Assembly (NCBI GenBank): GCA_035629175.1
Contig: DASPIL010000033.1
Coordinates: 1-64,000, forward strand
DNA: 64,000 nt
Direction of reading: 5' to 3'
Origin: Verrucomicrobiia bacterium
Lineage (GTDB): Bacteria > Verrucomicrobiota > Verrucomicrobiia > Limisphaerales > DASXHY01
The notes beneath the pieces were generated by a model. It worked only from the letters and a program-made list of their open reading frames with translations, searched no databases and was not told where the DNA came from. Made by a program: the position numbers and the translations under genes. Shown one piece after another: positions 1 to 64,000 of this stretch (positions within the stretch are counted from its first letter, which is position 1; every line of letters starts with the position of its first letter).

Positions 1-145
1 CGTTGATCACTCTGGAAACCATGTGGCGCAACCAACGTTGGCGGCTGCTCTTTCCCCACGCCAACTCCTGGAACCACCTACGCAACTGATTACTCGCGCA
101 TCAGTGCTCCATCTCACCCCCTCAAAATCTGATGTGCGCCCGTCG

Positions 146-197
146 AAGCGCAGGTTCCCAAAACCTGTTGAATCGCGGGCCGGTTTTCTGTCCGCTT
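146..197. repeat. Dispersed intergenic repeat, copy 1
   Basis: The stretch contains an imperfect palindrome around the core CAGGTTCCCAAAACCTG, followed by an ATCGCGGGCCGG segment. It is recognisably the same element as copies near 36952-37005 and 58961-59018, which share the order GCAGGTTTCCAAACCTG, TGTATCGCCGGCTTCC, GTCGGCAGG. It lies just upstream of the MBL hydrolase gene. Positions 1-145 hold no gene that I can support. Confidence 0.55.
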
Positions 198-231
198 GAC
201 GACTCTGCCGACCTTTCAGACGCTCTGCCCC

Positions 232-1626
232 ATGCGCATCCATTTCTTCGGAGCCACAAGAACCACCACCGGCTCGATGTATCTGTTGGAGGTGAACGGA
301 AAGAAGCTGCTGCTGGAGTGCGGCCTTTTTCAGGGGCGTCGCGATGAAACAATGGACCGCAACCGCCACTTTCCATTCAACCCCGCAACTGTCGATGCGG
401 TCGTGCTAAGCCATGCGCACATCGATCATTGCGGAAATCTACCCAACCTGTGTGTCCAGGGATTCGAGGGGAACATCTATTGCACGTTTGCGACGCGTGA
501 CCTGGCGAGCGTGATGCTTGAAGACTCCGCGCAAATTCAGCAGGCGGATGCCGCGTTTGTATCGAAGAAGCGCGCAAAGCAGGGGCTTCCTCCCGTGAAG
601 CCGCTTTACACGCCGACGCAGGCAGAAAAGGCGGTGCGGCAGTTCGTGGCGATCAACTACGACCGGCCCTTTCCAGTGCTCGATGGGGTGAGCGTGACGT
701 TTCGGGACGCGGGTCACATTCTGGGTTCGGCGCAAGTGGTGCTCGATGTGCAGGAGGGAGCGCGGCGCTTTCGTTATTTGTTCTCGGGCGACATCGGGCG
801 CGGGAACGATGACATCCTGCGCGACCCGCACGTGGTCGAGGACGTTGACTTCCTGCAGATCGAGAGCACATACGGCGCGCGGGTTCATTCTCCCAAGAGC
901 AACGCGAACGAGGAAGTCGGCCGGCTTGTGCGCGACACGGTTGAGCGTGGCGGCAAGGTGATCATCCCGTCGTTCTCAGTCGGGCGCACGCAGCAGATTG
1001 TCTACACGCTGCACCAGCTCGCCGATGCCGGGCAGTTGCCGAGCATTCCCATGTTTGTGGACAGTCCGCTCAGCGTGAATGCGACCGAGATCTTCCGCCT
1101 GCACCCGGAATGTTTCAACGAACGCATCTACCAGTTCCTGCGCGAGCGGGAGAATCCGTTCGGCATGGAGAATCTCACCTACATCCGTGAAGCCGCACGC
1201 TCCATGAAACTGAACGACCTGCAGGGACCGGCATTGATCATCAGCGCTTCAGGCATGGCCGAGGCCGGGCGCATTCGCCATCACCTCAAGAACAACATTG
1301 GCGATCCAAAAAACCTGGTGCTCTTCGTCGGATATTGTGCCGAGCACACGCTGGGCGCCCAGATCCTGAACGGGAGAAATCCCGTGAACATCTTTGGAGA
1401 GCCGTATCATGTCGGAGCGCAGGTGGCCTCGATCGACTCGTTCTCAGGCCATGCCGACAAGAATGAACTGGGCCAGTACGTGGAGCGGCTGACGGGGCCG
1501 TTAAAGAAAATCAGCGTGATTCATGGCGAGGAATCGCAGGCCCTCGCGTTCGGTGAAACGCTGCGCCAAATGAAGCCGCATGCGGAAGTGATTGTTCCCG
1601 AACTGCGCCAGACCCTCGACGTCTGA
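232..1626 (+). CDS. MBL-fold metallo-hydrolase with beta-CASP and RMMBL domains (RNase J/CPSF73-like)
   Basis: A 464-residue cytosolic zinc hydrolase of the bacterial CPSF73/YSH1-like family (COG1236), expected to cleave RNA. The zinc-binding motif HAHIDH lies at about residues 61-66. Further metal ligands are plausible in the DAGHILGSAQ stretch near residue 165 and the SGDIG stretch near residue 190. The middle is a beta-CASP domain with PSFSVGRTQQI, and the C-terminus has the RMMBL-type SGHADKNEL and VIHGEESQA stretches. I chose ATG 232 because MRIHFFGATRTTTGS is the usual family N-terminus; an in-frame TTG at 196 would add 12 unrelated residues. It converges on yajQ with a 14-nt gap. The exact RNA substrate cannot be read from sequence. 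Confidence 0.9.
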   Translation: MRIHFFGATRTTTGSMYLLEVNGKKLLLECGLFQGRRDETMDRNRHFPFNPATVDAVVLSHAHIDHCGNLPNLCVQGFEGNIYCTFATRDLASVMLEDSAQIQQADAAFVSKKRAKQGLPPVKPLYTPTQAEKAVRQFVAINYDRPFPVLDGVSVTFRDAGHILGSAQVVLDVQEGARRFRYLFSGDIGRGNDDILRDPHVVEDVDFLQIESTYGARVHSPKSNANEEVGRLVRDTVERGGKVIIPSFSVGRTQQIVYTLHQLADAGQLPSIPMFVDSPLSVNATEIFRLHPECFNERIYQFLRERENPFGMENLTYIREAARSMKLNDLQGPALIISASGMAEAGRIRHHLKNNIGDPKNLVLFVGYCAEHTLGAQILNGRNPVNIFGEPYHVGAQVASIDSFSGHADKNELGQYVERLTGPLKKISVIHGEESQALAFGETLRQMKPHAEVIVPELRQTLDV

Positions 1627-1640
1627 CCGCGTGCGGGTGG

Positions 1641-2126
1641 TCAGTCGCGGAAATTGATGAACTGCACGGGGACGGGAAAGTCGTGGTCGCGCACGGCTGC
1701 AATCACCGTTTGAAGTTCATCACGGCTTTTTCCGTTTACCCGGATCGCGTCGCCCTGGATTTGGGTCGTCACCTTGAACTTGCCGTCGCGAATGAAGCTG
1801 GTGATCTGTTTTGCAACAACGCTTTCGATGCCCTGCTTGATCTTGATGCTTTGACGGGCGTGGCCGAGAGGGGAGATGTCGGGCTCCGCGGCTTCAACGC
1901 TTTTCAGGCTGATGCTGCGCTTTGCCAGTTTTCCGATCACGATCTCGTTGAGGGTCTTCACCTTGAAATTATCCTCGGCGCTGAGTTTGATCTCGTTCTT
2001 CTCGAGCGTGATCTCGGCTTTGCTCCCCTTGAAATCGAAACGGTTCGCCAATTCCTTCTTGGCCTGGTTGACGGCGTTCTCGATTTCCATCGAGTTGACT
2101 TCGGAGACTATGTCGAATGACGGCAT
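1641..2126 (-). CDS. yajQ: YajQ family nucleotide-binding protein
   Basis: The 161-residue product is the full length of the YajQ/UPF0234 family. It begins MPSFDIVSEVNSMEIENAVNQ, typical of the family, and carries the two ferredoxin-like halves with FDFKGSKAEITL near residue 33 and the conserved KQGIESVVAKQI stretch. Members are small cytosolic proteins that bind nucleic acids or nucleotides; some bind cyclic di-GMP and act with transcription factors. Which role applies here is not visible. The gene is single, transcribed towards the MBL hydrolase. Confidence 0.93.
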   Translation of the reverse strand: MPSFDIVSEVNSMEIENAVNQAKKELANRFDFKGSKAEITLEKNEIKLSAEDNFKVKTLNEIVIGKLAKRSISLKSVEAAEPDISPLGHARQSIKIKQGIESVVAKQITSFIRDGKFKVTTQIQGDAIRVNGKSRDELQTVIAAVRDHDFPVPVQFINFRD

Positions 2127-2352
2127 GGCGCGGTAGCCTAATTAAGAGTGTTCAAAAGAAAAGTCTGAAACGGCGCAAAAACAAGAAGTTGAAGTGCAGA
2201 AAGTGAAGGGCTTTGTTCCCAAATTCACATGATTTTTTGAAGGACAAACCCGGGCGTTTCCTGAATCATGGCGCGCGCCGCCGGTCCGCGGAACACATCA
2301 GCGGAACCGGGGGCCTGAACTGAATCTGCCAAACACGAAAAAGGACATAAGA

Positions 2353-3435
2353 ATGAGCTACGGTTTGAATATTCGCGCGGAAGGCGCCCTCGATTTTCTT
2401 TCGCTCGGTGCCCTGGTGCATCGCCTCGATCCCGGCATCATCCCCTTCCGAAAAGCGAATCACTGCGACATTCACGTCAGCGGCGGTGAATTCAACGTTG
2501 CCGCCAACCTCGCGGATTGCTTCCGGCTGAACACAGGCGTTGCGACCGCGATGGTTGATTATCCAATCGGCGACTTGATCGCGGAGCGGGTGCGCGCGAT
2601 GGGAGTGAAGCCGTTTTACAAACGGTTCAAGCATGACGGCGTTCGCGGACCCAACATGGCAACGGTTTATTCGGATCGGGGCCAGGGCGTGCGTGCGCCT
2701 GTCGTCTTTTACAATCGCTCGAACGAAGCCGCGGGCCAGCTCAAGCCCGGGGATTTCGATTGGAAACAGATCTTTGGCGCGGGAGTGCGGTGGTTTCACA
2801 GCGGAGGCATTTTCTCGGCACTGTCGGAAACCACCGGCGAATTGATCGTCGAAGCCATGAAAGCAGCGAAGGCTTCGGGCGCGGTCACATCGTTCGACCT
2901 GAATTACCGCCAGAAGCTTTGGGACATCTGGGGCGGACAAACGAAGGCGCTCGATGTCCTTGGACGAATCGTGCAACACGTGGACGTTCTCGTCGGCAAT
3001 GAAGAGGATTTGCAGAAGGGGCTCGGCATTGAAGGGCAGGATGTGGAATCCAAATCGAAGCTTGATCCCTCCGCGTTCTACGCCGTCATTGATAAGGCCG
3101 TTAAAAAGTTTCCGAATGTTAAAATTGTCGCGACGACGCTTCGCGAGGTGCATTCGACGAACCGCCACAGCTGGGCCGCGGTTGCATGGATCAACGGCAC
3201 GACATTTCAGTCGCCGACCTGTGAGCTCGACGTTGTGGATCGTGTGGGAGGTGGTGACGGTTACGCCGCGGGATTTTTCTACGGGCTTCTCTCCGGGGCG
3301 TCCGAGCAGGAAGCGGTCAACCTTGGCTGGTCACATGGCGCGCTGCTGACGACGTTTCCTGGCGACACGACGATGTCCACGGTGGAACAGGTTCGATCCT
3401 TTGCAAAAGGGGGATCCGCACGCATCCAACGGTAA
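2353..3435 (+). CDS. PfkB-family carbohydrate kinase (KDG kinase-like)
   Basis: A 360-residue ribokinase-superfamily sugar kinase. The N-terminal signature SGGEFNVAANLAD (about residues 44-56) binds substrate, and the C-terminal DRVGGGDGYAAGFFYG (about 298-313) carries the anion hole and the catalytic Asp of the PfkB family. The FDLNYRQKLWD stretch near residue 181 resembles 2-keto-3-deoxygluconate kinases, so KDG is a reasonable but unproven substrate. ATG 2353 is preceded by an AAAAAGGACATAAG purine-rich ribosome-binding region. The gene precedes lpxA by about 36 nt and may be co-transcribed with it. KDG is an intermediate of pectin breakdown, which would fit the downstream pectinases, but this is inference. 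Confidence 0.85.
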   Translation: MSYGLNIRAEGALDFLSLGALVHRLDPGIIPFRKANHCDIHVSGGEFNVAANLADCFRLNTGVATAMVDYPIGDLIAERVRAMGVKPFYKRFKHDGVRGPNMATVYSDRGQGVRAPVVFYNRSNEAAGQLKPGDFDWKQIFGAGVRWFHSGGIFSALSETTGELIVEAMKAAKASGAVTSFDLNYRQKLWDIWGGQTKALDVLGRIVQHVDVLVGNEEDLQKGLGIEGQDVESKSKLDPSAFYAVIDKAVKKFPNVKIVATTLREVHSTNRHSWAAVAWINGTTFQSPTCELDVVDRVGGGDGYAAGFFYGLLSGASEQEAVNLGWSHGALLTTFPGDTTMSTVEQVRSFAKGGSARIQR

Positions 3436-3471
3436 TCTTGATTCCCGCGCGCAGTATCGGCGTTCATCAGT

Positions 3472-4275
3472 GTGATTCATCCAACGGCAATCGTTGATTC
3501 GGCTGCGACCCTGGACGCCAGCGTTGAAGTGGGCCCGTATTCAGTGATCGAGGCGGGTGTTTCGATTGGCCCCGGGAACATAATCGGGCCGCACGTGGTG
3601 ATTTCGCGCGGCACAGCAATCGGAGCCCGCAATCGATTCCACGCTGGATGCGTCATTGGCGACGCTCCGCAGGACCTCAAGTATCGGGACGAAGCGACCA
3701 GGGTGGTGATTGGCGACGATAACGTGTTTCGCGAACACTTCACGGTGCATCGTTCGACTTCGCTTGTGCAGAACACGGCCATCGGTTCGCACAATTTCTT
3801 CATGGCGAATTCCCATGTCGGGCACAATTGCGTGGTGGGCAATCACGTGATCGTTGCAAATGGCGCCTTGCTGGCGGGCCACGTGACGATCCAGGACCGG
3901 GTCTTCATTTCCGGGAACTGCCTTGTGCATCAGTTCACGCGCGTTGGGACCCTGGCGATGATGCAGGGCGGATCGGGGGTCAGCAAAGACCTGCCGCCCT
4001 TCACAATCGCGCGGCGTCAGAATGAAATTTGCGGGCTCAACATCGTGGGTTTGCGGCGCGCCGGTTTCACACCGCAGCAACGGATTGAACTGAAGCGGCT
4101 GTATCATGCCCTCTTCCGATCGGGGAAGAACCTTCGGGAGGCGGTTGCGGCCGCCCGGGACTTCACCGCCGGGCCTGCGAGGACGATGCTCGACTTTCTT
4201 GGCGAGTCCCAGCGTGGGTTCTGCGCGGAAAGGTCCGGGAAGTTGCGAGGAGACAACGAAGAAGTTCGGGATTAG
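3472..4275 (+). CDS. lpxA: Acyl-ACP--UDP-N-acetylglucosamine O-acyltransferase
   Basis: This enzyme catalyses the first step of lipid A synthesis, transfer of a 3-hydroxyacyl chain from acyl carrier protein to UDP-GlcNAc, so the organism should make Gram-negative lipopolysaccharide. The 267-residue product has a left-handed beta helix of hexapeptide repeats over about residues 2-190 and an alpha-helical C-terminal domain. The catalytic-site stretch SHVGHNCVVG (H115/H118) and GNCLVHQFTRVG match LpxA. The start is GTG at 3472: translation from it gives MIHPTAIVDSAATL, the usual LpxA N-terminus, and no in-frame ATG is better placed. Confidence 0.95.
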   Translation: MIHPTAIVDSAATLDASVEVGPYSVIEAGVSIGPGNIIGPHVVISRGTAIGARNRFHAGCVIGDAPQDLKYRDEATRVVIGDDNVFREHFTVHRSTSLVQNTAIGSHNFFMANSHVGHNCVVGNHVIVANGALLAGHVTIQDRVFISGNCLVHQFTRVGTLAMMQGGSGVSKDLPPFTIARRQNEICGLNIVGLRRAGFTPQQRIELKRLYHALFRSGKNLREAVAAARDFTAGPARTMLDFLGESQRGFCAERSGKLRGDNEEVRD

Positions 4276-4317
4276 CTTTTGACCTGCTGAATATTGTGCG
4301 GTAGCATTCGCTCCGAA

Positions 4318-5310
4318 ATGCTTTTCCGCTTCTGCAGTCGTCTAAGGAGCGCGGTGCCAGCCGTCAGGTTGGTGAGTCTTTTCGTGTGTTTGTCTGCCTT
4401 CCAGATGCTCGCGGTTGAGCTGCCATCGGCGGAGTCGTTTTCCGGTTCTACAACCACGGCTGAATCGGACAACACGGCGCCTCCGCGTAAGATCAAGCTT
4501 CCCGATTTTCCAACAGATTTCAGCGGCCTGCGGAACAGCGGGCCGGACACGGGCGCGCCTGTGCCGAGGCCGCCGCGTCCCGCTGTGCGACAGCCGCAAC
4601 GAAGCGTGCTCGACAGTCCGGGCAACTGGGGGTTCGCAACAGCTGAGGATGTCATCCAGGAATACATGACGAAGGTTAACGGCAAGGTTCCGGCGCTGAT
4701 GCCTGATGGCCGTGACTGGAATTCACTTTCGCCCGTGGAGCGCTATTACGAGCGGCAGATGCGCGGTCAGACGGCGACAAATGCAGCGCCTCCGATGGAG
4801 CTTCCTTCGTTTAGCGGAATGCCCGGATTGAATGGGCCTAGCGCTTTGGACGCATTCCATGGTGAACGTGCGGGGAACGAACCGGTTTCCCGGCTTGAAG
4901 GGCTTCCCGACTTGCTGGGGCTGCGGAATAATCCGTTTTCACCCGATGCCATCCGGCAGCGCGATTCGCAGCAGCGCCAGATGGAAGCCTTCCGAAAGGC
5001 GTTGGACCTCGCCAAACCGCATTATGCTCCCGTGAACACGGACACCGCGGTTTCAGCGGATCGAAACAATCCGTGGAACACGTGGCAGGCGCCGGCTTAC
5101 GGGACTCCGGCCAACATGGCGCCTACGGCGTATCCGCCGATCTCCGGGGTTTATCAAAACCCGGCGGTGCCGACGGCCATTCCTTCCGCGCCAACTGCGC
5201 CCACAGCGCCGGTGTCTCCGGACCAATATACTTCCACGGCGCCGGCCCCAAGCCCGACGAGGGTCGCTCCGCCCCGCGCCGATTTCTCGTTTCCGCAACG
5301 CGCTTTCTAG
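4318..5310 (+). CDS. Secreted proline-rich protein of unknown function
   Basis: I do not recognise a family. The 330-residue product starts MLFRFCSRLRSAVPAVRLVSLFVCLSAFQMLAVE read in pieces: a basic n-region, a hydrophobic core of roughly 15 residues and a probable signal-peptidase site near AVE, so export is likely. The rest is low-complexity and polar, with a Pro/Ala/Thr-rich last 90 residues (for example PTAIPSAPTAPTAPVSPDQ) that should be disordered. A GTG at 4294 is an alternative start that adds eight residues before the hydrophobic stretch. It sits between lpxA and moeA, convergent with moeA and separated by only 1 nt. Confidence 0.6.
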   Translation: MLFRFCSRLRSAVPAVRLVSLFVCLSAFQMLAVELPSAESFSGSTTTAESDNTAPPRKIKLPDFPTDFSGLRNSGPDTGAPVPRPPRPAVRQPQRSVLDSPGNWGFATAEDVIQEYMTKVNGKVPALMPDGRDWNSLSPVERYYERQMRGQTATNAAPPMELPSFSGMPGLNGPSALDAFHGERAGNEPVSRLEGLPDLLGLRNNPFSPDAIRQRDSQQRQMEAFRKALDLAKPHYAPVNTDTAVSADRNNPWNTWQAPAYGTPANMAPTAYPPISGVYQNPAVPTAIPSAPTAPTAPVSPDQYTSTAPAPSPTRVAPPRADFSFPQRAF

Positions 5311-5311
5311 C

Positions 5312-6517
5312 CTAATCCCATCGCAGCACTGTCACTTCCGTCCCCGCGGACACCGTTGTACGGGGAGGCACTTCCAGCAGTGCATTTGCTTCCGCGAGCG
5401 AACTTAACGCGTGTGACGCTTGCAAACCTGGCGCATGAACTTCCCCGTGCGCGGTCAATTGAACGCGTAAAAAATGGCGGCGATCTCCTCCGTTGCTTAC
5501 AGGTTGGGCCAGGCGCGCGCGAATTTTTTCCAATGAAATGTCGATCGCGCCCTGCCATCGAAGGAGCGCGGGCCGAACCAGCAACAGGAATGTTACGAAG
5601 GCCGACACGGGATTTCCTGGAAGACCAAAAAGAAATCGAGATTCGATTTCCCCGAATACAAAAGGGCGGCCGGGTTTGATCGCCACTTTCCAGAAATCCT
5701 GCCTCCCGCCAAGTTCCTCGAATGCGCTTTTCACAAGATCCAACTCGCCGACTGAGACGCCGCCGCAGGTGATCACGAGATCGTTTGCTGCGAACGCACG
5801 CTTCAGGGCGGAGCGCGTGGCGTGCGGGTCATCGGGCACAATGGGCATCACCTCGGCGATCCCACCGCTTCGCGCAACAAGGGACGCCAACGCAGCACGG
5901 TTGCTTTCATAGATTCCGCCTGGAGGCAGTGGTTCTCCGGCTGGATGCAATTCCGAACCTGTCGCCAGAACGGCAACGCGCGGTCGCCGGCCCGCCTCCA
6001 CCTCCGAGACTCCAAGGGCAGCGAGCAGCGCAATGCGACCCGCGTTCAACTGCTCACCCTTGCGCGCTATTTCCGCTCCACGTTCCACGTCTTCTCCCTG
6101 GAAACGAACATTCTCCCATGGCTTGGCCGAATCGCACACGCTGACGAGATCGGGTGTGGCCGGATCCAGCTCGCTATCTTCCTGCATGACCACGGCATCT
6201 GCCCCGGCGGGAACCATCGATCCTGTGAACACGCGCATTGCCTCTCCCGATTGGATGGCCAGGTCCGTGTGCTGCCCGGCTGCGACTCGTCCCACCACGC
6301 GCAAGTGCACAGGGGAGCCTTTCGCAGCCTGGGCAATGTCGGAAGCGCGGACAGCGTAGCCATCCATGGAAGAGTTGTTGAATCCTGGGAGATTCAGCGG
6401 CGCGGTAATCCCCTGCGCAAGATATCGGCCATCGGCCTGGGGCAGGGGAATGCGTTCGGAAGCGGACGCGGGGAGCCTGGACAATATACGTTGAATCGCG
6501 TCTTCAAGTTCCAGCAT
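5312..6517 (-). CDS. moeA: Molybdopterin molybdenumtransferase
   Basis: MoeA inserts molybdate into adenylylated molybdopterin to complete molybdenum cofactor. The 401-residue product has all four MoeA regions: the N-terminal NNSSMDGYAVRASD, VFTGSMVPAGADAVVMQED near residue 100, the MoCF-biosynthesis core with ATGSEL, ESNRAALASL and CGGVSVGELDLVK, and the C-terminal GLPGNPVSAFVTF followed by NGGDRRHFLRVQL. No other cofactor gene (moaA, moaC, moaE, mogA) is nearby, so the pathway genes are dispersed. It is the last gene of a minus-strand run after the TPR protein and gspE, about 85 nt downstream of gspE. Confidence 0.95.
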   Translation of the reverse strand: MLELEDAIQRILSRLPASASERIPLPQADGRYLAQGITAPLNLPGFNNSSMDGYAVRASDIAQAAKGSPVHLRVVGRVAAGQHTDLAIQSGEAMRVFTGSMVPAGADAVVMQEDSELDPATPDLVSVCDSAKPWENVRFQGEDVERGAEIARKGEQLNAGRIALLAALGVSEVEAGRRPRVAVLATGSELHPAGEPLPPGGIYESNRAALASLVARSGGIAEVMPIVPDDPHATRSALKRAFAANDLVITCGGVSVGELDLVKSAFEELGGRQDFWKVAIKPGRPFVFGEIESRFLFGLPGNPVSAFVTFLLLVRPALLRWQGAIDISLEKIRARLAQPVSNGGDRRHFLRVQLTAHGEVHAPGLQASHALSSLAEANALLEVPPRTTVSAGTEVTVLRWD

Positions 6518-6602
6518 GGGCGGAATCTAGAAAACTCCCGGCGCGGTTGAAAGTTCAACGTGCGCCTGTCACCTGCCGAATTTGAGAAGGGCGGCCCCGC
6601 GA

Positions 6603-8339
6603 TTAATGGGCCGCGGTCAGCACGAGCACCTGTTCCAGGGTGGAAACGCCGTCGCGAACCTTGTCGAGCGCGACCATCCGCAACGTTCGCATTCCCTGGC
6701 CGATGGCAATCTTTCCCATCTCACGCGTGTTCGCGCGGGAGATGATGAGTTTGCGGATTTCATCGCTGACAGTCATGGCCTCGATGATTGCGAGACGACC
6801 CGCATATCCGGAATTCTTGCAGCGATCGCAACCGCGTCCCCGATAGAGCGTCACGCCATCAAACGTGCTCGGGTCGATGTTCAGGTCTTTGTACATCTTC
6901 TCGGGATAGGTGACGGGTTCCTTGCAATGCGAACAGATGCGGCGCATGAGGCGTTGCGCGCAGGACAGGATCACGGACGAAGAAATCAGAAATGGCGCAA
7001 TCCCCATGTCGTCCAGGCGCGCGATGGCTCCTGGAGCGTCGTTACAATGCATCGTGCTTAAGACCTGATGCCCCGTGAGCGCCGCTTCGATTGCAATTTC
7101 CGCGGTCTCCGTGTCACGGATTTCACCAATCATGATGATGTCTGGATCCTGGCGAAGAATGGAGCGGAGCGCGTTGGCGAATGTCAGGCCGATTTCCTTT
7201 TTGACGGGCACCTGGTTGATGCCTGGAATCTGAAATTCGACGGGATCTTCAACCGTGATGATGTTGTAGATCGGGTTGTTCAGCTCGTTAAGGGCCGAAT
7301 ACAACGTCGTCGTTTTGCCTGAGCCAGTGGGGCCTGTGACGAGAATGAGCCCGTGTGGAGCGTCGACGGCGGTTTTGACCTGCTGGAACGTGTCGGGATC
7401 GAGCCCCAGTTTGTCCAGGCTTGCGGAAAGGTTCGACTTGTCGAGAACGCGCAGCACGATTTTTTCGCCATGCACGGTCGGCATGATCGAGACGCGGAGA
7501 TCGTAATCCTTGCCGCTCACGCGCACCCTCATGCGGCCGTCCTGGGGCAGCCGGCGTTCGGCAATGTCCAGGCTGCTCATGATTTTAAAGCGCGACGCAA
7601 GGGCGAGTTGCAATTGCTTCGGCGGCGGGGTGGCATCGAGCAGGACGCCGTCAACGCGATACCGCAACTTCATCCCGCGCTCGTAAGGCTCAATGTGAAT
7701 GTCGCTCGCGCGGTCCTTGATGGCCTGGATCAATATAAGATTGGCGAGCTTGATGACGGGCGCTTCTTCGCTGGAGGCGGCGAGCTGGTCCAGGTTGACT
7801 TCCTCTACGGCTTCCTTCGCAACCTCGAGGTTATCATCCTCCTCGGCATTCTCCTGTTTCTGGGCATCCTGGATGATGTCCTCCATGCTGCCGCCCTTGG
7901 CAGCATCAAGGCTGGCGAGCTTGTCCAGAATCGCCTTTTCCGACGCAATCATCGGCGAGACTTCCAGCCGTGTGATTCGGCGAACGTCGTCGAGGGCGAG
8001 AACGTTCAGCGGATCCGCCATCGCGATGAACAGCTTGTTCTCGAGGCGCGAAACCGGAATGACCTTGTGATTCTGGGCCACGTCGCGCGGGAGCAATTCG
8101 GCGACTTCGGGAAGAATGGTGATGCGGGGCAGGTTGACGGGCGCGGTGTTGAGGACGCGGCCCATGCAGACAGCCATGTCCTGCTCGCTGACGTAAGCTT
8201 TCTCGAGAATGAGCTTGAGCAGGCGGGTCCCGCCCTTTTTCTGTTGGTCGAGAAGTTCCTCGACCTGCTTGGCCGTGAGCAGCCCGTCTTCAACCAATGC
8301 GTCGGCGATGCGTTCGCCAAATGATTTCACTGCAGCCAT
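6603..8339 (-). CDS. gspE: GspE/PilB-type secretion or pilus assembly ATPase
   Basis: A hexameric cytosolic ATPase that powers pseudopilus or type IV pilus assembly. In 578 residues it has an N-terminal MshEN/T2SSE-N domain (about 1-140), a linker rich in Glu/Asp, and the ATPase core: Walker A GPTGSGKTT (336-344), Asp box near the GEIRDTETAEIAIEAALTG stretch, and His box VLSTMHCNDAPGAIARL. A four-Cys zinc site is made of CSHC and CDRC separated by about 30 residues, usual for GspE/PilB. It lies 3 nt after a gene encoding a TPR protein that itself carries an MshEN-like domain, so the two are probably translated together. The prepilin-like proteins at 29.2-31.2 kb are possible substrates of such a machine. 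Confidence 0.92.
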   Translation of the reverse strand: MAAVKSFGERIADALVEDGLLTAKQVEELLDQQKKGGTRLLKLILEKAYVSEQDMAVCMGRVLNTAPVNLPRITILPEVAELLPRDVAQNHKVIPVSRLENKLFIAMADPLNVLALDDVRRITRLEVSPMIASEKAILDKLASLDAAKGGSMEDIIQDAQKQENAEEDDNLEVAKEAVEEVNLDQLAASSEEAPVIKLANLILIQAIKDRASDIHIEPYERGMKLRYRVDGVLLDATPPPKQLQLALASRFKIMSSLDIAERRLPQDGRMRVRVSGKDYDLRVSIMPTVHGEKIVLRVLDKSNLSASLDKLGLDPDTFQQVKTAVDAPHGLILVTGPTGSGKTTTLYSALNELNNPIYNIITVEDPVEFQIPGINQVPVKKEIGLTFANALRSILRQDPDIIMIGEIRDTETAEIAIEAALTGHQVLSTMHCNDAPGAIARLDDMGIAPFLISSSVILSCAQRLMRRICSHCKEPVTYPEKMYKDLNIDPSTFDGVTLYRGRGCDRCKNSGYAGRLAIIEAMTVSDEIRKLIISRANTREMGKIAIGQGMRTLRMVALDKVRDGVSTLEQVLVLTAAH

Positions 8340-8342
8340 AGG

Positions 8343-9188
8343 TTAACGAAATGCTTTTTGCAGGACCTTGACGATTTCCGTGGGCGTGGTCAGATACCAC
8401 AACAACCTGTACGGCGTCGCCGCCGCGAGTTCCTTGGCTGCCTGTTGGTTAAACGGATTGGCAGTCGCCACGAGCACCGATTTGCTCATGCGATCAAATG
8501 GGAGGACGCACCAGTGCTGGCAAATCTGCGCAGGGAACCCGCGCGACAGGTCGATGTCGACGTCATACTTCTCCAGAGGCAGATACGAAAGGCGCGACTT
8601 GTCACTCAGAAGCTTCAGCGACTTGTCCACAGGGACGATCCCCTTGTCGGCAAGAATCTGGATGAACGGTTCCACGATGCCTGAAGGGGCGGTTGAACCC
8701 GGCGAGACCCAGCAAAGGTCGAAGTCGCCAGCGGTGATCAGCTTGCTGTCGACAAAAATCTTCTGCAACGCCTGCCTGCCATCGTCGATCTTCACCGTCC
8801 CGTTGCGTTCGGGATATTTGCTCGGCTGCGAGGCGGGCGCGGCGGATTTTGCCAGGTCCGTGTCCGAGGGCAGCGTCTGAGGCGAGAAATTGTTGGCCCG
8901 GGTTTCGATCTGGCGCAGGGCTTTTTGCGCGTCGGGATCGTCAGGGGATCGCTGCAGGATCGTTTCGTATTCGAGGATGGCAGACGAGAGCTGTCCCATG
9001 TCCACATACGCTTCGGCGATACGTTTTGAGGTGCGGACGACGTCCTGTTCGCGGCCAAGTTTCGAATATGCCTCCTTCAGGATTTCCAGGGACTGGTAAT
9101 CCTGCGGTTGCGATTCGATGATGACTTCGAACATCTCAATTGTTTGTGCCAATTGAGCTTCTTCGCTTTGCGTCAGTGTACTGGCCAT
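8343..9188 (-). CDS. TPR protein with GspE-N-terminal (MshEN-like) domain
   Basis: The 281-residue product starts MASTLTQSEEAQLAQ. Residues about 10-80 form two or three tetratricopeptide-like helical hairpins (QDYQSLEILKEAYSKLG, SAILEYETILQRSPDDPDAQKAL). After a Ser/Pro-rich linker, residues about 135-281 resemble the N-terminal domain of GspE/PilB/MshE (LLSDKSRLSYLPLEKYDVDIDL, LPFDRMSKSVLVATANPFN). It has no Walker motif, so it is not an ATPase. Reading further upstream in frame gives low-similarity Arg/Pro-rich sequence, so ATG 9188 is preferred. Its position directly before gspE suggests it regulates or docks to that ATPase, possibly sensing cyclic di-GMP as some MshEN domains do; this is inference. 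Confidence 0.75.
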   Translation of the reverse strand: MASTLTQSEEAQLAQTIEMFEVIIESQPQDYQSLEILKEAYSKLGREQDVVRTSKRIAEAYVDMGQLSSAILEYETILQRSPDDPDAQKALRQIETRANNFSPQTLPSDTDLAKSAAPASQPSKYPERNGTVKIDDGRQALQKIFVDSKLITAGDFDLCWVSPGSTAPSGIVEPFIQILADKGIVPVDKSLKLLSDKSRLSYLPLEKYDVDIDLSRGFPAQICQHWCVLPFDRMSKSVLVATANPFNQQAAKELAAATPYRLLWYLTTPTEIVKVLQKAFR

Positions 9189-9427
9189 GTTCGAACTGCC
9201 CGGCAAAATGGTTCTGGTTCGTTTGCCATAATCCGGGCAAGCAGTGCATAGCAAAATCGCCGCCACACCTGGAGGAATCCGCAGAATTCCGGTTGCTGGC
9301 ATTCGTTGCAAAGGGACCGCGCCGCCCGTGGCTGTCCGTTCCCGTACACTTCTGTCCTGTTTCAACACTGCGGAATTGCAATCACGGTTCAACTTGCTGA
9401 AGTTAAGCGCACTCAGGCCGACCCACG

Positions 9428-12400
9428 ATGGGACACTGGATTCCAATGATGACGCCCGCACCTGGCGAACGTTTGCAAAAGTTCGTCGGCGATTGCGTTC
9501 GTTTCCACCTGAAAATCCCCGGGGGCGCGGCCGCCACAGAGGGCTGGCACGCACGCTTGCGCACGAATCTCGGCCGGGCGGAGTTGCTGCGGCGAGAGAT
9601 CCTGGATGCCCACACCAACAGCCTGCCCATCGCCGGCGCGTCGTGGCGCGATTTGCCCATGGCAAGCGTGGAGGACGGGTGGGTGATTGAGCTCGCGGCA
9701 GCCGAGGTCGGTTATTTTCAAGCCAAGGCGTATCTGCTGGACCCCCAGGGCTGGCAGCACTGGCCCGAAGGGGGCGACGTCGGCATTTCTGTCCATCCCG
9801 ATTCGTATCGGACCGGCAATATTCTATACTGCGCGTTTCCCAGGCTGTTCGGGCCAACGCGGAATGCGGTTTCCACCGCGAATGAAAAGCTGGAATCGCA
9901 GATCCAGCAGATTGAGGAACATGGTTTCGCCATCCTGCCGCCCTCGGGGAAGCTTCGCGATCTCGTTCATGCGCTGCCGCACATCATCGATGTCCTTGGC
10001 TGCCGGATCTTGCATTTGCTGCCTGTCAATCCCACTCCGACAACATACGCGCGGTTCGGAAGATTCGGCAGTCCCTACGCGGCGCTGGATCTGACCGCGA
10101 TTGACCCGGCGCTCGTCGTCTTCGATAAACGCACAACGGCCGTGGACCAGTTTCGCGAACTCACGTATGCGACGCATGAACGCGGTGGCCGCGTGTTCAT
10201 CGACATCGTTATCAACCATACGGGGTGGGGTTCCACGCTGCAGGAGAACAATCCCGAATGGTTTCTGCGAGATGCCGGCGGTACATTTGCCAGCCCGGGA
10301 GCGTGGGGTGTGACGTGGGAGGATTTGGTGGAGCTGAAGCACGACAATGTGGCGTTGTGGGATCGGCTGGCCGCGATGTTCCTCACCTGGTGCCGCCGCG
10401 GGGTGGATGGTTTCAGGTGCGATGCGGGATACAAGGTGCCACTGCCCGCGTGGCAATACATCATTGCGCGCGTTCAACAGGAATTTCCGGAGACGCTCTT
10501 TCTCCTCGAGGGACTGGGTGGATCGTGGGAAACGACCGAATCTCTGCTGACCGAAGGGCGCATGCAGTGGGCGTATTCCGAGTTGTTCCAAAACTATTCG
10601 GGCCGCGAAGTCGCCACGTACCTGGATTATGCGCTGCGCCAAAGTGCGCGTGTGGGTCTCTACGTGCATTATAGCGAGACTCACGATAACAACCGCCTCG
10701 CAGCCCATGGGCGTGGGTCGATCACTTCGGCCACCCCTCCTGACAAGACGTGGTCATGGCTTCGCAATGGTTTGTGCGGGCTGACGAGCGTTAGTGGCGG
10801 GTTCGGTTTCACCTGCGGCGTGGAGTGGCTCGCCACGGAAAAAATTCGCGTGCACGGGTGCAATGGCCTCGCATGGGGGCGAACCGAAAATCTCGTGAAG
10901 GAACTTGCGCAATTGAATCGGTTGTTGTCCGATCATCCATGCTTCTTTGACGGCGGAACTCTTGCCCGGCTGAGCGAAATCGAATCGCCCGTGTATGCCT
11001 TGTTGCGCAAGTCAGGGCAAGGGGACGACGCAGTATTGGTGCTCGCCAACACAGATCCAGACAAGGAACAGACCATTGAGTTGCGGACAACCTCCGCACC
11101 GCTGGAGCAATTTCGTTTTGAATTGCTGGGACAGGCGATTCACCCGCTTGAAACATCAGGGAATCACTTCAGGATGACGCTGGCGCCAGGCCAGGTCTGT
11201 TGCCTCGCTCCCGCTCCCGAACCGCTTGGACTTCGAGGGGATGTTTACCGCGCCCATCGAGGACGTGCAGCGTGGGCAATCCAGGCGCTGCACCACACCC
11301 TGCCGAGCGTTGCCGCAGTTGGTTGTGATTGGCTGGAACTCTCGCGAATTGTGGATCGATCACCGTTTGCTTTCCTCGCGCGCACCGCAGGTCTCACCCT
11401 CGATGCGACAGCGGCTGAGGTGCGCGACGTTATCAGCGGGCGTTCGGATGCGTTATCTTACCCGCGGGTGATTCAATGGAGTGTTTTGGATTGCAATCGA
11501 GTCACGCCCGTGCCGCCCGCACATTGGCTGCTAATCGAGGACGACTGCCGCTTTCGCGCATCGCTGCTGTTCCAGGATGAAGGCGCGCATGTGCCGCAGC
11601 ACGTCGAGGCGATCGCGGCTGGCGGACGTTTCATCGCGTGCTTTCCGCCGCGAGGCCGGGTCGGCGACGCGCGATTGGTGCTGGAACGCTATGGACAGTC
11701 CGAGCGTTCGGCTGAAGGGCGCGTCCGTTTTGTGCCGGCAGACCCGCGATCGGGGGGGCAGGCGAGGATTTTGCCAGGCGGTGATGCAATGGTGCTTCTG
11801 ACCAATGGCATCGGCGGCATGGCGCGTCTGTGCGTGGATTTGGGTCGCATCCAATCCAAGTACGATTGCGTGCTCGGTGCGAACCTTCATGCGCGATTGC
11901 CAGTGGACCGTCATATCTTTGCCAAGCGCATTCGCGCCTGGGTGGTGGCGGACGGATTCATATCGCCATTGAACAGCCAGCAACTGGTGGCGTTTGAGTC
12001 GGGGCCGCCCGCGGTGTGGAAGTTTGTGGCCAATGCGGGCGATGGGCGGACAGTGGAAATCGAGGTGCATGCTGCCATGGTGCCCGGCCGCAACTCCACC
12101 ATCTTTCGATTTTCCCGTCCCACGGCTGCTGCGGCGTCAGGAAAACAGTTGCCTGCCGATGCCGATGTTCGGCTAACGGTGCGGGTGGATATCGAGGATC
12201 GTAATTTCCATTCGGAAACCCGGCGCAACGGCGGGACTGACTTTCATTTCCAATCCAACGTTCATCTCATCGACCCATCAACGCATCGACAGGGCTTTGC
12301 CTTCACTCCAGCCCAGGACAGGCAGTTGCGGGTGTTTGCAAAATCGGGGCGCTATCATTCGCAGCCTGAATGGAGTGAAGGAATTCCCCACCCCGTCGAA

Positions 12401-13774
12401 GCGGCGCGCGGACAGATCGGTTCGGGCGATGCGTTCAGCCCGGGATGGTTTGAATTTCCAATGCCGAAAGGCGGCGTTTCCGAGGTTTGTGTCACGGCCG
12501 AGCCGGAAGGATGGGACAGCTTCGACGCGGTTTTGGACGCGGACGGGAACCGTGCGGAGGAGTCTTTCGCAACCCGCCTGGAGTCTGCGGCGCGCACGTT
12601 CGTGGTTCGCCGCGACGAAGGAAAGACAGTGATTGCGGGTTACCCCTGGTTCCTGGACTGGGGCCGCGATACATTCATTTGTGCACGCGGATTGATCACC
12701 GCGGGAATGCTGCAGGAGGTTGAGCAAATTGTCCTGACGTTCGCCCGGTTCGAGCAGCAGGGGACCCTGCCCAATACAATTCATGGCGCGGATGCATCCA
12801 ACCGCGACACGTCAGACGCCCCGCTGTGGTTCGGCGTCGTGTGTGAAGAGCTCGCGCAGGCGCAGGGACAGGACGCATTGTACGATCGTCATGTTGATGA
12901 TTCCGGACGCACGATCCGCCAGGTGTTGCGCAGCATTGCTGACAATTATGTTTCGGGAACGCCCAATGGAATCGGAATGGATCCCGAATCCGGCCTCATC
13001 TGGAGCCCAAGTCACTTCACCTGGATGGACACGAATTATCCGGCTGGAACGCCACGCGAAGGATATCCCGTCGAAATCCAGGCGCTGTGGATTCGCCTGT
13101 TACGGCACCTGGCGCGGATCAGTCCAGGAAAAGACGCGGAAGGTTGGGCTCGGATGGCGGAACACGCGAAAACGTCTGTTGAACAGTATTGCTGGCTTGA
13201 AGATCGCGGATGGTATGCAGATGTCTTGATTGCAGCACGGCAGGTTTCGGCAGCCCGCGCCGTCGCCAGCGATGCCCTGAGAAGCAACGCATTGTTTCTC
13301 GTCTCGCTCGGGGTCATTTCGGGCGAACGCGCCCGCAGATGTGTGGCCGCGTCCCAGCGCTACCTTGTCATTCCGGGCGCACTTAGATCGCTGGCACCGC
13401 TGCCGGTGTCGGTGCCTGTTCCTGTCCTGGGTAATCACGGCGGAATGTTGAACGATCCATTGCACCCGTATTGGGGACATTACGAAGGCGATGAAGATAC
13501 GCGGCGCAAGCCGGCCTATCACAATGGAACGGCGTGGACCTGGACTTTTCCGGTGTTCTGCGAAGCCCTCGCTGCCGCGTGGGAGTTTGCGCCGGAAGCC
13601 GTTGCAGCGGCCCGCGCGTATCTTGCGAGCATTGCCCGTTTGATGGAGTCGGGCTGCCTCGGACACGTTCCGGAGGTTCTGGATGGCAACACGCCGCACG
13701 CTGCGCGCGGTTGCGACGCGCAGGCGTGGGGTGCGACCGAAGCGTTGCGCGTCTGGCGAATTCTCAACAGTTGA
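9428..13774 (+). CDS. Two-domain glycogen debranching enzyme: GH13 alpha-amylase plus GH133 amylo-alpha-1,6-glucosidase
   Basis: At 1448 residues this single chain carries both activities of a eukaryotic-style debranching enzyme. Residues about 1-180 form a beta-rich N-terminal region. A GH13 barrel follows with region I VFIDIVINHTG (about 257-267), region II GVDGFRCDAGYK (about 325-336, nucleophile Asp), region III LFLLEGLGG (Glu) and region IV YSETHDNNRL (Asp), so all catalytic residues are present. The C-terminal 430 residues are a GDE/GH133 (alpha/alpha)6 domain with YPWFLDWGRDTFICARG (about 1072-1088), NTIHGADASNRDTSDAP and SPSHFTWMDTNYPAGTPREGYPVEIQALW. It should remove 1,6 branches during glycogen use. 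No signal peptide is seen. The start could also be ATG 9446 or 9449. Confidence 0.9.
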   Translation: MGHWIPMMTPAPGERLQKFVGDCVRFHLKIPGGAAATEGWHARLRTNLGRAELLRREILDAHTNSLPIAGASWRDLPMASVEDGWVIELAAAEVGYFQAKAYLLDPQGWQHWPEGGDVGISVHPDSYRTGNILYCAFPRLFGPTRNAVSTANEKLESQIQQIEEHGFAILPPSGKLRDLVHALPHIIDVLGCRILHLLPVNPTPTTYARFGRFGSPYAALDLTAIDPALVVFDKRTTAVDQFRELTYATHERGGRVFIDIVINHTGWGSTLQENNPEWFLRDAGGTFASPGAWGVTWEDLVELKHDNVALWDRLAAMFLTWCRRGVDGFRCDAGYKVPLPAWQYIIARVQQEFPETLFLLEGLGGSWETTESLLTEGRMQWAYSELFQNYSGREVATYLDYALRQSARVGLYVHYSETHDNNRLAAHGRGSITSATPPDKTWSWLRNGLCGLTSVSGGFGFTCGVEWLATEKIRVHGCNGLAWGRTENLVKELAQLNRLLSDHPCFFDGGTLARLSEIESPVYALLRKSGQGDDAVLVLANTDPDKEQTIELRTTSAPLEQFRFELLGQAIHPLETSGNHFRMTLAPGQVCCLAPAPEPLGLRGDVYRAHRGRAAWAIQALHHTLPSVAAVGCDWLELSRIVDRSPFAFLARTAGLTLDATAAEVRDVISGRSDALSYPRVIQWSVLDCNRVTPVPPAHWLLIEDDCRFRASLLFQDEGAHVPQHVEAIAAGGRFIACFPPRGRVGDARLVLERYGQSERSAEGRVRFVPADPRSGGQARILPGGDAMVLLTNGIGGMARLCVDLGRIQSKYDCVLGANLHARLPVDRHIFAKRIRAWVVADGFISPLNSQQLVAFESGPPAVWKFVANAGDGRTVEIEVHAAMVPGRNSTIFRFSRPTAAAASGKQLPADADVRLTVRVDIEDRNFHSETRRNGGTDFHFQSNVHLIDPSTHRQGFAFTPAQDRQLRVFAKSGRYHSQPEWSEGIPHPVEAARGQIGSGDAFSPGWFEFPMPKGGVSEVCVTAEPEGWDSFDAVLDADGNRAEESFATRLESAARTFVVRRDEGKTVIAGYPWFLDWGRDTFICARGLITAGMLQEVEQIVLTFARFEQQGTLPNTIHGADASNRDTSDAPLWFGVVCEELAQAQGQDALYDRHVDDSGRTIRQVLRSIADNYVSGTPNGIGMDPESGLIWSPSHFTWMDTNYPAGTPREGYPVEIQALWIRLLRHLARISPGKDAEGWARMAEHAKTSVEQYCWLEDRGWYADVLIAARQVSAARAVASDALRSNALFLVSLGVISGERARRCVAASQRYLVIPGALRSLAPLPVSVPVPVLGNHGGMLNDPLHPYWGHYEGDEDTRRKPAYHNGTAWTWTFPVFCEALAAAWEFAPEAVAAARAYLASIARLMESGCLGHVPEVLDGNTPHAARGCDAQAWGATEALRVWRILNS

Positions 13775-13949
13775 TTGATCGACTCTCGGCAGCGCGACGC
13801 GTGCGTGGGACGGGATCGGGTTCCCGCAGACTTCCGGATGAACAGTTTTCGGCAGGCGGACCAAAGTCAATGCAAGCGCAATCGGCGAGCGCAGCAGGCA
13901 AGGGTGAGCAATCCCTTGTTCGGGTTGAGTCACGCCGTTGGCGTTCCAC

Positions 13950-15200
13950 TCACCTGACGTGGTGCACGACGTCTGAGAATCCCGTCACCACTTCCTTGCG
14001 CGTCTGCAGATTGCGGATGCGCACGTAGGAATCGCTGTCGAGTTTTGCGGTGAACACCGCTTTCAACTCCTGCGCGCGCTTGAATTGTTTATCCGATTTG
14101 GCAGGCGTCAGGGAGTACTCCACGCTCAGCCCTGCTGTTCGGAGCGTTTGGATCAAGGCCAGGGCGGCTCCGCGCAATGCTTCATCTTCAATCATCACGA
14201 ACACGTCAACGTTTGCATCGAAGGGCGGCAATAATCCGCGGGCCTTCAACAATTCAACGAGAACGACATCGCCCATCCCGAATCCGAGGGCAGGCAATGC
14301 AATTTTGCCGCCGCTCACCAGCTTGATCAAATTGTCGTAACGCCCTCCCCCCGCAATCGCGCGGAGGTTCATGTTGGTGTCGAACGCCTCGAATACGACG
14401 CCTGTGTAGTACGCGAGCCCGCGAATGACATGGTAATCGATCTTGACGAAATCCTTCATTCCACGCGCGGCGAGGTTGTCGATGATGGCCTGTAATTCTG
14501 CCGTTGGCGCGCCCCCTTCGATGAATGCCGTGACGTCATCCAATGAAAACCCAAGTTCCTGGAGCTTCCTGCGGCTTTCATCGGCGGATGCCCGTTCGAG
14601 TTTGTCGATGATCTGGAAGAACTGGTATTCGCCGTCGGCGGGCTGGCTTTGGCCGGTGGCATGCGCCTGATAAAACTGCTGCCAGGCGTTGCGGCTGCTA
14701 AGGCGCACGACGAAATCCGCCGCCGTCAGGCCGAATCCGCGCAACGTGTCGATCAATAGCGCAATCAACTCGGCGTCGGCGGCAGGATCCGTTTCACCCA
14801 AGATATCGGCATTGAACTGGAAATGTTCCCGAAGCCGCCCGCGCTGCTGTTTTTCGTATCGAAACAGCTGCGGAATCGCGAACCACTTGATTGGTTTCCT
14901 GTAGTTCCGTTCATGCGCCGCGACCATGCGGGCGAGGGTCGGGGTCATTTCGGGGCGCATTGCCACGTGGCGATCTCCCTTGTCCTTGAAGTCGAACAGT
15001 TGCTTGACGATTTCCTCGCCACTCTTGGTTGTGAAGAGCTCCAGCGGCTCGAGCGGGGGACCGTCGTATTCGCGGAATCCGTAGCGTTTAGCCAGGCTTC
15101 GCCATTTGGCAAAGATGTATTGTCGCGCGTCGGCACTCCAGACGTCGGGGTGCGGAAGCGGTTCTGGATAGAAATCGCGAAAACCGGGCAAACGTTCCAT
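13950..15200 (-). CDS. hisS: Histidine--tRNA ligase
   Basis: A class II aminoacyl-tRNA synthetase charging tRNA-His. The 416-residue product starts MERLPGFRDFYPEP, has motif 1 near LELFTTKSGEEIVKQLFDF, motif 2 in LFRYEKQQRGRLREHFQFN, the histidine-specific loop RGLAYYTGVVFEAF and motif 3 in PALGFGMGDVVL, followed by the anticodon-binding domain. The presence of the catalytic histidine-recognition loops and of the anticodon domain argues for HisS and against the regulatory paralogue HisZ. Between it and the debranching gene (13775-13949) I see no further gene. Confidence 0.95.
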   Translation of the reverse strand: MERLPGFRDFYPEPLPHPDVWSADARQYIFAKWRSLAKRYGFREYDGPPLEPLELFTTKSGEEIVKQLFDFKDKGDRHVAMRPEMTPTLARMVAAHERNYRKPIKWFAIPQLFRYEKQQRGRLREHFQFNADILGETDPAADAELIALLIDTLRGFGLTAADFVVRLSSRNAWQQFYQAHATGQSQPADGEYQFFQIIDKLERASADESRRKLQELGFSLDDVTAFIEGGAPTAELQAIIDNLAARGMKDFVKIDYHVIRGLAYYTGVVFEAFDTNMNLRAIAGGGRYDNLIKLVSGGKIALPALGFGMGDVVLVELLKARGLLPPFDANVDVFVMIEDEALRGAALALIQTLRTAGLSVEYSLTPAKSDKQFKRAQELKAVFTAKLDSDSYVRIRNLQTRKEVVTGFSDVVHHVR

Positions 15201-15327
15201 AAAATGTCGCGGGAAGGTAAGTCCCGCCGCCGCGCGAGAAAAGGCAAAACGCTGCTTCCTGAAAAAGAGAATCCCTGAAAAGGAACACCGCTGATGAATT
15301 CCTGTTCAGGGGAGAAATCGACGGAAC

Positions 15328-15642
15328 TTACGATCCCGTGGGAATGGAGTTTGGACCAATCTTCAATACCTCGGCGCGCATTTCCTTGCCAGGTTTGAAC
15401 CTGACCACTGAGCGCTCGGGGATCGGCACATCGGTGGAGGGGGCATTTGGATTTCGGCCGACTCTCGCTTTTCGGACTTTCACTTCAAACACGCCGAAAT
15501 TCCGAAGTTCCACCTTGTCGCCATTCGCCAGTGCTTCGGCAATGTAATCCAGCGTTTTTTGAACGACGTCGAGGACTTCCTGCTGGACCATCCCCGTCTC
15601 TTCGCTGATCCGAGTCACGAGGTCACGTTTGGTGAGCGTCAT
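15328..15642 (-). CDS. HU/IHF-family DNA-binding protein
   Basis: A 104-residue nucleoid protein. The N-terminal half MTLTKRDLVTRISEETGM forms the helical dimerisation body, ELRNFGVFEVK is the conserved mid-region and the flexible arm carries RVGRNPNAPSTDVPIPERSVVRFKPGKEM. The RNFG and KPGKEM signatures are closer to IHF subunits than to canonical HU. It bends DNA as a dimer. An AAAGGGAG ribosome-binding site precedes the ATG on the minus strand. The 235-nt region between it and pyrD holds its promoter and a hairpin. Confidence 0.92.
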   Translation of the reverse strand: MTLTKRDLVTRISEETGMVQQEVLDVVQKTLDYIAEALANGDKVELRNFGVFEVKVRKARVGRNPNAPSTDVPIPERSVVRFKPGKEMRAEVLKIGPNSIPTGS

Positions 15643-15809
15643 ACAAATAAAGGGAGATTAGGTTCGAACGTTTCGTGTATAACCGCCTTAGCGCGAACGG
15701 TCAAGAGATGAGTGTGACTTAAAAGTGACACGCAAGCTAAAAGAGCTACCAGGGCAAAATTTGTTGGGTGGTCCGCGGGGAAGCCCGTTCTCGAAGCCAG
15801 CCTAGCAGG

Positions 15810-15883
15810 GGTAGGGGATGGGCGTGTCGGAAGGTTCCTGAGGTGCAGCGTGCGGGAACCTGAAGCTCGCGTCCGCCCCTACC
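15810..15883. repeat. Inverted repeat at the 3' end of pyrD
   Basis: An inner perfect stem AGGTTCC (15832-15838) pairs with GGAACCT (15855-15861), and an imperfect outer GC-rich pairing joins the GGTAGGGG segment at 15810 with CCCCTACC ending at 15883. The outer arm overlaps the pyrD stop codon. There is no T-tract, so it may be a repeat or an RNA-stabilising hairpin rather than a classical terminator. Confidence 0.45.
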
Positions 15884-16991
15884 GCGCGGCACTGCCGACC
15901 GCGGCCAGGAGCGAGGTTTCCCCGCGCGCGGCCAGCTTCTCTATCAGGCCACGGACGAGATTGCGCACCAGGGTTGGGCCCTCGTAGACGAAGCCCGTGT
16001 AAACCTGGATCAGGGATGCACCCGCCTGAATTTTTTCCCAGGCGTCGTCGGCAGAGAAAATGCCACCCACTCCAATGATTGGGACTTTGCCCTGGCTTCG
16101 CCGGTAGAGGTGCCGAATCACCTCTGTGCTCCGTGACGTGAGGGGCCTCCCGCTCAATCCGCCTGATTCAGCGTAAATCCTCTTCACCATGGCATCTGCA
16201 GAGGCCGGGCGGGAAATGGTAGTGTTGGTGGCAACAATCCCAGCAATTCGGCACGGCTCAACCAATTCAAGAATCTCATCGAGCGCCTCGAACGACAAAT
16301 CCGGGGCGACCTTGACCAGGATGGGTTTGTAGAAATCGGGGCCATTCCCGGGCGTGTTGATTTCCTGGATGGCCTTGAAGATGTCGTTGAGCGCGGATTT
16401 ATCCTGAAGCTGGCGGAGATTGGGTGTGTTGGGTGAACTGACATTGACGACGAAGAAGTCGAGATGCGCCCTCAGCACGCGGAAGGAACTGGCGTAATCT
16501 TCCGGCGCTTTATCGAGCGGAGTAATCTTCGATTTCCCGAGGTTCATGCCGACGGGGTGCTTCGGCCAGCGCCCCGAACGACGGCAGGCGGAGAGTTTTT
16601 CCGCGATTGCTTCTGCTCCAATGTTGTTGAAGCCCATTCGGTTAACGATCGCGTTTTCCGTCACGGCGCGGAATACGCGGGGCGCTGGATTTCCCGGTTG
16701 AGCATGCCACGTGGCGGCGCCGAGCTCTGTGAAGCCAAATCCCATGGCGGCCCAGGCTGGGACAGCTTCGGCATTTTTGTCCATTCCCGCTGCGAGGCCG
16801 ACTGGGTTTGGAAACCGAAGACCGAACAGATCCACCGGCAATTCGGGCGATCCAAGGAAAGAGCGGATCGCATCCAGCGCGAGCTCGTGACGGCTCAGCC
16901 AGCCGAGCGTATGCATGGTCCGGTTATGGACCATTTCCGGATCCTGGGTGAACAACACGGGCCGGACTGCGTTTCGATACAGCCAGCTCAT
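15879..16991 (-). CDS. pyrD: Dihydroorotate dehydrogenase, quinone-dependent (class 2)
   Basis: Fourth step of pyrimidine synthesis: FMN-dependent oxidation of dihydroorotate to orotate with electrons passed to membrane quinone. The 370-residue product begins MSWLYRNAVRPVLF, the N-terminal amphipathic membrane-docking helix of class 2 enzymes, followed by NPVGLAAGMDKNAEAV, the substrate/catalytic-Ser stretch VNVSSPNTPNLRQLQ, KVAPDLS and the FMN-phosphate site GVGGIFSADDAWEKIQAGAS. I chose ATG 16991: an upstream in-frame ATG at 17048 would add 19 residues of no family similarity. Confidence 0.95.
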   Translation of the reverse strand: MSWLYRNAVRPVLFTQDPEMVHNRTMHTLGWLSRHELALDAIRSFLGSPELPVDLFGLRFPNPVGLAAGMDKNAEAVPAWAAMGFGFTELGAATWHAQPGNPAPRVFRAVTENAIVNRMGFNNIGAEAIAEKLSACRRSGRWPKHPVGMNLGKSKITPLDKAPEDYASSFRVLRAHLDFFVVNVSSPNTPNLRQLQDKSALNDIFKAIQEINTPGNGPDFYKPILVKVAPDLSFEALDEILELVEPCRIAGIVATNTTISRPASADAMVKRIYAESGGLSGRPLTSRSTEVIRHLYRRSQGKVPIIGVGGIFSADDAWEKIQAGASLIQVYTGFVYEGPTLVRNLVRGLIEKLAARGETSLLAAVGSAAR

Positions 16992-17110
16992 TCCCGTGCA
17001 GGTTCCAGGTTCAAGTTCACGTTCAAAGCGTCGCAACGGAAACAACACGGCGCCGAAGGCGCTTCTGCTGCGGAGAGTTTAAATGTCACACTCGCCGATC
17101 GTGGCGCCGT

Positions 17111-19165
17111 TCAATGATCCACCTTGGTCGTCGCGGTTTGTGTCAGTGCAGGTTTTGCGACGAGCCCATTTTCACCATTGCGGCCAACGCTGTGTTCCAG
17201 GGCGCGATTGAAAATCTTCCGATAAGTTGCGAGCGCGAGCAGGGGCCATGCATTGCGATACATGTCGTACTTCAAATAAAAGACCTTTGGGAACCCTGTG
17301 CCCGTCGTTTCGTGTTCCGTCCACGAGCCTTCCGCATTCTGCGTGCGCACCAGGTAATCGATGCCGCGGCGGATACTGGCGCGATGCGGGTCATCAAACG
17401 CGCACAAGCCCATCAACGCCCAGGCTGTCTGCGAGGCCGTGCTCGGGCCGCGGCCTTTGAAGACAGGATCATCATAGGTATTGCAGCGTTCGCCCCAGCC
17501 GCCGTCGTCGTGCTGCACGCTTTCCAGCCAGTCACGGGCCTTGAGCAACCACGGCTGGTTCATGTCGATGTTCAGAGCCCGCAAGCCGCGCAATACCTGC
17601 CAGGTTCCGTAGATGTAGTTCACGCCCCATCGGCCGTACCATGAGCCATCGGGTTCCTGCTGCTCGCGGATATAGGCGAGCGCGTCCTTGATTTGCGGAT
17701 GACGCGTGCTGTAGTTCTCGTATCCGAGGAGTTCGAGGATGCGCGCCGTGATGTCAGCGCACTCGGGATCGAGCATGGCGTTGTGATCTGCGAATGGAAC
17801 CTTCTCGAGAATGTTCTTCGTGCAATCCTTGTCGAACGCCGCCCAACCGCCGTCCTTGCATTGGAAGGCCATCATCCATTTCAACCCGCGCTGAAAGCAT
17901 TCGTCGCGTTTTTTGACGTCGCGGGTTGGAACCAGGCGCAGCGCGAGCAGCACCATGGCGGTGTCATCGACATCAGGGTTCCACTTGTTTTCGTATTCAA
18001 ACACCCAGCCGCTCGGCTCGACCTTGGTGGGATTTTTGTACTGCCAGTCCCCCTTGAAGCGGATTTCCTTGGACATCAGCCATTCCCCGGCAGCGATCAT
18101 CTGCGGATGATCGGCGGGAATTCCTGATTCGCGCAGGCAGATCGCAACGATGGCGGTATCCCAGACGGGGGAGAAACACGGCTCGATGCGCACGCTGTTT
18201 TCTGTTTCGTGCTGCAGGCGCTTCAATTCCTTCCATTCGCGCATCAGGACCGGGTTGTCGTCGGCGTAACCCAACGCCTTCAGCGCAATGATGGAGTTCA
18301 GCATTGCAGGGAAAATCGCAGCGAGCCCATCGGAACCCTCGAAGCGTTCGAGCATCCATTGCTCGGCTTTTTTGAGGGCCTGCTTGCGGAACGGGTGAAT
18401 GCCGTTCTGTGCGAAGACCTCGGCAAACTTGTGCAGGCGGTCCAGCCACAGGAAGAAGTTGCGCAATGAGAAGCGATCCGGATCGGGCGGGAGGGCAAGA
18501 TCACGCTCGTGGAATCCAAGCGGGTAGAGTTCGTCCAGGTTCACCCGGTTGCGCGGAGGCCGCGTGGGCTTGAAATGGTTGATGATCGCAAGGGGCACGA
18601 GCATGGCTCGCGACCAATTGCTCATATCCCAGAAATTGACGTGGAACCACTTGCCGATCAGGAGCACTTCACACGGGATCGTGGGAACGTATTCCCACGG
18701 GTAAAGGCCAAGCAACGCGAGATAAAGCTTGGAAAAGGTGTTCATCCTTGGCACCCCGCCAAGGTTCAACGCGACCTCGCGGGCGCGCAGCATGCGCGGA
18801 TCTGTAACGGGCACCCCCGCGAGTTTGAGTGCGAGGTAAGCCTTGATCGTGGCGTTCACCTCCGAGGGGCCGCCGTGATAGATGTTCCAGCCGCCCTCGG
18901 GCAACTGCATGGAAAAGATGTGGTTGACCGCCTTGCGCTGCCATTCCGGATCCACGCTGTCGTCCCAGTGGTGGAATGCGACCATGTCCGACACCAGGGT
19001 GGAGTCAACCATCAGTTCTCCGACCCAGAAACCTTCGGGTTTCTGAATCGAGAGCAAATAATCCTGCGAACGCCGGATGGCGTCCTCGTAATTCCCGGCA
19101 CTTTTCTGCGGCACTTTGGGCCGCAGTGCCTCTCCCGCTCGATTCTGTTCAGACTTGGCAGACAC
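17111..19165 (-). CDS. shc: Squalene--hopene cyclase
   Basis: Cyclises squalene to hopene/hopanol, giving hopanoid membrane lipids. From GTG 19165 the product is 684 residues, the usual length. The catalytic DxDD acid motif appears as NPDVDDTAMVLLAL about residue 400. QW repeats are plentiful: QLPEGGWNIYHGG, QCKDGGWAAF, QEPDGSWYGRWG, QHDDGGWGERC and QNAEGSWTE. The frame stays open up to 19300, but that extension reads straight through a CTCTCCCC-rich intergenic repeat (SSPQPSPPLG), so I reject it. GTG 19165 (MSAKSEQNRAGEA) is the most plausible start, though not certain. No other hopanoid gene is adjacent. Confidence 0.93.
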   Translation of the reverse strand: MSAKSEQNRAGEALRPKVPQKSAGNYEDAIRRSQDYLLSIQKPEGFWVGELMVDSTLVSDMVAFHHWDDSVDPEWQRKAVNHIFSMQLPEGGWNIYHGGPSEVNATIKAYLALKLAGVPVTDPRMLRAREVALNLGGVPRMNTFSKLYLALLGLYPWEYVPTIPCEVLLIGKWFHVNFWDMSNWSRAMLVPLAIINHFKPTRPPRNRVNLDELYPLGFHERDLALPPDPDRFSLRNFFLWLDRLHKFAEVFAQNGIHPFRKQALKKAEQWMLERFEGSDGLAAIFPAMLNSIIALKALGYADDNPVLMREWKELKRLQHETENSVRIEPCFSPVWDTAIVAICLRESGIPADHPQMIAAGEWLMSKEIRFKGDWQYKNPTKVEPSGWVFEYENKWNPDVDDTAMVLLALRLVPTRDVKKRDECFQRGLKWMMAFQCKDGGWAAFDKDCTKNILEKVPFADHNAMLDPECADITARILELLGYENYSTRHPQIKDALAYIREQQEPDGSWYGRWGVNYIYGTWQVLRGLRALNIDMNQPWLLKARDWLESVQHDDGGWGERCNTYDDPVFKGRGPSTASQTAWALMGLCAFDDPHRASIRRGIDYLVRTQNAEGSWTEHETTGTGFPKVFYLKYDMYRNAWPLLALATYRKIFNRALEHSVGRNGENGLVAKPALTQTATTKVDH

Positions 19166-19253
19166 GCACGATACTCTGCGAATCGACGTTCGGGCTGTAA
19201 AGAGTTTATTGAGTGTCGAAAGGGTGCAACCCCATTCAACTCCGGTTCCGAGC

Positions 19254-19355
19254 GGAGGAGAGGGCTGGGGAGAGGAGGCGCGTTTGACTTGGGATAGCAC
19301 GACAGCAGGGGAAAAGATCAGAGCACCCTCTCCCCAACCCCACTCCCACTCCTCC
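19254..19355. repeat. Inverted repeat with CTCTCCCC-type arms
   Basis: The left arm at 19254-19278 (GGAGGAGAGGGCTGGGGAGAG) is roughly the reverse complement of the right arm at 19325-19355, which reads ACCCTCTCCCCAACCCC and continues to CTCCTCC. About 46 nt separate the arms. This is the sort of element that produces spurious SPQPSPP peptides in many bacterial annotations. It lies in the gap between the cyclase and the radical SAM gene and has no coding sign. Confidence 0.65.
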
Positions 19356-19446
19356 GTCGCAGGCGAGGGGAGAAAGCAGCCGTGCGAGGTTTACTGCGCA
19401 ACCCCGTCCGACTCCCTCTCTTCCGAGCCCAGACGTCCCCCGATCC

Positions 19447-20358
19447 TCAGAAAACTTCTGCGTGCAAGCCACTGACGTTGCGGACGGTGCGGGCGATTGC
19501 CGAGAGAGTTTTGAGGGGCAAATGGCTGCAGCCGGTGCGCTGCATCGGACGCGTGGCGGAGTAAATCTGCACCAGCGGAATTTCTGCGCCGGCGTTTTTC
19601 AGTTCCTTCAGGCGCTCCGCGTATTGGCGGATTTCGCGGACGGAGGGCGCCTTGCCGTTGATTGCCGGAAACAAGCTTTGGATCACTACGGGGCGGCGGC
19701 GTCCGACGAGGAGGATATTGTGGAGGACCTTCTTTAACGAAACCGCTCCGCCGTTCAGGCGTTGAACATATTCCTGTGTGCCGCCGTCCAGCTTCGCCCA
19801 AATCTCGTCCTCCCGGGTCAAATACTTCATCCCCTCCTGTGCGTTCGGCAGGTCGAGTGACATGGAATTGGTGAGCAACACGATCTTGAAGAATCCGCGC
19901 ATGGCGCGAACGTGTGCCACGGCCTGCACGGCTTCGATGAAATGGCGCGAAAGCGTCGGCTCGCCGTCGCCGCTCAATGCCACGTGTCGCAACTGCAGCA
20001 GGTCGTCAGGCAGGCGCGCATAACGAGGCCACTGGCGCAGCCATTCCGGCGAGATCGTGTCCAGCATCGCATTCAGTTCATTCGCCATTTGGTCCACGTC
20101 CAGGCTGCAGTCGCAAACCGTCTTGCGCCGCTCCACCTCGCAATACAGGCAGTCGAGCGTGCAGGTGACAACCGGGTTGAGGTTGATGCCGATCGACAGG
20201 CCTTTGGCACGCGGCGAAATGACAAGGTAGACGAAACGATTCTTGAGGAAGTCGCGCGGAGAGCCGAACGCTGATTCCGTCCACGTGTCCGATAAAAGAC
20301 CATGACCATTCCTGCTGCTGCCGATTGAAAGTAGATGCCGCTGTTCCATGGTCACCAT
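19447..20358 (-). CDS. Radical SAM protein (COG0731-like)
   Basis: A 303-residue radical S-adenosylmethionine enzyme. The [4Fe-4S] motif is CTLDCLYC (CX3CX2C, about residues 67-74), preceded by GLSIGINLNPVVT, a stretch I associate with COG0731-type proteins. The SAM-binding GGE-like element appears as LSGDGEPTLS. There is no SPASM extension. COG0731 contains tRNA wyosine-type enzymes, mainly archaeal, but the bacterial members are uncharacterised, so no substrate is proposed. The gene lies upstream of squalene-hopene cyclase on the same strand, about 280 nt away with a repeat between, so a functional link is doubtful. Confidence 0.85.
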   Translation of the reverse strand: MVTMEQRHLLSIGSSRNGHGLLSDTWTESAFGSPRDFLKNRFVYLVISPRAKGLSIGINLNPVVTCTLDCLYCEVERRKTVCDCSLDVDQMANELNAMLDTISPEWLRQWPRYARLPDDLLQLRHVALSGDGEPTLSRHFIEAVQAVAHVRAMRGFFKIVLLTNSMSLDLPNAQEGMKYLTREDEIWAKLDGGTQEYVQRLNGGAVSLKKVLHNILLVGRRRPVVIQSLFPAINGKAPSVREIRQYAERLKELKNAGAEIPLVQIYSATRPMQRTGCSHLPLKTLSAIARTVRNVSGLHAEVF

Positions 20359-20430
20359 CCTTTTGCGGAAGCGCGGCCGATCACTACCCGCTGATTGGCG
20401 GAAAGCGGCTGGATTTTGATTTTGAGCCTG

Positions 20431-23418
20431 TCAGCGTCGGGCGGGGCCGATCACCCGCTCCTGGGCGGGAGTGAGCGTCACTGGCCCGCGTAATCCCGAG
20501 AGCAGGGGTTCCCAATCCGAGGCGTCGAACACCCCATTCCTGCGATTCGCCGCAAGCCGGGCGGGGAAGTTTACGTTGTAAAATTTCTTCCATAGAACTT
20601 TGTTTCGATCCATGTCCGCAATGCGATTGGCCATGATATTCGATACACGGATCCCTAGAAGGTTGTGTGAATGCACCTTCGAACGCGGAACAAAAATGCG
20701 GAAGGGCGCTCCGATGAGGGTTGCCAGGCGCTCACCGTTCCAAAACACCTGCGCGCTGTCGGCGACTTCGCCAAGGTCGAGCCATAATCCCGCGGCGGCG
20801 TCATCAAGGGATGTGCTAAATCGAGTGAAGTACTCGGCGGTTCCAGAAAACTTTCTCCCTGCATCTCCGCCGAACTCAGTCCAGGACTGCAACTTTGACA
20901 GGTCGATCGTGCCCGGCAATTCCGGCCCGCCGCGCAGGAAGGTCACACGCCAGGGGCCGCTCAACTCCTGCGACTCGCCGGCTTCGATGTGAAAGCTGAT
21001 CGCAGCATCGGCGGTGGAGCTTGACAGCGTTTGGAGAATCGCGCTTTCGCCCGGCGCGAGCTCCAGGTAAACGGCAGAATTGGATTCGCCCGTGGAACTC
21101 TTCGACGGCAGCAAGCCAATGTTGCCAGTCATGGCATCGAACAACGCTACACTGCCCGCAGTTCTCCCCAGCTGAATCCAGTCAGCGACGGCACGTTCGC
21201 CGCGGTTGGCGACAAAATAAAATGTTCCCAGGGCATTGATTCCCCTAAAAAATTGCAGGCCCGCATCCACCATGGTTTCCCGCGCGACGCCCGAGGCTTC
21301 GAGGCCAGCGCGCGCGGATGATGTTGCGAAGAGCGTGCCGTGTCCCATTTCAGCGGCCTGCACGCCACCGCTGCTCGTTTCAGTGAACGCGGCGTTCGCT
21401 GCGAGTGCTTTGAATTTTGCGCGCCGCGAATCCAGCTGGTGCAGCCCGGGAACGTCAGCTGGCAATCCATTCACAAACACGATCCGGGCGCCCTCTTTCG
21501 CGAGGACGATCAATCGTTGCATCGTGTCGAGCGGCATCCAGTGGCACTCGGGCACAAGGATTGCCTGATAGGCGCCTCCGCCGGCGCGAAGTTTTCCGCG
21601 CGAGAACTTTACGTGTTGCAGTTGGCGATCTGAAACCAAGTCAAAGGCAAACCCGCCCGCCTGCAGTTCTTCCGCCGTCTTCTGAATGTGACTGCCGCGC
21701 GGCATGCCGTCGAAGTGTCTCAGCAAATCGGGACCCCGTTCCGCGTATGCATCAGCTATCGGGAAATACAGCAGCACATCGTTGTCGTGCTTGCCGCTTT
21801 GGAGCACCGATTGGACGCGCGTGACGTATTGATTCAAGGTGCCAAAATCCTCCCACCATGAATTGCGCGCATTGAAATGAACGGCAGCGTAGAACAGCCA
21901 TCCCGGCCAGGGTTCGTCTTGGGGCGAGTACGCCGTGCCGTGATAACACACGTGATTAACGCCTCCAATGAAGTAGAGATCAAGCGCGCGCTTCACATCC
22001 GAAAGTGTGGAGAGGAAATGCTCATTCAACCACGTTGCCGCTTCTGCCGACGCCAGGCGTTTTCCGGTTACATGCGCTGCGGAGCTGGCGAACTTGAGGC
22101 GAAGGATGTCAGTTCCCTCGGTTTCAGGGATGTCGCTTGCAGCATACAGGTCCAGGATATTTGCGGGCGAACCATGCGCCTGATTGCGAACCAGGGCGTC
22201 CTTGCGATGCGCCCATTGCCGCCACGGCTGCGTGAAGTTCTCCAACAGAAGGTCGGAAATCGTTTCGCGATAATCGTGCAGTATCCGCGCATTCACTTCG
22301 GACGATGCGTTTCCGAACAATGCGGGCAGATGTTCGCGCAAGTCGTAACCGCGGCGGCGGCGGAATTCTGCAAACAGGCGGGGCGTCCAGTCGGCCTGTC
22401 CGTTGGCGTCGTCCACTTCATACGAATCATTGAAGAACGCTCGAAGCGGCCGGATATCGCGGCGGGCGAGGGCGTGACCGAATCGATCCAGATAATGGTT
22501 GAGGGCAGCGGATGAAAAATGGTCGATGACGTTGCCTTCGCCGCCCGGCCCGGCCCGTTCAACCATCTTGCCGTGCCAGCCCTGGAAAACTGCGTAGAGA
22601 GTCCATTCGCCTTGAGGGGCGCTCCAGTCGAGCCGGCCGTCCGCGTCGACGCGCCGGGTGAGATCGAGGACAGCCCCCGACTTGGAGTAGGCGATCAGCG
22701 CCTGAAGGGGCAATGGCTTGGGAAATTTGACCTGATCGAGGGCGAGTGTCTGCAGGTTTGGGGTGTCCGCAATTGGATCACGCAGTCGTTCCAAAGCGAT
22801 TCGCGGGGAACTGTCGAGGAGCTGCGGATTTTGCGCAGTGCCGATGACGCGCTCGCCGGGCGGGCGCAGGATTTCGCCATAGAGTTGATAAACCTGGTTG
22901 CCCACTGCGCGAATCAGCGGCGCGGCAGACAAGGTGACGGGTTCGTTCAGCCGTTCACCGTGCTTGAGTTGAAAGGTTCGGAACTCAACGTCCTTGCAGG
23001 CATGGGGTGCGCCGATCCATGGCCCGCCGAACGGCCAGCCGGTGCCAGTCGCCATGTCGACGCCCAGGTTGAGCCTTTCGGCTTCAGCCAGAGTGTGCGC
23101 GAACAGGTCCGTCCAGCGGGAAGAAAGATAAGGGACGAATTGTTGCTCCCGTCCTGCAACGCCGTAAATGGGCGTGATTTCGACGCCACCGATGCCGATA
23201 GCCTTTAACCCCTCGAGATCGGCTGAGAGGCTGTTGGATTCCACGCTGCTGCCCATCCACCACCAGCGGGTCCACGGGCGCATTTCACGCGTCACATCAG
23301 GCCACGAAAGCGCTGCATTTCCATCCGCAGGAGCTGACAACAGAACGAATGAATGCGTTAGGACAGAAACTAAGATCAGCGGTCGAAGAGTAGCGCGGAG
23401 GAAATCGCCGTGGGTCAT
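20431..23418 (-). CDS. GH106-like glycoside hydrolase (alpha-L-rhamnosidase family), secreted
   Basis: The 995-residue product starts with a signal peptide (LRPLILVSVLTHSFVLLSAPA). The mature N-terminus WPDVTREMRPWTRWWWMG with LKAIGIGGVEITPIYGV is the hallmark of GH106, as is VDMATGTGWPFGGPW near residue 120. The C-terminus (about 850-990) is a galactose-binding beta-sandwich with AQVFWNGERLATLIGAPFRI. GH106 enzymes remove alpha-L-rhamnose from pectic side chains, including rhamnogalacturonan II, and from other glycans. It stands alone on the minus strand but faces the pectinase fusion on the plus strand. Confidence 0.88.
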   Translation of the reverse strand: MTHGDFLRATLRPLILVSVLTHSFVLLSAPADGNAALSWPDVTREMRPWTRWWWMGSSVESNSLSADLEGLKAIGIGGVEITPIYGVAGREQQFVPYLSSRWTDLFAHTLAEAERLNLGVDMATGTGWPFGGPWIGAPHACKDVEFRTFQLKHGERLNEPVTLSAAPLIRAVGNQVYQLYGEILRPPGERVIGTAQNPQLLDSSPRIALERLRDPIADTPNLQTLALDQVKFPKPLPLQALIAYSKSGAVLDLTRRVDADGRLDWSAPQGEWTLYAVFQGWHGKMVERAGPGGEGNVIDHFSSAALNHYLDRFGHALARRDIRPLRAFFNDSYEVDDANGQADWTPRLFAEFRRRRGYDLREHLPALFGNASSEVNARILHDYRETISDLLLENFTQPWRQWAHRKDALVRNQAHGSPANILDLYAASDIPETEGTDILRLKFASSAAHVTGKRLASAEAATWLNEHFLSTLSDVKRALDLYFIGGVNHVCYHGTAYSPQDEPWPGWLFYAAVHFNARNSWWEDFGTLNQYVTRVQSVLQSGKHDNDVLLYFPIADAYAERGPDLLRHFDGMPRGSHIQKTAEELQAGGFAFDLVSDRQLQHVKFSRGKLRAGGGAYQAILVPECHWMPLDTMQRLIVLAKEGARIVFVNGLPADVPGLHQLDSRRAKFKALAANAAFTETSSGGVQAAEMGHGTLFATSSARAGLEASGVARETMVDAGLQFFRGINALGTFYFVANRGERAVADWIQLGRTAGSVALFDAMTGNIGLLPSKSSTGESNSAVYLELAPGESAILQTLSSSTADAAISFHIEAGESQELSGPWRVTFLRGGPELPGTIDLSKLQSWTEFGGDAGRKFSGTAEYFTRFSTSLDDAAAGLWLDLGEVADSAQVFWNGERLATLIGAPFRIFVPRSKVHSHNLLGIRVSNIMANRIADMDRNKVLWKKFYNVNFPARLAANRRNGVFDASDWEPLLSGLRGPVTLTPAQERVIGPARR

Positions 23419-23431
23419 GCAGACGAAATAG

Positions 23432-23540
23432 CTCTCTGCGCTTCAGGAGTCAACGCGTGCCTCCTGAAGCACACGGCTTCCACGTGCTTGAAGGTGGGGG
23501 GTTCCGAACTGTCGGCGGCCCACGCTTTCGAGCAGAACAC
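23432..23540. repeat. Intergenic repeat-like palindromic segment
   Basis: Contains the near-palindrome AAGCACACGGCTTCCACGTGCTT followed by GGGGGGTTCCGAACTG. It shows the same mix of short mirrored words seen in the dispersed repeat family at 36.9 and 58.9 kb, but it is not a clean copy. No gene is supported between the GH106 gene and the small membrane protein. Confidence 0.35.
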
Positions 23541-23554
23541 CGCGTGAGTTCGAT

Positions 23555-23779
23555 TCAATTTTCGCGGCGACCGAGCAGGTACCCGATGAGTCCCGCGGTA
23601 ATGGCGACCATTGCCACTGAGGTCCACGCATACTCGCGCACGTAAAAATCGGCCATTGCGCTGGCTTCACGCGCTTTCATTGCGGCGCGGCTGCTCAACG
23701 TTTCTGCGGAGTTGCGAATGGTCTCGGCTGCTTCGCGCGCCCGATCCGTTGCTTGTTCAGCGATCTCATTTGTATTCAT
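23555..23779 (-). CDS. Small helical membrane-anchored protein, ElaB/YqjD (DUF883)-like
   Basis: A 74-residue protein starting MNTNEIAEQATDRAREAAET. The first 45 residues are an Ala/Glu/Arg-rich amphipathic helix; residues about 52-70 (WTSVAMVAITAGLIGYLLG) form one transmembrane helix with a GxxxG-like end, followed by RREN. This matches the ElaB/YqjD/DUF883 family of inner-membrane, ribosome-associated or stress proteins. The frame is open much further upstream to 24490, but that part is antisense to the pectinase gene and crosses an intergenic repeat, so ATG 23779 is taken as the start. Confidence 0.7.
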   Translation of the reverse strand: MNTNEIAEQATDRAREAAETIRNSAETLSSRAAMKAREASAMADFYVREYAWTSVAMVAITAGLIGYLLGRREN

Positions 23780-23817
23780 GCTGCAACCTGAACCGCAGCT
23801 TGAGAGGCGTCCACGTG

Positions 23818-23872
23818 GGGGATACCCGAATTCGGCAGCAGACCTGGAAGTCTGCAGTATGACGCAGGAGTT
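23818..23872. repeat. Dispersed intergenic repeat, divergent copy
   Basis: On the minus strand the segment contains CTGCAGACTTCCAGGTCTG, an imperfect palindrome, then CTGCCGAATTCGGG. It resembles the GCAGGTTTCCAAACCTG element family elsewhere in the window. It lies upstream of the DUF883-like gene and the pectinase gene. Confidence 0.45.
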
Positions 23873-24049
23873 TTGGCGGGTTGCCCGCGAGGGGAGTTGA
23901 ACGTTCAGCCTTGCGCGTGCACATAACCCACGTCGAATTGCCGAATTCTCAATGTTCAAACCCCTGCAACGCCGGTAACCTTTCGCGAAATTCCCGGTTC
24001 TAAACGCCGTATGCACTTCGCCCAACGCGCGCTGGATCCAAATTACCTT

Positions 24050-26650
24050 ATGAAGCTGATGCGAGTCCTGAAATGCTGTTGTCTGCTCCCCGCCGCTCTT
24101 GCACTGTCCCTGGCCAATGCAGCCGATTTTCCCAGCCAATTCAAAGGCGCAACGCCGCTGGAGTGGTCGATTCGCATGGCGCAGTCGGAAATGGAACGGC
24201 GCGGCGACAATCTTGCGTGGAAGGAAGGCGGCCGCGCCAAATGGGATTACACGGCGGGGCTTTTCACGGAGTCGCTGCTGACGCTGCACACGCTGCATCC
24301 CGATCCCCGCTACGTGGAGTTCAGCAAGCGCACGATCGGTTCGTTTGTGAAACCTGACGGCGGCATTCAGGGTTACAAGCTCGAGGATTATAACATCGAC
24401 AACATCAATCCCGGAAAAACCGTCATCACGCTCTGGGAACGCACGCAGGAAGAGCGCTACAGAAAGTGCGCTGAGTTGCTGCGCAACCAATTAAAGACGC
24501 ATCCGCGGACGAGCGATGGCGGGTTCTGGCACAAGCAACGGTATCCAAACCAGATGTGGCTCGATGGCCTCTTCATGGGGGCGCCGTTTTACGCTGAATA
24601 CGCGAAGCTCTTCAATGAACCCGCGGCGTTCGACGATGTGGCGAAGCAGTTCAGGTTGATCGTGAAGCACACCTACGATTCGAAGAGCGGCCTCTTCTAT
24701 CACGGTTGGGATGAAAGCAGGGAGCAGGATTGGGCCAGCAAGACGACGGGAACTTCGTCCAATTTCTGGGGTCGCGGGCTGGGTTGGTTTTCAATGGCGC
24801 TCGTGGACGTTCTTGATTTTCTGCCGCAGGAACATCCCGGGCGCGCAGATATTCTGAAATCGCTGAAGCTCGTTGCCGACGGCATCGTCCGGCATCAGGA
24901 CCCCGCGAGCGGTCTGTGGTGGCAGGTGATGGACCAGGGCGGCAGGGAGGGAAATTATCTCGAGGCAACGGCCGCGACGATGTTCACCTACACTTTGGCG
25001 AAGGCGATCAACGAAGGCTATCTGCCGCGCGACCCGTACCTGCAGCCGCTGCTGAAAGGTTACAGCGGGCTGATAGAACGGCTGCTCAAAGTGGAGGCGA
25101 ATGGAAAAGTATCGCTCACCCAATGCTGCTCGGTGGCGGGACTCGGTTACGGACGCGATGGATCGTACGCGTATTATCTTCGCGAGCCGATCGTGAATAA
25201 TGATCTCAAGGGCGTCGGGCCATTGATCCTTGGAGGAATCCAGATGCAGCGGCTGCTTGGGTTGCCCATGCGCGCAGAGTGGAAAGGCCTGGGCTCAGGC
25301 GGCGCGGCAGCAAGTATTCTCACAAATGAATGGAAGCTGGCCGACGAGATTCTTGCGCGCATTCAGGCGCCTGTTTTTCCGAATCGTGAATTCTCCATCG
25401 TCGGTTTTGGCGCGAAGTCCGATGGGCAATCGGATTCCTCTGATGCGATCCGCAACGCCATTGACGCATGCGTGAAGGCGGGCGGCGGGCGCGTCGTGGT
25501 TCCTGCCGGGATGTACCTGACGGGGCCAATTGAATTGAAGAGCCGCGTGAATCTGCATCTCGATGGCGGCGCGACGCTGTTGTTCAAGAAAGACCCCGCC
25601 GCATTCCTCCCAGCAGTGTTGTCACGTTACGAAGGAATGGATTGCTGGAATTACTCGCCGCTCATCTATGCCATCGACCAGGAAAACATTGCCGTCACCG
25701 GCGATGGCGTGTTGGACGGGCAGGCGGATCACGAAACGTGGTGGCCGTGGAAAGGGCAGGCGAAGCATGGATGGAAAACGGGCGGACCGCAGCAGAAAGC
25801 CGCCCGGGATCGGCTGATCAAAATGGTCGAGAACAACGTGCCCGTCGACGAACGCCGTTTCGGCGAGGGCGATTACCTGAGGCCCAGTTTTATTCATCCA
25901 TATCGCTGCCGCAACGTGCTGATCGAAGGCGTGCGCATTCGCCGATCCCCCATGTGGGAAATTCATCCAGCGCTCTGCACCAACGTGATCGTGCGGGGTG
26001 TCGACATCGTGACGCACGGGCCGAACAACGACGGCTGCAATCCTGAAGCTTCGCGCGATGTGCTGATCGAAGATTGCCTGTTCGACACGGGCGATGATTG
26101 CATCGCGATCAAGTCGGGACGCAACAACGATGGACGGCGTGTTGGTTTGGCCTCGGAGAACATCATCATTCGCAACTGCACGATGAAGGATGGACACGGT
26201 GGCGTGGTGATTGGCAGCGAGATTTCGGGCGGCTGCCGAAATGTCTTTGTCGAGAACTGCGAAATGGACAGCCCGAACCTGGATCGTGTGCTGCGGTTCA
26301 AATCCAACGCCGTGCGCGGTGGGCTCGTGGAGAACATCTTCATGCGCAATATCCGCGTTGGCCGCGTGGCTGATGCGATCCTGCAGATTGACTTCGTGTA
26401 CGAGGAAGGCGCGAAAGGCAGCCATCGGCCGGTTGTTCGGAATGTCGTGATGGAAAACATTACGAGCCGGGAAACGCCGCGCGTGTTGAACGTGGTGGGG
26501 ATTCCGAATGGCGAGATCAGCAACGTGCGTGTCGTGAATTCAGCCTTCGGCAACGTGCAGCGACCCGACGTGATCAGGGAGGCGACGGATGTGAAACTGG
26601 TCGACTGCGTGGTTGAGAACGCGGGTGCTGCGGCAGCGAAGGCGGATTAA
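24050..26650 (+). CDS. Secreted GH105-GH28 fusion (unsaturated galacturonyl hydrolase plus polygalacturonase)
   Basis: From ATG 24050 the product is 866 residues with a signal peptide (LKCCCLLPAALALSLANA). Residues about 30-425 are a GH105 (alpha/alpha)6 barrel; the catalytic-Asp stretch is PNQMWLDGLFMGAPFYAEYA. From about 440 a GH28 right-handed beta helix follows, opening FSIVGFGAKSDGQSDSSDAI, with all polygalacturonase signatures: NNDGCNP, DTGDDCIAIKSG, GHGGVVIGSE and a RFK variant of the RIK motif. The pair would release galacturonate or unsaturated galacturonate from pectin fragments in one chain. ATG 24011 is an alternative start that puts 13 extra residues before the signal peptide. 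Confidence 0.9.
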   Translation: MKLMRVLKCCCLLPAALALSLANAADFPSQFKGATPLEWSIRMAQSEMERRGDNLAWKEGGRAKWDYTAGLFTESLLTLHTLHPDPRYVEFSKRTIGSFVKPDGGIQGYKLEDYNIDNINPGKTVITLWERTQEERYRKCAELLRNQLKTHPRTSDGGFWHKQRYPNQMWLDGLFMGAPFYAEYAKLFNEPAAFDDVAKQFRLIVKHTYDSKSGLFYHGWDESREQDWASKTTGTSSNFWGRGLGWFSMALVDVLDFLPQEHPGRADILKSLKLVADGIVRHQDPASGLWWQVMDQGGREGNYLEATAATMFTYTLAKAINEGYLPRDPYLQPLLKGYSGLIERLLKVEANGKVSLTQCCSVAGLGYGRDGSYAYYLREPIVNNDLKGVGPLILGGIQMQRLLGLPMRAEWKGLGSGGAAASILTNEWKLADEILARIQAPVFPNREFSIVGFGAKSDGQSDSSDAIRNAIDACVKAGGGRVVVPAGMYLTGPIELKSRVNLHLDGGATLLFKKDPAAFLPAVLSRYEGMDCWNYSPLIYAIDQENIAVTGDGVLDGQADHETWWPWKGQAKHGWKTGGPQQKAARDRLIKMVENNVPVDERRFGEGDYLRPSFIHPYRCRNVLIEGVRIRRSPMWEIHPALCTNVIVRGVDIVTHGPNNDGCNPEASRDVLIEDCLFDTGDDCIAIKSGRNNDGRRVGLASENIIIRNCTMKDGHGGVVIGSEISGGCRNVFVENCEMDSPNLDRVLRFKSNAVRGGLVENIFMRNIRVGRVADAILQIDFVYEEGAKGSHRPVVRNVVMENITSRETPRVLNVVGIPNGEISNVRVVNSAFGNVQRPDVIREATDVKLVDCVVENAGAAAAKAD

Positions 26651-26793
26651 GCAGCGGGTTATCCGTAATTCCCGAGATGCGCCATTTGTGCCGAATTTTC
26701 AAGCACCTTTGCAACCTGCAAGGGTGACAATTCTGCATGCGCCGTTACGATGGACGCCGTTCAATACAGAATAACCCCAACAACCGCTGACTC

Positions 26794-27690
26794 ATGAAAC
26801 TCCCGATTACCCTGTCACTTGCGGCGCTTTGCGGCGTCGTCGCACAAAGCCAGGCTGCGACCCTTCTCAATGACACATTCGCCGACGGCGCGCGCAACGA
26901 TCAGAATCTCCCCACGTCTTCGCAATGGTATCGCGGCGGCGTTGGCACGCTGGATGTGGTCGCTCCTGGTGGTCCATTGCGCGGCGACCTCGGCGCGGGA
27001 GCAACCGGCTCCGCGTCCTGGACAACTTACTTCGCCGGCGCAGGCAACGCGGTCGTGCTCGCGAATGCTGGCGATACGCTGCGTCTCACGTGGCAATTCA
27101 GTCTTACGGGAATCGGCGCTCAGAACAACAGCCAGAATTTCCGTTTGGCGGTGGTGGATACGCCCGATGCTAATCGACTCGCGGCTGACGGAGCACCTGG
27201 AAACGCCGCGTACGCGGGTTACGGAATGTTCATGAATCTCGCGCCCGTGCTGGGCAACTCGAATCCTTACCAGCTCATGGAGCGCGTTGATCCAAACACC
27301 GCGTCAGCCATGCTTTCAGCAGGTGCTTCCTGGGTCGGCTTGGGCAATGGCGCTACTACCGGGAATACAGGCTACGTCGAAGGCACGCAATACACGCTGA
27401 CAATGGAATTTATGCGCAATGCCCTGGATGGCCTGGATATCACCTCCACCATGTCGGGTGGCAGCTTGAACAACTCGGGCACCGCGACGGTGAGTGTTTC
27501 GGATGCAACGCCAAACAGCTTCAGCTTCGATACATTCTCGATTCGCCCTTCGAACGCGACAGGTGCAGCCCAGATATTCGATACAGGGCGATTGACCGTC
27601 GAGTTCATCCCGGTGCCTGAGCCGAGCGCTTTCGCCCTGGTTGGCCTTGGGTTGGCTGGTCTTGCGATTCGCCGCTCGCGCAGGGCATAA
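26794..27690 (+). CDS. PEP-CTERM sorting domain protein
   Basis: A 298-residue exported protein. It has a signal peptide (MKLPITLSLAALCGVVAQSQA), a beta-rich middle region and a C-terminal PEP-CTERM signal: VPEPS at about residue 274, then the hydrophobic helix AFALVGLGLAGLAI and the basic tail RRSRRA. Such proteins are processed by an exosortase and placed at the cell surface or in exopolysaccharide. The middle region (DTFADGARNDQNLP, then residues to about 270) resembles the C-terminal half of the 723-residue secreted protein at 31.2-33.4 kb. A strong terminator follows 30 nt after the stop. No exosortase gene is in the window. Confidence 0.88.
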   Translation: MKLPITLSLAALCGVVAQSQAATLLNDTFADGARNDQNLPTSSQWYRGGVGTLDVVAPGGPLRGDLGAGATGSASWTTYFAGAGNAVVLANAGDTLRLTWQFSLTGIGAQNNSQNFRLAVVDTPDANRLAADGAPGNAAYAGYGMFMNLAPVLGNSNPYQLMERVDPNTASAMLSAGASWVGLGNGATTGNTGYVEGTQYTLTMEFMRNALDGLDITSTMSGGSLNNSGTATVSVSDATPNSFSFDTFSIRPSNATGAAQIFDTGRLTVEFIPVPEPSAFALVGLGLAGLAIRRSRRA

Positions 27691-27719
27691 GCCCCGCCTG
27701 TTTTTTGGATCACTCTCAC

Positions 27720-27751
27720 GCGCCGGGAATTTTCCCGGCGCTTTTGTTTTT
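27720..27751 (+). terminator. Rho-independent terminator after the PEP-CTERM gene
   Basis: Perfect 9-bp stem GCGCCGGGA (27720-27728) with TCCCGGCGC (27733-27741), a 4-nt ATTT loop and a following TTTTGTTTTT run. It is on the plus strand 30 nt after the stop codon. Confidence 0.9.
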
Positions 27752-27866
27752 GGCGGAGCGCAGTTCAGCCTGCTTCGCTGTTAAACATGCGAGAATCCTT
27801 GGAACTCTCCCACGCGCGTTCAGTCCCAAGGTTCGACGCGGCCACTGACGCGGCGCGCCTTCGCTG

Positions 27867-29012
27867 TCAGTGATACGAGGCTGTGCGGAACTGTTTCGGC
27901 GAGACACCCGACGCCTGCTTGAACGCGACGCAGAAGCTATTGGCGCTTTGGAATCCGCACATGCCCGCCACAATCTCCACCTTCTGGTCCGTCTCAGTCA
28001 GCAGGCGTTTTGCGCGTTCAATGCGCATTCGCTGAAGCTCCTGTCCGGGCGTGCGGCCGAGATTCTCGAGGAAGGCTTTATGCAATCCGCGGCGTGACAT
28101 CGCGGCAACGCCGACAAGATCCTTCACGCTGATTGGCTCATGGCAATGCTCCCAAATGAAGCGGAGGCTGTTCGCGACTCCCTTGTGATTCACGGCCAGA
28201 AGATCGCTGCTTTTGCGCGTAATCAATGTGGCGGCCGGAACGCGGATCGGCTGGTCGGGAGGTTCTCCACCGTGCATCAGCCTGTCCAACAACGCAGCGC
28301 CTGTATAGCCGAGTTGCTCAAGGTTTGTGTCGACACTCGAGATCGGAGTCAGCATGGCGTCGGGCGCGAGCAGATAGTTCTCGGCGCCCACGATTGCAAC
28401 CTGTTCAGGAACGGTGATGCCCGCGGACTGGCAGCATTCCAGCACGTCCAGAGCGTGTTCGTCGTTGGCGGCGAACACTGCGAGCGGTTTGGTCGCCCGG
28501 CGCATCTGCGCGGCAATCCAGCTGCGCTTGCGGCTCCATTGCTCGCGATCCACGCGATAGGCCGGTGACTGATGCCATCGAATCCAGGCGCACGCGTGGC
28601 CCGCTTCCCTCAACGCGGCGACAAATCCCTGGCCGCGTTCCTCATAGGACCAATTGTCCGACTCGCTGTAGAAAAGGAAGTTCCGAAACCCCCGTGAAAG
28701 AAAATGTTCCGCCGCCATTTTTGCAGCATGTGCATGATCTTCGAGGACGCGGGGAAACTTGAGATGCGGACGCCGGCAGCTCAGGTCTACGGTTGGTTTT
28801 TTGGCATGAACGACAAATTCGGCGAGGTCATCGCCGGCGCCGAGCCATGCGAGGATGCCATCGCCATCCCATCCCCAGGGAATAATTTTTTCCCGTGCGA
28901 AATTGGCGGAGAGGTGCCAGTCGTGTTCCTGCGCATAGCGTTCGATTCCGCGATGCACCCGGTAATCGTACCATCCGAGCGCGGTAAGCACCCGCTTGCG
29001 GCGTTTGTGCAT
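27867..29012 (-). CDS. XylR-type transcriptional regulator (LacI-like sensor plus AraC HTH)
   Basis: The 381-residue product starts MHKRRKRVLTALGWYDYRVHRGI. Residues about 1-265 are a periplasmic-binding-protein-like sugar sensor as in E. coli XylR (VGAENYLLAPDAMLTPISSVDTN). Residues about 280-380 are an AraC DNA-binding domain with two helix-turn-helix units (VKDLVGVAAMSRRGLHKAFLENLG and VEIVAGMCGFQSANSFCVAFKQASG). It should activate sugar-utilisation genes when its ligand binds. I chose ATG 29012: the upstream in-frame ATG at 29183 adds 57 residues without similarity. Its targets could include the flanking pectinase or the divergent prepilin-like genes; no operator was identified. Confidence 0.88.
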   Translation of the reverse strand: MHKRRKRVLTALGWYDYRVHRGIERYAQEHDWHLSANFAREKIIPWGWDGDGILAWLGAGDDLAEFVVHAKKPTVDLSCRRPHLKFPRVLEDHAHAAKMAAEHFLSRGFRNFLFYSESDNWSYEERGQGFVAALREAGHACAWIRWHQSPAYRVDREQWSRKRSWIAAQMRRATKPLAVFAANDEHALDVLECCQSAGITVPEQVAIVGAENYLLAPDAMLTPISSVDTNLEQLGYTGAALLDRLMHGGEPPDQPIRVPAATLITRKSSDLLAVNHKGVANSLRFIWEHCHEPISVKDLVGVAAMSRRGLHKAFLENLGRTPGQELQRMRIERAKRLLTETDQKVEIVAGMCGFQSANSFCVAFKQASGVSPKQFRTASYH

Positions 29013-29215
29013 TGTAGCGCGAAGAATGACCAGTGTGTTGGAGCCACGCAACTGGTTTTCGTGTCGTGAGAACTGACGTGAAAAAAAGGACGCAATTCGT
29101 CGGGCGGGTGCAGTTTTTTCAAGAGCAAATGCAGATGCGGAACGTTGTTCCTGCTGGGGATCGCGACTATGGTGAATTCGCATCGACCCAATCTTATAAC
29201 GACCATTCCCGCCGT

Positions 29216-30064
29216 ATGATCCACAGCCCCCAGGTCCGACCCCTACTCCCCGCGCGTCCTTCGCGAACCCGTGGTTTCACGCTCATCGAGCTGCTTGTGG
29301 TCATTGCGATCATAGCCATTCTCGCCGCGATGTTGCTCCCGGCGCTGAGCAGTGCCAAGGAGCGTGCGCTGCGGGTCAACTGCGCCAGCAACATGCGCCA
29401 GGTGGGAATCGGTATTGGAATGTATGTTTCAGACAATCGCGACACGATGCCGATCTGCGGCTGGCCGAGCGGGCAAAATCCCTGGCAGACGTACAGCGCG
29501 GCTCGAGTGGCAGGCGATGGTGTCACGATTACGCGAGGGTTCATGAGCCTGGGGCTTCTCTTCCGAACGAAGGCGATTCCGGATGCCAAGGTTTTCTATT
29601 GCGCGAGCAACAAGCGGACGGGCGGGGAGAAATGGACCTACGAATACGCATCGCGCAAAGCGCCCTGGCCCTCGTCGCCGGATGCCGCGGATGAACAGGT
29701 GAAGACTGGCTATAATTATTATCCGCAATCCCGCGATGTCACTCCCGTTGGAGGCGTCCTATTGCCGAAACTCACGTTTACGCCAGTGAACCTGGAGATT
29801 GGCGGCCAATTTTCAATGGTGGTCATGAAGCAGTCGAACGCTGATCCCAACAAGAGTGTCTCCACGGATCTGGTGCACAGCAAGGAAGCGATTCCCCACA
29901 AGGCCAATGCCGGAGCCGGGGGGCTGAATGCGCTGTTCTCCGATGGCCATGTTGCCTTTCAAAGCTCCCGTGCCAATCCGGGAGCGTTCCAGGCCACGTT
30001 ATGGGAAGACCCAGGCGGCGACTCGACGAGGTTCCGCACGCTGATGAATCTTTGGAAGCCATGA
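29216..30064 (+). CDS. Type II secretion/prepilin-like protein with N-terminal methylation motif, paralogue 1
   Basis: The 282-residue product begins with about 18 polar/basic residues and then [18 protein letters not shown], a class III prepilin signal cut after Gly and methylated on Phe, with the invariant Glu5. The following [13 protein letters not shown] is typical of the very large Verrucomicrobia/Planctomycetes families of such proteins. The C-terminal [12 protein letters not shown] is related to the prepilin-associated H-X9-DG domain. ATG 29216 is used; the open frame further upstream lacks similarity. A near copy lies immediately downstream. They may be surface pseudopilins or anchored enzymes; the function of these expanded families is unknown. 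Confidence 0.85.
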
Positions 30065-30090
30065 TGCGGCGGCTGTGACTCGCTTTTGAC

Positions 30091-30124
30091 CCGGCACCAT
30101 GGAGTCCATGGTGCCGGTTTTTTT
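30091..30124 (+). terminator. Rho-independent terminator between the two prepilin-like genes
   Basis: 12-bp stem CCGGCACCATGG (30091-30102) with CCATGGTGCCGG (30106-30117), loop AGT, then seven T residues. It ends transcription of paralogue 1 before paralogue 2, so the two are separate transcription units. Confidence 0.92.
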
Positions 30125-30255
30125 GTGCTGAACCCCGTGGCCGGCGCTCGGTGCGGCGGAAGCGGTGCAGATTTTTCACCGCTAAATGCACGCTCCGGGC
30201 ATTGCTGGCGCGGAGTACCCGTTGCTAGGTTCAGATAACTCCAACCGAAACGCCT

Positions 30256-31155
30256 ATGAGCAAGTCTGTTCAAGCAACCATTTCGGCATCCAACACTCGA
30301 TTGAAATCGTGTCGTGACACGGCCCCGGACCGCGCAGCCTTCACGCTGATCGAGCTTCTGGTGGTTATCGCAATCATTGCCATTCTCGCTGCATTGCTCC
30401 TCCCTGCACTGAGCAGCGCGAAGGAAAAGGCGATGCGCGCCAGTTGCAGCAGCAACCTTCGGCAATCTGGTGTCGGGATCAACATGTATTCGGGAGACAA
30501 CTCCGATGTTTTGCCAATTTGCGGCTGGCCGAGCGGGCAGAATCCGTGGCAGACCTACAGCGCCTGCCGTGTGCAGCCGGGGACCATGAATGTCACCCGC
30601 GGCTTCATGAACCTTGGCTTGCTGTGGCGAACCAAGCTCGTTCCTGACCCGCGCGTTTTTTATTGTCCCAGCAACAAGCGCGGAGCGGAAGATCGCACGT
30701 TTGATTATTACTCACGATCTCCGAACATGTGGCCATCCACGCCCGTGGGATCGACGGACGAACAGGTGCGAGCGAACTACAATTTTTTTCCGCAGTCCAA
30801 GGAGTTGAGCCCTGTGGGCGGAGTGCTGCTTCCAAGAGTAACCTACAAAAATGTCGTTCTCGAGTTTGGGGGAGATTTCGACATGATCGTGATGAAGCTA
30901 AACAACGTGGACCTGAACAAGAGCATTTCCACCGATCAAATCCATAGCGTTGCCACTGCCGCCCATAAACTGAGTTCGTCAGTCGCCGGATTGAATGCGT
31001 TGTTCGCCGACGGCCATGTCACTTACCAGAATGCGCGTCAGAATCCCACGGCCTTCAAGCTCTGGAAGGATCATGAAGTTGGGGGCGAACCCCTGGGCAA
31101 TGATCCTCCGCCCAGCAGGACCTGGCGGACGCTGATGAATACCTGGAAGCCATAA
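30256..31155 (+). CDS. Prepilin-like protein, paralogue 2
   Basis: A 299-residue near relative of the upstream gene product. The N-terminal motif here is [18 protein letters not shown], in which the residue before Phe is Ala rather than the Gly normally cut by prepilin peptidase. The two proteins share [27 protein letters not shown], the SPVGGVLLP or TPVGGVLLP stretch and a C-terminal GLNALF-DGH motif, and both end TWKP or LWKP. The gene has its own spacing of about 190 nt from the upstream stop with a terminator between. A hairpin follows the stop. Function is not known. Confidence 0.85.
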
Positions 31156-31159
31156 GGAA

Positions 31160-31186
31160 AAAGAGCGCCGGCGAAACCGGCGCTCT
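31160..31186 (-). terminator. Terminator hairpin between convergent genes
   Basis: 9-bp stem GAGCGCCGG (31163-31171) with CCGGCGCTC (31177-31185) and a CGAAA loop. On the minus strand it is followed by CTTTTTCC, so it is a proper terminator for the secreted protein gene ending at 31212. On the plus strand there is no T-tract, though the hairpin would still lie just after the prepilin-like stop. Confidence 0.85.
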
Positions 31187-31211
31187 CGCGATTACTTCAC
31201 GCCAACTGCGC

Positions 31212-33383
31212 TCAAGGCGTGGCAAGCACCCGATAGAACCTTTGAGTCGTGGTAGAGATTGCTGAGTTGGTGTAGGACAGCGTTCCGCCGGTTCCAATCA
31301 CCGTGGCGTTCGTTGTCCAGGAAGACGGCGATTCCAGGGAGGCCGACGACAGCACGTGGTAATTGACTCCGGTTTGTGACGCCCAATTGAGCCGCACGGA
31401 ACCAGGTGCGAGCAGGTTCACACCAAGGCCGAACGGATTGAGGGGGATCGCAGCCGCAATCACTTCCACCTTGAATTCCGGGAACGTGAATGTGTCGGCC
31501 GACGTTTCGAGTGAATTGGGGCGGATCGCGAACGAGTCGAAGCGATGATACGCGTTATTGGTTTCGGTCGCGCTGTGCGTCCAATTGGTTCCGCCACCCG
31601 CGATCGAAGCGGTGACGTTCACCGAATTCATGCCCGTGCGGGCGACAGTGAATTCAAGCGTGTATTCCACCCCAGCCTGGAACGCCGGCGCATTGCTATA
31701 ACCGCCGCTGGCGGGGCCGCTGCCCATCGAGGCGTAGCTTCCTGTCGTTCCCATGAGGTTTGAATCAAAAATGCCATTGCGAACCAGGAGCGAAAGCGGC
31801 GAGTTGGCGGTAAAGGTCGGACCAAAATCGACGCTTAACATGTAGCCTCGAACCCCGAATGCCCGGCCATTGCTGCCACTGATATCCGCAGCGTCCGCCG
31901 TGACACGCGTGCCTGCGTCGTAGTAATCAAACAATCCAAACCGAAGCGCAGCATTGTTTGTGTGGGAGGCAAAACTGTCGGGGATGAACGGAAGGGTGAC
32001 TCGAATGGCTTGCCCGACATCCAGGTGAATAGGCTGGTCACCGGCGGGAACGAAGTATCCAAGCCACAGGCTTGAACTTCCTGTTCGCGGTGTGCCGACC
32101 AGGTTTCCGCCCGTATTGAATGCATTCAAGCCGCTGGATTCCTCACCCTCACCGGGAATCGTATACCACAGGGAGTTGCTCGGGGTGAGCGGCTCGTTGC
32201 TGCGAGAGTCAAAACCGAGTTCCGGGTCCGTAAACGTGTCGTGCATCACAAGGCCGTTCGGGCTCGCAACAGGCGCTGTAAGAGTCACGCTGGCGACTTC
32301 AGAGGTTGCCGATGAACTATTGCAGGGAATGTTCACAATCGCGCGATACTGGTTTCCATTATCGTCGGGCAGCCACAGGTTGGGCGTGGTGTAGCTTGAG
32401 AAGACAGCGCCCGGGATATCCATCCAGCTTGCGCCGTTGTTTTCACTGATCTGCCACTGGACGGTGGGGCTCGTTCCTCCAGCTACAACCCGAAACGTTG
32501 CCGTGATGCCCGCAACCTGCGTCAGGTTTGTCGGACTCGATGTGATCATCGCGGGTTCGCACAAGTCGGCTGGCGGCGTCACCTCCGCCCACGTGTTGGC
32601 AATGCGGAGCTCGTCCAGGTTTGCATTTTGTCCGCTCGCAACAATCCAGAATCGGCCGACGCCGGTGTTGCTCGTGTCATCGAGTCCGTCGGATGTGCTG
32701 ACGCTGGGTGTGGGCACGCTCGCTTCGTCCACTCCGAAGGTTGAGGACGGAGGGTTGACCCACAAATCCTCCGTATCGGGAGTAGCTGCGGGCGCGATGA
32801 TCTGCTGGCGAATCACGACGAGAAACGTCTGACCTGCGCTGACAGTTTCGGTTGCCCAGTTGGTCGTGGTGCCTCCCGCCCGGCTGAGCCCGAGTTGCAC
32901 GGAGTTGCCGGATCGGCGCGCTTGCAAATGCCAGTGGAACGTGGCTGTCGACGCCCATCCGCTGTTCTGCCGGTTGGCAGCGGTGATGATCTGCCCGTCA
33001 GTTGAGACTTCGGAAATGCTGTTGAAGCGATACAGGAACGAATAGTAAACGTTTGTATTGATATCGGGCCGGAACGTTTGCGAGGGGACGAATCTGTTGT
33101 AGCTGCCGTTGTTGATGTTGCTGGCTGCAATCCACACCATGTCGCCTGTCGCCGCCAGCAAACCCAGGGCGGAGGCATCGAGGCTGCCGCTCCCGTTGGT
33201 GACAGTGATGAAATCCTGGGGAGTGTTCCACCCTGGTTCGGTCCCGGTGCTTCCGGTGCCTGCGGCGCCGAGTTCTCCCGTTTCATAATTGGCAAACGGT
33301 TCGTTCAAAAAGGTGATCGCCTGGGTGCTTGCGGTCAGCAATGCGCCGAGGCAGAGGACAAGAATCGTACGGCTTGGCTTCAT
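31212..33383 (-). CDS. Large secreted protein with Ig-like region, unknown function
   Basis: A 723-residue exported protein with signal peptide (SRTILVLCLGALLTASTQA). Residues about 20-275 form a lectin-like or LamG-like beta region (FRPDINTNVYYSFLYRF, NLDELRIANTW). Residues about 280-370 look Ig-like (SSPTNLTQVAGITATFRVVAGGTSPTVQWQ). Residues about 385-645 resemble the middle region of the PEP-CTERM protein at 26.8 kb (HDTFTDPE, VGQAIRVTLPF, GVEYTLEFTVARTG, FDSFAIRPNS). The last 75 residues (VRLNWASQTGVNYHVLSSASLESPSSWT) are a common verrucomicrobial C-terminal module. No PEP-CTERM, LPXTG or type IX signal is seen. Substrate binding or surface attachment is likely but unproven. Confidence 0.7.
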   Translation of the reverse strand: MKPSRTILVLCLGALLTASTQAITFLNEPFANYETGELGAAGTGSTGTEPGWNTPQDFITVTNGSGSLDASALGLLAATGDMVWIAASNINNGSYNRFVPSQTFRPDINTNVYYSFLYRFNSISEVSTDGQIITAANRQNSGWASTATFHWHLQARRSGNSVQLGLSRAGGTTTNWATETVSAGQTFLVVIRQQIIAPAATPDTEDLWVNPPSSTFGVDEASVPTPSVSTSDGLDDTSNTGVGRFWIVASGQNANLDELRIANTWAEVTPPADLCEPAMITSSPTNLTQVAGITATFRVVAGGTSPTVQWQISENNGASWMDIPGAVFSSYTTPNLWLPDDNGNQYRAIVNIPCNSSSATSEVASVTLTAPVASPNGLVMHDTFTDPELGFDSRSNEPLTPSNSLWYTIPGEGEESSGLNAFNTGGNLVGTPRTGSSSLWLGYFVPAGDQPIHLDVGQAIRVTLPFIPDSFASHTNNAALRFGLFDYYDAGTRVTADAADISGSNGRAFGVRGYMLSVDFGPTFTANSPLSLLVRNGIFDSNLMGTTGSYASMGSGPASGGYSNAPAFQAGVEYTLEFTVARTGMNSVNVTASIAGGGTNWTHSATETNNAYHRFDSFAIRPNSLETSADTFTFPEFKVEVIAAAIPLNPFGLGVNLLAPGSVRLNWASQTGVNYHVLSSASLESPSSWTTNATVIGTGGTLSYTNSAISTTTQRFYRVLATP

Positions 33384-33600
33384 AGGAATTGTTCTGGTTT
33401 GTCGATGGGCTGCATTCCAGTTGGGCGAAACACAGCAGGCAATTGCGCGATCACGAATAATTCCAACTCAGCAAAGAAGGCATGGCTTCAATACTGATTG
33501 GGATTACACGGGGTCACTCTAGCATGCAGCACAACAGCGTCAGCTAGGGAATATTGCATAACTGTTTGAAAAATGAGCACTCCCGGCTGGAGCAGAGACC

Positions 33601-37098
<3,498 letters not shown>

Positions 37099-37220
37099 TC
37101 AGTCAGGCGGGATGCAGCAACGGGCGAGGCAATTTCATCAACGCATTTGGCGATTTTCCATTCACGCAAAGTGTTGGTTCCTTGAAGCCGTTCGTTATGC
37201 TGGCGGCGGCTCAAAAACTC

Positions 37221-38477
37221 ATGGAACGCATCCGCGCCATCTATCGGATCGAAACGCCGCTGCCGCTCGAGAAAGCCGCCGCAATCCTCGCTGGCGAGCA
37301 ATCCTCCGGCACGTTCGTGGAAGTGCCAGGCGAAACCGCCGAACTGAAACACCGTTTCGCGGCGCGCGTGGAAAGCATCACACCCCGGGAGGTGCTGCCG
37401 CACCCGAGCCTTCCTGGTTGCGGGGAGGGAAACCAATCCTACCAACGCGCGGACATCGTGGTGTCGTGGTCGATTGAAAACATGGGATTCAATCTGCCGA
37501 CGCTCGTTTCCACGGTTCAGGGGAACCTCTACGAGCTCTCCCAATTTTCCGGACTCAAGCTGCTTGATCTCGAGCTGCCGCCTTCCTTTGTGTCCCAATT
37601 TCGCGGACCGAAGTTTGGAATTGCAGGGTGCCGCGAGCTGACGGGCGTTCACGGACGGCCGCTCATCGGCACGATCATCAAGCCGAGCATCGGCCTCGCG
37701 CCAGGACAAACGGCGGAACTCGTCCGCGTGCTGAGCGAAGCTGGAATTGATTTCATCAAGGACGACGAACTCATGGCTGATCCGCCGCATTCACCCTTCG
37801 ACGATCGTGTCGATGCCATCATGCGCGTGATCCATGCGCATGCCGATCGGACGGGCAAAAAGGTCATGTACGCGTTCAACATCAGCGACGAATTGGATCC
37901 GATGTTGCGCCATTACGAGAAGGTGGTTCGCAGTGGCGGCACCTGCGTGATGATGTCGATCAACAGCGTCGGGTTGTCTGCGGTGAAGAAGATTTGTGAC
38001 GTTGGACAGCTGTCAGTTCACGGGCATCGCAATGGCTGGGGTGCCCTGAATCGGCATCCACTTTTGGGAATTGAATTCGGCGCATACCAGAAATTGTGGC
38101 GCATGGCAGGAGTGGATCAGCTTCACGTCAACGGCATCGCAAACAAGTTTTGGGAAAGCGACGATTCGGTCGTGCGCTCGATCGAGGCTTGCCAGGCGCG
38201 GCTGCAAAACACGTCTGCAATCCTGCCAGTGGTGTCGTCGGGCCAATGGGGCGGGCAAGCGCCCGAGACGTATCGTCGAACACAAACGGTGGACCTGTTG
38301 TACATGGCGGGCGGCGGAATCATGGCGCACCCCTCGGGGCCGGCAGCAGGCGTGCGGTCGTTGCGGAAATGGTGGGAGGCTGCGGTTGAGGGGCTGTCCA
38401 TGGAACAGGCGGTCGAGGCGTATCCCGAGCTAAGGTTGTCCCGGGAAAAATTCGGCGGAAGCAAGCGATCGAGCTGA
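37221..38477 (+). CDS. RuBisCO-like protein (form IV RLP), candidate 3-oxo-isoapionate-4-phosphate decarboxylase or transcarboxylase
   Basis: A 418-residue member of the RuBisCO large-subunit superfamily. By eye alignment the residues of true RuBisCO are all kept: K154 in TIIKPSIG (K175), K180-D-D182-E183 in FIKDDEL (carbamate Lys and metal ligands K201, D203, E204), H269-R270 in SVHGHR (H294/R295), H302 and K309 in LHVNGIANKFWE (H327, K334), and GGGIMAHPSG for phosphate. It overlaps an operon with a DUF1537 kinase, racemase-fold protein and BASS symporter. RLPs paired with DUF1537 kinases are known in D-apiose catabolism (OiaX decarboxylase, OiaT transcarboxylase/hydrolase); I cannot decide which. 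It is not evidence for CO2 fixation. ATG 37197 is an alternative start; translation from TTG 37182 is unlikely. Confidence 0.85.
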   Translation: MERIRAIYRIETPLPLEKAAAILAGEQSSGTFVEVPGETAELKHRFAARVESITPREVLPHPSLPGCGEGNQSYQRADIVVSWSIENMGFNLPTLVSTVQGNLYELSQFSGLKLLDLELPPSFVSQFRGPKFGIAGCRELTGVHGRPLIGTIIKPSIGLAPGQTAELVRVLSEAGIDFIKDDELMADPPHSPFDDRVDAIMRVIHAHADRTGKKVMYAFNISDELDPMLRHYEKVVRSGGTCVMMSINSVGLSAVKKICDVGQLSVHGHRNGWGALNRHPLLGIEFGAYQKLWRMAGVDQLHVNGIANKFWESDDSVVRSIEACQARLQNTSAILPVVSSGQWGGQAPETYRRTQTVDLLYMAGGGIMAHPSGPAAGVRSLRKWWEAAVEGLSMEQAVEAYPELRLSREKFGGSKRSS

Positions 38478-38487
38478 CGCCACGCGC

Positions 38488-39813
38488 ATGAGCCTGCTCC
38501 TGACATTTTATGGCGATGACTTCACGGGGTCGACTGACGCGCTGGAGCAGTTGAACATGGCAGGCATCCAGTCCGCATTGTTTACTTCGCCGCCAACGGC
38601 CGAACAGATGCGGCGATTCGATGGGCTGCAGGCGATTGGCGTCGCGGGGCGCACACGCGCGTTGCGGCCGAAAGCGATGACTCGAGAACTGCGGCCAGCC
38701 TTTCAGCGTTTGAAGGACCTGCGGCCGCGTCATGTTCATTACAAGGTTTGCTCGACGTTCGATTCATCCCCTGATGCCGGCAATCTCGGCACTGTGATTG
38801 CATTGGGATTCGAGGTGTTTCAAACGCGATTCATTCCCATCCTCGCGGCTGCTCCCGCGCTCGGCCGATTCACCGTGTTCGGAAATCATTTCGCGCAATT
38901 TGGCATCGGCAGCGGCGGGGAGATTCATCGGCTGGATCGGCATCCGTCCGTCAGCAGGCATCCGATCACCCCGATGCGTGAGGCGGATCTGCGTTTGCAC
39001 CTGGCAAGACAGACGAAGGAAGCCGTTGGCCTGTTTGACGTCCTCAAGCTTTCACTGCCAATGCAAAAGCGAACAACCGCTCTTGAAGGCCTGCTGGCTG
39101 CTGGGGCGCGCGTGGTGTTGTTCGACGCATTGACCATGGACCACGTGGAGCGCGTGGGTGAACTGATGGATGCGTTTGCGAGTGAACAGGCCCCGATGTT
39201 TTCAATGGGTTCGTCCGCAATTGAAACGGCACTTGCCAGCATGACGAGCAAACGGCCGCGAGCGGTGAAGCCTCGCCGCACTGGAATATCTGCGGGCGAA
39301 CCAGTGCTGGTGGCCTCGGGCAGTTGCTCGCCTGTGACGCTGCGCCAGATAAGGTCTGCGGTCCGCAGCGGGTTTGTTGAAGTACCGCTGGACGTGCGGG
39401 CGCTGGGAGCGGCAAGGAGCCGCGCAAACGAAATTGTCCGCGCGTCGAACGCCGCGTTGGCCGCGCTCGAAAAAGAACGCAGTGTTGTGATCCATACGAC
39501 CCGTCACGGCCGCGCCGAACGACTGTCGAGCCATTTCCCGAAAGGCACGGCTGAGGTTCTTGGGAATGCGCTCGGTTCCGTGCTCCGGAATGTCCTGGCG
39601 AAAAATCGGGTTCACAGGGTGTGCCTTGCTGGAGGGGACACGTCGAGTTACGCAGCCCGTGCGCTAGGTTTGGAGGCGCTTGAGATGATCGCGCCGTTGA
39701 CACCCGGGGCGCCGCTGTGTCGTGCGCGCGCTCCAGGTTCGCCGCTCGATGGGCGTGAGGTGGTTTTCAAAGGCGGGCAGGTGGGAGTGGAAAATTATTT
39801 CGAACAGCTATGA
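38488..39813 (+). CDS. DUF1537 four-carbon acid-sugar kinase family, candidate 3-oxo-isoapionate kinase
   Basis: The 441-residue product begins LLLTFYGDDFTGSTDALEQL, the substrate-binding DDFTG motif of the DUF1537 (OtnK/DtnK/OiaK) kinases. The C-terminal nucleotide-binding domain has VLVASGSCSPVT, RVCLAGGDTSSYAARALG and the terminal VVFKGGQVGVENYF. Characterised members phosphorylate tetronates, threonate, erythronate and 3-oxo-isoapionate. Placement 10 nt after the RuBisCO-like gene suggests it makes the phosphorylated substrate of that protein. A long middle insertion (HLARQTKEAVGLFDVLKL and nearby) is usual for the family. Its stop overlaps the next start as ATGA. Confidence 0.85.
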   Translation: MSLLLTFYGDDFTGSTDALEQLNMAGIQSALFTSPPTAEQMRRFDGLQAIGVAGRTRALRPKAMTRELRPAFQRLKDLRPRHVHYKVCSTFDSSPDAGNLGTVIALGFEVFQTRFIPILAAAPALGRFTVFGNHFAQFGIGSGGEIHRLDRHPSVSRHPITPMREADLRLHLARQTKEAVGLFDVLKLSLPMQKRTTALEGLLAAGARVVLFDALTMDHVERVGELMDAFASEQAPMFSMGSSAIETALASMTSKRPRAVKPRRTGISAGEPVLVASGSCSPVTLRQIRSAVRSGFVEVPLDVRALGAARSRANEIVRASNAALAALEKERSVVIHTTRHGRAERLSSHFPKGTAEVLGNALGSVLRNVLAKNRVHRVCLAGGDTSSYAARALGLEALEMIAPLTPGAPLCRARAPGSPLDGREVVFKGGQVGVENYFEQL

Positions 39814-40487
39814 AAAAGACGCTTGGATTGGTTCACACATCAGCGACGCTTGTTCCTGTATTTGCGGCGCTGTGCAAGGAGAAGCTGCCGAATGTCGAGA
39901 CCTTCAACATCGCCGATGACAGTCTGATCAAGGATGTGATTCGCCGAAACGAGCTCACGTCCCAGACAGCACGGCGGGTCGTTCAGCATGTGGCGTCGGC
40001 TGCCGAGGCTGGCGCCGATTTGATCCTTGTCACGTGCTCCTCGATTGGCCGCGCAGTGGAGACAGCTGCCGGGCTGGTGAACGTGCCCGTGCTGCGGGTG
40101 GACCAGCCGATGGCCGACGAAGCGGTTCGGCTGGGCACTCGCATTGGCGTCGTGGCGACTTTGCCCACGACACTGGAACCCACGGCCGATCTCATTGCGC
40201 GGCGCGCTGCGATCATTGGCAAGAGAGTTGAGGTCACATCCCGGCTTTGCGAAGGCGCCTTTAATGCCTTGATGAGTGGAGACGCTGCGACGCACGACGC
40301 GATGATTTCGGCAGCGCTGCAGGACATGGCACAGAAGGTGGAAGTCATCGTGCTTGCGCAGGCATCGATGGCCCGGGTGGTCGAGGGGCTGCCTTCGGAA
40401 GCGCGGCGTGTTCCTATCCTTGCGAGTCCGCGTCTGGCGATTGACTACGTGGCTCAACGCATGCAAGGCGCGGCGGGGTCGATATGA
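39810..40487 (+). CDS. Asp/Glu/hydantoin racemase-fold protein, role unknown
   Basis: A 225-residue protein starting MKKTLGLVHTSATLVPVFAAL. The first catalytic-type cysteine is present in LILVTCSSIG (C76). At the place where two-base racemases have a second Cys, the sequence reads VLAQASMARV, with Ala or Ser instead. A single Cys is reminiscent of arylmalonate decarboxylase-type members rather than true racemases. It is linked by ATGA overlaps both to the DUF1537 kinase and to the symporter, so it probably acts in the same pathway. I know of no racemase-fold step in published apiose routes, so this may be a new activity. Confidence 0.75.
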   Translation: MKKTLGLVHTSATLVPVFAALCKEKLPNVETFNIADDSLIKDVIRRNELTSQTARRVVQHVASAAEAGADLILVTCSSIGRAVETAAGLVNVPVLRVDQPMADEAVRLGTRIGVVATLPTTLEPTADLIARRAAIIGKRVEVTSRLCEGAFNALMSGDAATHDAMISAALQDMAQKVEVIVLAQASMARVVEGLPSEARRVPILASPRLAIDYVAQRMQGAAGSI

Positions 40488-41710
40488 ACCCCGCCTGGCA
40501 AATGCTGGCGGCGGCTGCCGCTGTGGCGGCTGCGATTTCCCTGCGATTTGTTCCAAAATTGCGCAGCTACCAATTCACTGCATGGATCATTGCCGCGGTC
40601 GTGTGCGCAATGATTTATCCGCAGCGCTTCCTCCGGATTGGTGATGTGGATCTCCGCAACAAGTGGCTGATCCTGTTCATTGTGCAGGCGGTCATGTTTG
40701 GAATGGGCACGCAGATGAAGCTGGCGGATTTCAAAGGGTTGGTGCGGATGCCGTGGGCGGTGTTCATCGGCGTTGCCGGGCAATTCACGATCATGCCGCT
40801 CCTGGGTTTTGCGCTGACCAAGCTTTTCCAATTCGAACCTGAGATAGCGGCGGGTGTGATTTTGATCGGCTCGTGCTCCGCAGGCCTTGCTTCGAACGTG
40901 ATGGCCTACATCGCGAAGGCGAACCTGGCATTGTCGATTACGATGACTTCGATAACGACGATGCTGGCGCCGGTCATGACGCCGTTTTGGATGCGGCTGC
41001 TCGTTGACGAACGCGTTGAGAGTTTGAGTTACGTGAGCATGATGATGGAGATCATCAAAATAGTCATTGTTCCGATCGCCGCGGCGCTCCTGCACGATTA
41101 TCTCGGGTTCGCCTCGGAGCGGGGGAGAAGGATTGTGCTTTCGCTCGCGCTGGTTGCGGTGGGGTGGCTGGCATTTCTGGCGCTGGGCGGATGGCCATGG
41201 CTTCAGCTGGCGTTGTCTGCGGACGCGCTGCCGTGGGTGGGAGCGGTTGGATTTGTGCTGGCGGCGATTCCCGTCGGGGTCATCTACCATCAACTCACGC
41301 GATTTTTGCCTGTCTTGCCACGAGTGATGCCGGTGCTCTCGATGGCGGGCATCGTCTATTTCACCACCGTGACGACTGCGGCTGGCCGGAACAATCTGCT
41401 CGAGGTTGGCGGGGCCCTCTTTTGCGCGGCCGCGTTGCACAACGTGTTCGGCTACGTGTTCGGTTACGGATTGGCGCGTTTATGCAGGCTCGACATGGCA
41501 TCGTGCCGCACGGTTGCATTTGAGGTCGGCCTGCAGAATGGCGGAATGGCGTCGGGCATCGCAGGCGCGATGGGCAAGCTCGGGACTGTGGGCCTGGCGG
41601 CGGCCATTTTCAGCCCGTGGATGAATGTCAGCGGATCCATTCTCGCCAATTACTGGCGAAAGAGGGCTGGAAAGACGGCAGAATGCGGGAGTCAGGTTGT
41701 GATCACCTGA
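40484..41710 (+). CDS. Bile acid:Na+ symporter (BASS) family transporter
   Basis: A 408-residue membrane protein with about ten hydrophobic helices. Family signatures are SCSAGLASNVMAYIAKANLALSITMTS (crossing helix 4 region with the substrate and Na+ site) and VAFEVGLQNGGMASGIA (helix 9 with the conserved E-V-G-x-Q-N). BASS members move bile acids, pantoate or ketopantoate, pyruvate and other organic anions. A branched hydroxy acid such as apionate or isoapionate would be a reasonable substrate given the neighbouring RuBisCO-like and kinase genes and the resemblance of apionate to pantoate; this is inference. It ends the plus-strand operon, with ATGA overlap at its start. Confidence 0.85.
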   Translation: MNPAWQMLAAAAAVAAAISLRFVPKLRSYQFTAWIIAAVVCAMIYPQRFLRIGDVDLRNKWLILFIVQAVMFGMGTQMKLADFKGLVRMPWAVFIGVAGQFTIMPLLGFALTKLFQFEPEIAAGVILIGSCSAGLASNVMAYIAKANLALSITMTSITTMLAPVMTPFWMRLLVDERVESLSYVSMMMEIIKIVIVPIAAALLHDYLGFASERGRRIVLSLALVAVGWLAFLALGGWPWLQLALSADALPWVGAVGFVLAAIPVGVIYHQLTRFLPVLPRVMPVLSMAGIVYFTTVTTAAGRNNLLEVGGALFCAAALHNVFGYVFGYGLARLCRLDMASCRTVAFEVGLQNGGMASGIAGAMGKLGTVGLAAAIFSPWMNVSGSILANYWRKRAGKTAECGSQVVIT

Positions 41711-41892
41711 AGGATTTGAATTGCGCCTTTGATTTCATCTCCGCGCTGGAGCCCGCGCCAGGTTCCGCGGTTATCCCGGAACGCCAGCCGGGAATTCCCA
41801 TTGCACTTGATCAATGCCCGTTCTGTTCGTTGGCGTATCGCACCGGATTTCTGCTCTGGCTGCACGTGGCTCGTCATGAACACAACGTACAT
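41692..41892 (-). CDS. Small hypothetical protein, tentative
   Basis: A 66-residue reading frame starting MYVVFMTSHVQPEQ and ending LQRGDEIKGAIQILQVITT. The composition is protein-like, with a plausible beta-rich TOBE-like end, and a GGAAGG sits about 9 nt before the ATG on the minus strand. It lies downstream of the FGGY kinase gene on the same strand and overlaps the last 19 nt of the symporter gene, which is convergent. I recognise no family; it could be a chance frame. Together with the remaining bases to 41972 it fills the gap between the two operons. Confidence 0.35.
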   Translation of the reverse strand: MYVVFMTSHVQPEQKSGAIRQRTERALIKCNGNSRLAFRDNRGTWRGLQRGDEIKGAIQILQVITT

Positions 41893-41972
41893 CAGCGCAC
41901 GCCTTCCGCTAACCGGATTTGGCCAGGAAGCTACGCATCTTTTGGCGCGATCGCGGGCTGGCAACTGGGAAT

Positions 41973-43433
41973 TCAGATTACCCGGCGCACAGCCTGCTGC
42001 CATGCGTGATGCAGGGCAGTTGCCTGGGCGGAATCCAGCTTTGGAGCGTAGGAGATGTGTGTGTTTCCGATGCGCTCCAGATCCTGCAGCGATCCGCAGA
42101 TCTTCTGGTTCAGCAATCCATTCAGCGCAGCGCCCCAGGCGCACAGTTCGGTGGTCTGCGCAACGGCGAGTTCGGCACGAGTGATGTCCGCACTGAATTG
42201 CATGAGAAACTGGTTGCGGGTTGGACCTCCATCAGCAGCAATCCGGGTGACGCGATGCCCTTCCGCGCTCATCATGTCCAGGACGTCGCGAAGCTGGTAC
42301 GCGATGGACTCGAGGGCGGCGCGGACGATGTGTTCGCGCCGGGTGTGGGCGCTCATGCCGAGAATTGCGGCGCGCGCATCAGGAGACCAGTAGGGCGCGC
42401 TCAGGCCTGCGAAGGCGGGGACGAGATGCACACCGCCGTTGTCGGGCACAGAGCACGCCAGAGCTTCGACTTCCGAGGCGTCGCGGATCAGTCCCATTTG
42501 ATTCTTCAACCATTCGATGGTGGCCGCGGAGAAGTTGATGAGACCTTCAAGCGCGAAAGTGGCCTGGCCATTGAGCACCCATGCCAGGGCCAGCACGCTT
42601 CCCTTTTCAGGCAGGCGGAATGCGCTGCCCACATTCAGCATGACCGACGTTCCTGTTCCGAACGTGGCTTTTGCGGTTCCCGGCGTGAAGCAGCGCTGGG
42701 CGAAGAGAGCTGCCTGTGAATCGCCCATCACCCCTGCAATTGGAATTGGGTTTGGAAGCAGGCCCTCGAGATCAGTATCGCCGAACTGAGCCGCGCTTTC
42801 CCGCACTTCAGGCAGAGCGCGAGAAGAAACTTCGAAGAGGTTGCACAGCTCTGGATCCCATCGAAGTTCGGCGATGTTGAACAGAAGCGTGCGGCTGGCG
42901 TTGGTGAAATCGGTGGCAAAAGTTTTTCCATGCGTGAGGCGATGGATAAGATAGGTGTCGATGGTTCCAATGACCGCTTCACCGGTTTTAAGCTTTTGCG
43001 CGAGGCCGGGTTTTTCCTGGATGAGCCACTTGAGTTTTGAAGCCGAGAAATATGTATTAATCTTGAGCCCGGTCTTTTCCCGCACGGTGCTTTCATGGCC
43101 GGAACGAATGAGATCGGCGCAAATCCCATCGCCGCGGCGGTCGAGCCACACCAGCGCATTGTGCAAGGGTTTGCTGGTTTTACGGTCGAAGATGAGGATC
43201 GTTTCGCGCTGGTTCGTCAGGCTGAGGAAGCTGATGGGATGGCGATGTTGTTCCACCACCTCCCTGAGGACGGCGAGCGTGTTCTGCCAGATTTCTTCAG
43301 GGTCGTGTTCGACCCAGCCGGGTTGCGGGTAGAGTTGGCGGTGCTCGCGGCTGGCCCGGGCGAGGACTTCGCCTTGCGGCGAAAAGACGAGCGCTTTGGT
43401 TGCAGAGGTGCTTTGGTCAAGGGCTAGGAGCAT
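41973..43433 (-). CDS. FGGY-family carbohydrate kinase (glycerol kinase-like), candidate apulose kinase
   Basis: A 486-residue sugar kinase. The ATP-binding start is MLLALDQSTSATKALVF; other marks are WVEHDPEEIW, LTNQRET, VWLDRRGDGICADL, GTIDTYLIHRLT, TDFTNASRTLLFNI, MGDSQAALFAQ, GTGTSVMLN and ADGGPTRNQFLMQF. Sequence is closest to glycerol kinases, but no glycerol transporter or GlpD is nearby. Co-location with a split transketolase and a FucI/AraA-like isomerase matches the three-step D-apiose route (isomerase, apulose kinase, apulose-4-phosphate transketolase). ATG 43433 lies at the very edge of a 9-bp tandem repeat array; the frame upstream only translates the repeat (SPISPISP) and is rejected. 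Confidence 0.85.
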   Translation of the reverse strand: MLLALDQSTSATKALVFSPQGEVLARASREHRQLYPQPGWVEHDPEEIWQNTLAVLREVVEQHRHPISFLSLTNQRETILIFDRKTSKPLHNALVWLDRRGDGICADLIRSGHESTVREKTGLKINTYFSASKLKWLIQEKPGLAQKLKTGEAVIGTIDTYLIHRLTHGKTFATDFTNASRTLLFNIAELRWDPELCNLFEVSSRALPEVRESAAQFGDTDLEGLLPNPIPIAGVMGDSQAALFAQRCFTPGTAKATFGTGTSVMLNVGSAFRLPEKGSVLALAWVLNGQATFALEGLINFSAATIEWLKNQMGLIRDASEVEALACSVPDNGGVHLVPAFAGLSAPYWSPDARAAILGMSAHTRREHIVRAALESIAYQLRDVLDMMSAEGHRVTRIAADGGPTRNQFLMQFSADITRAELAVAQTTELCAWGAALNGLLNQKICGSLQDLERIGNTHISYAPKLDSAQATALHHAWQQAVRRVI

Positions 43434-43485
43434 GGGACTAATGAGACTAATGGGACTAATGGGACTAATGGGACTAATGGGACTT
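43432..43485. repeat. Six 9-bp tandem repeats (ATGGGACTA), left flank of cassette
   Basis: Six units, five reading ATGGGACTA or ATGGGACTT and one ATGAGACTA. On the minus strand the array contains both the stop codon of the four-helix-bundle gene (CATTAG) and the start codon of the FGGY kinase (CCCATG). Degenerate copies of the same unit lie on the other side of the four-helix-bundle gene. Confidence 0.95.
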
Positions 43486-44025
43486 ATGGCGGCGGCGGGC
43501 TTCGAACATGCGTTCGCGGAGGCCGCCGTGCCGGGTGAAATCCTGCTCGAGACGAAGGATCTGGCGATCAAGGAGGTAGTTCGCCTGGTGAATGAGACAA
43601 ATGGCGATGTTGGCTACGATCTCCGCAGGACGGCTTTCCGCAAACGGACGAAAGATCTCGTACGTAGAGTCGGGCCGGCTGCCAAGTTTGCGCACGTAGA
43701 GAGCCTCTGTTGAGTTCTTGTCCCAGATGTTCAGTTCGCGCGCGCGTAGGAAATCGCCGTAATCGAGCAGAAGTTCTTCCAGGCTGGCACGAGCCACGTT
43801 CGTCAGCTTGATTTCGGTTTCCTTCGAGGTGCCTGAGGCTTTTGAGGCTTCGGAAATGTTCTGCTTTCCGGATCGCGCTGCCTGAACCATCTGGTCGATC
43901 GTCCGGTCTCGTCTTTCGAAAAAGCGCTTGCAAAAGGTGAAAGTCAGGTCGTAGATCATCTCTGATTTCCGGTAGGACAGAAGCTCGCGGTAGTTCCCGT
44001 GCGGCGGTATGAATCCCTCTTGCAT
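43474..44025 (-). CDS. Four-helix-bundle suffix domain protein (23S rRNA-IVS/Avd-like)
   Basis: A 183-residue helical protein. HGNYRELLSYRKSEMIYDLT, RRDRTIDQMVQAARSGKQNI and EASKASGTSKETEIKLTNVARASLEELLLDY are the four-helix-bundle signature found in proteins from 23S rRNA intervening sequences and in diversity-generating-retroelement accessory proteins (Avd). The last 60 residues (AEIVANIAICLIHQANYLLDRQI, FTRHGGLRERM) are the longer suffix form. Its biochemical role is not known; Avd-type relatives bind RNA. No reverse transcriptase or rRNA is nearby. The gene is bracketed by 9-bp repeats and sits between two sugar-pathway genes to which it has no obvious link, so it looks like an inserted cassette. 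Confidence 0.88.
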   Translation of the reverse strand: MQEGFIPPHGNYRELLSYRKSEMIYDLTFTFCKRFFERRDRTIDQMVQAARSGKQNISEASKASGTSKETEIKLTNVARASLEELLLDYGDFLRARELNIWDKNSTEALYVRKLGSRPDSTYEIFRPFAESRPAEIVANIAICLIHQANYLLDRQILRLEQDFTRHGGLRERMFEARRRHKSH

Positions 44026-44045
44026 ATGTTTTCCCTTTTTTCCCC

Positions 44046-44090
44046 ATCAGTCCCATGGATCCTATAAGACCCATGGGACTCATGGGACCC
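44046..44090. repeat. Degenerate 9-bp repeats, right flank of cassette
   Basis: About five diverged 9-bp units (ATCAGTCCCAT, GGATCCTAT, AAGACCCAT, GGGACTCAT, GGGACCC) built on the same GTCCCAT word as the left array. The stop codon of the transketolase C-subunit (44080-44082) lies inside this array, so the last residues VP plus stop are encoded by repeat sequence. Confidence 0.85.
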
Positions 44091-45081
44091 GTGCCTTTAT
44101 AACCACTGCCGACAAACTTTCCATCGAAATTCCGTAATGGCGGAAAATGTCCGCTTGCGAACCTGTGACGGTTTCTTCATCTGGAATGCCTACCATGCGG
44201 AACGCCACGTGCACGCCCGCCTGCATGAGGAGGCCGGCGCACGCTTCGCCCAAACCGCCGTGAACGCTGTGCTCTTCCACCGTGATTACTGACCGGCATT
44301 CGCGGGCCGCGCGCAGGATGGTCTCTGCGTCGAGCGGTTTCACTGTGTGCACACTTAAAACCCTGGCGCGAATGCCGCGCTCTTCCAACGCCGCCGCTGC
44401 CAGCACGCAATGCACAACGGTCTCTCCCGTCCCAATAAATGCAACATCGTTGCCGTCGCCCAGCTGGATCGCCTTGCCGGCTTGAAACTGTGTGCCTGGC
44501 GCGTGCAGCGTGTACATGGGCGCCTTGCCGAAGCGCACAAAGACCGGCTTTGATGCGCGTGCGGCGGTTAGGATGGCCTCCCGAGTTTCAAAGTTGTCCG
44601 CGGGAACGATGATGCTGATGTTATTGATCGCGCGCAGAACAGCGAGGTCGTGCAACGAATGATGTGTGCTGCCGAGCGCGCCATAACTGACGCCGGCACT
44701 GATCCCGACCAACACAGCAGGGACGTCAGAATAGCAGATGTCGTTCTTGATTTGCTCGAGCGAGCGGGCGGTGAGAAAGCAGGAAGGTGAAACCCCGAAC
44801 GATTTCTTCCCGCACGCAGCCAGCCCGGCCGTGATGCCAACCAGATTCTGTTCAGCAATGCCGACTTCGATCAGTTGTTCCGGAAACGCCTTGCCAAAAG
44901 GTGCGAGCTTGCCGGAGCCGCGTGAGTCGCTCGTTACCGCGACAATATTGCGATCGGCGCGCGCGAGTTCCTCCATGGTTGCCGCGAACTCGTCCAGGTT
45001 CGCGCGTCCCATGCTCAGGCCAAGCTTCTCGGCCATGGCTGTTGCAGCCGTCGAAAATATTGAAGGGGCAGGGGCGCTCAT
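44080..45081 (-). CDS. Transketolase C-terminal subunit (split transketolase)
   Basis: The 333-residue product is the pyrimidine-binding plus C-terminal half of transketolase, encoded separately from the TPP-phosphate half. The catalytic Glu lies in EVGIAEQNLVGITAGLA, followed by SYGALGSTHHSLHDLAVLRA, VPADNFETREAI, and the C-terminal domain VLSVHTVKPLDAETILRAA with VTVEEHSVHGGLGEA. Split enzymes include AptAB (apulose-4-phosphate transketolase) and SqwGH (sulfofructose transketolase). It overlaps the N-subunit by ATGA, so the two are translated together. Its stop is inside the 9-bp repeat array. Confidence 0.92.
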   Translation of the reverse strand: MSAPAPSIFSTAATAMAEKLGLSMGRANLDEFAATMEELARADRNIVAVTSDSRGSGKLAPFGKAFPEQLIEVGIAEQNLVGITAGLAACGKKSFGVSPSCFLTARSLEQIKNDICYSDVPAVLVGISAGVSYGALGSTHHSLHDLAVLRAINNISIIVPADNFETREAILTAARASKPVFVRFGKAPMYTLHAPGTQFQAGKAIQLGDGNDVAFIGTGETVVHCVLAAAALEERGIRARVLSVHTVKPLDAETILRAARECRSVITVEEHSVHGGLGEACAGLLMQAGVHVAFRMVGIPDEETVTGSQADIFRHYGISMESLSAVVIKARVP

Positions 45082-45923
45082 GAATTTTTTTGCAGCCGCT
45101 GTTCCGCCGCAGTGAGTTCATCTAGGGCCTGCTCCAGTTCGGTGGCGGTGGGCACGCCGTGATGCCACTTCGGCACGTTCTCCATGAAGCTGACGCCCTT
45201 GCCTTTCACTGTGCTGGCAAGGATGAACGTGGGCTGCCCGGGCGCAGGCGCGGCGCTGAGCGCCTCAACCAGGTCCGCGAAATTGTGTCCGTCGACGGTC
45301 CGCACCGCCCACCCAAAAGCACGCCATTTGTCCTCGAGCGGCTCGTTGCAACACACATCACGCGTGTGGCCAGTGATCTGCAGCGTGTTGTGGTCAAGGA
45401 TCGCGACGAGGTTATCGAGCTTGTGATGCGAGGCCGCCATGGCAGCCTCCCAGTTCGAACCCTCGGCCAACTCTCCGTCACCGAGCAACGTGAACACGCG
45501 GTAATTGGCGCGATCCATTTTCCCGGCGAGCGCCATCCCGAGGCAGATCGGAAGACCGTGGCCCAGTGCGCCCGTGTTCATTTCGATTCCGGGAATGTGG
45601 CGCGTCGGGTGGCCCACGAAATGGGACTGATAGCGGCAGATCTTGTCGAGTTCGGTTTCAGGGAAGAAGCCGCGATCCGCGAGAACGGTGTAAAGCGCTT
45701 CAACGCAGTGTCCCTTGCTTTGGACGTAACGATCGCGGTGCGGGTGCAGCGCATTCTGCGGCGAGATGTTTAGCACCTGGTTGTATAGGGCCACCAGGAT
45801 ATCGATGCAGGAGAGGCCGCCACCCGTGTGTCCGGCGCCTGCATGACGAATCGCCTGCAGCATGCGTTTGCGCAGGCGCAACGATTTGAGCTGGAGGTCC
45901 AGGAAGGGGCGTTGTTCAGCCAT
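45078..45923 (-). CDS. Transketolase N-terminal subunit (split transketolase)
   Basis: The 281-residue product carries the TPP-binding GDGELAEGSNWEAAMAASHHKLDNLVAILDHN motif read in sections, the conserved histidine-rich AIRHAGAGHTGGGLSCIDIL start and SKGHCVEALYTVLADRGF. It is the PP half of a two-subunit transketolase. I chose ATG 45923 (MAEQRPFLDLQLK); an in-frame ATG at 45956 would overlap more of the isomerase gene. It overlaps the isomerase gene by 8 nt and the C-subunit by 4 nt, so all three are one operon. In the apiose scheme the enzyme would convert apulose-4-phosphate plus glyceraldehyde-3-phosphate to xylulose-5-phosphate and dihydroxyacetone phosphate. Confidence 0.92.
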   Translation of the reverse strand: MAEQRPFLDLQLKSLRLRKRMLQAIRHAGAGHTGGGLSCIDILVALYNQVLNISPQNALHPHRDRYVQSKGHCVEALYTVLADRGFFPETELDKICRYQSHFVGHPTRHIPGIEMNTGALGHGLPICLGMALAGKMDRANYRVFTLLGDGELAEGSNWEAAMAASHHKLDNLVAILDHNTLQITGHTRDVCCNEPLEDKWRAFGWAVRTVDGHNFADLVEALSAAPAPGQPTFILASTVKGKGVSFMENVPKWHHGVPTATELEQALDELTAAEQRLQKNS

Positions 45924-47337
45924 GCCGGTGCACTTCCCATCCGAAATAGTTTCCAAAGGCCTCCTCGAGAATGGCCGCGCTTTGGGAAACGGTCATCACG
46001 ACATGGTGTTCAAAGCCGTTGCGGCAAACGTAGTTCATCAGCTTCTGCAGGTTCGGCACACGCGCCACAGCTCGATTGCCGAAGGTGTCGAGCGGATCAT
46101 TTGTAAGCTCGCCCTCGCCCACATACGCGCGGATGCAACCGTCCGTATCCGCGGTCGTGATGCGTCCGAAGGTCAGGGGACCCCCGGGTGTGCGCCCTTC
46201 GAGTGCGCCATATGTGTTCTCCACGCCAAGCGTGCTGCCGAGAATCGGGGCGTTGGAAATCTTGATGTCGGGCAGAAAGCTCTTCGCCCAGTTGCCGCAA
46301 TGGAAGAGCACGCACTTTTCGTCGTCATCGGCGTAGTTATTGTTCCAATCGACGAGCGCCGCAGGCGTGTTGCCTGCCAGTTGCATGGCACACATCGTAA
46401 GCACGCCGGTGACATCGACCTCGCACGCACTTGGCATGAAACGATCGCTCATCATGCTCATCAGCGTGCAAACGTTGCAGCCGTAATTCTGTTGAACCGA
46501 GGTCCAGCATTGAATCGCCGTTGCGTCGAGCGCGTTGGCGGTCATCCAGTCGGCGAGCACGACACCCATTTTCGCCATCTGCACGAGCTTGTCATGGGGA
46601 ACGCCCGGGGCAGGCGCGTAGCTTTTGATTTCGTCGAGCTTTGCTGCGACGGACGGAACCGACAGATCAAGCTTGTTGGCATTGCCGATGATTTCGGAAA
46701 GATCAACCGTGGTGACGCTGATGCCGTGCCGCTCCAGGATTTTTTCCGAGTAACGAACGGTGTTGAACGCGCCTGGCCGCGCGCCGACGGCGCCGAGCCG
46801 GACACCGCGCATGCCGTTCACGACGCGGCAGACGCCCATGAACTGCTGCAGGTCCTGCATGAAGCTTGCGGACGTGGGATGCGATACGTGTTTGCTCGTG
46901 AGCGTGAACTTGATCCCGGCCTGGACCAGGTTGTTGCACACGGATATTTTGCCGCAGTAAGCATCGCGCCGTCGCGCAGGGGAGAGTTGCTTGAGGTCGT
47001 CGGGATAACCCTGGATCAAAACCGGCACGTTCAGCTTTGCCATCTTGAGCGTGTCAGCAACTCCCTTTTCATCGCCGAAATTCGGAAGGCAGACAAGGAT
47101 CCCATCCATCTCGTGACTGTGCCTTCGGAAGAGTTCAGCGCACTTTCGGGCATCGGCGTGGGTCTCCACACCACCGAGCTTGGAGTCATTTTCGTCCAGC
47201 TGAATGGCGCGAATGCCGAGTTTCGCAAACACACCTGCCATGTCCGCCCGCGCCTCCGTAATGAGGTGATCCGGGAAAAAGTCGCGATTTCCGTAAAGCA
47301 CGCCGAGCGCGAACGGCTTGGAATTGAGGGCTTTCAT
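45916..47337 (-). CDS. L-fucose/L-arabinose isomerase-family protein
   Basis: A 473-residue protein of the FucI/AraA-like fold. Stretches seen are GILVCLPNFGDEKGVADTL, LGAVGARPGAFNTVRYSEKIL, IQCWTSVQQNYGCNVCTLMS, SACEVDVTGVLTMCAMQLAGN (a likely metal-ligand Glu and Asp), VDWNNNYADDDEKCVLFHCGNW (with a likely ligand His) and GRTPGGPLTFGRITT. Family members interconvert aldoses and ketoses with Mn2+. As the first gene of the isomerase-transketolase-kinase operon it is the natural candidate for aldose-to-ketose isomerisation of the operon's sugar. Whether characterised apiose isomerases belong to this family needs checking. It is divergent from the BNR operon across a 141-nt gap that should hold both promoters. 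Confidence 0.85.
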   Translation of the reverse strand: MKALNSKPFALGVLYGNRDFFPDHLITEARADMAGVFAKLGIRAIQLDENDSKLGGVETHADARKCAELFRRHSHEMDGILVCLPNFGDEKGVADTLKMAKLNVPVLIQGYPDDLKQLSPARRRDAYCGKISVCNNLVQAGIKFTLTSKHVSHPTSASFMQDLQQFMGVCRVVNGMRGVRLGAVGARPGAFNTVRYSEKILERHGISVTTVDLSEIIGNANKLDLSVPSVAAKLDEIKSYAPAPGVPHDKLVQMAKMGVVLADWMTANALDATAIQCWTSVQQNYGCNVCTLMSMMSDRFMPSACEVDVTGVLTMCAMQLAGNTPAALVDWNNNYADDDEKCVLFHCGNWAKSFLPDIKISNAPILGSTLGVENTYGALEGRTPGGPLTFGRITTADTDGCIRAYVGEGELTNDPLDTFGNRAVARVPNLQKLMNYVCRNGFEHHVVMTVSQSAAILEEAFGNYFGWEVHRHG

Positions 47338-47478
47338 AGTGCGTGGAAAGACAATTCCCTGCGGGCAATTGATGCAAGCCGTTTCTGGCTGGTGGCATTT
47401 TCCATAAATCTTTTGGCCCTTTTAAGATGACCGAATTCGGGGCTTTGGGTTACAAGAGAAAGGCCTCCAAACAGGTCT

Positions 47479-49320
47479 ATGCTATCGCTCACAAACAAAT
47501 GTCGGTTGCGTGTTGCCGTCATGGCAATGTCAGCATTGCTTTGCGTGGAGTCAACGCGGACGTTCGCCGCGGACATCGTTGCCGGGACGAATCGCTTTCA
47601 GGGTGAGGTCATTGTCCTCGCCCCGGAGGGCTTCACTGTCGACGAAAGGAGCGCCGCGCAGTTCAATGTTTCCCTGCGGGAATCCGCTGAAACGCTATCA
47701 GGATCGCGCATGGCGCATCGCGCCCTGAAGCAAACAACCGAAGCCGCCCGGCGCGGCCCGAGCGCGGATAACCCGCACTTTGCTGTGCGCTTTGCAATGC
47801 CGATTCCGCCCGAAAACGACACCAACCTCATCGGCGCATTGCTGGGACTGGATGCGAATGTGCTCGCCCACAACCATTCGCCTGGATTCGCGGTCCTTCC
47901 AAACGGCGATGTGCTGGCGATTTATTTCAGCGCAGAGGGGCCGCGCGGTCACAACGAGCGCGCAGCGTCGGCGCGGTTTGTGCAGGCGCGGCTGCGTCAT
48001 GGGGCCGAGGAGTGGGATCTTCCCGAGCTATTTTTTCACACGCGCGACTTCAACGATCAATCGGCGCTGCTTTGGATCGATGGAAGCACGGTGCGGTTTT
48101 TTGGCGGGGGACGCGAAAACCCGATGATGTTCAAAATCGCCGCTTCCGAGGATAACGGCGCTCACTGGAAATTGTCGTTACCCATCCTGGAAGCGCCTCC
48201 AAAAGATTTCACTGCGCAACCGATCGTGAATGCCTTTCGGGATCCACGCGGGTCCATGTATTTCGCGATGGATGCTGAAGATGACAACAGCTTTCTCTGG
48301 CGCAGTTCCGATCAAGGCGTGACGTGGCGCGACATGGGCGGACGGACGGGAGGACGCCATTCAACGATGGCGCTGTTGAGTGATGGAAATACGCTGCTCT
48401 CCATTGGGGGAAAGAACACCGCTGTCAACGGATTCACGCCACAAAACATTTCGACCAACTGGGGAGCAACGTGGTCGGAATCGACTTCGACTATCTTTTC
48501 GCCGCTTGGCGGGAATCAGCGCCCACACCTCATTCGACTCGCGAACGGCCATCTTTGCTTTGTCACGGATTCCTATCATCGCCGAAAGGAGGAATTACCA
48601 CCGGGGTGGACGCATGGAGCGGGTGCATTCGTGGCGATTTCCAGGGACGACGGCATGACGTGGCGTGTAAAGCGGCTGCCGGTGGAACTGCCGCATGAGG
48701 CGGATCGTGCCCGGGGAACTTTGGGCTATGCGAGTGTGGCACAGGCGCCCAATGGTGTGATCCACGTGCTCGCGACCATGACCCACCCTTGTCTGCACTA
48801 CGAGTTCAATGAGGCCTGGGTTTTCTCTGACCGGGCTGAGGGGGAACTGGATGTGGATGGAGCGCGTGTCGAACAATTTGCCGAGAATCACGCCAACGGA
48901 AAACAGCGCGTGAGTTGGTCGGCGGAAATCACGAAAGCCGGAAGTTACCGTTTGCACGGCAAGGAGATCTCTTATTACGACAACGGACAGAAAGAACGCG
49001 AGACCACCTACATCCGTGGCCGGAAATCTGGAATCGAAACATTGTGGACGCGCGACGGGAAGAAAATTTGGGTGTGGGAGCGGGATGTTGAAAAGAACAC
49101 GGCGGTGTGGACGCACTATTGGCCGAACGGGAGGAAACGCGTGGAATCGCATTGGAACCTCAAGCCGCGCGCCCGCGACGCCGCGCGCCATTTCGTCGGG
49201 CTTGAAGCCCATGGGAAAGCGACGCATTGGAGCGAGGACGGCAAGGTGTCAGCGCGCTATGAATTTGCGCATGGCGCGCTGGTTAACTCTTCAAAACCGG
49301 GCGGCCAGGGTTTTCGATGA
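47479..49320 (+). CDS. BNR/Asp-box sialidase-like secreted protein with MORN-like C-terminus
   Basis: The 613-residue product has a signal peptide (CRLRVAVMAMSALLCVESTRTFA). Asp-box motifs of a six-bladed propeller are present: SEDNGAHW, SSDQGVTW and SRDDGMTW, with GGNQRPHLIRLANGHLC between. From about residue 490 the sequence changes to YWPNGRK-type repeats (ISYYDNGQKERETTYIRGRKSG, THYWPNGRKRVESHW, HWSEDGKVSARYEFAHG) as in MORN/YwqK proteins. True sialidase activity is not assured, because the Arg triad cannot be assigned with confidence. It is the first gene of an eight-gene operon and overlaps the symporter by ATGA. Confidence 0.8.
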   Translation: MLSLTNKCRLRVAVMAMSALLCVESTRTFAADIVAGTNRFQGEVIVLAPEGFTVDERSAAQFNVSLRESAETLSGSRMAHRALKQTTEAARRGPSADNPHFAVRFAMPIPPENDTNLIGALLGLDANVLAHNHSPGFAVLPNGDVLAIYFSAEGPRGHNERAASARFVQARLRHGAEEWDLPELFFHTRDFNDQSALLWIDGSTVRFFGGGRENPMMFKIAASEDNGAHWKLSLPILEAPPKDFTAQPIVNAFRDPRGSMYFAMDAEDDNSFLWRSSDQGVTWRDMGGRTGGRHSTMALLSDGNTLLSIGGKNTAVNGFTPQNISTNWGATWSESTSTIFSPLGGNQRPHLIRLANGHLCFVTDSYHRRKEELPPGWTHGAGAFVAISRDDGMTWRVKRLPVELPHEADRARGTLGYASVAQAPNGVIHVLATMTHPCLHYEFNEAWVFSDRAEGELDVDGARVEQFAENHANGKQRVSWSAEITKAGSYRLHGKEISYYDNGQKERETTYIRGRKSGIETLWTRDGKKIWVWERDVEKNTAVWTHYWPNGRKRVESHWNLKPRARDAARHFVGLEAHGKATHWSEDGKVSARYEFAHGALVNSSKPGGQGFR

Positions 49321-50846
49321 GCGCGATCGATTCAGCCATAATACTAGTCTACTTCCTGGTCGTGTTCGGAATCGGGTTCTACTTTTCGCGCAACCAGAAG
49401 ACCACGACTGATTTCTTCCTCGCTGGAAAGCGGGTCCCTGGCTGGGTTGTGGTGTTTGCGATTGTCGGCACGATGATCAGCAGCACGAGTTTCATCGGGC
49501 ATCCAGGCAATGTCTACGCCCGCGACATGTGGAATTTGCCTTCGTTTTTCCTGCTGCCGGTTGTGATGCTCGCGGTTTCGCGGTTCATCGTGGTGTTCTA
49601 TCGGCGGACGATCCAGATGAGCATCTACGATTATCTGGAGAAACGTTTCAGTTACTTCGCGCGGGTTTACGGCGCGACGGCATTTATCGTGAGCCGCGTT
49701 GTAGACATGAGCGCCACCCTTTATTTCCTGGCAATCCCGGTTTCCTACCTAAGCGGGATCAGTGTCAGCTGGGTGATTTTCATTGTGGGAATGGTGACTT
49801 TGATCATGACGGTCGCGGGCGGGATCGCGGCTGTGGTTTACGCCGATGTGCTGCAAGGCGTTTTGCTGATCGGAGGTGCGATTGCGTGTCTTGCGATTGC
49901 GATGTTCCGGCCGGCGGGCGGACCCATGGCAGTGCTGCAGACGGCGTGGGAGGGCGGAAAGTTCGGGCTTGGAAACATGTCGTTCAGCTGGGTGACGGAG
50001 AACATCTGGTTTTATCTCGTAGGCGGCGGGATTTGGGCCGTGCAACGGTACGCTCTGGACCAGCATATCGTGCAAAAATATCTGGTCGCGAAAACCGATC
50101 GCCAGGCAAAGATGAGCGCTTATTTCGGAGCGATAGCCTGCCTGCCTGTGTGGATGTTGTTCTTCCTCCTCGGCGCCTGCCTTTGGGCATTTTTTCAGCT
50201 GAGCGGCGGGGCGTTGCCGGCTGAGGTCGCCACCATCAAGGACAACATCGTTCCCTACTTCATCAAGACACAATTGCCAGTGGGGGTAATCGGCCTCGTG
50301 ATTGCAGCGTTGATTGCCGCAGCGATGTCCAGCCTCGACTCGGACCTCAACAGCATGGCGACGGTGATCGTGGATGACTTTTACGCGCGGCTGCGTCCGT
50401 CTTCGCCCGATGCGCAGCGCTTGTGGGTGGGCAGGCTGGCGGTGGCGATGCTCGGCATCCTGGCGATCGTGTTTTCGCAATTGTGGATCGGGATTGGAAC
50501 CGCGATGGAGTTTGGCATTCAACTTTTCTCGATTGCGACGGCGGGCATGCTGGGCCTGTTCGCGCTGGGGGCACTGACGCGGCGCGCCAATGCGAAGGGC
50601 GCGCTGGTAGGGATCCTGGCGTGCGCAATCTTTACAGGCTGGGCGACGTTGACGTCGGTGCATATTCCTGCGCTGGGCGGCCGCGCACTCGATCTCGGCC
50701 CTCTCAACTATTCGCTGCACCCGTTTCTGATCGGGGTGTTCAACCATGCGATTCTTTTCGTGGTGGGCTGGGCAGCGAGCTTCCTGTTTACCGACAACCC
50801 GGCTGTGCCGGCGCGGGCTTCGCTGGAAACAGTGGGAACACCATGA
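49317..50846 (+). CDS. Sodium:solute symporter (SSS family)
   Basis: A 509-residue inner-membrane transporter of the SGLT/PutP family with about 13 hydrophobic helices. Typical stretches are KTTTDFFLAGKRVPGWVVVFAIVGTMISSTSFIGHPG (helix 1, Na+ site), VAGGIAAVVYADVLQGVLLIGG, WAVQRYALDQHIVQKYLVAKTDRQA and VIAALIAAAMSSLDSDLNSMATV (helix 8, Na+ ligands). It follows a secreted BNR protein and precedes cytosolic sugar-acid enzymes, so it should import the released sugar or sugar acid. ATGA overlaps join it to both neighbours. Confidence 0.9.
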   Translation: MSAIDSAIILVYFLVVFGIGFYFSRNQKTTTDFFLAGKRVPGWVVVFAIVGTMISSTSFIGHPGNVYARDMWNLPSFFLLPVVMLAVSRFIVVFYRRTIQMSIYDYLEKRFSYFARVYGATAFIVSRVVDMSATLYFLAIPVSYLSGISVSWVIFIVGMVTLIMTVAGGIAAVVYADVLQGVLLIGGAIACLAIAMFRPAGGPMAVLQTAWEGGKFGLGNMSFSWVTENIWFYLVGGGIWAVQRYALDQHIVQKYLVAKTDRQAKMSAYFGAIACLPVWMLFFLLGACLWAFFQLSGGALPAEVATIKDNIVPYFIKTQLPVGVIGLVIAALIAAAMSSLDSDLNSMATVIVDDFYARLRPSSPDAQRLWVGRLAVAMLGILAIVFSQLWIGIGTAMEFGIQLFSIATAGMLGLFALGALTRRANAKGALVGILACAIFTGWATLTSVHIPALGGRALDLGPLNYSLHPFLIGVFNHAILFVVGWAASFLFTDNPAVPARASLETVGTP

Positions 50847-51991
50847 ACATTGTCACGCTGCTTCAACCCCCGCGGATCGTTGTCGGCAACGGCTGCGCGC
50901 CGCAGTGCGCCCGTGTCCTCGCAGAGGCCGGAGGCCGGCGCGTCCTGCTGGTTTCGAGTTCACCTGTGATTCCGACGCTCAAGCCGGTCTTGGATGCGCT
51001 TGCGGGCGAATCGATTCAAACGGTCATGAGCCCCGCTGTGGACCGCGAGCCGGATCGGGCTCTGTTCAATGGCGTGCTGGAACTTGCGAAGAGCGAGAAT
51101 GTGGATGGAGTTCTCGGCATCGGCGGCGGAAGCGCAATCGATGTGGCGAAGCTCGCCGCAGCTTTGACGCGTGGCACACAGCGGGTGGAGGAGGTGTTCG
51201 GGATTGGTTTGCTGGCTGGCCGGAATCTTCCGCTGGTTTGCCTGCCAACCACCGCCGGAACCGGCGCTGAAGTTTCTCCAAACGCCATTCTGCTGGATGA
51301 GAGTGACGAACTGAAGAAGGGCGTGATCAGCCCGCACCTTGTTCCCGATGCGGCATTTGTTGATCCGTTGCTGACGCTTTCCGTTCCCCCCGCAGTCACG
51401 GCGGCGACAGGATTGGATGCGCTCACGCATTGCATCGAGGCTTTCGTCAACAATTTTTCCCATCCCGCCGTGGACTTATATGCACTGCAGGGCATCAGGC
51501 TGATTTCGCGCAGCCTGCACGCTGCGGTGCAGGACGGTTCGAATGTGGATGCCCGCGCGGACCTGGCACTGGGCAGTCTTTACGGCGGGCTTTGCCTCGG
51601 GCCCGTCAACACAGCGGCGGTGCATGCGTTGTCGTATCCGTTGGGCGGCCGTTTCCATATTGCGCATGGCATTTCGAATGCAGTGCTTCTGCCATCCGTG
51701 TTGCGATTCAATTTGCCCGCGGCGCCAGAACGTTACGCGGAAGTGGCCGTCGCCCTGGGCGTGCAGCGGAATGGCTCGGCGGCGGGCACAGCCGAGCAGG
51801 GAATCCAGCGCCTCACGAAACTTTCGAAAGCGTGTGGCATCCCGCAATGGATCTCTGACCTCGGAGTTCCCCGGAGCGCCATTCCGGAAATGGCGCGCGC
51901 GGCAATGCAGGTGGCGCGGCTGTTGAAAAACAATGTGCGGCCGCTGACGGAGGCCGATGCGATCAGGATCTACGAAGCAGGTTTTGAATGA
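50843..51991 (+). CDS. Iron-containing alcohol dehydrogenase family oxidoreductase
   Basis: The 382-residue product has the NAD(P)-binding GIGGGSAIDVAKL stretch (about residues 92-104), LPTTAGTGAEVSPNAI, and metal-binding residues in GLDALTHCIEAF and the His of FHIAHGISNAVLLP. It should oxidise or reduce a hydroxyl or aldehyde group of the pathway intermediate. The start is ATG 50843, whose A overlaps the symporter's TGA stop; a longer in-frame opening into the symporter gene is a shadow. The next gene again overlaps by ATGA. Confidence 0.9.
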   Translation: MNIVTLLQPPRIVVGNGCAPQCARVLAEAGGRRVLLVSSSPVIPTLKPVLDALAGESIQTVMSPAVDREPDRALFNGVLELAKSENVDGVLGIGGGSAIDVAKLAAALTRGTQRVEEVFGIGLLAGRNLPLVCLPTTAGTGAEVSPNAILLDESDELKKGVISPHLVPDAAFVDPLLTLSVPPAVTAATGLDALTHCIEAFVNNFSHPAVDLYALQGIRLISRSLHAAVQDGSNVDARADLALGSLYGGLCLGPVNTAAVHALSYPLGGRFHIAHGISNAVLLPSVLRFNLPAAPERYAEVAVALGVQRNGSAAGTAEQGIQRLTKLSKACGIPQWISDLGVPRSAIPEMARAAMQVARLLKNNVRPLTEADAIRIYEAGFE

Positions 51992-52935
51992 AGAACGGGT
52001 TAAAATATGAAGGCACGGTCGTCCCGATGGTGACGCCAATCACCGCGGCAGGCGCGCTCGATGAATCCGCGGTGAGCCGGCTCGTCGAGACTTTGATCGA
52101 GGGAGGCGTGAACGGGATTTTTGTCCTCGGAACGACGGGGGAGGGCGCGAACGTCCCAAAGGCGCTTCGCCGCCAGATGGTCCGCCTCACCGCGAGCACC
52201 GTCCGAGGCCGGGCCATGGTTTATGCAGGCGTCGGCGATCTGACAGCCTCCGACTTTGGCCTCGTCAATCACTGCTTCGAAGACGGCGCCGATGCGATTG
52301 TGGTGCATCCTCCCATTACGGAAGCGGTCAGCGCCGCGGATGTGGGCGGGTGGTATCGGCGTTTGCTCGATGGCCTGCATGGGCCCTTGATTCTTTACAA
52401 CATGCCTTCGACCACAGGGATCTCGATTCCGCTGGAGGCGGTTGAATCGTTGTTGGGTCATCCGCACCTGGCTGGAATGAAGGATTCCGAGAACAATCCG
52501 AAAAGGCTCGAGGAAATGCTCAAGCGATTCGGCGGGCGTCCGGGCTTCGCCATTTTTGTGGGCGTGGGCGCGCTGATGGAAAAGGGGTTGAAGCTGGGCG
52601 CAGATGGAATCGTTCCGAGCGTAGGCAACCTGATCCCCGATGTTTGCCAGAACCTGTGCGTGTCTGCGCGGAGCGGCGACTGGATGCAGGCAGAGACACA
52701 TTTCTCGCGCATGAATGCGGTTGCCGCGCTTTACCAGAAAGGCAGGACCCTGAATGAATCCCTGTCCGTCCTGAAAGCCGCCGTGCATTTTCGCGGACTT
52801 TGCGAGCCTTACGTGCTGCCGCCGTTGAGCATGCTTTCGGCCGCAGCCATGGAAAAATTGCGGACGCAGATGATGCAGCTTCAGCTCAATGGCAGCGGAA
52901 ATGGCTCAGGCAACGGGCACGGCCACGCGGTATGA
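51988..52935 (+). CDS. Dihydrodipicolinate synthase (DapA)-family aldolase or dehydratase
   Basis: A 315-residue class I aldolase-type TIM barrel. GTVVPMVTPIT begins the domain; GTTGEG binds substrate carboxylate; LYNMPSTTG carries the catalytic Tyr and AGMKDSENN the Schiff-base Lys. The neighbours (Fe-ADH, PdxA-type dehydrogenase, DUF1537 kinase) indicate a sugar-acid role such as cleavage or dehydration of a 2-keto-3-deoxy acid, not lysine synthesis. The C-terminus ends GSGNGSGNGHGHAV, an odd Gly/Asn/His tail. It overlaps both flanking genes by ATGA. Confidence 0.88.
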   Translation: MKNGLKYEGTVVPMVTPITAAGALDESAVSRLVETLIEGGVNGIFVLGTTGEGANVPKALRRQMVRLTASTVRGRAMVYAGVGDLTASDFGLVNHCFEDGADAIVVHPPITEAVSAADVGGWYRRLLDGLHGPLILYNMPSTTGISIPLEAVESLLGHPHLAGMKDSENNPKRLEEMLKRFGGRPGFAIFVGVGALMEKGLKLGADGIVPSVGNLIPDVCQNLCVSARSGDWMQAETHFSRMNAVAALYQKGRTLNESLSVLKAAVHFRGLCEPYVLPPLSMLSAAAMEKLRTQMMQLQLNGSGNGSGNGHGHAV

Positions 52936-53987
52936 GCGCGCGGCCCGTCCTTGGCCTGACGATGGGCGATCCCGCAGGCATAGGCCCGGAAATCTGCCTG
53001 CGCGCCCTGAGCGAACCTTCCGTTCTCGACCAGTGTGTTCCCGTCCTCTTTGGCGACGCTGGTGTATTGGATAAAGTTTCCCGTCTGGCTCTTGGAAGCG
53101 CGGCACATGCGCCGCGATTGCTGACATTGGAAGAGTGGGAGCGGACAGCGATAACGGATGCGGCAGTGGTTGACTGTCGTGCCATTGATGCGGCTGCAGT
53201 GGAACCGGGAAGGATCTCCGCGGCGTGTGGCCGGGCTGGATATGTTTATATTGAGCAGGCAATCCGATCCGCCTTGCGCGGGCAGATCGCGGGTGTGGTC
53301 ACGGCACCGATCCACAAGGAGGCATTGAATCTTTCCGGAATCCCCCATCCAGGCCACACCGAAATCTTCACCGCGCTCACGGGTTCCAGGCGAAGCTGCA
53401 TGATGCTGCGGTCCGAAGTCATCACGGTGAGCATGGTGACGACACATATCGGTTACCTGGATGTGGAGTCGAAGCTGTCGGTGGAACGTGTGTTGAACGT
53501 GATTGAGCTGACGGCCGAGGCCATGCGTTGGATGCTGCGACGAGAGCCGCGCATCGGCGTCTGCGGGCTTAATCCGCATGCAGGCGAGCACGGGCTGTTC
53601 GGGCGGCGCGAGGAGGAGGAGATTGTGGAACCCGCTGTCAAAAAAGCGCGGGAAAGCGGCATCGACGCCACAGGCCCACTGGTGCCCGACGCGGCGTTCA
53701 CCAAAAATCAGCGCGCACGTTTTGATGCCATCGTTACGCTGTATCACGACCAGGGCCACATCCCTTTCAAGATGCTTGCCTTTGATACGGGGGTGAACAT
53801 CACGCTCGGGCTTCCAATCATTCGCACATCTGTTGATCACGGAACGGCGTTCGATATTGCATGGCGGGGAACGGCCGATCCAAGCAGTTTGTTTGAGGCG
53901 ATTCGCGTGGCCGTTGAACTCTCCGAGGGACGCCAGGAGCCACGTCGTCACGAAGCAACCAGCACGGACAGAACGCTCAACTCATAA
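52932..53987 (+). CDS. PdxA-family 4-phosphate dehydrogenase, likely PdxA2-type
   Basis: A 351-residue zinc/NAD dehydrogenase. It begins VLGLTMGDPAGIGPEICLRAL and has the metal His in TAPIHKEAL, the HPGHTEIFTALT stretch, LNPHAGEHGLFGREEE-like sequence, YHDQGHIPFKML and IRTSVDHGTAFDIA. Canonical PdxA serves vitamin B6 synthesis, but here the DUF1537 kinase follows. PdxA2 proteins with DUF1537 kinases oxidise D-threonate or D-erythronate 4-phosphate, with CO2 loss giving dihydroxyacetone phosphate. That role fits better than pyridoxine synthesis. The start ATG 52932 overlaps the DapA-like stop. Confidence 0.88.
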   Translation: MSARPVLGLTMGDPAGIGPEICLRALSEPSVLDQCVPVLFGDAGVLDKVSRLALGSAAHAPRLLTLEEWERTAITDAAVVDCRAIDAAAVEPGRISAACGRAGYVYIEQAIRSALRGQIAGVVTAPIHKEALNLSGIPHPGHTEIFTALTGSRRSCMMLRSEVITVSMVTTHIGYLDVESKLSVERVLNVIELTAEAMRWMLRREPRIGVCGLNPHAGEHGLFGRREEEEIVEPAVKKARESGIDATGPLVPDAAFTKNQRARFDAIVTLYHDQGHIPFKMLAFDTGVNITLGLPIIRTSVDHGTAFDIAWRGTADPSSLFEAIRVAVELSEGRQEPRRHEATSTDRTLNS

Positions 53988-54012
53988 ATCGTAAATCATA
54001 GGTCGTAAATCA
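53983..54012. repeat. Short direct repeat of a TCGTAAATCA word before the second DUF1537 gene
   Basis: AATCGTAAATCATAGGTCGTAAATCA is a two-unit direct repeat of TCGTAAATCA lying in the 25-nt gap between the PdxA-family gene and the kinase gene and running into the kinase start codon. It leaves no Shine-Dalgarno sequence for the kinase ATG, unlike the ATGA-coupled junctions elsewhere in this operon. Confidence 0.7.
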
Positions 54013-55200
54013 ATGATAGGCGTCATTGCAGATGACTTGAGCGGAGCGGCTGAAATCGGCGCGCTCGGCCTGCGCCATGGTTTGACGTCGGAGATCGTGA
54101 CGCATGGGACGCGGCCGGGCCGGGCGGATTTGGTATGCATCGATACGGATTCGCGTTCCCGCACCGCCAGCGATGCCGTGGAGAGGAATCGCGACGCCGC
54201 GCGGGTGCTGCAAGCGGCGGGTGCTGAGTGGATCTACAAGAAGGTCGATTCCGTGCTGCGCGGTCACGTCGCAGCTGAACTGCACGCCGTGATGGATGCG
54301 CTTGCCTGCGATCGGGCTTTGCTCGTTCCGGCCAATCCGTCACGCAAACGGATTGTCCGCGGCGGCAAGTATTACATTGATGGCCGCCCGATCGATCAAA
54401 CCGAGTTCGCGCACGATCCGGAATACCCGCGGAACACGGCGAGGGTAGTTGACCTGCTCGGGCCTGCGCGGCAGGGCGCGATGCGGGTGTTTCGGCAAAC
54501 CGACCCGCTTGTGGGAAATGGAATCGGGATCGGGGAAGCTTCGAAGCTGGCGGATCTTAAAGTTTGGGCGGGACGATTAACGCCGGGAATCGTTGCAGCG
54601 GGGGCCGCAGAGTTTTTTGCCGCGCTGCTCGAGGCGCGCGGCTTTCCTGAGCGATCCGAGACTGCAGAGCTGGAACGCTGTGACGAACCCCGCCGTGAGT
54701 TGTTTGTCTGCGGAACAGCAAGCCGCTCGGGCCGCGAGTTCGTCCGGGCATCCCGGCTCCGCAAAGTTCCGATTTTTTCACTTCCATCGGAACTCGTCTG
54801 GGGCGCGGACTTCAGCGAACTCGCCCGTTTGGCAGTGGCGCGCCGGGCAGCGGCAGCTTGCGCGACAAGCCTGCGGGTCATATTGCACGTCGGCCTGCCA
54901 AACATGCGCCGACCCGAGGCGGCGCGGATGCTGACTGAACATCTCGTTCGTCTTGCGGAACTGGTATTGGGTCTGGCAGACGTGACAAGCGTCTATGCCG
55001 AGGGCGGGGCGACGGCGGCGGCCCTGATGCAGCGCATGGGATGGACGCGTTTGAAGGTCATGAGTGAGCTGGCTCCTGGTGTTGCGCGTCTGGCTGCCGG
55101 CAAGGACGGGAGGATATGGCTGACAGTCAAACCAGGCAGTTACGCCTGGCCGGCAGCGGTTCGCAAAGGCGCGGCGCTTGCGTGCGGCAGGGTCGCTTGA
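54013..55200 (+). CDS. DUF1537 four-carbon acid-sugar kinase, candidate tetronate (threonate/erythronate) kinase
   Basis: A 395-residue second member of the OtnK/DtnK kinase family in this window. It opens MIGVIADDLSGAAEIGALGL with the substrate-binding DDLSGA motif, then KKVDSVLRGHVAAEL, VLLVPANPSRKR-like and GRPIDQTEFAHDPEYP. The C-terminal half has LFVCGTASRSGREF, YAEGGATAAALMQRMGW, and the terminal LTVKPGSYAWP. It lies directly after the PdxA-type dehydrogenase, the arrangement of known threonate/erythronate pathways (kinase then 4-phosphate dehydrogenase to DHAP). It differs strongly from the first DUF1537 protein at 38.5 kb, so a different substrate is likely. Confidence 0.85.
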   Translation: MIGVIADDLSGAAEIGALGLRHGLTSEIVTHGTRPGRADLVCIDTDSRSRTASDAVERNRDAARVLQAAGAEWIYKKVDSVLRGHVAAELHAVMDALACDRALLVPANPSRKRIVRGGKYYIDGRPIDQTEFAHDPEYPRNTARVVDLLGPARQGAMRVFRQTDPLVGNGIGIGEASKLADLKVWAGRLTPGIVAAGAAEFFAALLEARGFPERSETAELERCDEPRRELFVCGTASRSGREFVRASRLRKVPIFSLPSELVWGADFSELARLAVARRAAAACATSLRVILHVGLPNMRRPEAARMLTEHLVRLAELVLGLADVTSVYAEGGATAAALMQRMGWTRLKVMSELAPGVARLAAGKDGRIWLTVKPGSYAWPAAVRKGAALACGRVA

Positions 55201-55212
55201 GATAGTGCGCGC

Positions 55213-56100
55213 ATGCAACCTGGACCGGTCGATGACGCAGATGTTGTGGAGGCGCCTGAAGCGCCAACCGCTGAACACCTGACGTTTGTCGAGCCGTCGC
55301 CCATTGCGCGGCGGCTGTTATGGCACTTGTTCTCGATCGGATCCCGCCGGATCACCGAATCTGACCGCCATCAATCGTTCGAAAAACCTGGCGCGCATCT
55401 ATTCTGGGTGCAGTCCGGAGAAGGCGAACTGGAACATGAGAAAGGGCGGCTGGCGCTGGCGCGCGGGCGCAAGGTGTGGCTGGTGGACATGAGCAAACCG
55501 CGCACGTATCTGCCCGCGGCCAAGCGGCATCTCACGATCGCGGGTTTCCGGTTTGGAGGTCCAGGGCTGGAATTCTGGCATGAGGAAATTCGGGGCACGG
55601 AAGGTCCTGAATTTGCACTCAGTGATTTTGGTTTTGTGAAGCGCACCCAGAGCGAACTCCTTCGCCTGGTTCGCCGGCGTCCCGTCGGTTGGGAATGGCA
55701 GATTCATGTGGTCATCACGAACATGCTGGGCAAGCTGCTGATGGCCCGGAAGCTCTTGGTGTCGCCGCAAGCCGAACTGCCCGCTCCCGTGGTGCGGGTG
55801 CTGAACGCCATTTCAGCCAATCCCATGCGCGACTGGAAGGCGACGGAACTCGCATCGATCGGAAAGGTGAGTTACTCCGGCTTGCGCGCGATGTTCCAGA
55901 AGGCAAAACAGGGAACGATCCACGAGCATATACAGCGCGCGCGCCTCGACCAGGCACGGCTGCTCCTGGCGGACAAGCGATTGTCCGTGAAGGATGTCGC
56001 CGCACAGCTCAATTTCTCAAGCGAGTTCTACTTCAGCCATTTCTTCCGCCATTACACAGGGATGACTCCGACCGAGTTCAGGCAGCATTTGAAAGGATGA
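55213..56100 (+). CDS. AraC-family transcriptional regulator
   Basis: A 295-residue regulator. The first 160 residues are a cupin-like sensor (FEKPGAHLFWVQSGEGELEHEKGRLALARG). The last 100 form the AraC DNA-binding domain, with the second helix-turn-helix VKDVAAQLNFSSEFYFSHFFRHYTGMTPTEFRQHLKG clear. It is 12 nt after the kinase stop and 1 nt before the GH2 gene, inside the operon, and most probably controls this operon in response to its sugar. No operator was recognised. Confidence 0.9.
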   Translation: MQPGPVDDADVVEAPEAPTAEHLTFVEPSPIARRLLWHLFSIGSRRITESDRHQSFEKPGAHLFWVQSGEGELEHEKGRLALARGRKVWLVDMSKPRTYLPAAKRHLTIAGFRFGGPGLEFWHEEIRGTEGPEFALSDFGFVKRTQSELLRLVRRRPVGWEWQIHVVITNMLGKLLMARKLLVSPQAELPAPVVRVLNAISANPMRDWKATELASIGKVSYSGLRAMFQKAKQGTIHEHIQRARLDQARLLLADKRLSVKDVAAQLNFSSEFYFSHFFRHYTGMTPTEFRQHLKG

Positions 56101-56101
56101 C

Positions 56102-58921
56102 ATGAAGCTTCGGATTTTGAATTTGGTTCTGCGGCTGGTCACGGTGGCCGCCGTTTTCGCTGGCAGTGGCTTCGCCCCGGCGACGGCGCAGGAGACGCTG
56201 CGGCAATATCTTTCCGGCAAGGGAAAGGACGACGCGGTGCCGTGGCGTTTCCAATGCACGTCAGGCGCCAACGCCGGGGTGTGGACCAATCTGCCGGTTC
56301 CGTCTCATTGGGATGTGCACGGCTTCGGCACACTCAGCTACAAAAAGGACGGAACAAATGCGTTGGACGAACGGGGATTGTATGAACGCGAGTTTGCTGT
56401 TCCGAACGAACTGACGAATCGACGCATCTTTATTGTGTTCGAAGGGGTCATGACAGACACCGCGGTCAAGATCAACGGCCAGTCCGCCGGACCTGCGCAT
56501 CAGGGTGGTTTCTATCGATTCAAGTACGAGATCACGGACCACGTGAAATTCGGCGGGACCAACCTGCTCGAAGTGGACGTGGCGCGCCATTCAGCGAACA
56601 AATCGGTGAACGATGCCGAGCGCCTTGCGGATTATTGGGTGTTCGCGGGGATTTATCGTCCCGTCTACCTCGAGGCAGTTCCCCGGCAATTCATTCAACG
56701 CGTCGCGATTGATGCTCGCGCTGACGGCAGGTTTGCAATGGATGTGTTCATCAATGGCGAGGCGCAGGGCGCGACCGTTGAGGCACAGGTCATTGGCGGG
56801 GACGGGAAACCGTTGGGTTCGGCGTTGACGGCGCCCGCGTCTCCGTCGGCAAACGTGGCGGCCCAATTCGAGTCGCCACTGGCCTGGTCTGCCGAGACTC
56901 CGCATCTCCATACTGTGATCGTGAGTTTGAAGCAGGGCGCGGAGGTGCTGCATCGCACATCGCAGCGTTTTGGATTTCGGACGGTTGAAGTCCGCGATGG
57001 CGACGGGATTTATGTGAACGGCCGGCGGGTGATTCTCAAGGGAGTGAACCGCCACTCGTTCTGGCCCGACTCGGGAAGGTGCCTCAGCACGGACGTGCAT
57101 AAGCTCGACATTGAAACGATGAAGGAGATGAACATGAACGCCGTGCGCATGTCACATTATCCTCCCGATGCCGAATTCCTCGATTTGTGTGATGAGCTGG
57201 GGCTGTATGTGCTGGACGAACTTGCCGGCTGGCATCGCGCGTATGACACCGAGGTCGGCCGCCAGTTAGTGGAAGAGATGGTCGCCCGTGATGTAAACCA
57301 TCCTTCCATTTTGTTCTGGGACAACGGGAATGAAGGAGGGTGGAACACAAATCTGGATGCTGACTTCAAGGAATGGGATCCGCAGCAGCGGCGCGTGCTG
57401 CATCCGTGGGCCGCGTTCAGCGGGCTCTGCACCGCGCATTATCTTGCCTTCGACAAAGCTTCAATCGCGGCCACAGGCCAGGCGGTTTATTACCACAATG
57501 GGCAGGAGCTTGTCGCCACGAACGACGCGGCAAAATACATCTACATGCCTACGGAAATGTTGCATGGGCTTTACGATGGCGGGCTCGGAGCGGGACTTGA
57601 GGATTATTGGCGGATGATGAGCGCGAGCAAGCTCCTGGGCGGCGCGTTCCTTTGGACCCTGGTGGATGAAGCGGTGAAACGGCCCGACACAGGCGAACTG
57701 GATCCCGCAGGCAATCAGGCTCCTGACGGGATTGTGGGGCCTTACCGCGAACGAGAGGCGAGTTTCTACACGATCAAGCAGATCTGGTCGCCCATTCAAG
57801 TCAGGCAGGAATCCAGCCGCACCTTCACGGTGGAGAACCACTATTCTTTTACGGATGCGAACCAGTGCCGCTTCACTTGGGAGTTGCGGCAGTATCCAAC
57901 CCTCGAGGAGGGCGGCGCTGAATTCATCGTGCTCGAAGAGGCTGAGGTGGAGGTGCCATCCATCGAGCCGGGCAGCAAGGGTTCGCTTCGCGTTCCTGCG
58001 CTGAGATCAGACGAACGGGTGGATGCACACGCCCTGCGGGTTGAGGATCCCAGCGGCCGGGAACTGTGGACGTGGATTTTTCCCCGGCCACGCGTGGGGG
58101 ATTCCAGCGCGCTGGTTCACGCCCCTGCGGCGCAAAAGGCTGCCGGCCGCGAGACGCCGGAAGCGTTTGAAATCTCGGCGGGCGAGCTGACGATCAGGAT
58201 TGCCCGCGACTCAGCGCGGCTGGCCGGCATCACGCGCGGCGAAGAACAGTTCAGTCTTGTGAACGGCCCGCGATTTCAATTCACGAACTCTGTCCTGCGG
58301 TCGATTCGAGGCGACCAGGACGGGCCTGATTACATTGTCGCCGCGCGGTTTGAAGGCGATCTGAAGTCGATTCTGTGGCGCGTGCATGGGAATGGCTGGG
58401 TTCGTTGTGAATACCGTTTTTCTGCCGAGGGATCGCATCCATGGCTTGGCGCGGTTTTCGATTACCCCGAGGAATATGTGACGGGCAAGAGGTGGATGGG
58501 GGGCGGGCCAAGCCGCGTGTGGAAAAACCGGCTCGCGGGCGTGACATTTGGGGTTTGGGAGGATGTGTTCAACGACACGATTCCCGGTTATCAGGAGTGG
58601 GAATATCCGGCGTTTAAAGGGTGCCTCGCGGATGTGCGTTGGATGCAATGGGAGACGACTGAAGGAACAATTTCTGTCGTGCCTGAGGGAGTGCCTTTCA
58701 TTCAGGTTCTGACGCCGGGCCAGGCCCCGGATGAGCTCATTGGGAAGACCAAGGTTCAACTCCCCGATGCGGGACTCGGATTGTTGCATGCCATTCCGCC
58801 GATTGGCACCAAGTTCAAAGATGCCACGCATAGCGGCCCACAAAGCCAGCTCACATCGGCCAAAGGCGAGTATTCAGGCGCCGTCAGCTTTTATTTTGGG
58901 GATTTGCCAGAAGAGGAGTAA
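56102..58921 (+). CDS. GH2-family glycoside hydrolase, secreted (beta-galactosidase-like)
   Basis: The 939-residue product has a signal peptide (LVLRLVTVAAVFAGSGFAPATA). The sugar-binding domain has PSHWDVHGFGTLSYKKDG and ADYWVFAGIYRPVYLEA; the barrel has LKGVNRHSFWPDSGR and MNAVRMSHYPPDAEFLDLCDELGLYVLDE. The acid/base Glu is in ILFWDNGNEGGWN and the likely nucleophile Glu in YMPTEMLHGLYDGG. The HRHSFWP and nucleophile regions differ from LacZ, so galactosidase, glucuronidase or another GH2 specificity is possible. It ends the operon and differs clearly from the LacZ-type GH2 at 33.6-36.9 kb. Confidence 0.88.
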   Translation: MKLRILNLVLRLVTVAAVFAGSGFAPATAQETLRQYLSGKGKDDAVPWRFQCTSGANAGVWTNLPVPSHWDVHGFGTLSYKKDGTNALDERGLYEREFAVPNELTNRRIFIVFEGVMTDTAVKINGQSAGPAHQGGFYRFKYEITDHVKFGGTNLLEVDVARHSANKSVNDAERLADYWVFAGIYRPVYLEAVPRQFIQRVAIDARADGRFAMDVFINGEAQGATVEAQVIGGDGKPLGSALTAPASPSANVAAQFESPLAWSAETPHLHTVIVSLKQGAEVLHRTSQRFGFRTVEVRDGDGIYVNGRRVILKGVNRHSFWPDSGRCLSTDVHKLDIETMKEMNMNAVRMSHYPPDAEFLDLCDELGLYVLDELAGWHRAYDTEVGRQLVEEMVARDVNHPSILFWDNGNEGGWNTNLDADFKEWDPQQRRVLHPWAAFSGLCTAHYLAFDKASIAATGQAVYYHNGQELVATNDAAKYIYMPTEMLHGLYDGGLGAGLEDYWRMMSASKLLGGAFLWTLVDEAVKRPDTGELDPAGNQAPDGIVGPYREREASFYTIKQIWSPIQVRQESSRTFTVENHYSFTDANQCRFTWELRQYPTLEEGGAEFIVLEEAEVEVPSIEPGSKGSLRVPALRSDERVDAHALRVEDPSGRELWTWIFPRPRVGDSSALVHAPAAQKAAGRETPEAFEISAGELTIRIARDSARLAGITRGEEQFSLVNGPRFQFTNSVLRSIRGDQDGPDYIVAARFEGDLKSILWRVHGNGWVRCEYRFSAEGSHPWLGAVFDYPEEYVTGKRWMGGGPSRVWKNRLAGVTFGVWEDVFNDTIPGYQEWEYPAFKGCLADVRWMQWETTEGTISVVPEGVPFIQVLTPGQAPDELIGKTKVQLPDAGLGLLHAIPPIGTKFKDATHSGPQSQLTSAKGEYSGAVSFYFGDLPEEE

Positions 58922-58960
58922 GACGAAGAGCCGCCGCGACGGATCTAAGAAACTCGTCCG

Positions 58961-59018
58961 CCGTAGCTATACAGGTTTCCAAACCTGTTGTATCGCCGGC
59001 TTCCCTGTCGGCAGGTTT
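58961..59018. repeat. Dispersed intergenic repeat, well-preserved copy
   Basis: CGTAGCTATACAGGTTTCC, AAACCTGTTGTATCGCCGG and CTTCCCTGTCGGCAGG in sequence. The first two parts form a palindrome around TTTCCAAA. It matches the copy at 36952-37005 and, more loosely, 146-197. Confidence 0.75.
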
Positions 59019-59039
59019 CAATCAACCCGCGTGAACTCT

Positions 59040-59321
59040 GCCACTCCATTACTTCCTGCTTCACCTATCCGTGCCATCTGCGGTTAAAAGGATTTGCCGA
59101 GTTTGCCCACGGAGCCGCAGAAGAATCGAAAACCACGAAACACACTCATTACACGAAACCCGCAGGCAATTCGCGAAAATTGGCGCAATTCCCTAAACCC
59201 GTTCTGCCCTTCCCCATCCGTATTGATCCGCGTCGAGGGGGCGCAACCTCGGTATTTTTACCGCTTCTCAAATCCTTCATAACGTGGCTTAATGCGGCAT
59301 TCCCAAACGGCCTGCCCTGCC
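59040..59321. other. Non-coding stretch before the RHS gene
   Basis: No supported gene. It holds text typical of repeated intergenic sequence: CCGTGCCATCTGCGGTTAAAAGG near 59073 read in two parts, and AACCACGAAACACACTCATT with ACACGAAACCCGCAGGCAATTCGCG near 59132-59175, both containing periodic CACGAAA and AATTCGCG words. It presumably also carries the RHS promoter, which I could not locate. Confidence 0.5.
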
Positions 59322-62300
59322 ATGAACCTGTTAAAATCTTTCCGCGCTTCCCGCCTGGGTTTGATGCTGGTGCTCGCCCTGACCGCCCAATTGATTACGC
59401 CAGCAGCTCACGCGCATTATTGCGGACCGCCCGTGATTCGCTGCAAGCCGGGTGACGTTGTTACTTACTATATTGTTTCCGATCGCGCCGAGCAGGGGAT
59501 CAGCTTTTTCGGCGTGGTATCGCAGACACGTCCCGACGTTGCGCCCGTCGTGTTTTTCACCCCGACTGGGCGGATCATGGGAACGTTCGTCATCGAAGCG
59601 CGGGAGGTCGGCACCAACAGCATGATTCTTGGCTGGGATTTCCCGACACCGCCACCGGCCAGCGGCTTCTGCTTTGTTGAAGTGCGAGTCACAACGAATG
59701 AAACGACCTCCACATCAGGCAACTCGCCTGACTCCGCGTTTGCAGGCGATCCCGTGAACGCCTACACGGGCGAGTTGGTGATGCAGGAGGCGCCTGATCT
59801 ATGGCTCGGGGGACCGCTGCCGCTTCAGTTCTCGCGCTATTACGCTTCGCGCCTGCAAGCCGACTCGCTCGTGAATTCCCGAATTGGCAACAACTGGACG
59901 CACAACTTTGAGTGGTCCGCCATTCTTGGCCTAACGAACCAAGCACTTATCGTGTCGCCGCAGGGACTCGCTGTTCGATTTGATCGTGTGGGAACCAACT
60001 GGATGCTGCGCTCGCCGACGTTCATGCCGTTTCAATTGGTCGATAGTGGAACGAACGTGATCTTCGGAGATCCGCGCGCCAATCTGTCATACACATTCAG
60101 CACCAACGGGCTGTTGATGAGCGTCAGCGATGGGAAAGGGAACGCCCACAGCCTGACTTACACCGAGGAAAGATTGTTGAACCAGGTTTCGGATGGGCTG
60201 GGGCGATCGCTCACGTTCAGCTACGTGGGAGCGCAATTGTTGAACCGCGTTTCGGACGGCACCCGCGAGGTGCGTCTCGTCTTTGCGCAGTCGGGCAGCG
60301 ATTTCAATCTCCTGCGGATCACGAATGCACTCGGCGGCACGACTTTCCATACTTACGACAACAGCAAATCCATCCGTTCCCTTCTGACGTCGACCACCTT
60401 CCCAGCGGGTAATTTCGGCTACTCGCAGGTCTACGACGACCAGGGCCGGGTTGTGCAGCAGAGCCGCATGGGAACGAACATCACGCGTTTTAACTACAGT
60501 CCTGGAAATATCACCTATGTGACCAACGCGGCGGGCGGGGTGACGGTGTATTCCCATTCAGCGAATGGAGTGCTGCTGGCAATGAAGGATGCGGCGGGGA
60601 AGAGCTTGACGGTTCAGACAAACTCGCAGGGAAGGCGGGCAGCAATCATTGATCGCACGGGAGCTTCGGTCGGCGCTGCATTCCATCCTGCCTCTGGCCT
60701 GCCGGGCGCCTTCACCAACTCCGATGGATCCGTAACACAGTTCACCTATACAAATCGGATCGTGAACGGGATCACGTTCCATGAAGTGGCATCGGTGACT
60801 CTTCCCGGCGGGTCGACTCAGCGGTTTTCTTACGATGCGATGGGCAACCTGGCTGCGTTCCAGGATCCGGCGGGTCACGTTGCACGATTCGGTTACAATG
60901 CGCGCGGACAGCTGACCGCCGCAACCAACGCTGCAGGGGGAGTTACAACGCTCGTGTACAACGCGGATGGTACCATTGCATCGCGGACAGATCCCGTCCT
61001 TGGAACCATCACGTTCCATCATGACGCGCTGCGGCGTGTGACGAATGCGACCGCTGCGGATGGACGCGCGGTTCGAGTCGTGCTCGACGCTGCGGACCGG
61101 ATCCGGGCGATCACGGATGAACGGACGAACACGACCTGGTTTGCGTTTGATGCGAACGATCGTTTGATCGGGATCACGAATGCGGCGGGACATGTTGCCC
61201 GTTTTCAATACGACGCAGCTGACCGGCTGAATGAGGTTGTCGATCGCATGGAACGGCGGCTTGCCTATACTTATAATTCATTCGATCAGATATCCACTTT
61301 CACGAATCGCAATGGAAACGTCATGCAATTTGCGTGGGACGCGCGGCAGCGCTTGACCTCGATCGTGGACGCTGCAGGCAAGGCCCGCACCTTCGGCTCC
61401 GACGATGAAGACCTGGTGCGCAGTTTCACCGATGCGCTCGGCAACAGCATGGCAGTTGATCGCGATGCGGTTGGATTTGTGTCTGCGATAACGAACCAGC
61501 TTGGGCTGGTTTCCGTGTTGAACCGCGATGCACTGCACCGCGTGTTTCGCACGGTGGATCCGATGGGCCACATCGATCAATTTGGGCATGAGCCTCGCAG
61601 CTCGCTGACCAACGCAAACCGGTCAGCGCTTGGCCCCGCCACGGCTGTCTTCAATGCGCTTGGCATGATGGAACGACTGGTGGATCAGGGCGGGAGCCAG
61701 TGGCGCTTTGAGTATTCGAACATGGGACGGCTGTTACGTTCTGTCGATCCGTTGAATCGCACGAACAGTGTCAGCTACGACAGCCGCGGCAGGCCCGCGC
61801 GTGTTGCGTTTGCAGATGGTGCGTCCCAGACCAACAGCTTCGATCCTTCGGGTAATCTGACAAAGCTGGAGTTCAGTGGAGGGCCTGCCGCGGCATTCAG
61901 CTACGACGTCTTGCATCGTCTGACGAATGCCGCAGGTTTGGCACTGGCGTACGACCCTGAGGATCGCGTTACGAACACGCTAAGCAGCGGGATCCAGTTC
62001 GGTGCCGCGTTCGATTCAGGAGGGCGGCTGACCAATGTCACCTACAACAACGGAAGCTTTTCCGCTGTTTATTCGTACGATTCGAGGGATCGGCTCATCC
62101 AGGTTCGTGACACGCTGGGCAACGGCCAGGTGAACTTTTTCTACGACGACGGCGGACGCCTTACAAACGTCTTTCGCGCAAACGGCATCAATGGCATCTA
62201 CACGCACGACGCTGCTGGAAAGGTGACCCGCATTCGGGAGGGCAATTTGATCGATCTGCAATTCACCTATAGTGCGGCTGGATTGATGGTCGCATTGGCG

Positions 62301-63842
62301 TCTGAAACACCACTTTTCTCCGCCCCGGATGCACCCGAGACACGGGATTTCACCTTCGACGTTGCACATCAAGTCTCGGCAGCGGGTTACTCCTATGACG
62401 GCCGCGGGCGCATGACGGCGTCGCCTGGAAGAACGTATGGGTGGAACGCCGCGTCGCAACTCATCCGCGCTGGCGGTGTGACGAATGCCTTCAATGGAGT
62501 GGGAAACCTGCTGGCGCGGAGCACGTCGGCCGCGACGATCACGTATCACTACAACCATGCCATCCACCGTGTCCCGATCGTTGCGGAGCAGAACGCGGCG
62601 AACAGCGCGTTTCAACGCTACTACGTTTGGACGCCCGACGGACGGCTGTTGTATTCGATCGATGGTGCTGGAGGGAACAGCGTCACGTATTACCACTTTG
62701 ACCTGAACGGTTCGACCCTGGCTCTGAGTTCGGCTGCTGGGGCTCTCAGTGCCGCCTATGCCTACAGTCCTTACGGCTTGATTGTTGCGCAAAGCGGTGC
62801 AGCCGATCAGCCGTTCAGGTATGCCGGGCAGTATGGGGTGCGTTGGGATTCTGACGCGCAGTTGTATCACATGCGCGCACGGTTTTATGACCCGCTGACG
62901 GCGCGATTCCTTTCGCGCGATCCGTTGTGGCCGATGCTGAGCGACCCCCTGAGCCTCAATCCCTACGCCTACGCGGCGAACAATCCCCTGCAGTTCATTG
63001 ACCCTGCAGGGACGCGCAATGAGCGGCTCGCGGAAAGCGCAAATCCATTACAGGTCATTGGGCGCGATGACGTCAGCAAGGCGGGAATGGAGAACGTCTC
63101 TGATGTGCTGGCAGCGCTGCCGGCCTCAATCGGTGCCCTGTCGGCCGCGAGCAGTTTGAACCTTCGAGGGCTCGGCTCGGATCGGACGCTCGTGCTTTTG
63201 AATGGGGTTCGAAGTTCCCCGGCTGCAGACCTCAACAGCATACCGCTGGCGGCGGTGGATCGGGTGGAAGTGCTGAAGGATGGCGCGTCGAGCGTGTATG
63301 GATCGGATGCCGTCGCTGGAGCCGTGAACGTGATCACGAGGCGAACCGAAAACGAATTCGACTATCTCACTCTCAACGTCGGTGCTGAGTTCGAGCCGAT
63401 CCTTTCGACGACTGTGAACCACTGGGCTGATCAAGGCGCGGAGTTCTCGATTGTGCAGCCGATCAGGAGGACCGGACAGGTGAACCTGTTCCAGCTGTCT
63501 ACCGAATCCTTCATGGTTGGCATTTATGGGGCCCTTCTTCAAAGCGGACCGACCGACCTGCGCGGCAACAGCCAAACGCAGGATCAAATGAACTTCTCAC
63601 TGTGGATGGCGGGGTTTCCACCGATGCTGATGCCGCGCGGAGTGGCCTTTGTGAATGGGCAGCAGGTCAAACCGAAGCTCGCTGATCTCACTTACGGATT
63701 CTGGGTCCATTGGCATCTGTATAACGCGATGTATTCGTCTTCGAGGCAGAGGCGGCTCTTGTATTCCGAGCTCCTGGATAGTTTCCAATGGGGCGGCACG
63801 GGAGGATCGTGGTCCGATGTGACGGGAACGTATCGATATTAA
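59322..63842 (+). CDS. Secreted RHS/YD-repeat protein with C-terminal TonB-receptor plug domain
   Basis: From ATG 59322 the product is 1506 residues with a signal peptide (ASRLGLMLVLALTAQLITPAAHA). Near residue 145, DPVNAYTGELVMQEAPDLWL is the DUF6531 start of RHS proteins. Dozens of YD repeats follow (for example FSYDAMGNLAAFQDPAG, FQYDAADRLNEVVD, SYDSRGRPARV). The RHS core PFRYAGQYGVRWDSDAQLYHMRARFYDP lies near residue 1170 and ends at FIDPAG (about 1227). The C-terminal tip then reads DVSKAGMENVSDVLAALPAS, LNLRGLGSDRTLVLLNGVRSS, DLNSIPLAAVDRVEVLKDGASSVYGSDAVAGAVNVITRR, the plug of TonB-dependent receptors, plus about 160 residues of unknown type. No beta barrel follows. ATG 59292 is a less likely start. 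Confidence 0.9.
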   Translation: MNLLKSFRASRLGLMLVLALTAQLITPAAHAHYCGPPVIRCKPGDVVTYYIVSDRAEQGISFFGVVSQTRPDVAPVVFFTPTGRIMGTFVIEAREVGTNSMILGWDFPTPPPASGFCFVEVRVTTNETTSTSGNSPDSAFAGDPVNAYTGELVMQEAPDLWLGGPLPLQFSRYYASRLQADSLVNSRIGNNWTHNFEWSAILGLTNQALIVSPQGLAVRFDRVGTNWMLRSPTFMPFQLVDSGTNVIFGDPRANLSYTFSTNGLLMSVSDGKGNAHSLTYTEERLLNQVSDGLGRSLTFSYVGAQLLNRVSDGTREVRLVFAQSGSDFNLLRITNALGGTTFHTYDNSKSIRSLLTSTTFPAGNFGYSQVYDDQGRVVQQSRMGTNITRFNYSPGNITYVTNAAGGVTVYSHSANGVLLAMKDAAGKSLTVQTNSQGRRAAIIDRTGASVGAAFHPASGLPGAFTNSDGSVTQFTYTNRIVNGITFHEVASVTLPGGSTQRFSYDAMGNLAAFQDPAGHVARFGYNARGQLTAATNAAGGVTTLVYNADGTIASRTDPVLGTITFHHDALRRVTNATAADGRAVRVVLDAADRIRAITDERTNTTWFAFDANDRLIGITNAAGHVARFQYDAADRLNEVVDRMERRLAYTYNSFDQISTFTNRNGNVMQFAWDARQRLTSIVDAAGKARTFGSDDEDLVRSFTDALGNSMAVDRDAVGFVSAITNQLGLVSVLNRDALHRVFRTVDPMGHIDQFGHEPRSSLTNANRSALGPATAVFNALGMMERLVDQGGSQWRFEYSNMGRLLRSVDPLNRTNSVSYDSRGRPARVAFADGASQTNSFDPSGNLTKLEFSGGPAAAFSYDVLHRLTNAAGLALAYDPEDRVTNTLSSGIQFGAAFDSGGRLTNVTYNNGSFSAVYSYDSRDRLIQVRDTLGNGQVNFFYDDGGRLTNVFRANGINGIYTHDAAGKVTRIREGNLIDLQFTYSAAGLMVALASETPLFSAPDAPETRDFTFDVAHQVSAAGYSYDGRGRMTASPGRTYGWNAASQLIRAGGVTNAFNGVGNLLARSTSAATITYHYNHAIHRVPIVAEQNAANSAFQRYYVWTPDGRLLYSIDGAGGNSVTYYHFDLNGSTLALSSAAGALSAAYAYSPYGLIVAQSGAADQPFRYAGQYGVRWDSDAQLYHMRARFYDPLTARFLSRDPLWPMLSDPLSLNPYAYAANNPLQFIDPAGTRNERLAESANPLQVIGRDDVSKAGMENVSDVLAALPASIGALSAASSLNLRGLGSDRTLVLLNGVRSSPAADLNSIPLAAVDRVEVLKDGASSVYGSDAVAGAVNVITRRTENEFDYLTLNVGAEFEPILSTTVNHWADQGAEFSIVQPIRRTGQVNLFQLSTESFMVGIYGALLQSGPTDLRGNSQTQDQMNFSLWMAGFPPMLMPRGVAFVNGQQVKPKLADLTYGFWVHWHLYNAMYSSSRQRRLLYSELLDSFQWGGTGGSWSDVTGTYRY

Positions 63843-63847
63843 CTCCG

Positions 63848-64000
63848 ATGAAAAATCGAATTTCCATCTTCGCGATTTTCTGCGGGCTCCTGGCGGTCAT
63901 GACCGTCGCAGCCGCGGAGTTTGCCACCTTTACCTACGACACCGCCGGTCGTCTGATTGCGATCAATCACGGATCAGGAAAAGGCCGGACCTATCAGTAT
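63848..64000 (+). CDS. Second secreted YD-repeat protein, 5' part only
   Basis: Starts 5 nt after the RHS-plug stop with ATG 63848 and runs off the window. The 51 visible residues are a signal peptide (RISIFAIFCGLLAVMTVAAA) followed at once by a YD repeat, FATFTYDTAGRLIAINHGSG. It should be translated with the upstream gene and is probably a shorter RHS/YD partner or an orphan tip; its remaining length is not seen. Confidence 0.8.
   Translation, partial: MKNRISIFAIFCGLLAVMTVAAAEFATFTYDTAGRLIAINHGSGKGRTYQY

Follow-up and report, generated by a model that had tools for sequence, protein, structure and literature searches.

What does a racemase-fold protein do in the middle of an operon built around a RuBisCO-like protein (RLP)? 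The question is raised by a stretch of 64,000 nucleotides from a Verrucomicrobiia bacterium (GenBank assembly GCA_035629175.1, contig DASPIL010000033.1), referred to here as the window, in which four genes follow one another on the forward strand. The activities and substrates given for their products are predictions.

37182..38477, + strand: RLP; PF00016, 211 bits; predicted substrate, the phosphorylated aceric-acid ketose
38488..39813, + strand: DUF1537 four-carbon-acid-sugar kinase family; PF07005/PF17042; predicted 1-kinase of the ketose
39810..40487, + strand: racemase-fold protein (RAC), 225 aa; PF01177, AlphaFold2 model; predicted one-base aldose-ketose isomerase
40484..41710, + strand: BASS-family transporter; PF01758; predicted aceric acid importer

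The four-gene cassette and its conservation

The RLP gene ends ten bases ahead of the DUF1537 kinase gene. RAC is joined to both of its neighbors by ATGA overlaps, with the kinase at its 5' end (39806-39816, AGCTATGAAAA) and with the BASS transporter at its 3' end (40480-40490, CGATATGAACC), which confirms both junctions described in the first-pass annotation of this DNA. Translation of the RLP probably begins later than the listed TTG codon (37182); its homologues begin near residue 14, which corresponds to an ATG at 37221.

The cassette RLP retains the KDDE motif. Among the NCBIfam models for RLPs of this kind, it matches OiaX (NF042437) alone, over the full length and with 500 bits, under the curated cut-off of 700. 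The kinase scores 372 bits against OiaK (NF042436), again under a curated cut-off of 700, and the transporter scores 193 bits against PanS, below the cut-off. RAC has no match among the NCBIfam models. In a profile search it matches PF01177 (Asp_Glu_race) with 87 bits against a cut-off of 31. An AlphaFold2 model of RAC, built from 12 sequences (mean pLDDT 93.5, pTM 0.88), matches aspartate and glutamate racemases over the full length, with a Z-score of 21.6 and 2.5 Å over 209 residues for the aspartate racemase 1jfl. By profile and by its two-domain racemase fold, RAC belongs to the Asp/Glu racemase superfamily. Members of the racemase-fold family at loci L041 and L043 and in other plasmid records are labelled "arylsulfatase," apparently wrongly.

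An initial search returned 11 RAC loci, in which Verrucomicrobiota, Planctomycetota, and Bacteroidota are represented and identity ranges from 60 to 71%; the order RLP-DUF1537-RAC-BASS is found on one strand in 10 of them. Further loci were added from plasmid and whole-genome searches; in the final clustering RAC is present in 30 loci and the RLP, the kinase, and the BASS transporter in 29 each. That RAC is retained at 60-77% identity in three phyla excludes chance as the origin of this pattern. With the full cassette in 29 of 30 loci at an identity of at least 60%, the earlier proposal that RAC works in one pathway with the RLP and the DUF1537 kinase is borne out. The constant linkage to an RLP, which the first-pass annotation had named as a point to check, stands for these loci except L003, where RAC and BASS occur without RLP and kinase within the 8 kb available and whose genome contains the D-apionate oxidoisomerase ApnO, and it fails below 50% identity, where RAC homologues are not linked to an RLP and several adjoin other DUF1537 kinases. 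RLP-DUF1537-RAC-BASS is probably a self-contained catabolic cassette, and we predict that it serves aceric acid.

Some loci carry additional genes. Directly upstream of the RLP in four Verrucomicrobiota loci (L052, L053, L055, and L056) lies an acid-sugar dehydratase of the MR/MLE family, nearest to L-talarate/galactarate dehydratase and below the cut-off, and a fucP/MaoC/CoA-transferase block is situated near the cassette in Mucilaginibacter. Both were set aside as accessory neighbors.

Association with GH127 and the likely substrate

Aceric acid, 3-C-carboxy-5-deoxy-L-xylose, is a rare branched sugar of the plant cell wall; it is the rhamnogalacturonan II (RG-II) sugar whose carboxyl group is borne by a tertiary carbinol carbon at the branch. 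At L008, the RLP is immediately preceded by a gene for a GH127 protein whose best match in the Protein Data Bank is 5mqo, scoring 821 bits where the runner-up scores 372. We take 5mqo to be BT1003 of Bacteroides thetaiotaomicron. BT1003 is an aceric-acid hydrolase (PMC10850190, PMC5698469). The GH127 of the window's own genome (C29:47247-49166), situated on another contig than the cassette, is likewise of the BT1003 type (638 bits for 5mqo against 376 for the next match), and a GH127 of this type, with 45-58% identity, is present in all 23 carrier genomes examined.

Among 288 Verrucomicrobiota, RAC (>260 bits) occurs in 10 genomes, a strong GH127 (>600 bits) in 11, and both in 10 (Fisher exact, 1e-17), and among 296 Bacteroidota RAC occurs in 7, a strong GH127 (>870 bits) in 16, and both in 7 (Fisher exact, 3e-10), with cut-offs that were set after a gap in the scores had been seen and a test that ignores kinship; the two phyla are independent. 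Of the genomes with both, 9 of the 10 Verrucomicrobiota and 4 of the 7 Bacteroidota have RAC and GH127 on the same contig, no more than 25 kb apart, and in L008, L049, L051, L100, and L103 at most about 40 bases separate the end of GH127 from the RLP. When 100 neighboring ORFs were scanned, the commonest families were α-L-rhamnosidase (10), GH127 (9), GH2 (6), and GH106 rhamnosidase (4), the picture expected of RG-II side-chain degradation. Aceric acid is carried by rhamnose in RG-II.

A strong GH127 without RAC is found in 9 of the 16 Bacteroidota, and in G200 a GH127 is situated beside an apiose-type operon, again without RAC. The hydrolase is therefore more widespread than the cassette; GH127 could be a marker of RG-II use in general, and the cassette may serve another RG-II acid in RG-II degraders. 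Nevertheless, on the strength of its genomic company in three phyla we assign the cassette to aceric acid, and we consider this substrate likely. BT1003 frees aceric acid from RG-II, and the cassette would explain the fate of the free sugar. In the literature searched, which did not extend to key subscription papers, we found no published catabolic route for aceric acid; its release from RG-II is known, and the present proposal names genes and products for its later breakdown. The cassette could also mark aceric-acid users among soil, sediment, and plant-associated bacteria.

Predicted route and the active site of RAC

Aceric acid, CHO-CHOH-C(OH)(COOH)-CHOH-CH3, has no primary hydroxyl group that a kinase could use until it is isomerized. 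The BASS transporter, the kinase, and the RLP have obvious roles, which leaves the aldose-ketose isomerization for RAC. In the proposed route, aceric acid would be imported by BASS and converted from aldose to ketose by RAC, with Cys-76 alone shifting the C2 proton to C1 via a cis-enediol. The product would be CH2OH-CO-C(OH)(COOH)-CHOH-CH3, which is one carbon longer than its homologue 3-oxo-isoapionate and has CHOH-CH3 where the D-apionate intermediate has CH2OH. 3-Oxo-isoapionate is the known substrate of OiaK, and its phosphorylated form is a substrate of the RLPs (RLP reactions cited in PMC6302742). The DUF1537 kinase would phosphorylate C1 of the ketose. The RLP would then either move the carboxyl group and hydrolyze the product, as OiaT does, to give 3-phosphoglycerate and L-lactate, or decarboxylate only, as OiaX does, to give a 5-deoxypentulose-1-phosphate. 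An OiaT-like RLP needs no further gene, whereas an OiaX-like RLP needs an aldolase. If the route is correct, it adds a new substrate for RuBisCO-like proteins.

The second outcome, in which a rhamnulose-1-phosphate-type aldolase would release dihydroxyacetone phosphate and acetaldehyde, is a tentative variant that is compatible with the route as a whole. The full-length match to OiaX speaks for it, and Fischer bookkeeping leads to 5-deoxy-L-xylulose-1-phosphate, stereochemically a RhaD-type substrate. However, no aldolase recurs at the cassette loci, and the cassette RLPs are nearer to the RLPs of operons without LerI/DerI, which are probably OiaT-like. The RhaD family gives only a weak partial match in the window's genome, on which ground the RhaD aldolase was rejected as an obligate downstream step.

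The assignment of RAC as the aldose-ketose isomerase of aceric acid, with C76 as its one base, is our preferred reading, although we hold it with evenly balanced confidence, the activity and the substrate both being predicted. The codons of Cys-76 and Gln-184 are located as follows.

40035..40037, + strand: Cys-76 codon (TGC); proposed single catalytic base, invariant in 44/44 homologues
40359..40361, + strand: Gln-184 codon; position held by the second catalytic Cys in two-base racemases

Residues were counted over 44 RAC homologues (24 close, 10 middle, and 10 distant). Cys-76 aligns with the first catalytic cysteine of racemases, and Ser-77 shares its invariance across the whole set; His-9 and Ser-186 are each found in 43 of 44, and within the close clade His-9, Cys-76, and Ser-77 are all invariant. 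The AQASM segment aligns with the second-cysteine motif GCT, which puts Gln-184 at the cysteine position in comparison with 2eq5 and with E. coli MurI, aligned over its full length (YgeA was left out because the global profile alignment placed one half on the other). Position 184 is Gln in 40 homologues and His in three. Cys-147, which the first-pass annotation had named as an example of a residue that could overturn its one-cysteine reading, is Cys in only 26 homologues and Val in 13, and it was rejected as a hidden or moved second catalytic cysteine since the position varies. A catalytic cysteine is thus present in one half-site only, and the earlier view of RAC as a single-cysteine protein, distinct from classical two-base racemases, holds. 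With the two-cysteine Asp/Glu/hydantoin racemases (PF01177) it has in common the fold and the first catalytic Cys; it differs from them in Gln-184, in a His-9 that is invariant in the close clade, and in its sugar-acid context.

These features would suit an isomerase. The C3 of the ketose is quaternary, so no racemizable α carbon remains for RAC to act on, and a 1,2-proton transfer calls for a base on a single face, which would let a racemase ancestor lose its second cysteine. We know of no aldose-ketose isomerase in the racemase superfamily; if the reading is correct, RAC is a case of a two-base racemase turned one-base isomerase.

It is doubtful, although it deserves consideration, that the cassette serves aceric acid while RAC is an epimerase or racemase, for example with His-9 as the second base, or an accessory protein, the isomerase being encoded elsewhere. 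The near-universal conservation of His-9 would agree with such a role, and in two Hymenobacter loci a TIM-barrel isomerase-like gene lies beside the RLP and could provide the isomerization instead of RAC. This extra gene is limited to 2 of the 11 initial loci, however, and with C3 quaternary after isomerization there is no obvious stereocenter to epimerize.

Distant homologues provide a further comparison for RAC as an isomerase. In the 3-oxo-tetronate pathway (OtnI isomerase, OtnK kinase, and OtnC decarboxylase; E. coli ygbJKLM), a keto isomerization feeds a DUF1537 kinase, as proposed for the cassette, but OtnI comes from another protein family and there is no RLP. OtnI is a 2-oxo/3-oxo isomerase. 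In L020, L023, L024, L041, and L042, a distant RAC is situated beside the DUF1537 kinase of this pathway (OtnK) and the OtnC aldolase, and OtnI was not found near any of these five. The distant RACs of L020, L024, L041, and L042, with 29-46% identity, may replace the 2-oxo-tetronate isomerase. The absence of OtnI beside RAC is only suggestive, because the OtnK/OtnC pair of L067 has neither OtnI nor RAC. Across these settings, RAC would seem to supply keto-acid substrates to DUF1537 kinases.

Apionate, decarboxylation, and the surroundings of the cassette

The first-pass annotation had placed RAC in an apiose setting, and we know of no racemase-fold step of this kind in the apiose routes. A related reading makes the cassette an additional D-apionate pathway, with RAC contributing to the formation or correction of 3-oxo-isoapionate. 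As described by Carter et al. 2018 (cited in PMC6302742), the D-apionate pathways comprise the RLPs OiaX/OiaT, the kinase OiaK, and the oxidoisomerase ApnO, with the RLP adjoining a DUF1537 kinase as in the cassette. Of the NCBIfam models, OiaX and OiaK come closest to the cassette RLP and kinase, respectively, yet both curated cut-offs are missed by a wide margin. In the phylogenetic tree, the cassette RLPs group in a clade of their own with support of 98/93, to which neither the ApnO group nor OiaX belongs; OiaX is on a long branch and unsure in its placing. RLP-DUF1537 pairs without RAC are found in Halalkalicoccus, Rhizobium C104 (annotated OiaX), Cupriavidus, and Shinella, and near each there is a "phosphogluconate dehydrogenase C-terminal domain" protein, which from its context we take to be ApnO. 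A search with this protein gave no match in the window's genome or in 22 of the 23 RAC carriers, and it matched in three positive controls.

The presence of an apiose-type operon next to the cassette in the window could be counted in favor of an apionate role.

41973..47337, - strand: separate apiose-type operon; FGGY kinase, split transketolase, FucI-like isomerase

Judged by sequence, this is probably an apiose operon in its own right: its proteins show 36, 40, and 48% identity to the FGGY kinase, AptB, and AptA, respectively, encoded in the apiose cluster of E. coli SE15 (PMC13001218). With AptA/AptB-like genes adjoining, apiose seems to have its own route. Because ApnO is missing in 22 of 23 carriers and the apiose operon adjoins, apionate is probably not the substrate of the cassette, and the apiose setting proposed earlier is not supported. 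Compared with the D-apionate pathways, the cassette lacks ApnO, has RAC and BASS in addition, and is tightly linked to the BT1003-type GH127, a link that apionate leaves unexplained. Taken together, we consider the D-apionate reading unlikely. In L106, the same apiose-type operon adjoins a BT1003-type GH127, and RAC was not found there. Within the operon of the window, a small, probably helical protein (43474-44025, - strand) is inserted between the kinase and the transketolase, and simple repeats (MGLMGLMGLM / SPISPISPIS in translation) occur beside it within 43396-44025.

It is very improbable that RAC is a malonate-type decarboxylase, as its likeness to these enzymes had suggested: arylmalonate decarboxylase is a single-cysteine member of the same superfamily and matches the RAC model with a Z-score of 15.5, but it keeps the opposite cysteine, with Gly-74 at the first site and Cys-188 at the second (PMC4996985) against Cys-76 and Gln-184, its motifs LMGTSLSF and ILLSCGGL are replaced by LVTCSSIG and VLAQASMA in RAC, and the RLP is the likelier decarboxylase of the cassette.

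A GH106 α-L-rhamnosidase and a GH88/GH105-GH28 fusion are encoded nearby (20431-23418, - strand, and 24011-26650, + strand), which supports the presence of a pectin-degradation island. Between 49317 and 55200 on the forward strand are genes for an SSF symporter, an Fe-dependent alcohol dehydrogenase, a DHDPS-family aldolase, PdxA, and a second DUF1537 protein, a set whose chemistry agrees with breakdown of the RG-II acid Dha. In the first step, aldol cleavage would give pyruvate and a four-carbon semialdehyde, the semialdehyde would be reduced to D-threonate (by Fischer bookkeeping) and phosphorylated at position 4, and PdxA2 would finally yield dihydroxyacetone phosphate and CO2. If this reading is correct, the window holds modules for three rare RG-II sugars, together with the apiose and RLP operons.

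Follow-up and report, generated by a model that had tools for sequence, protein, structure and literature searches.

A TonB-dependent receptor plug without its barrel at the C-terminal tip of an RHS protein

Plug domains are known inside the barrels of TonB-dependent receptors, and the locus analysed here raises the question of whether such a plug can be part of an RHS protein, where it was derived from and what it might do there. The window, i.e., the whole stretch of 64,000 nucleotides that was analysed, corresponds to bases 1-64000 of a contig of 74337 bases and carries on its plus strand an RHS protein gene (59292..63842, 1516 aa from the first ATG), which as directly read from the sequence holds the RHS core and the plug in one single uninterrupted frame. 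The true start of the gene is likely the ATG at 59322, immediately 5' of a probable Sec signal peptide (MNLLKSFRASRLGLMLVLALTAQLITPAAHA, 59322..59414, plus strand; judged by eye from the sequence), and given this signal the protein is likely located outside the cytoplasm. Following the signal peptide, about 110 residues remain without domain assignment by Pfam, and no Pfam match to a T6SS N-terminal (PAAR or clade) region was obtained. The RHS part of the protein was found to comprise DUF6531 (PF20148, residues 152-230, 59745..59981, plus strand; Pfam, 51 bits), 12 stretches of RHS_repeat (PF05593; Pfam, 208 bits) and Rhs_assc_core (TIGR03696, residues 1158-1240, 62763..63011, plus strand), the C-terminal end of which is the DPAG motif and which with 71.3 bits (NCBIfam) scores above the cut-off of 32.5 bits. 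With YD/RHS repeats and the RHS-associated core both being present, the protein was assigned to the RHS/YD-repeat proteins. Outside the window, further very large RHS frames of 4914 and 4115 aa were observed in the same genome (G000:C20 ~52.7-56.6 kb, G000:C71 ~16.9-20.3 kb).

The tip following the DPAG motif (residue 1240) is 276 aa in length and consists of the plug, followed by a tail. The plug (PF07715, residues 1247-1344, 63030..63323, plus strand) was matched by Pfam with 73.2 bits (E 2.9e-20) over profile positions 3-107 of 107 and is, judged by profile, complete. The proposal of the preliminary description, an RHS protein with a TonB plug at its tip, was thereby confirmed, as PF07715, PF05593 and TIGR03696 all match within one protein. 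When searched against solved structures (phmmer), the tip aligned at 4.5e-14 with the plug of BtuB (chain residues 24-135). When the plug was modelled by itself with AlphaFold, the modest model obtained (pLDDT 59) retrieved BtuB first and then other TonB-dependent receptors; with pLDDT 39, the model of the whole tip was weaker still. The nearest TonB-dependent receptors were identified as proteins of ~930-1000 aa from the same order, BtuB being the nearest among solved structures. Likeness to these receptors extends to 22 of the 27 conserved columns (81%), i.e., columns which are at least 85% conserved among the 39 receptor plugs compared. The RHS plug differs from them in that it resides at the C-terminus of another protein, without barrel, without the front segment (the TonB-box side) and with shorter loops: it begins at most ~10 residues after DPAG, the G which is invariant in the TGS segment preceding receptor plugs is missing, and as compared to the nearest receptors its first apical loop is by alignment shortened by ~13 and its second by 5-10 residues, the second being short in some other receptors as well. 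Probably the TonB-box side was lost along with part of the apical loops, while most scaffold residues were kept. TonB boxes are bound by TonB and not by plugs; no such box, which is a degenerate motif, was found in front of the plug, and as the RHS plug lacks the box side, the suggestion that a free plug might compete for TonB boxes does not hold.

Behind the plug, a 163-aa tail follows (63351..63839, plus strand), in which no match to a 22-strand barrel was obtained and after which an unrelated gene begins; both the missing barrel and the approximately 160 residues noted earlier hence stand. Homologous tails were found in three further genomes (G285, G286 and G068), all having in common the pattern PR....VNG..V..K and a near-terminal GG(S/T)GG. 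As G068 has this tail in an RHS protein without plug, the tail is not a receptor leftover. No Pfam toxin was matched in tip or tail; an undescribed toxin might conceivably still reside in the tail.

The genome being a draft in 108 contigs, it has to be asked whether misassembly joined an RHS gene to one for a receptor, which is, however, extremely improbable. Base composition is smooth across the junction, and of the eight other plugs in the same genome (encoded by frames 646-967 aa long) the closest is 33% identical to the RHS plug. Furthermore, the search for other proteins with RHS core and plug revealed the same core-plug-tail order in G285 and G286, two assemblies from another family of the order, which are homologous across junction and tail and identical to the window protein by 54% over residues 12-1512 and 53% over residues 25-1512, respectively. 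Since two other assemblies show this order, misassembly is practically excluded, and since two other genomes have the same joining, it is on the strength of this comparison real, old and kept. The two loci (L131, L132; CAMAUY010000051.1, CAMDJH010000266.1) reside in genomes whose kinship is that of the window's order; their assembly records are titled Akkermansia muciniphila, titles which do not fit this kinship and look wrong.

The fusion is rare (3/320 genomes of the order). Using the tail alone as query, three long RHS frames were found in the 320 genomes (G285, G286, G068), and among 387 other genomes sampled from the phylum no RHS-plug fusion was found, close RHS cores carrying other tips there. 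A contig search with the tip alone returned no match, and one with the three-tip alignment returned G285 and G286 as the only fusions. Matches in G212 and G141 reaching into plug coordinates were rejected as unrelated tips, as were the tips in five further RHS genomes of the phylum; those weak tail matches (E 0.002-0.04) that were inspected lay in or beside unrelated genes. A text search of open-access papers found no description of an RHS-plug fusion, consistent with what had been supposed at the outset, and an RHS tip formed by a TonB plug without barrel is hence apparently an undescribed variant of RHS proteins.

Concerning its origin, the RHS plugs fall among those receptors of the order which are ~930-1000 aa long; their mutual score is 93 bits, as compared to 75-77 bits to any receptor plug. 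All three lack the front segment and have shortened apical loops. In a tree of trimmed plugs which included more family receptors, the three RHS plugs unite at 92/84, just below the threshold which the tree tool itself sets for a firm branch, while in an earlier tree with longer flanks they were not united (26% of bootstraps). Because the three plugs group together among receptors of the order, the simplest reading is that the plug was probably captured once, long ago, from a receptor of its own order. Core, plug and tail of the window protein are 58.6%, 49.5% and 29.5% identical to those of G285, respectively, the tail hence being the least conserved part, with synonymous sites being saturated; provided that the fusion has one origin, the plug is by this measure under constraint. 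Between the plugs of G285 and G286, 14 changes were counted (8 nonsynonymous, 6 synonymous), from which dN/dS cannot separate constraint from neutrality.

An alternative would be tip turnover, meaning that the plug is a foreign fragment which the RHS 3' end acquired via recombination and which is tolerated although it has no function itself. Displacement is known to occur at RHS C-termini (Jackson et al. 2009, as cited in PMC11461821), and the tip is indeed exchangeable, as homologues in G045, G112, G113, G050, G068 and G284 have other, unrelated tips. G068 (L062, G068:C439; RHS frame on the minus strand) possesses the same core (57%) and tail with another insert at the plug site, which opens with a 28-residue secretin-like strand. 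This strand scored 17.6 bits with a profile of 10 secretins versus at most 5.8 in 5000 shuffles, the test having been made after the motif was noticed; neither Pfam nor PDB gave a match to secretins, and two home-made secretin profiles, which miss or hardly sample the strand, did not match. In the RHS-core tree, the placement of G068 had low support (59/39). In G284 (L093, G284:C105), from the same genus as G285, the core is broken by frame changes and stops, and its insert differs from the plug and ends with LLGSGGSF, resembling the tail end. Against turnover, the one probable origin across two families and the fact that, at saturated synonymous divergence, the frame is intact and 81% of the conserved columns in the plug are retained render it distinctly unlikely that the plug is simply tolerated.

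As the plugless homologue has the same tail, the tail is the constant and the plug the inserted part. This, together with most conserved plug columns being kept while apical loops and TonB-box side were lost, is in line with the idea that the plug never leaves but serves as a structural bung by which the RHS cage is closed or filled, with the cage in place of the barrel and the tail as the acting part. Such a bung is nevertheless not required, given that G068 has the same tail without plug, and the tail is the part conserved least; this idea is considered unlikely.

As read from the comparisons above, a predicted Sec-signal RHS shell protein carries a receptor plug between the DPAG shell end and a clade-specific tail; everything in the mechanism beyond this anatomy we infer. 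Polymorphic-tip RHS/YD-repeat proteins (Rhs, WapA; TIGR03696) share with it DUF6531, the YD repeats, the core ending with DPAG and the tip varying between homologues, while here the tip is a receptor plug plus a tail of no known kind, with neither a recognised toxin nor a tip-specific immunity gene seen next door. For FhuA, plug and barrel supplied separately were reportedly found to yield a working receptor. The C-terminal cargo of RHS proteins resides within a β-cage, in one solved case unfolded, and is set free via aspartyl self-cleavage at the motif DP(I/L)GXXGGX5YX8D(P/S)XG(L/W) (PMC11461821). With the encapsulated cargo of the T6SS effector Tse15 (PMC11461821), the RHS-plug protein has in common the shell core, both Asp residues of the cleavage region (RDPLW, IDPAG) and a cargo-sized tip; it differs by its Sec-type signal in place of a T6SS N-terminus, by not being a known toxin and by an incomplete cleavage motif, as GG is missing and T, not L/W, follows DPAG.

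The reading preferred over the cage bung, put forward tentatively and itself rather doubtful, assumes that the RHS-carried plug is cargo which docks into and stops a receptor barrel. The tip would be held in the β-cage, as in other RHS proteins, whereby the cage would stand in for the barrel; it might serve as such because an isolated plug is unfolded outside a barrel, that of FepA behaving as unfolded (PMC11658791). Once released, the tip would dock from outside into a receptor barrel that stands open on a neighbouring cell and form a stopper which TonB cannot pull, hence possibly blocking the receptor. Neither a delivery system for the protein nor a receptor or plugless barrel adjoining the RHS-plug loci was found, and both results count against this reading, as does the incomplete cleavage motif. 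Alternatively, the plug may be a displayed binding module, for ligand or contact, in which the fold is re-used and has nothing to do with receptor barrels. Ligand binding by the isolated FepA plug persists, weakly, at about 5 uM (PMC11658791), and the likely extracytoplasmic location would suit display, but it is the loops facing the ligand that have become shorter, making this alternative quite improbable.

Going beyond the plug, it was considered that in this order RHS proteins might be carriers of gating elements from outer-membrane channels, i.e., the receptor plug in three RHS proteins and the secretin-like strand in a fourth; these pieces would either be cargo directed at outer-membrane barrels or have been borrowed in order to mimic them. 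This idea is very unlikely; if true, it would define a class of RHS tips which stop up channels and do not cut molecules. Independently of this idea, finding a plug conserved on a secreted RHS shell protein extends RHS tips beyond the toxins which they are usually taken to be, and offers a naturally occurring case for testing if plugs are able to fold, travel or act when separated from their barrel.

The gene following the RHS gene, starting 5 nt past its stop, encodes a small secreted protein (63848 to contig position 64420, 63848..64000 in the window; L005 5848-6420; plus strand) with signal peptide, a single YD/RHS repeat and a TSP3-like motif; it is no barrel protein. The same kind of gene follows homologous RHS genes in G285, G286, G068, G284, G141, G050 and G113, whose tips differ. 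Were it a candidate for immunity, it would hence not be tip-specific, being common to members with different tips; because it follows RHS genes of the clade whatever the tip, it goes with the shell, and within the preferred mechanism it would serve in shell assembly or anchoring. Beyond this gene pair, the neighbours differ among the window, G285 and G068. The small protein also resembles the Amuc_1099 pilus-like family weakly, with a match below threshold.
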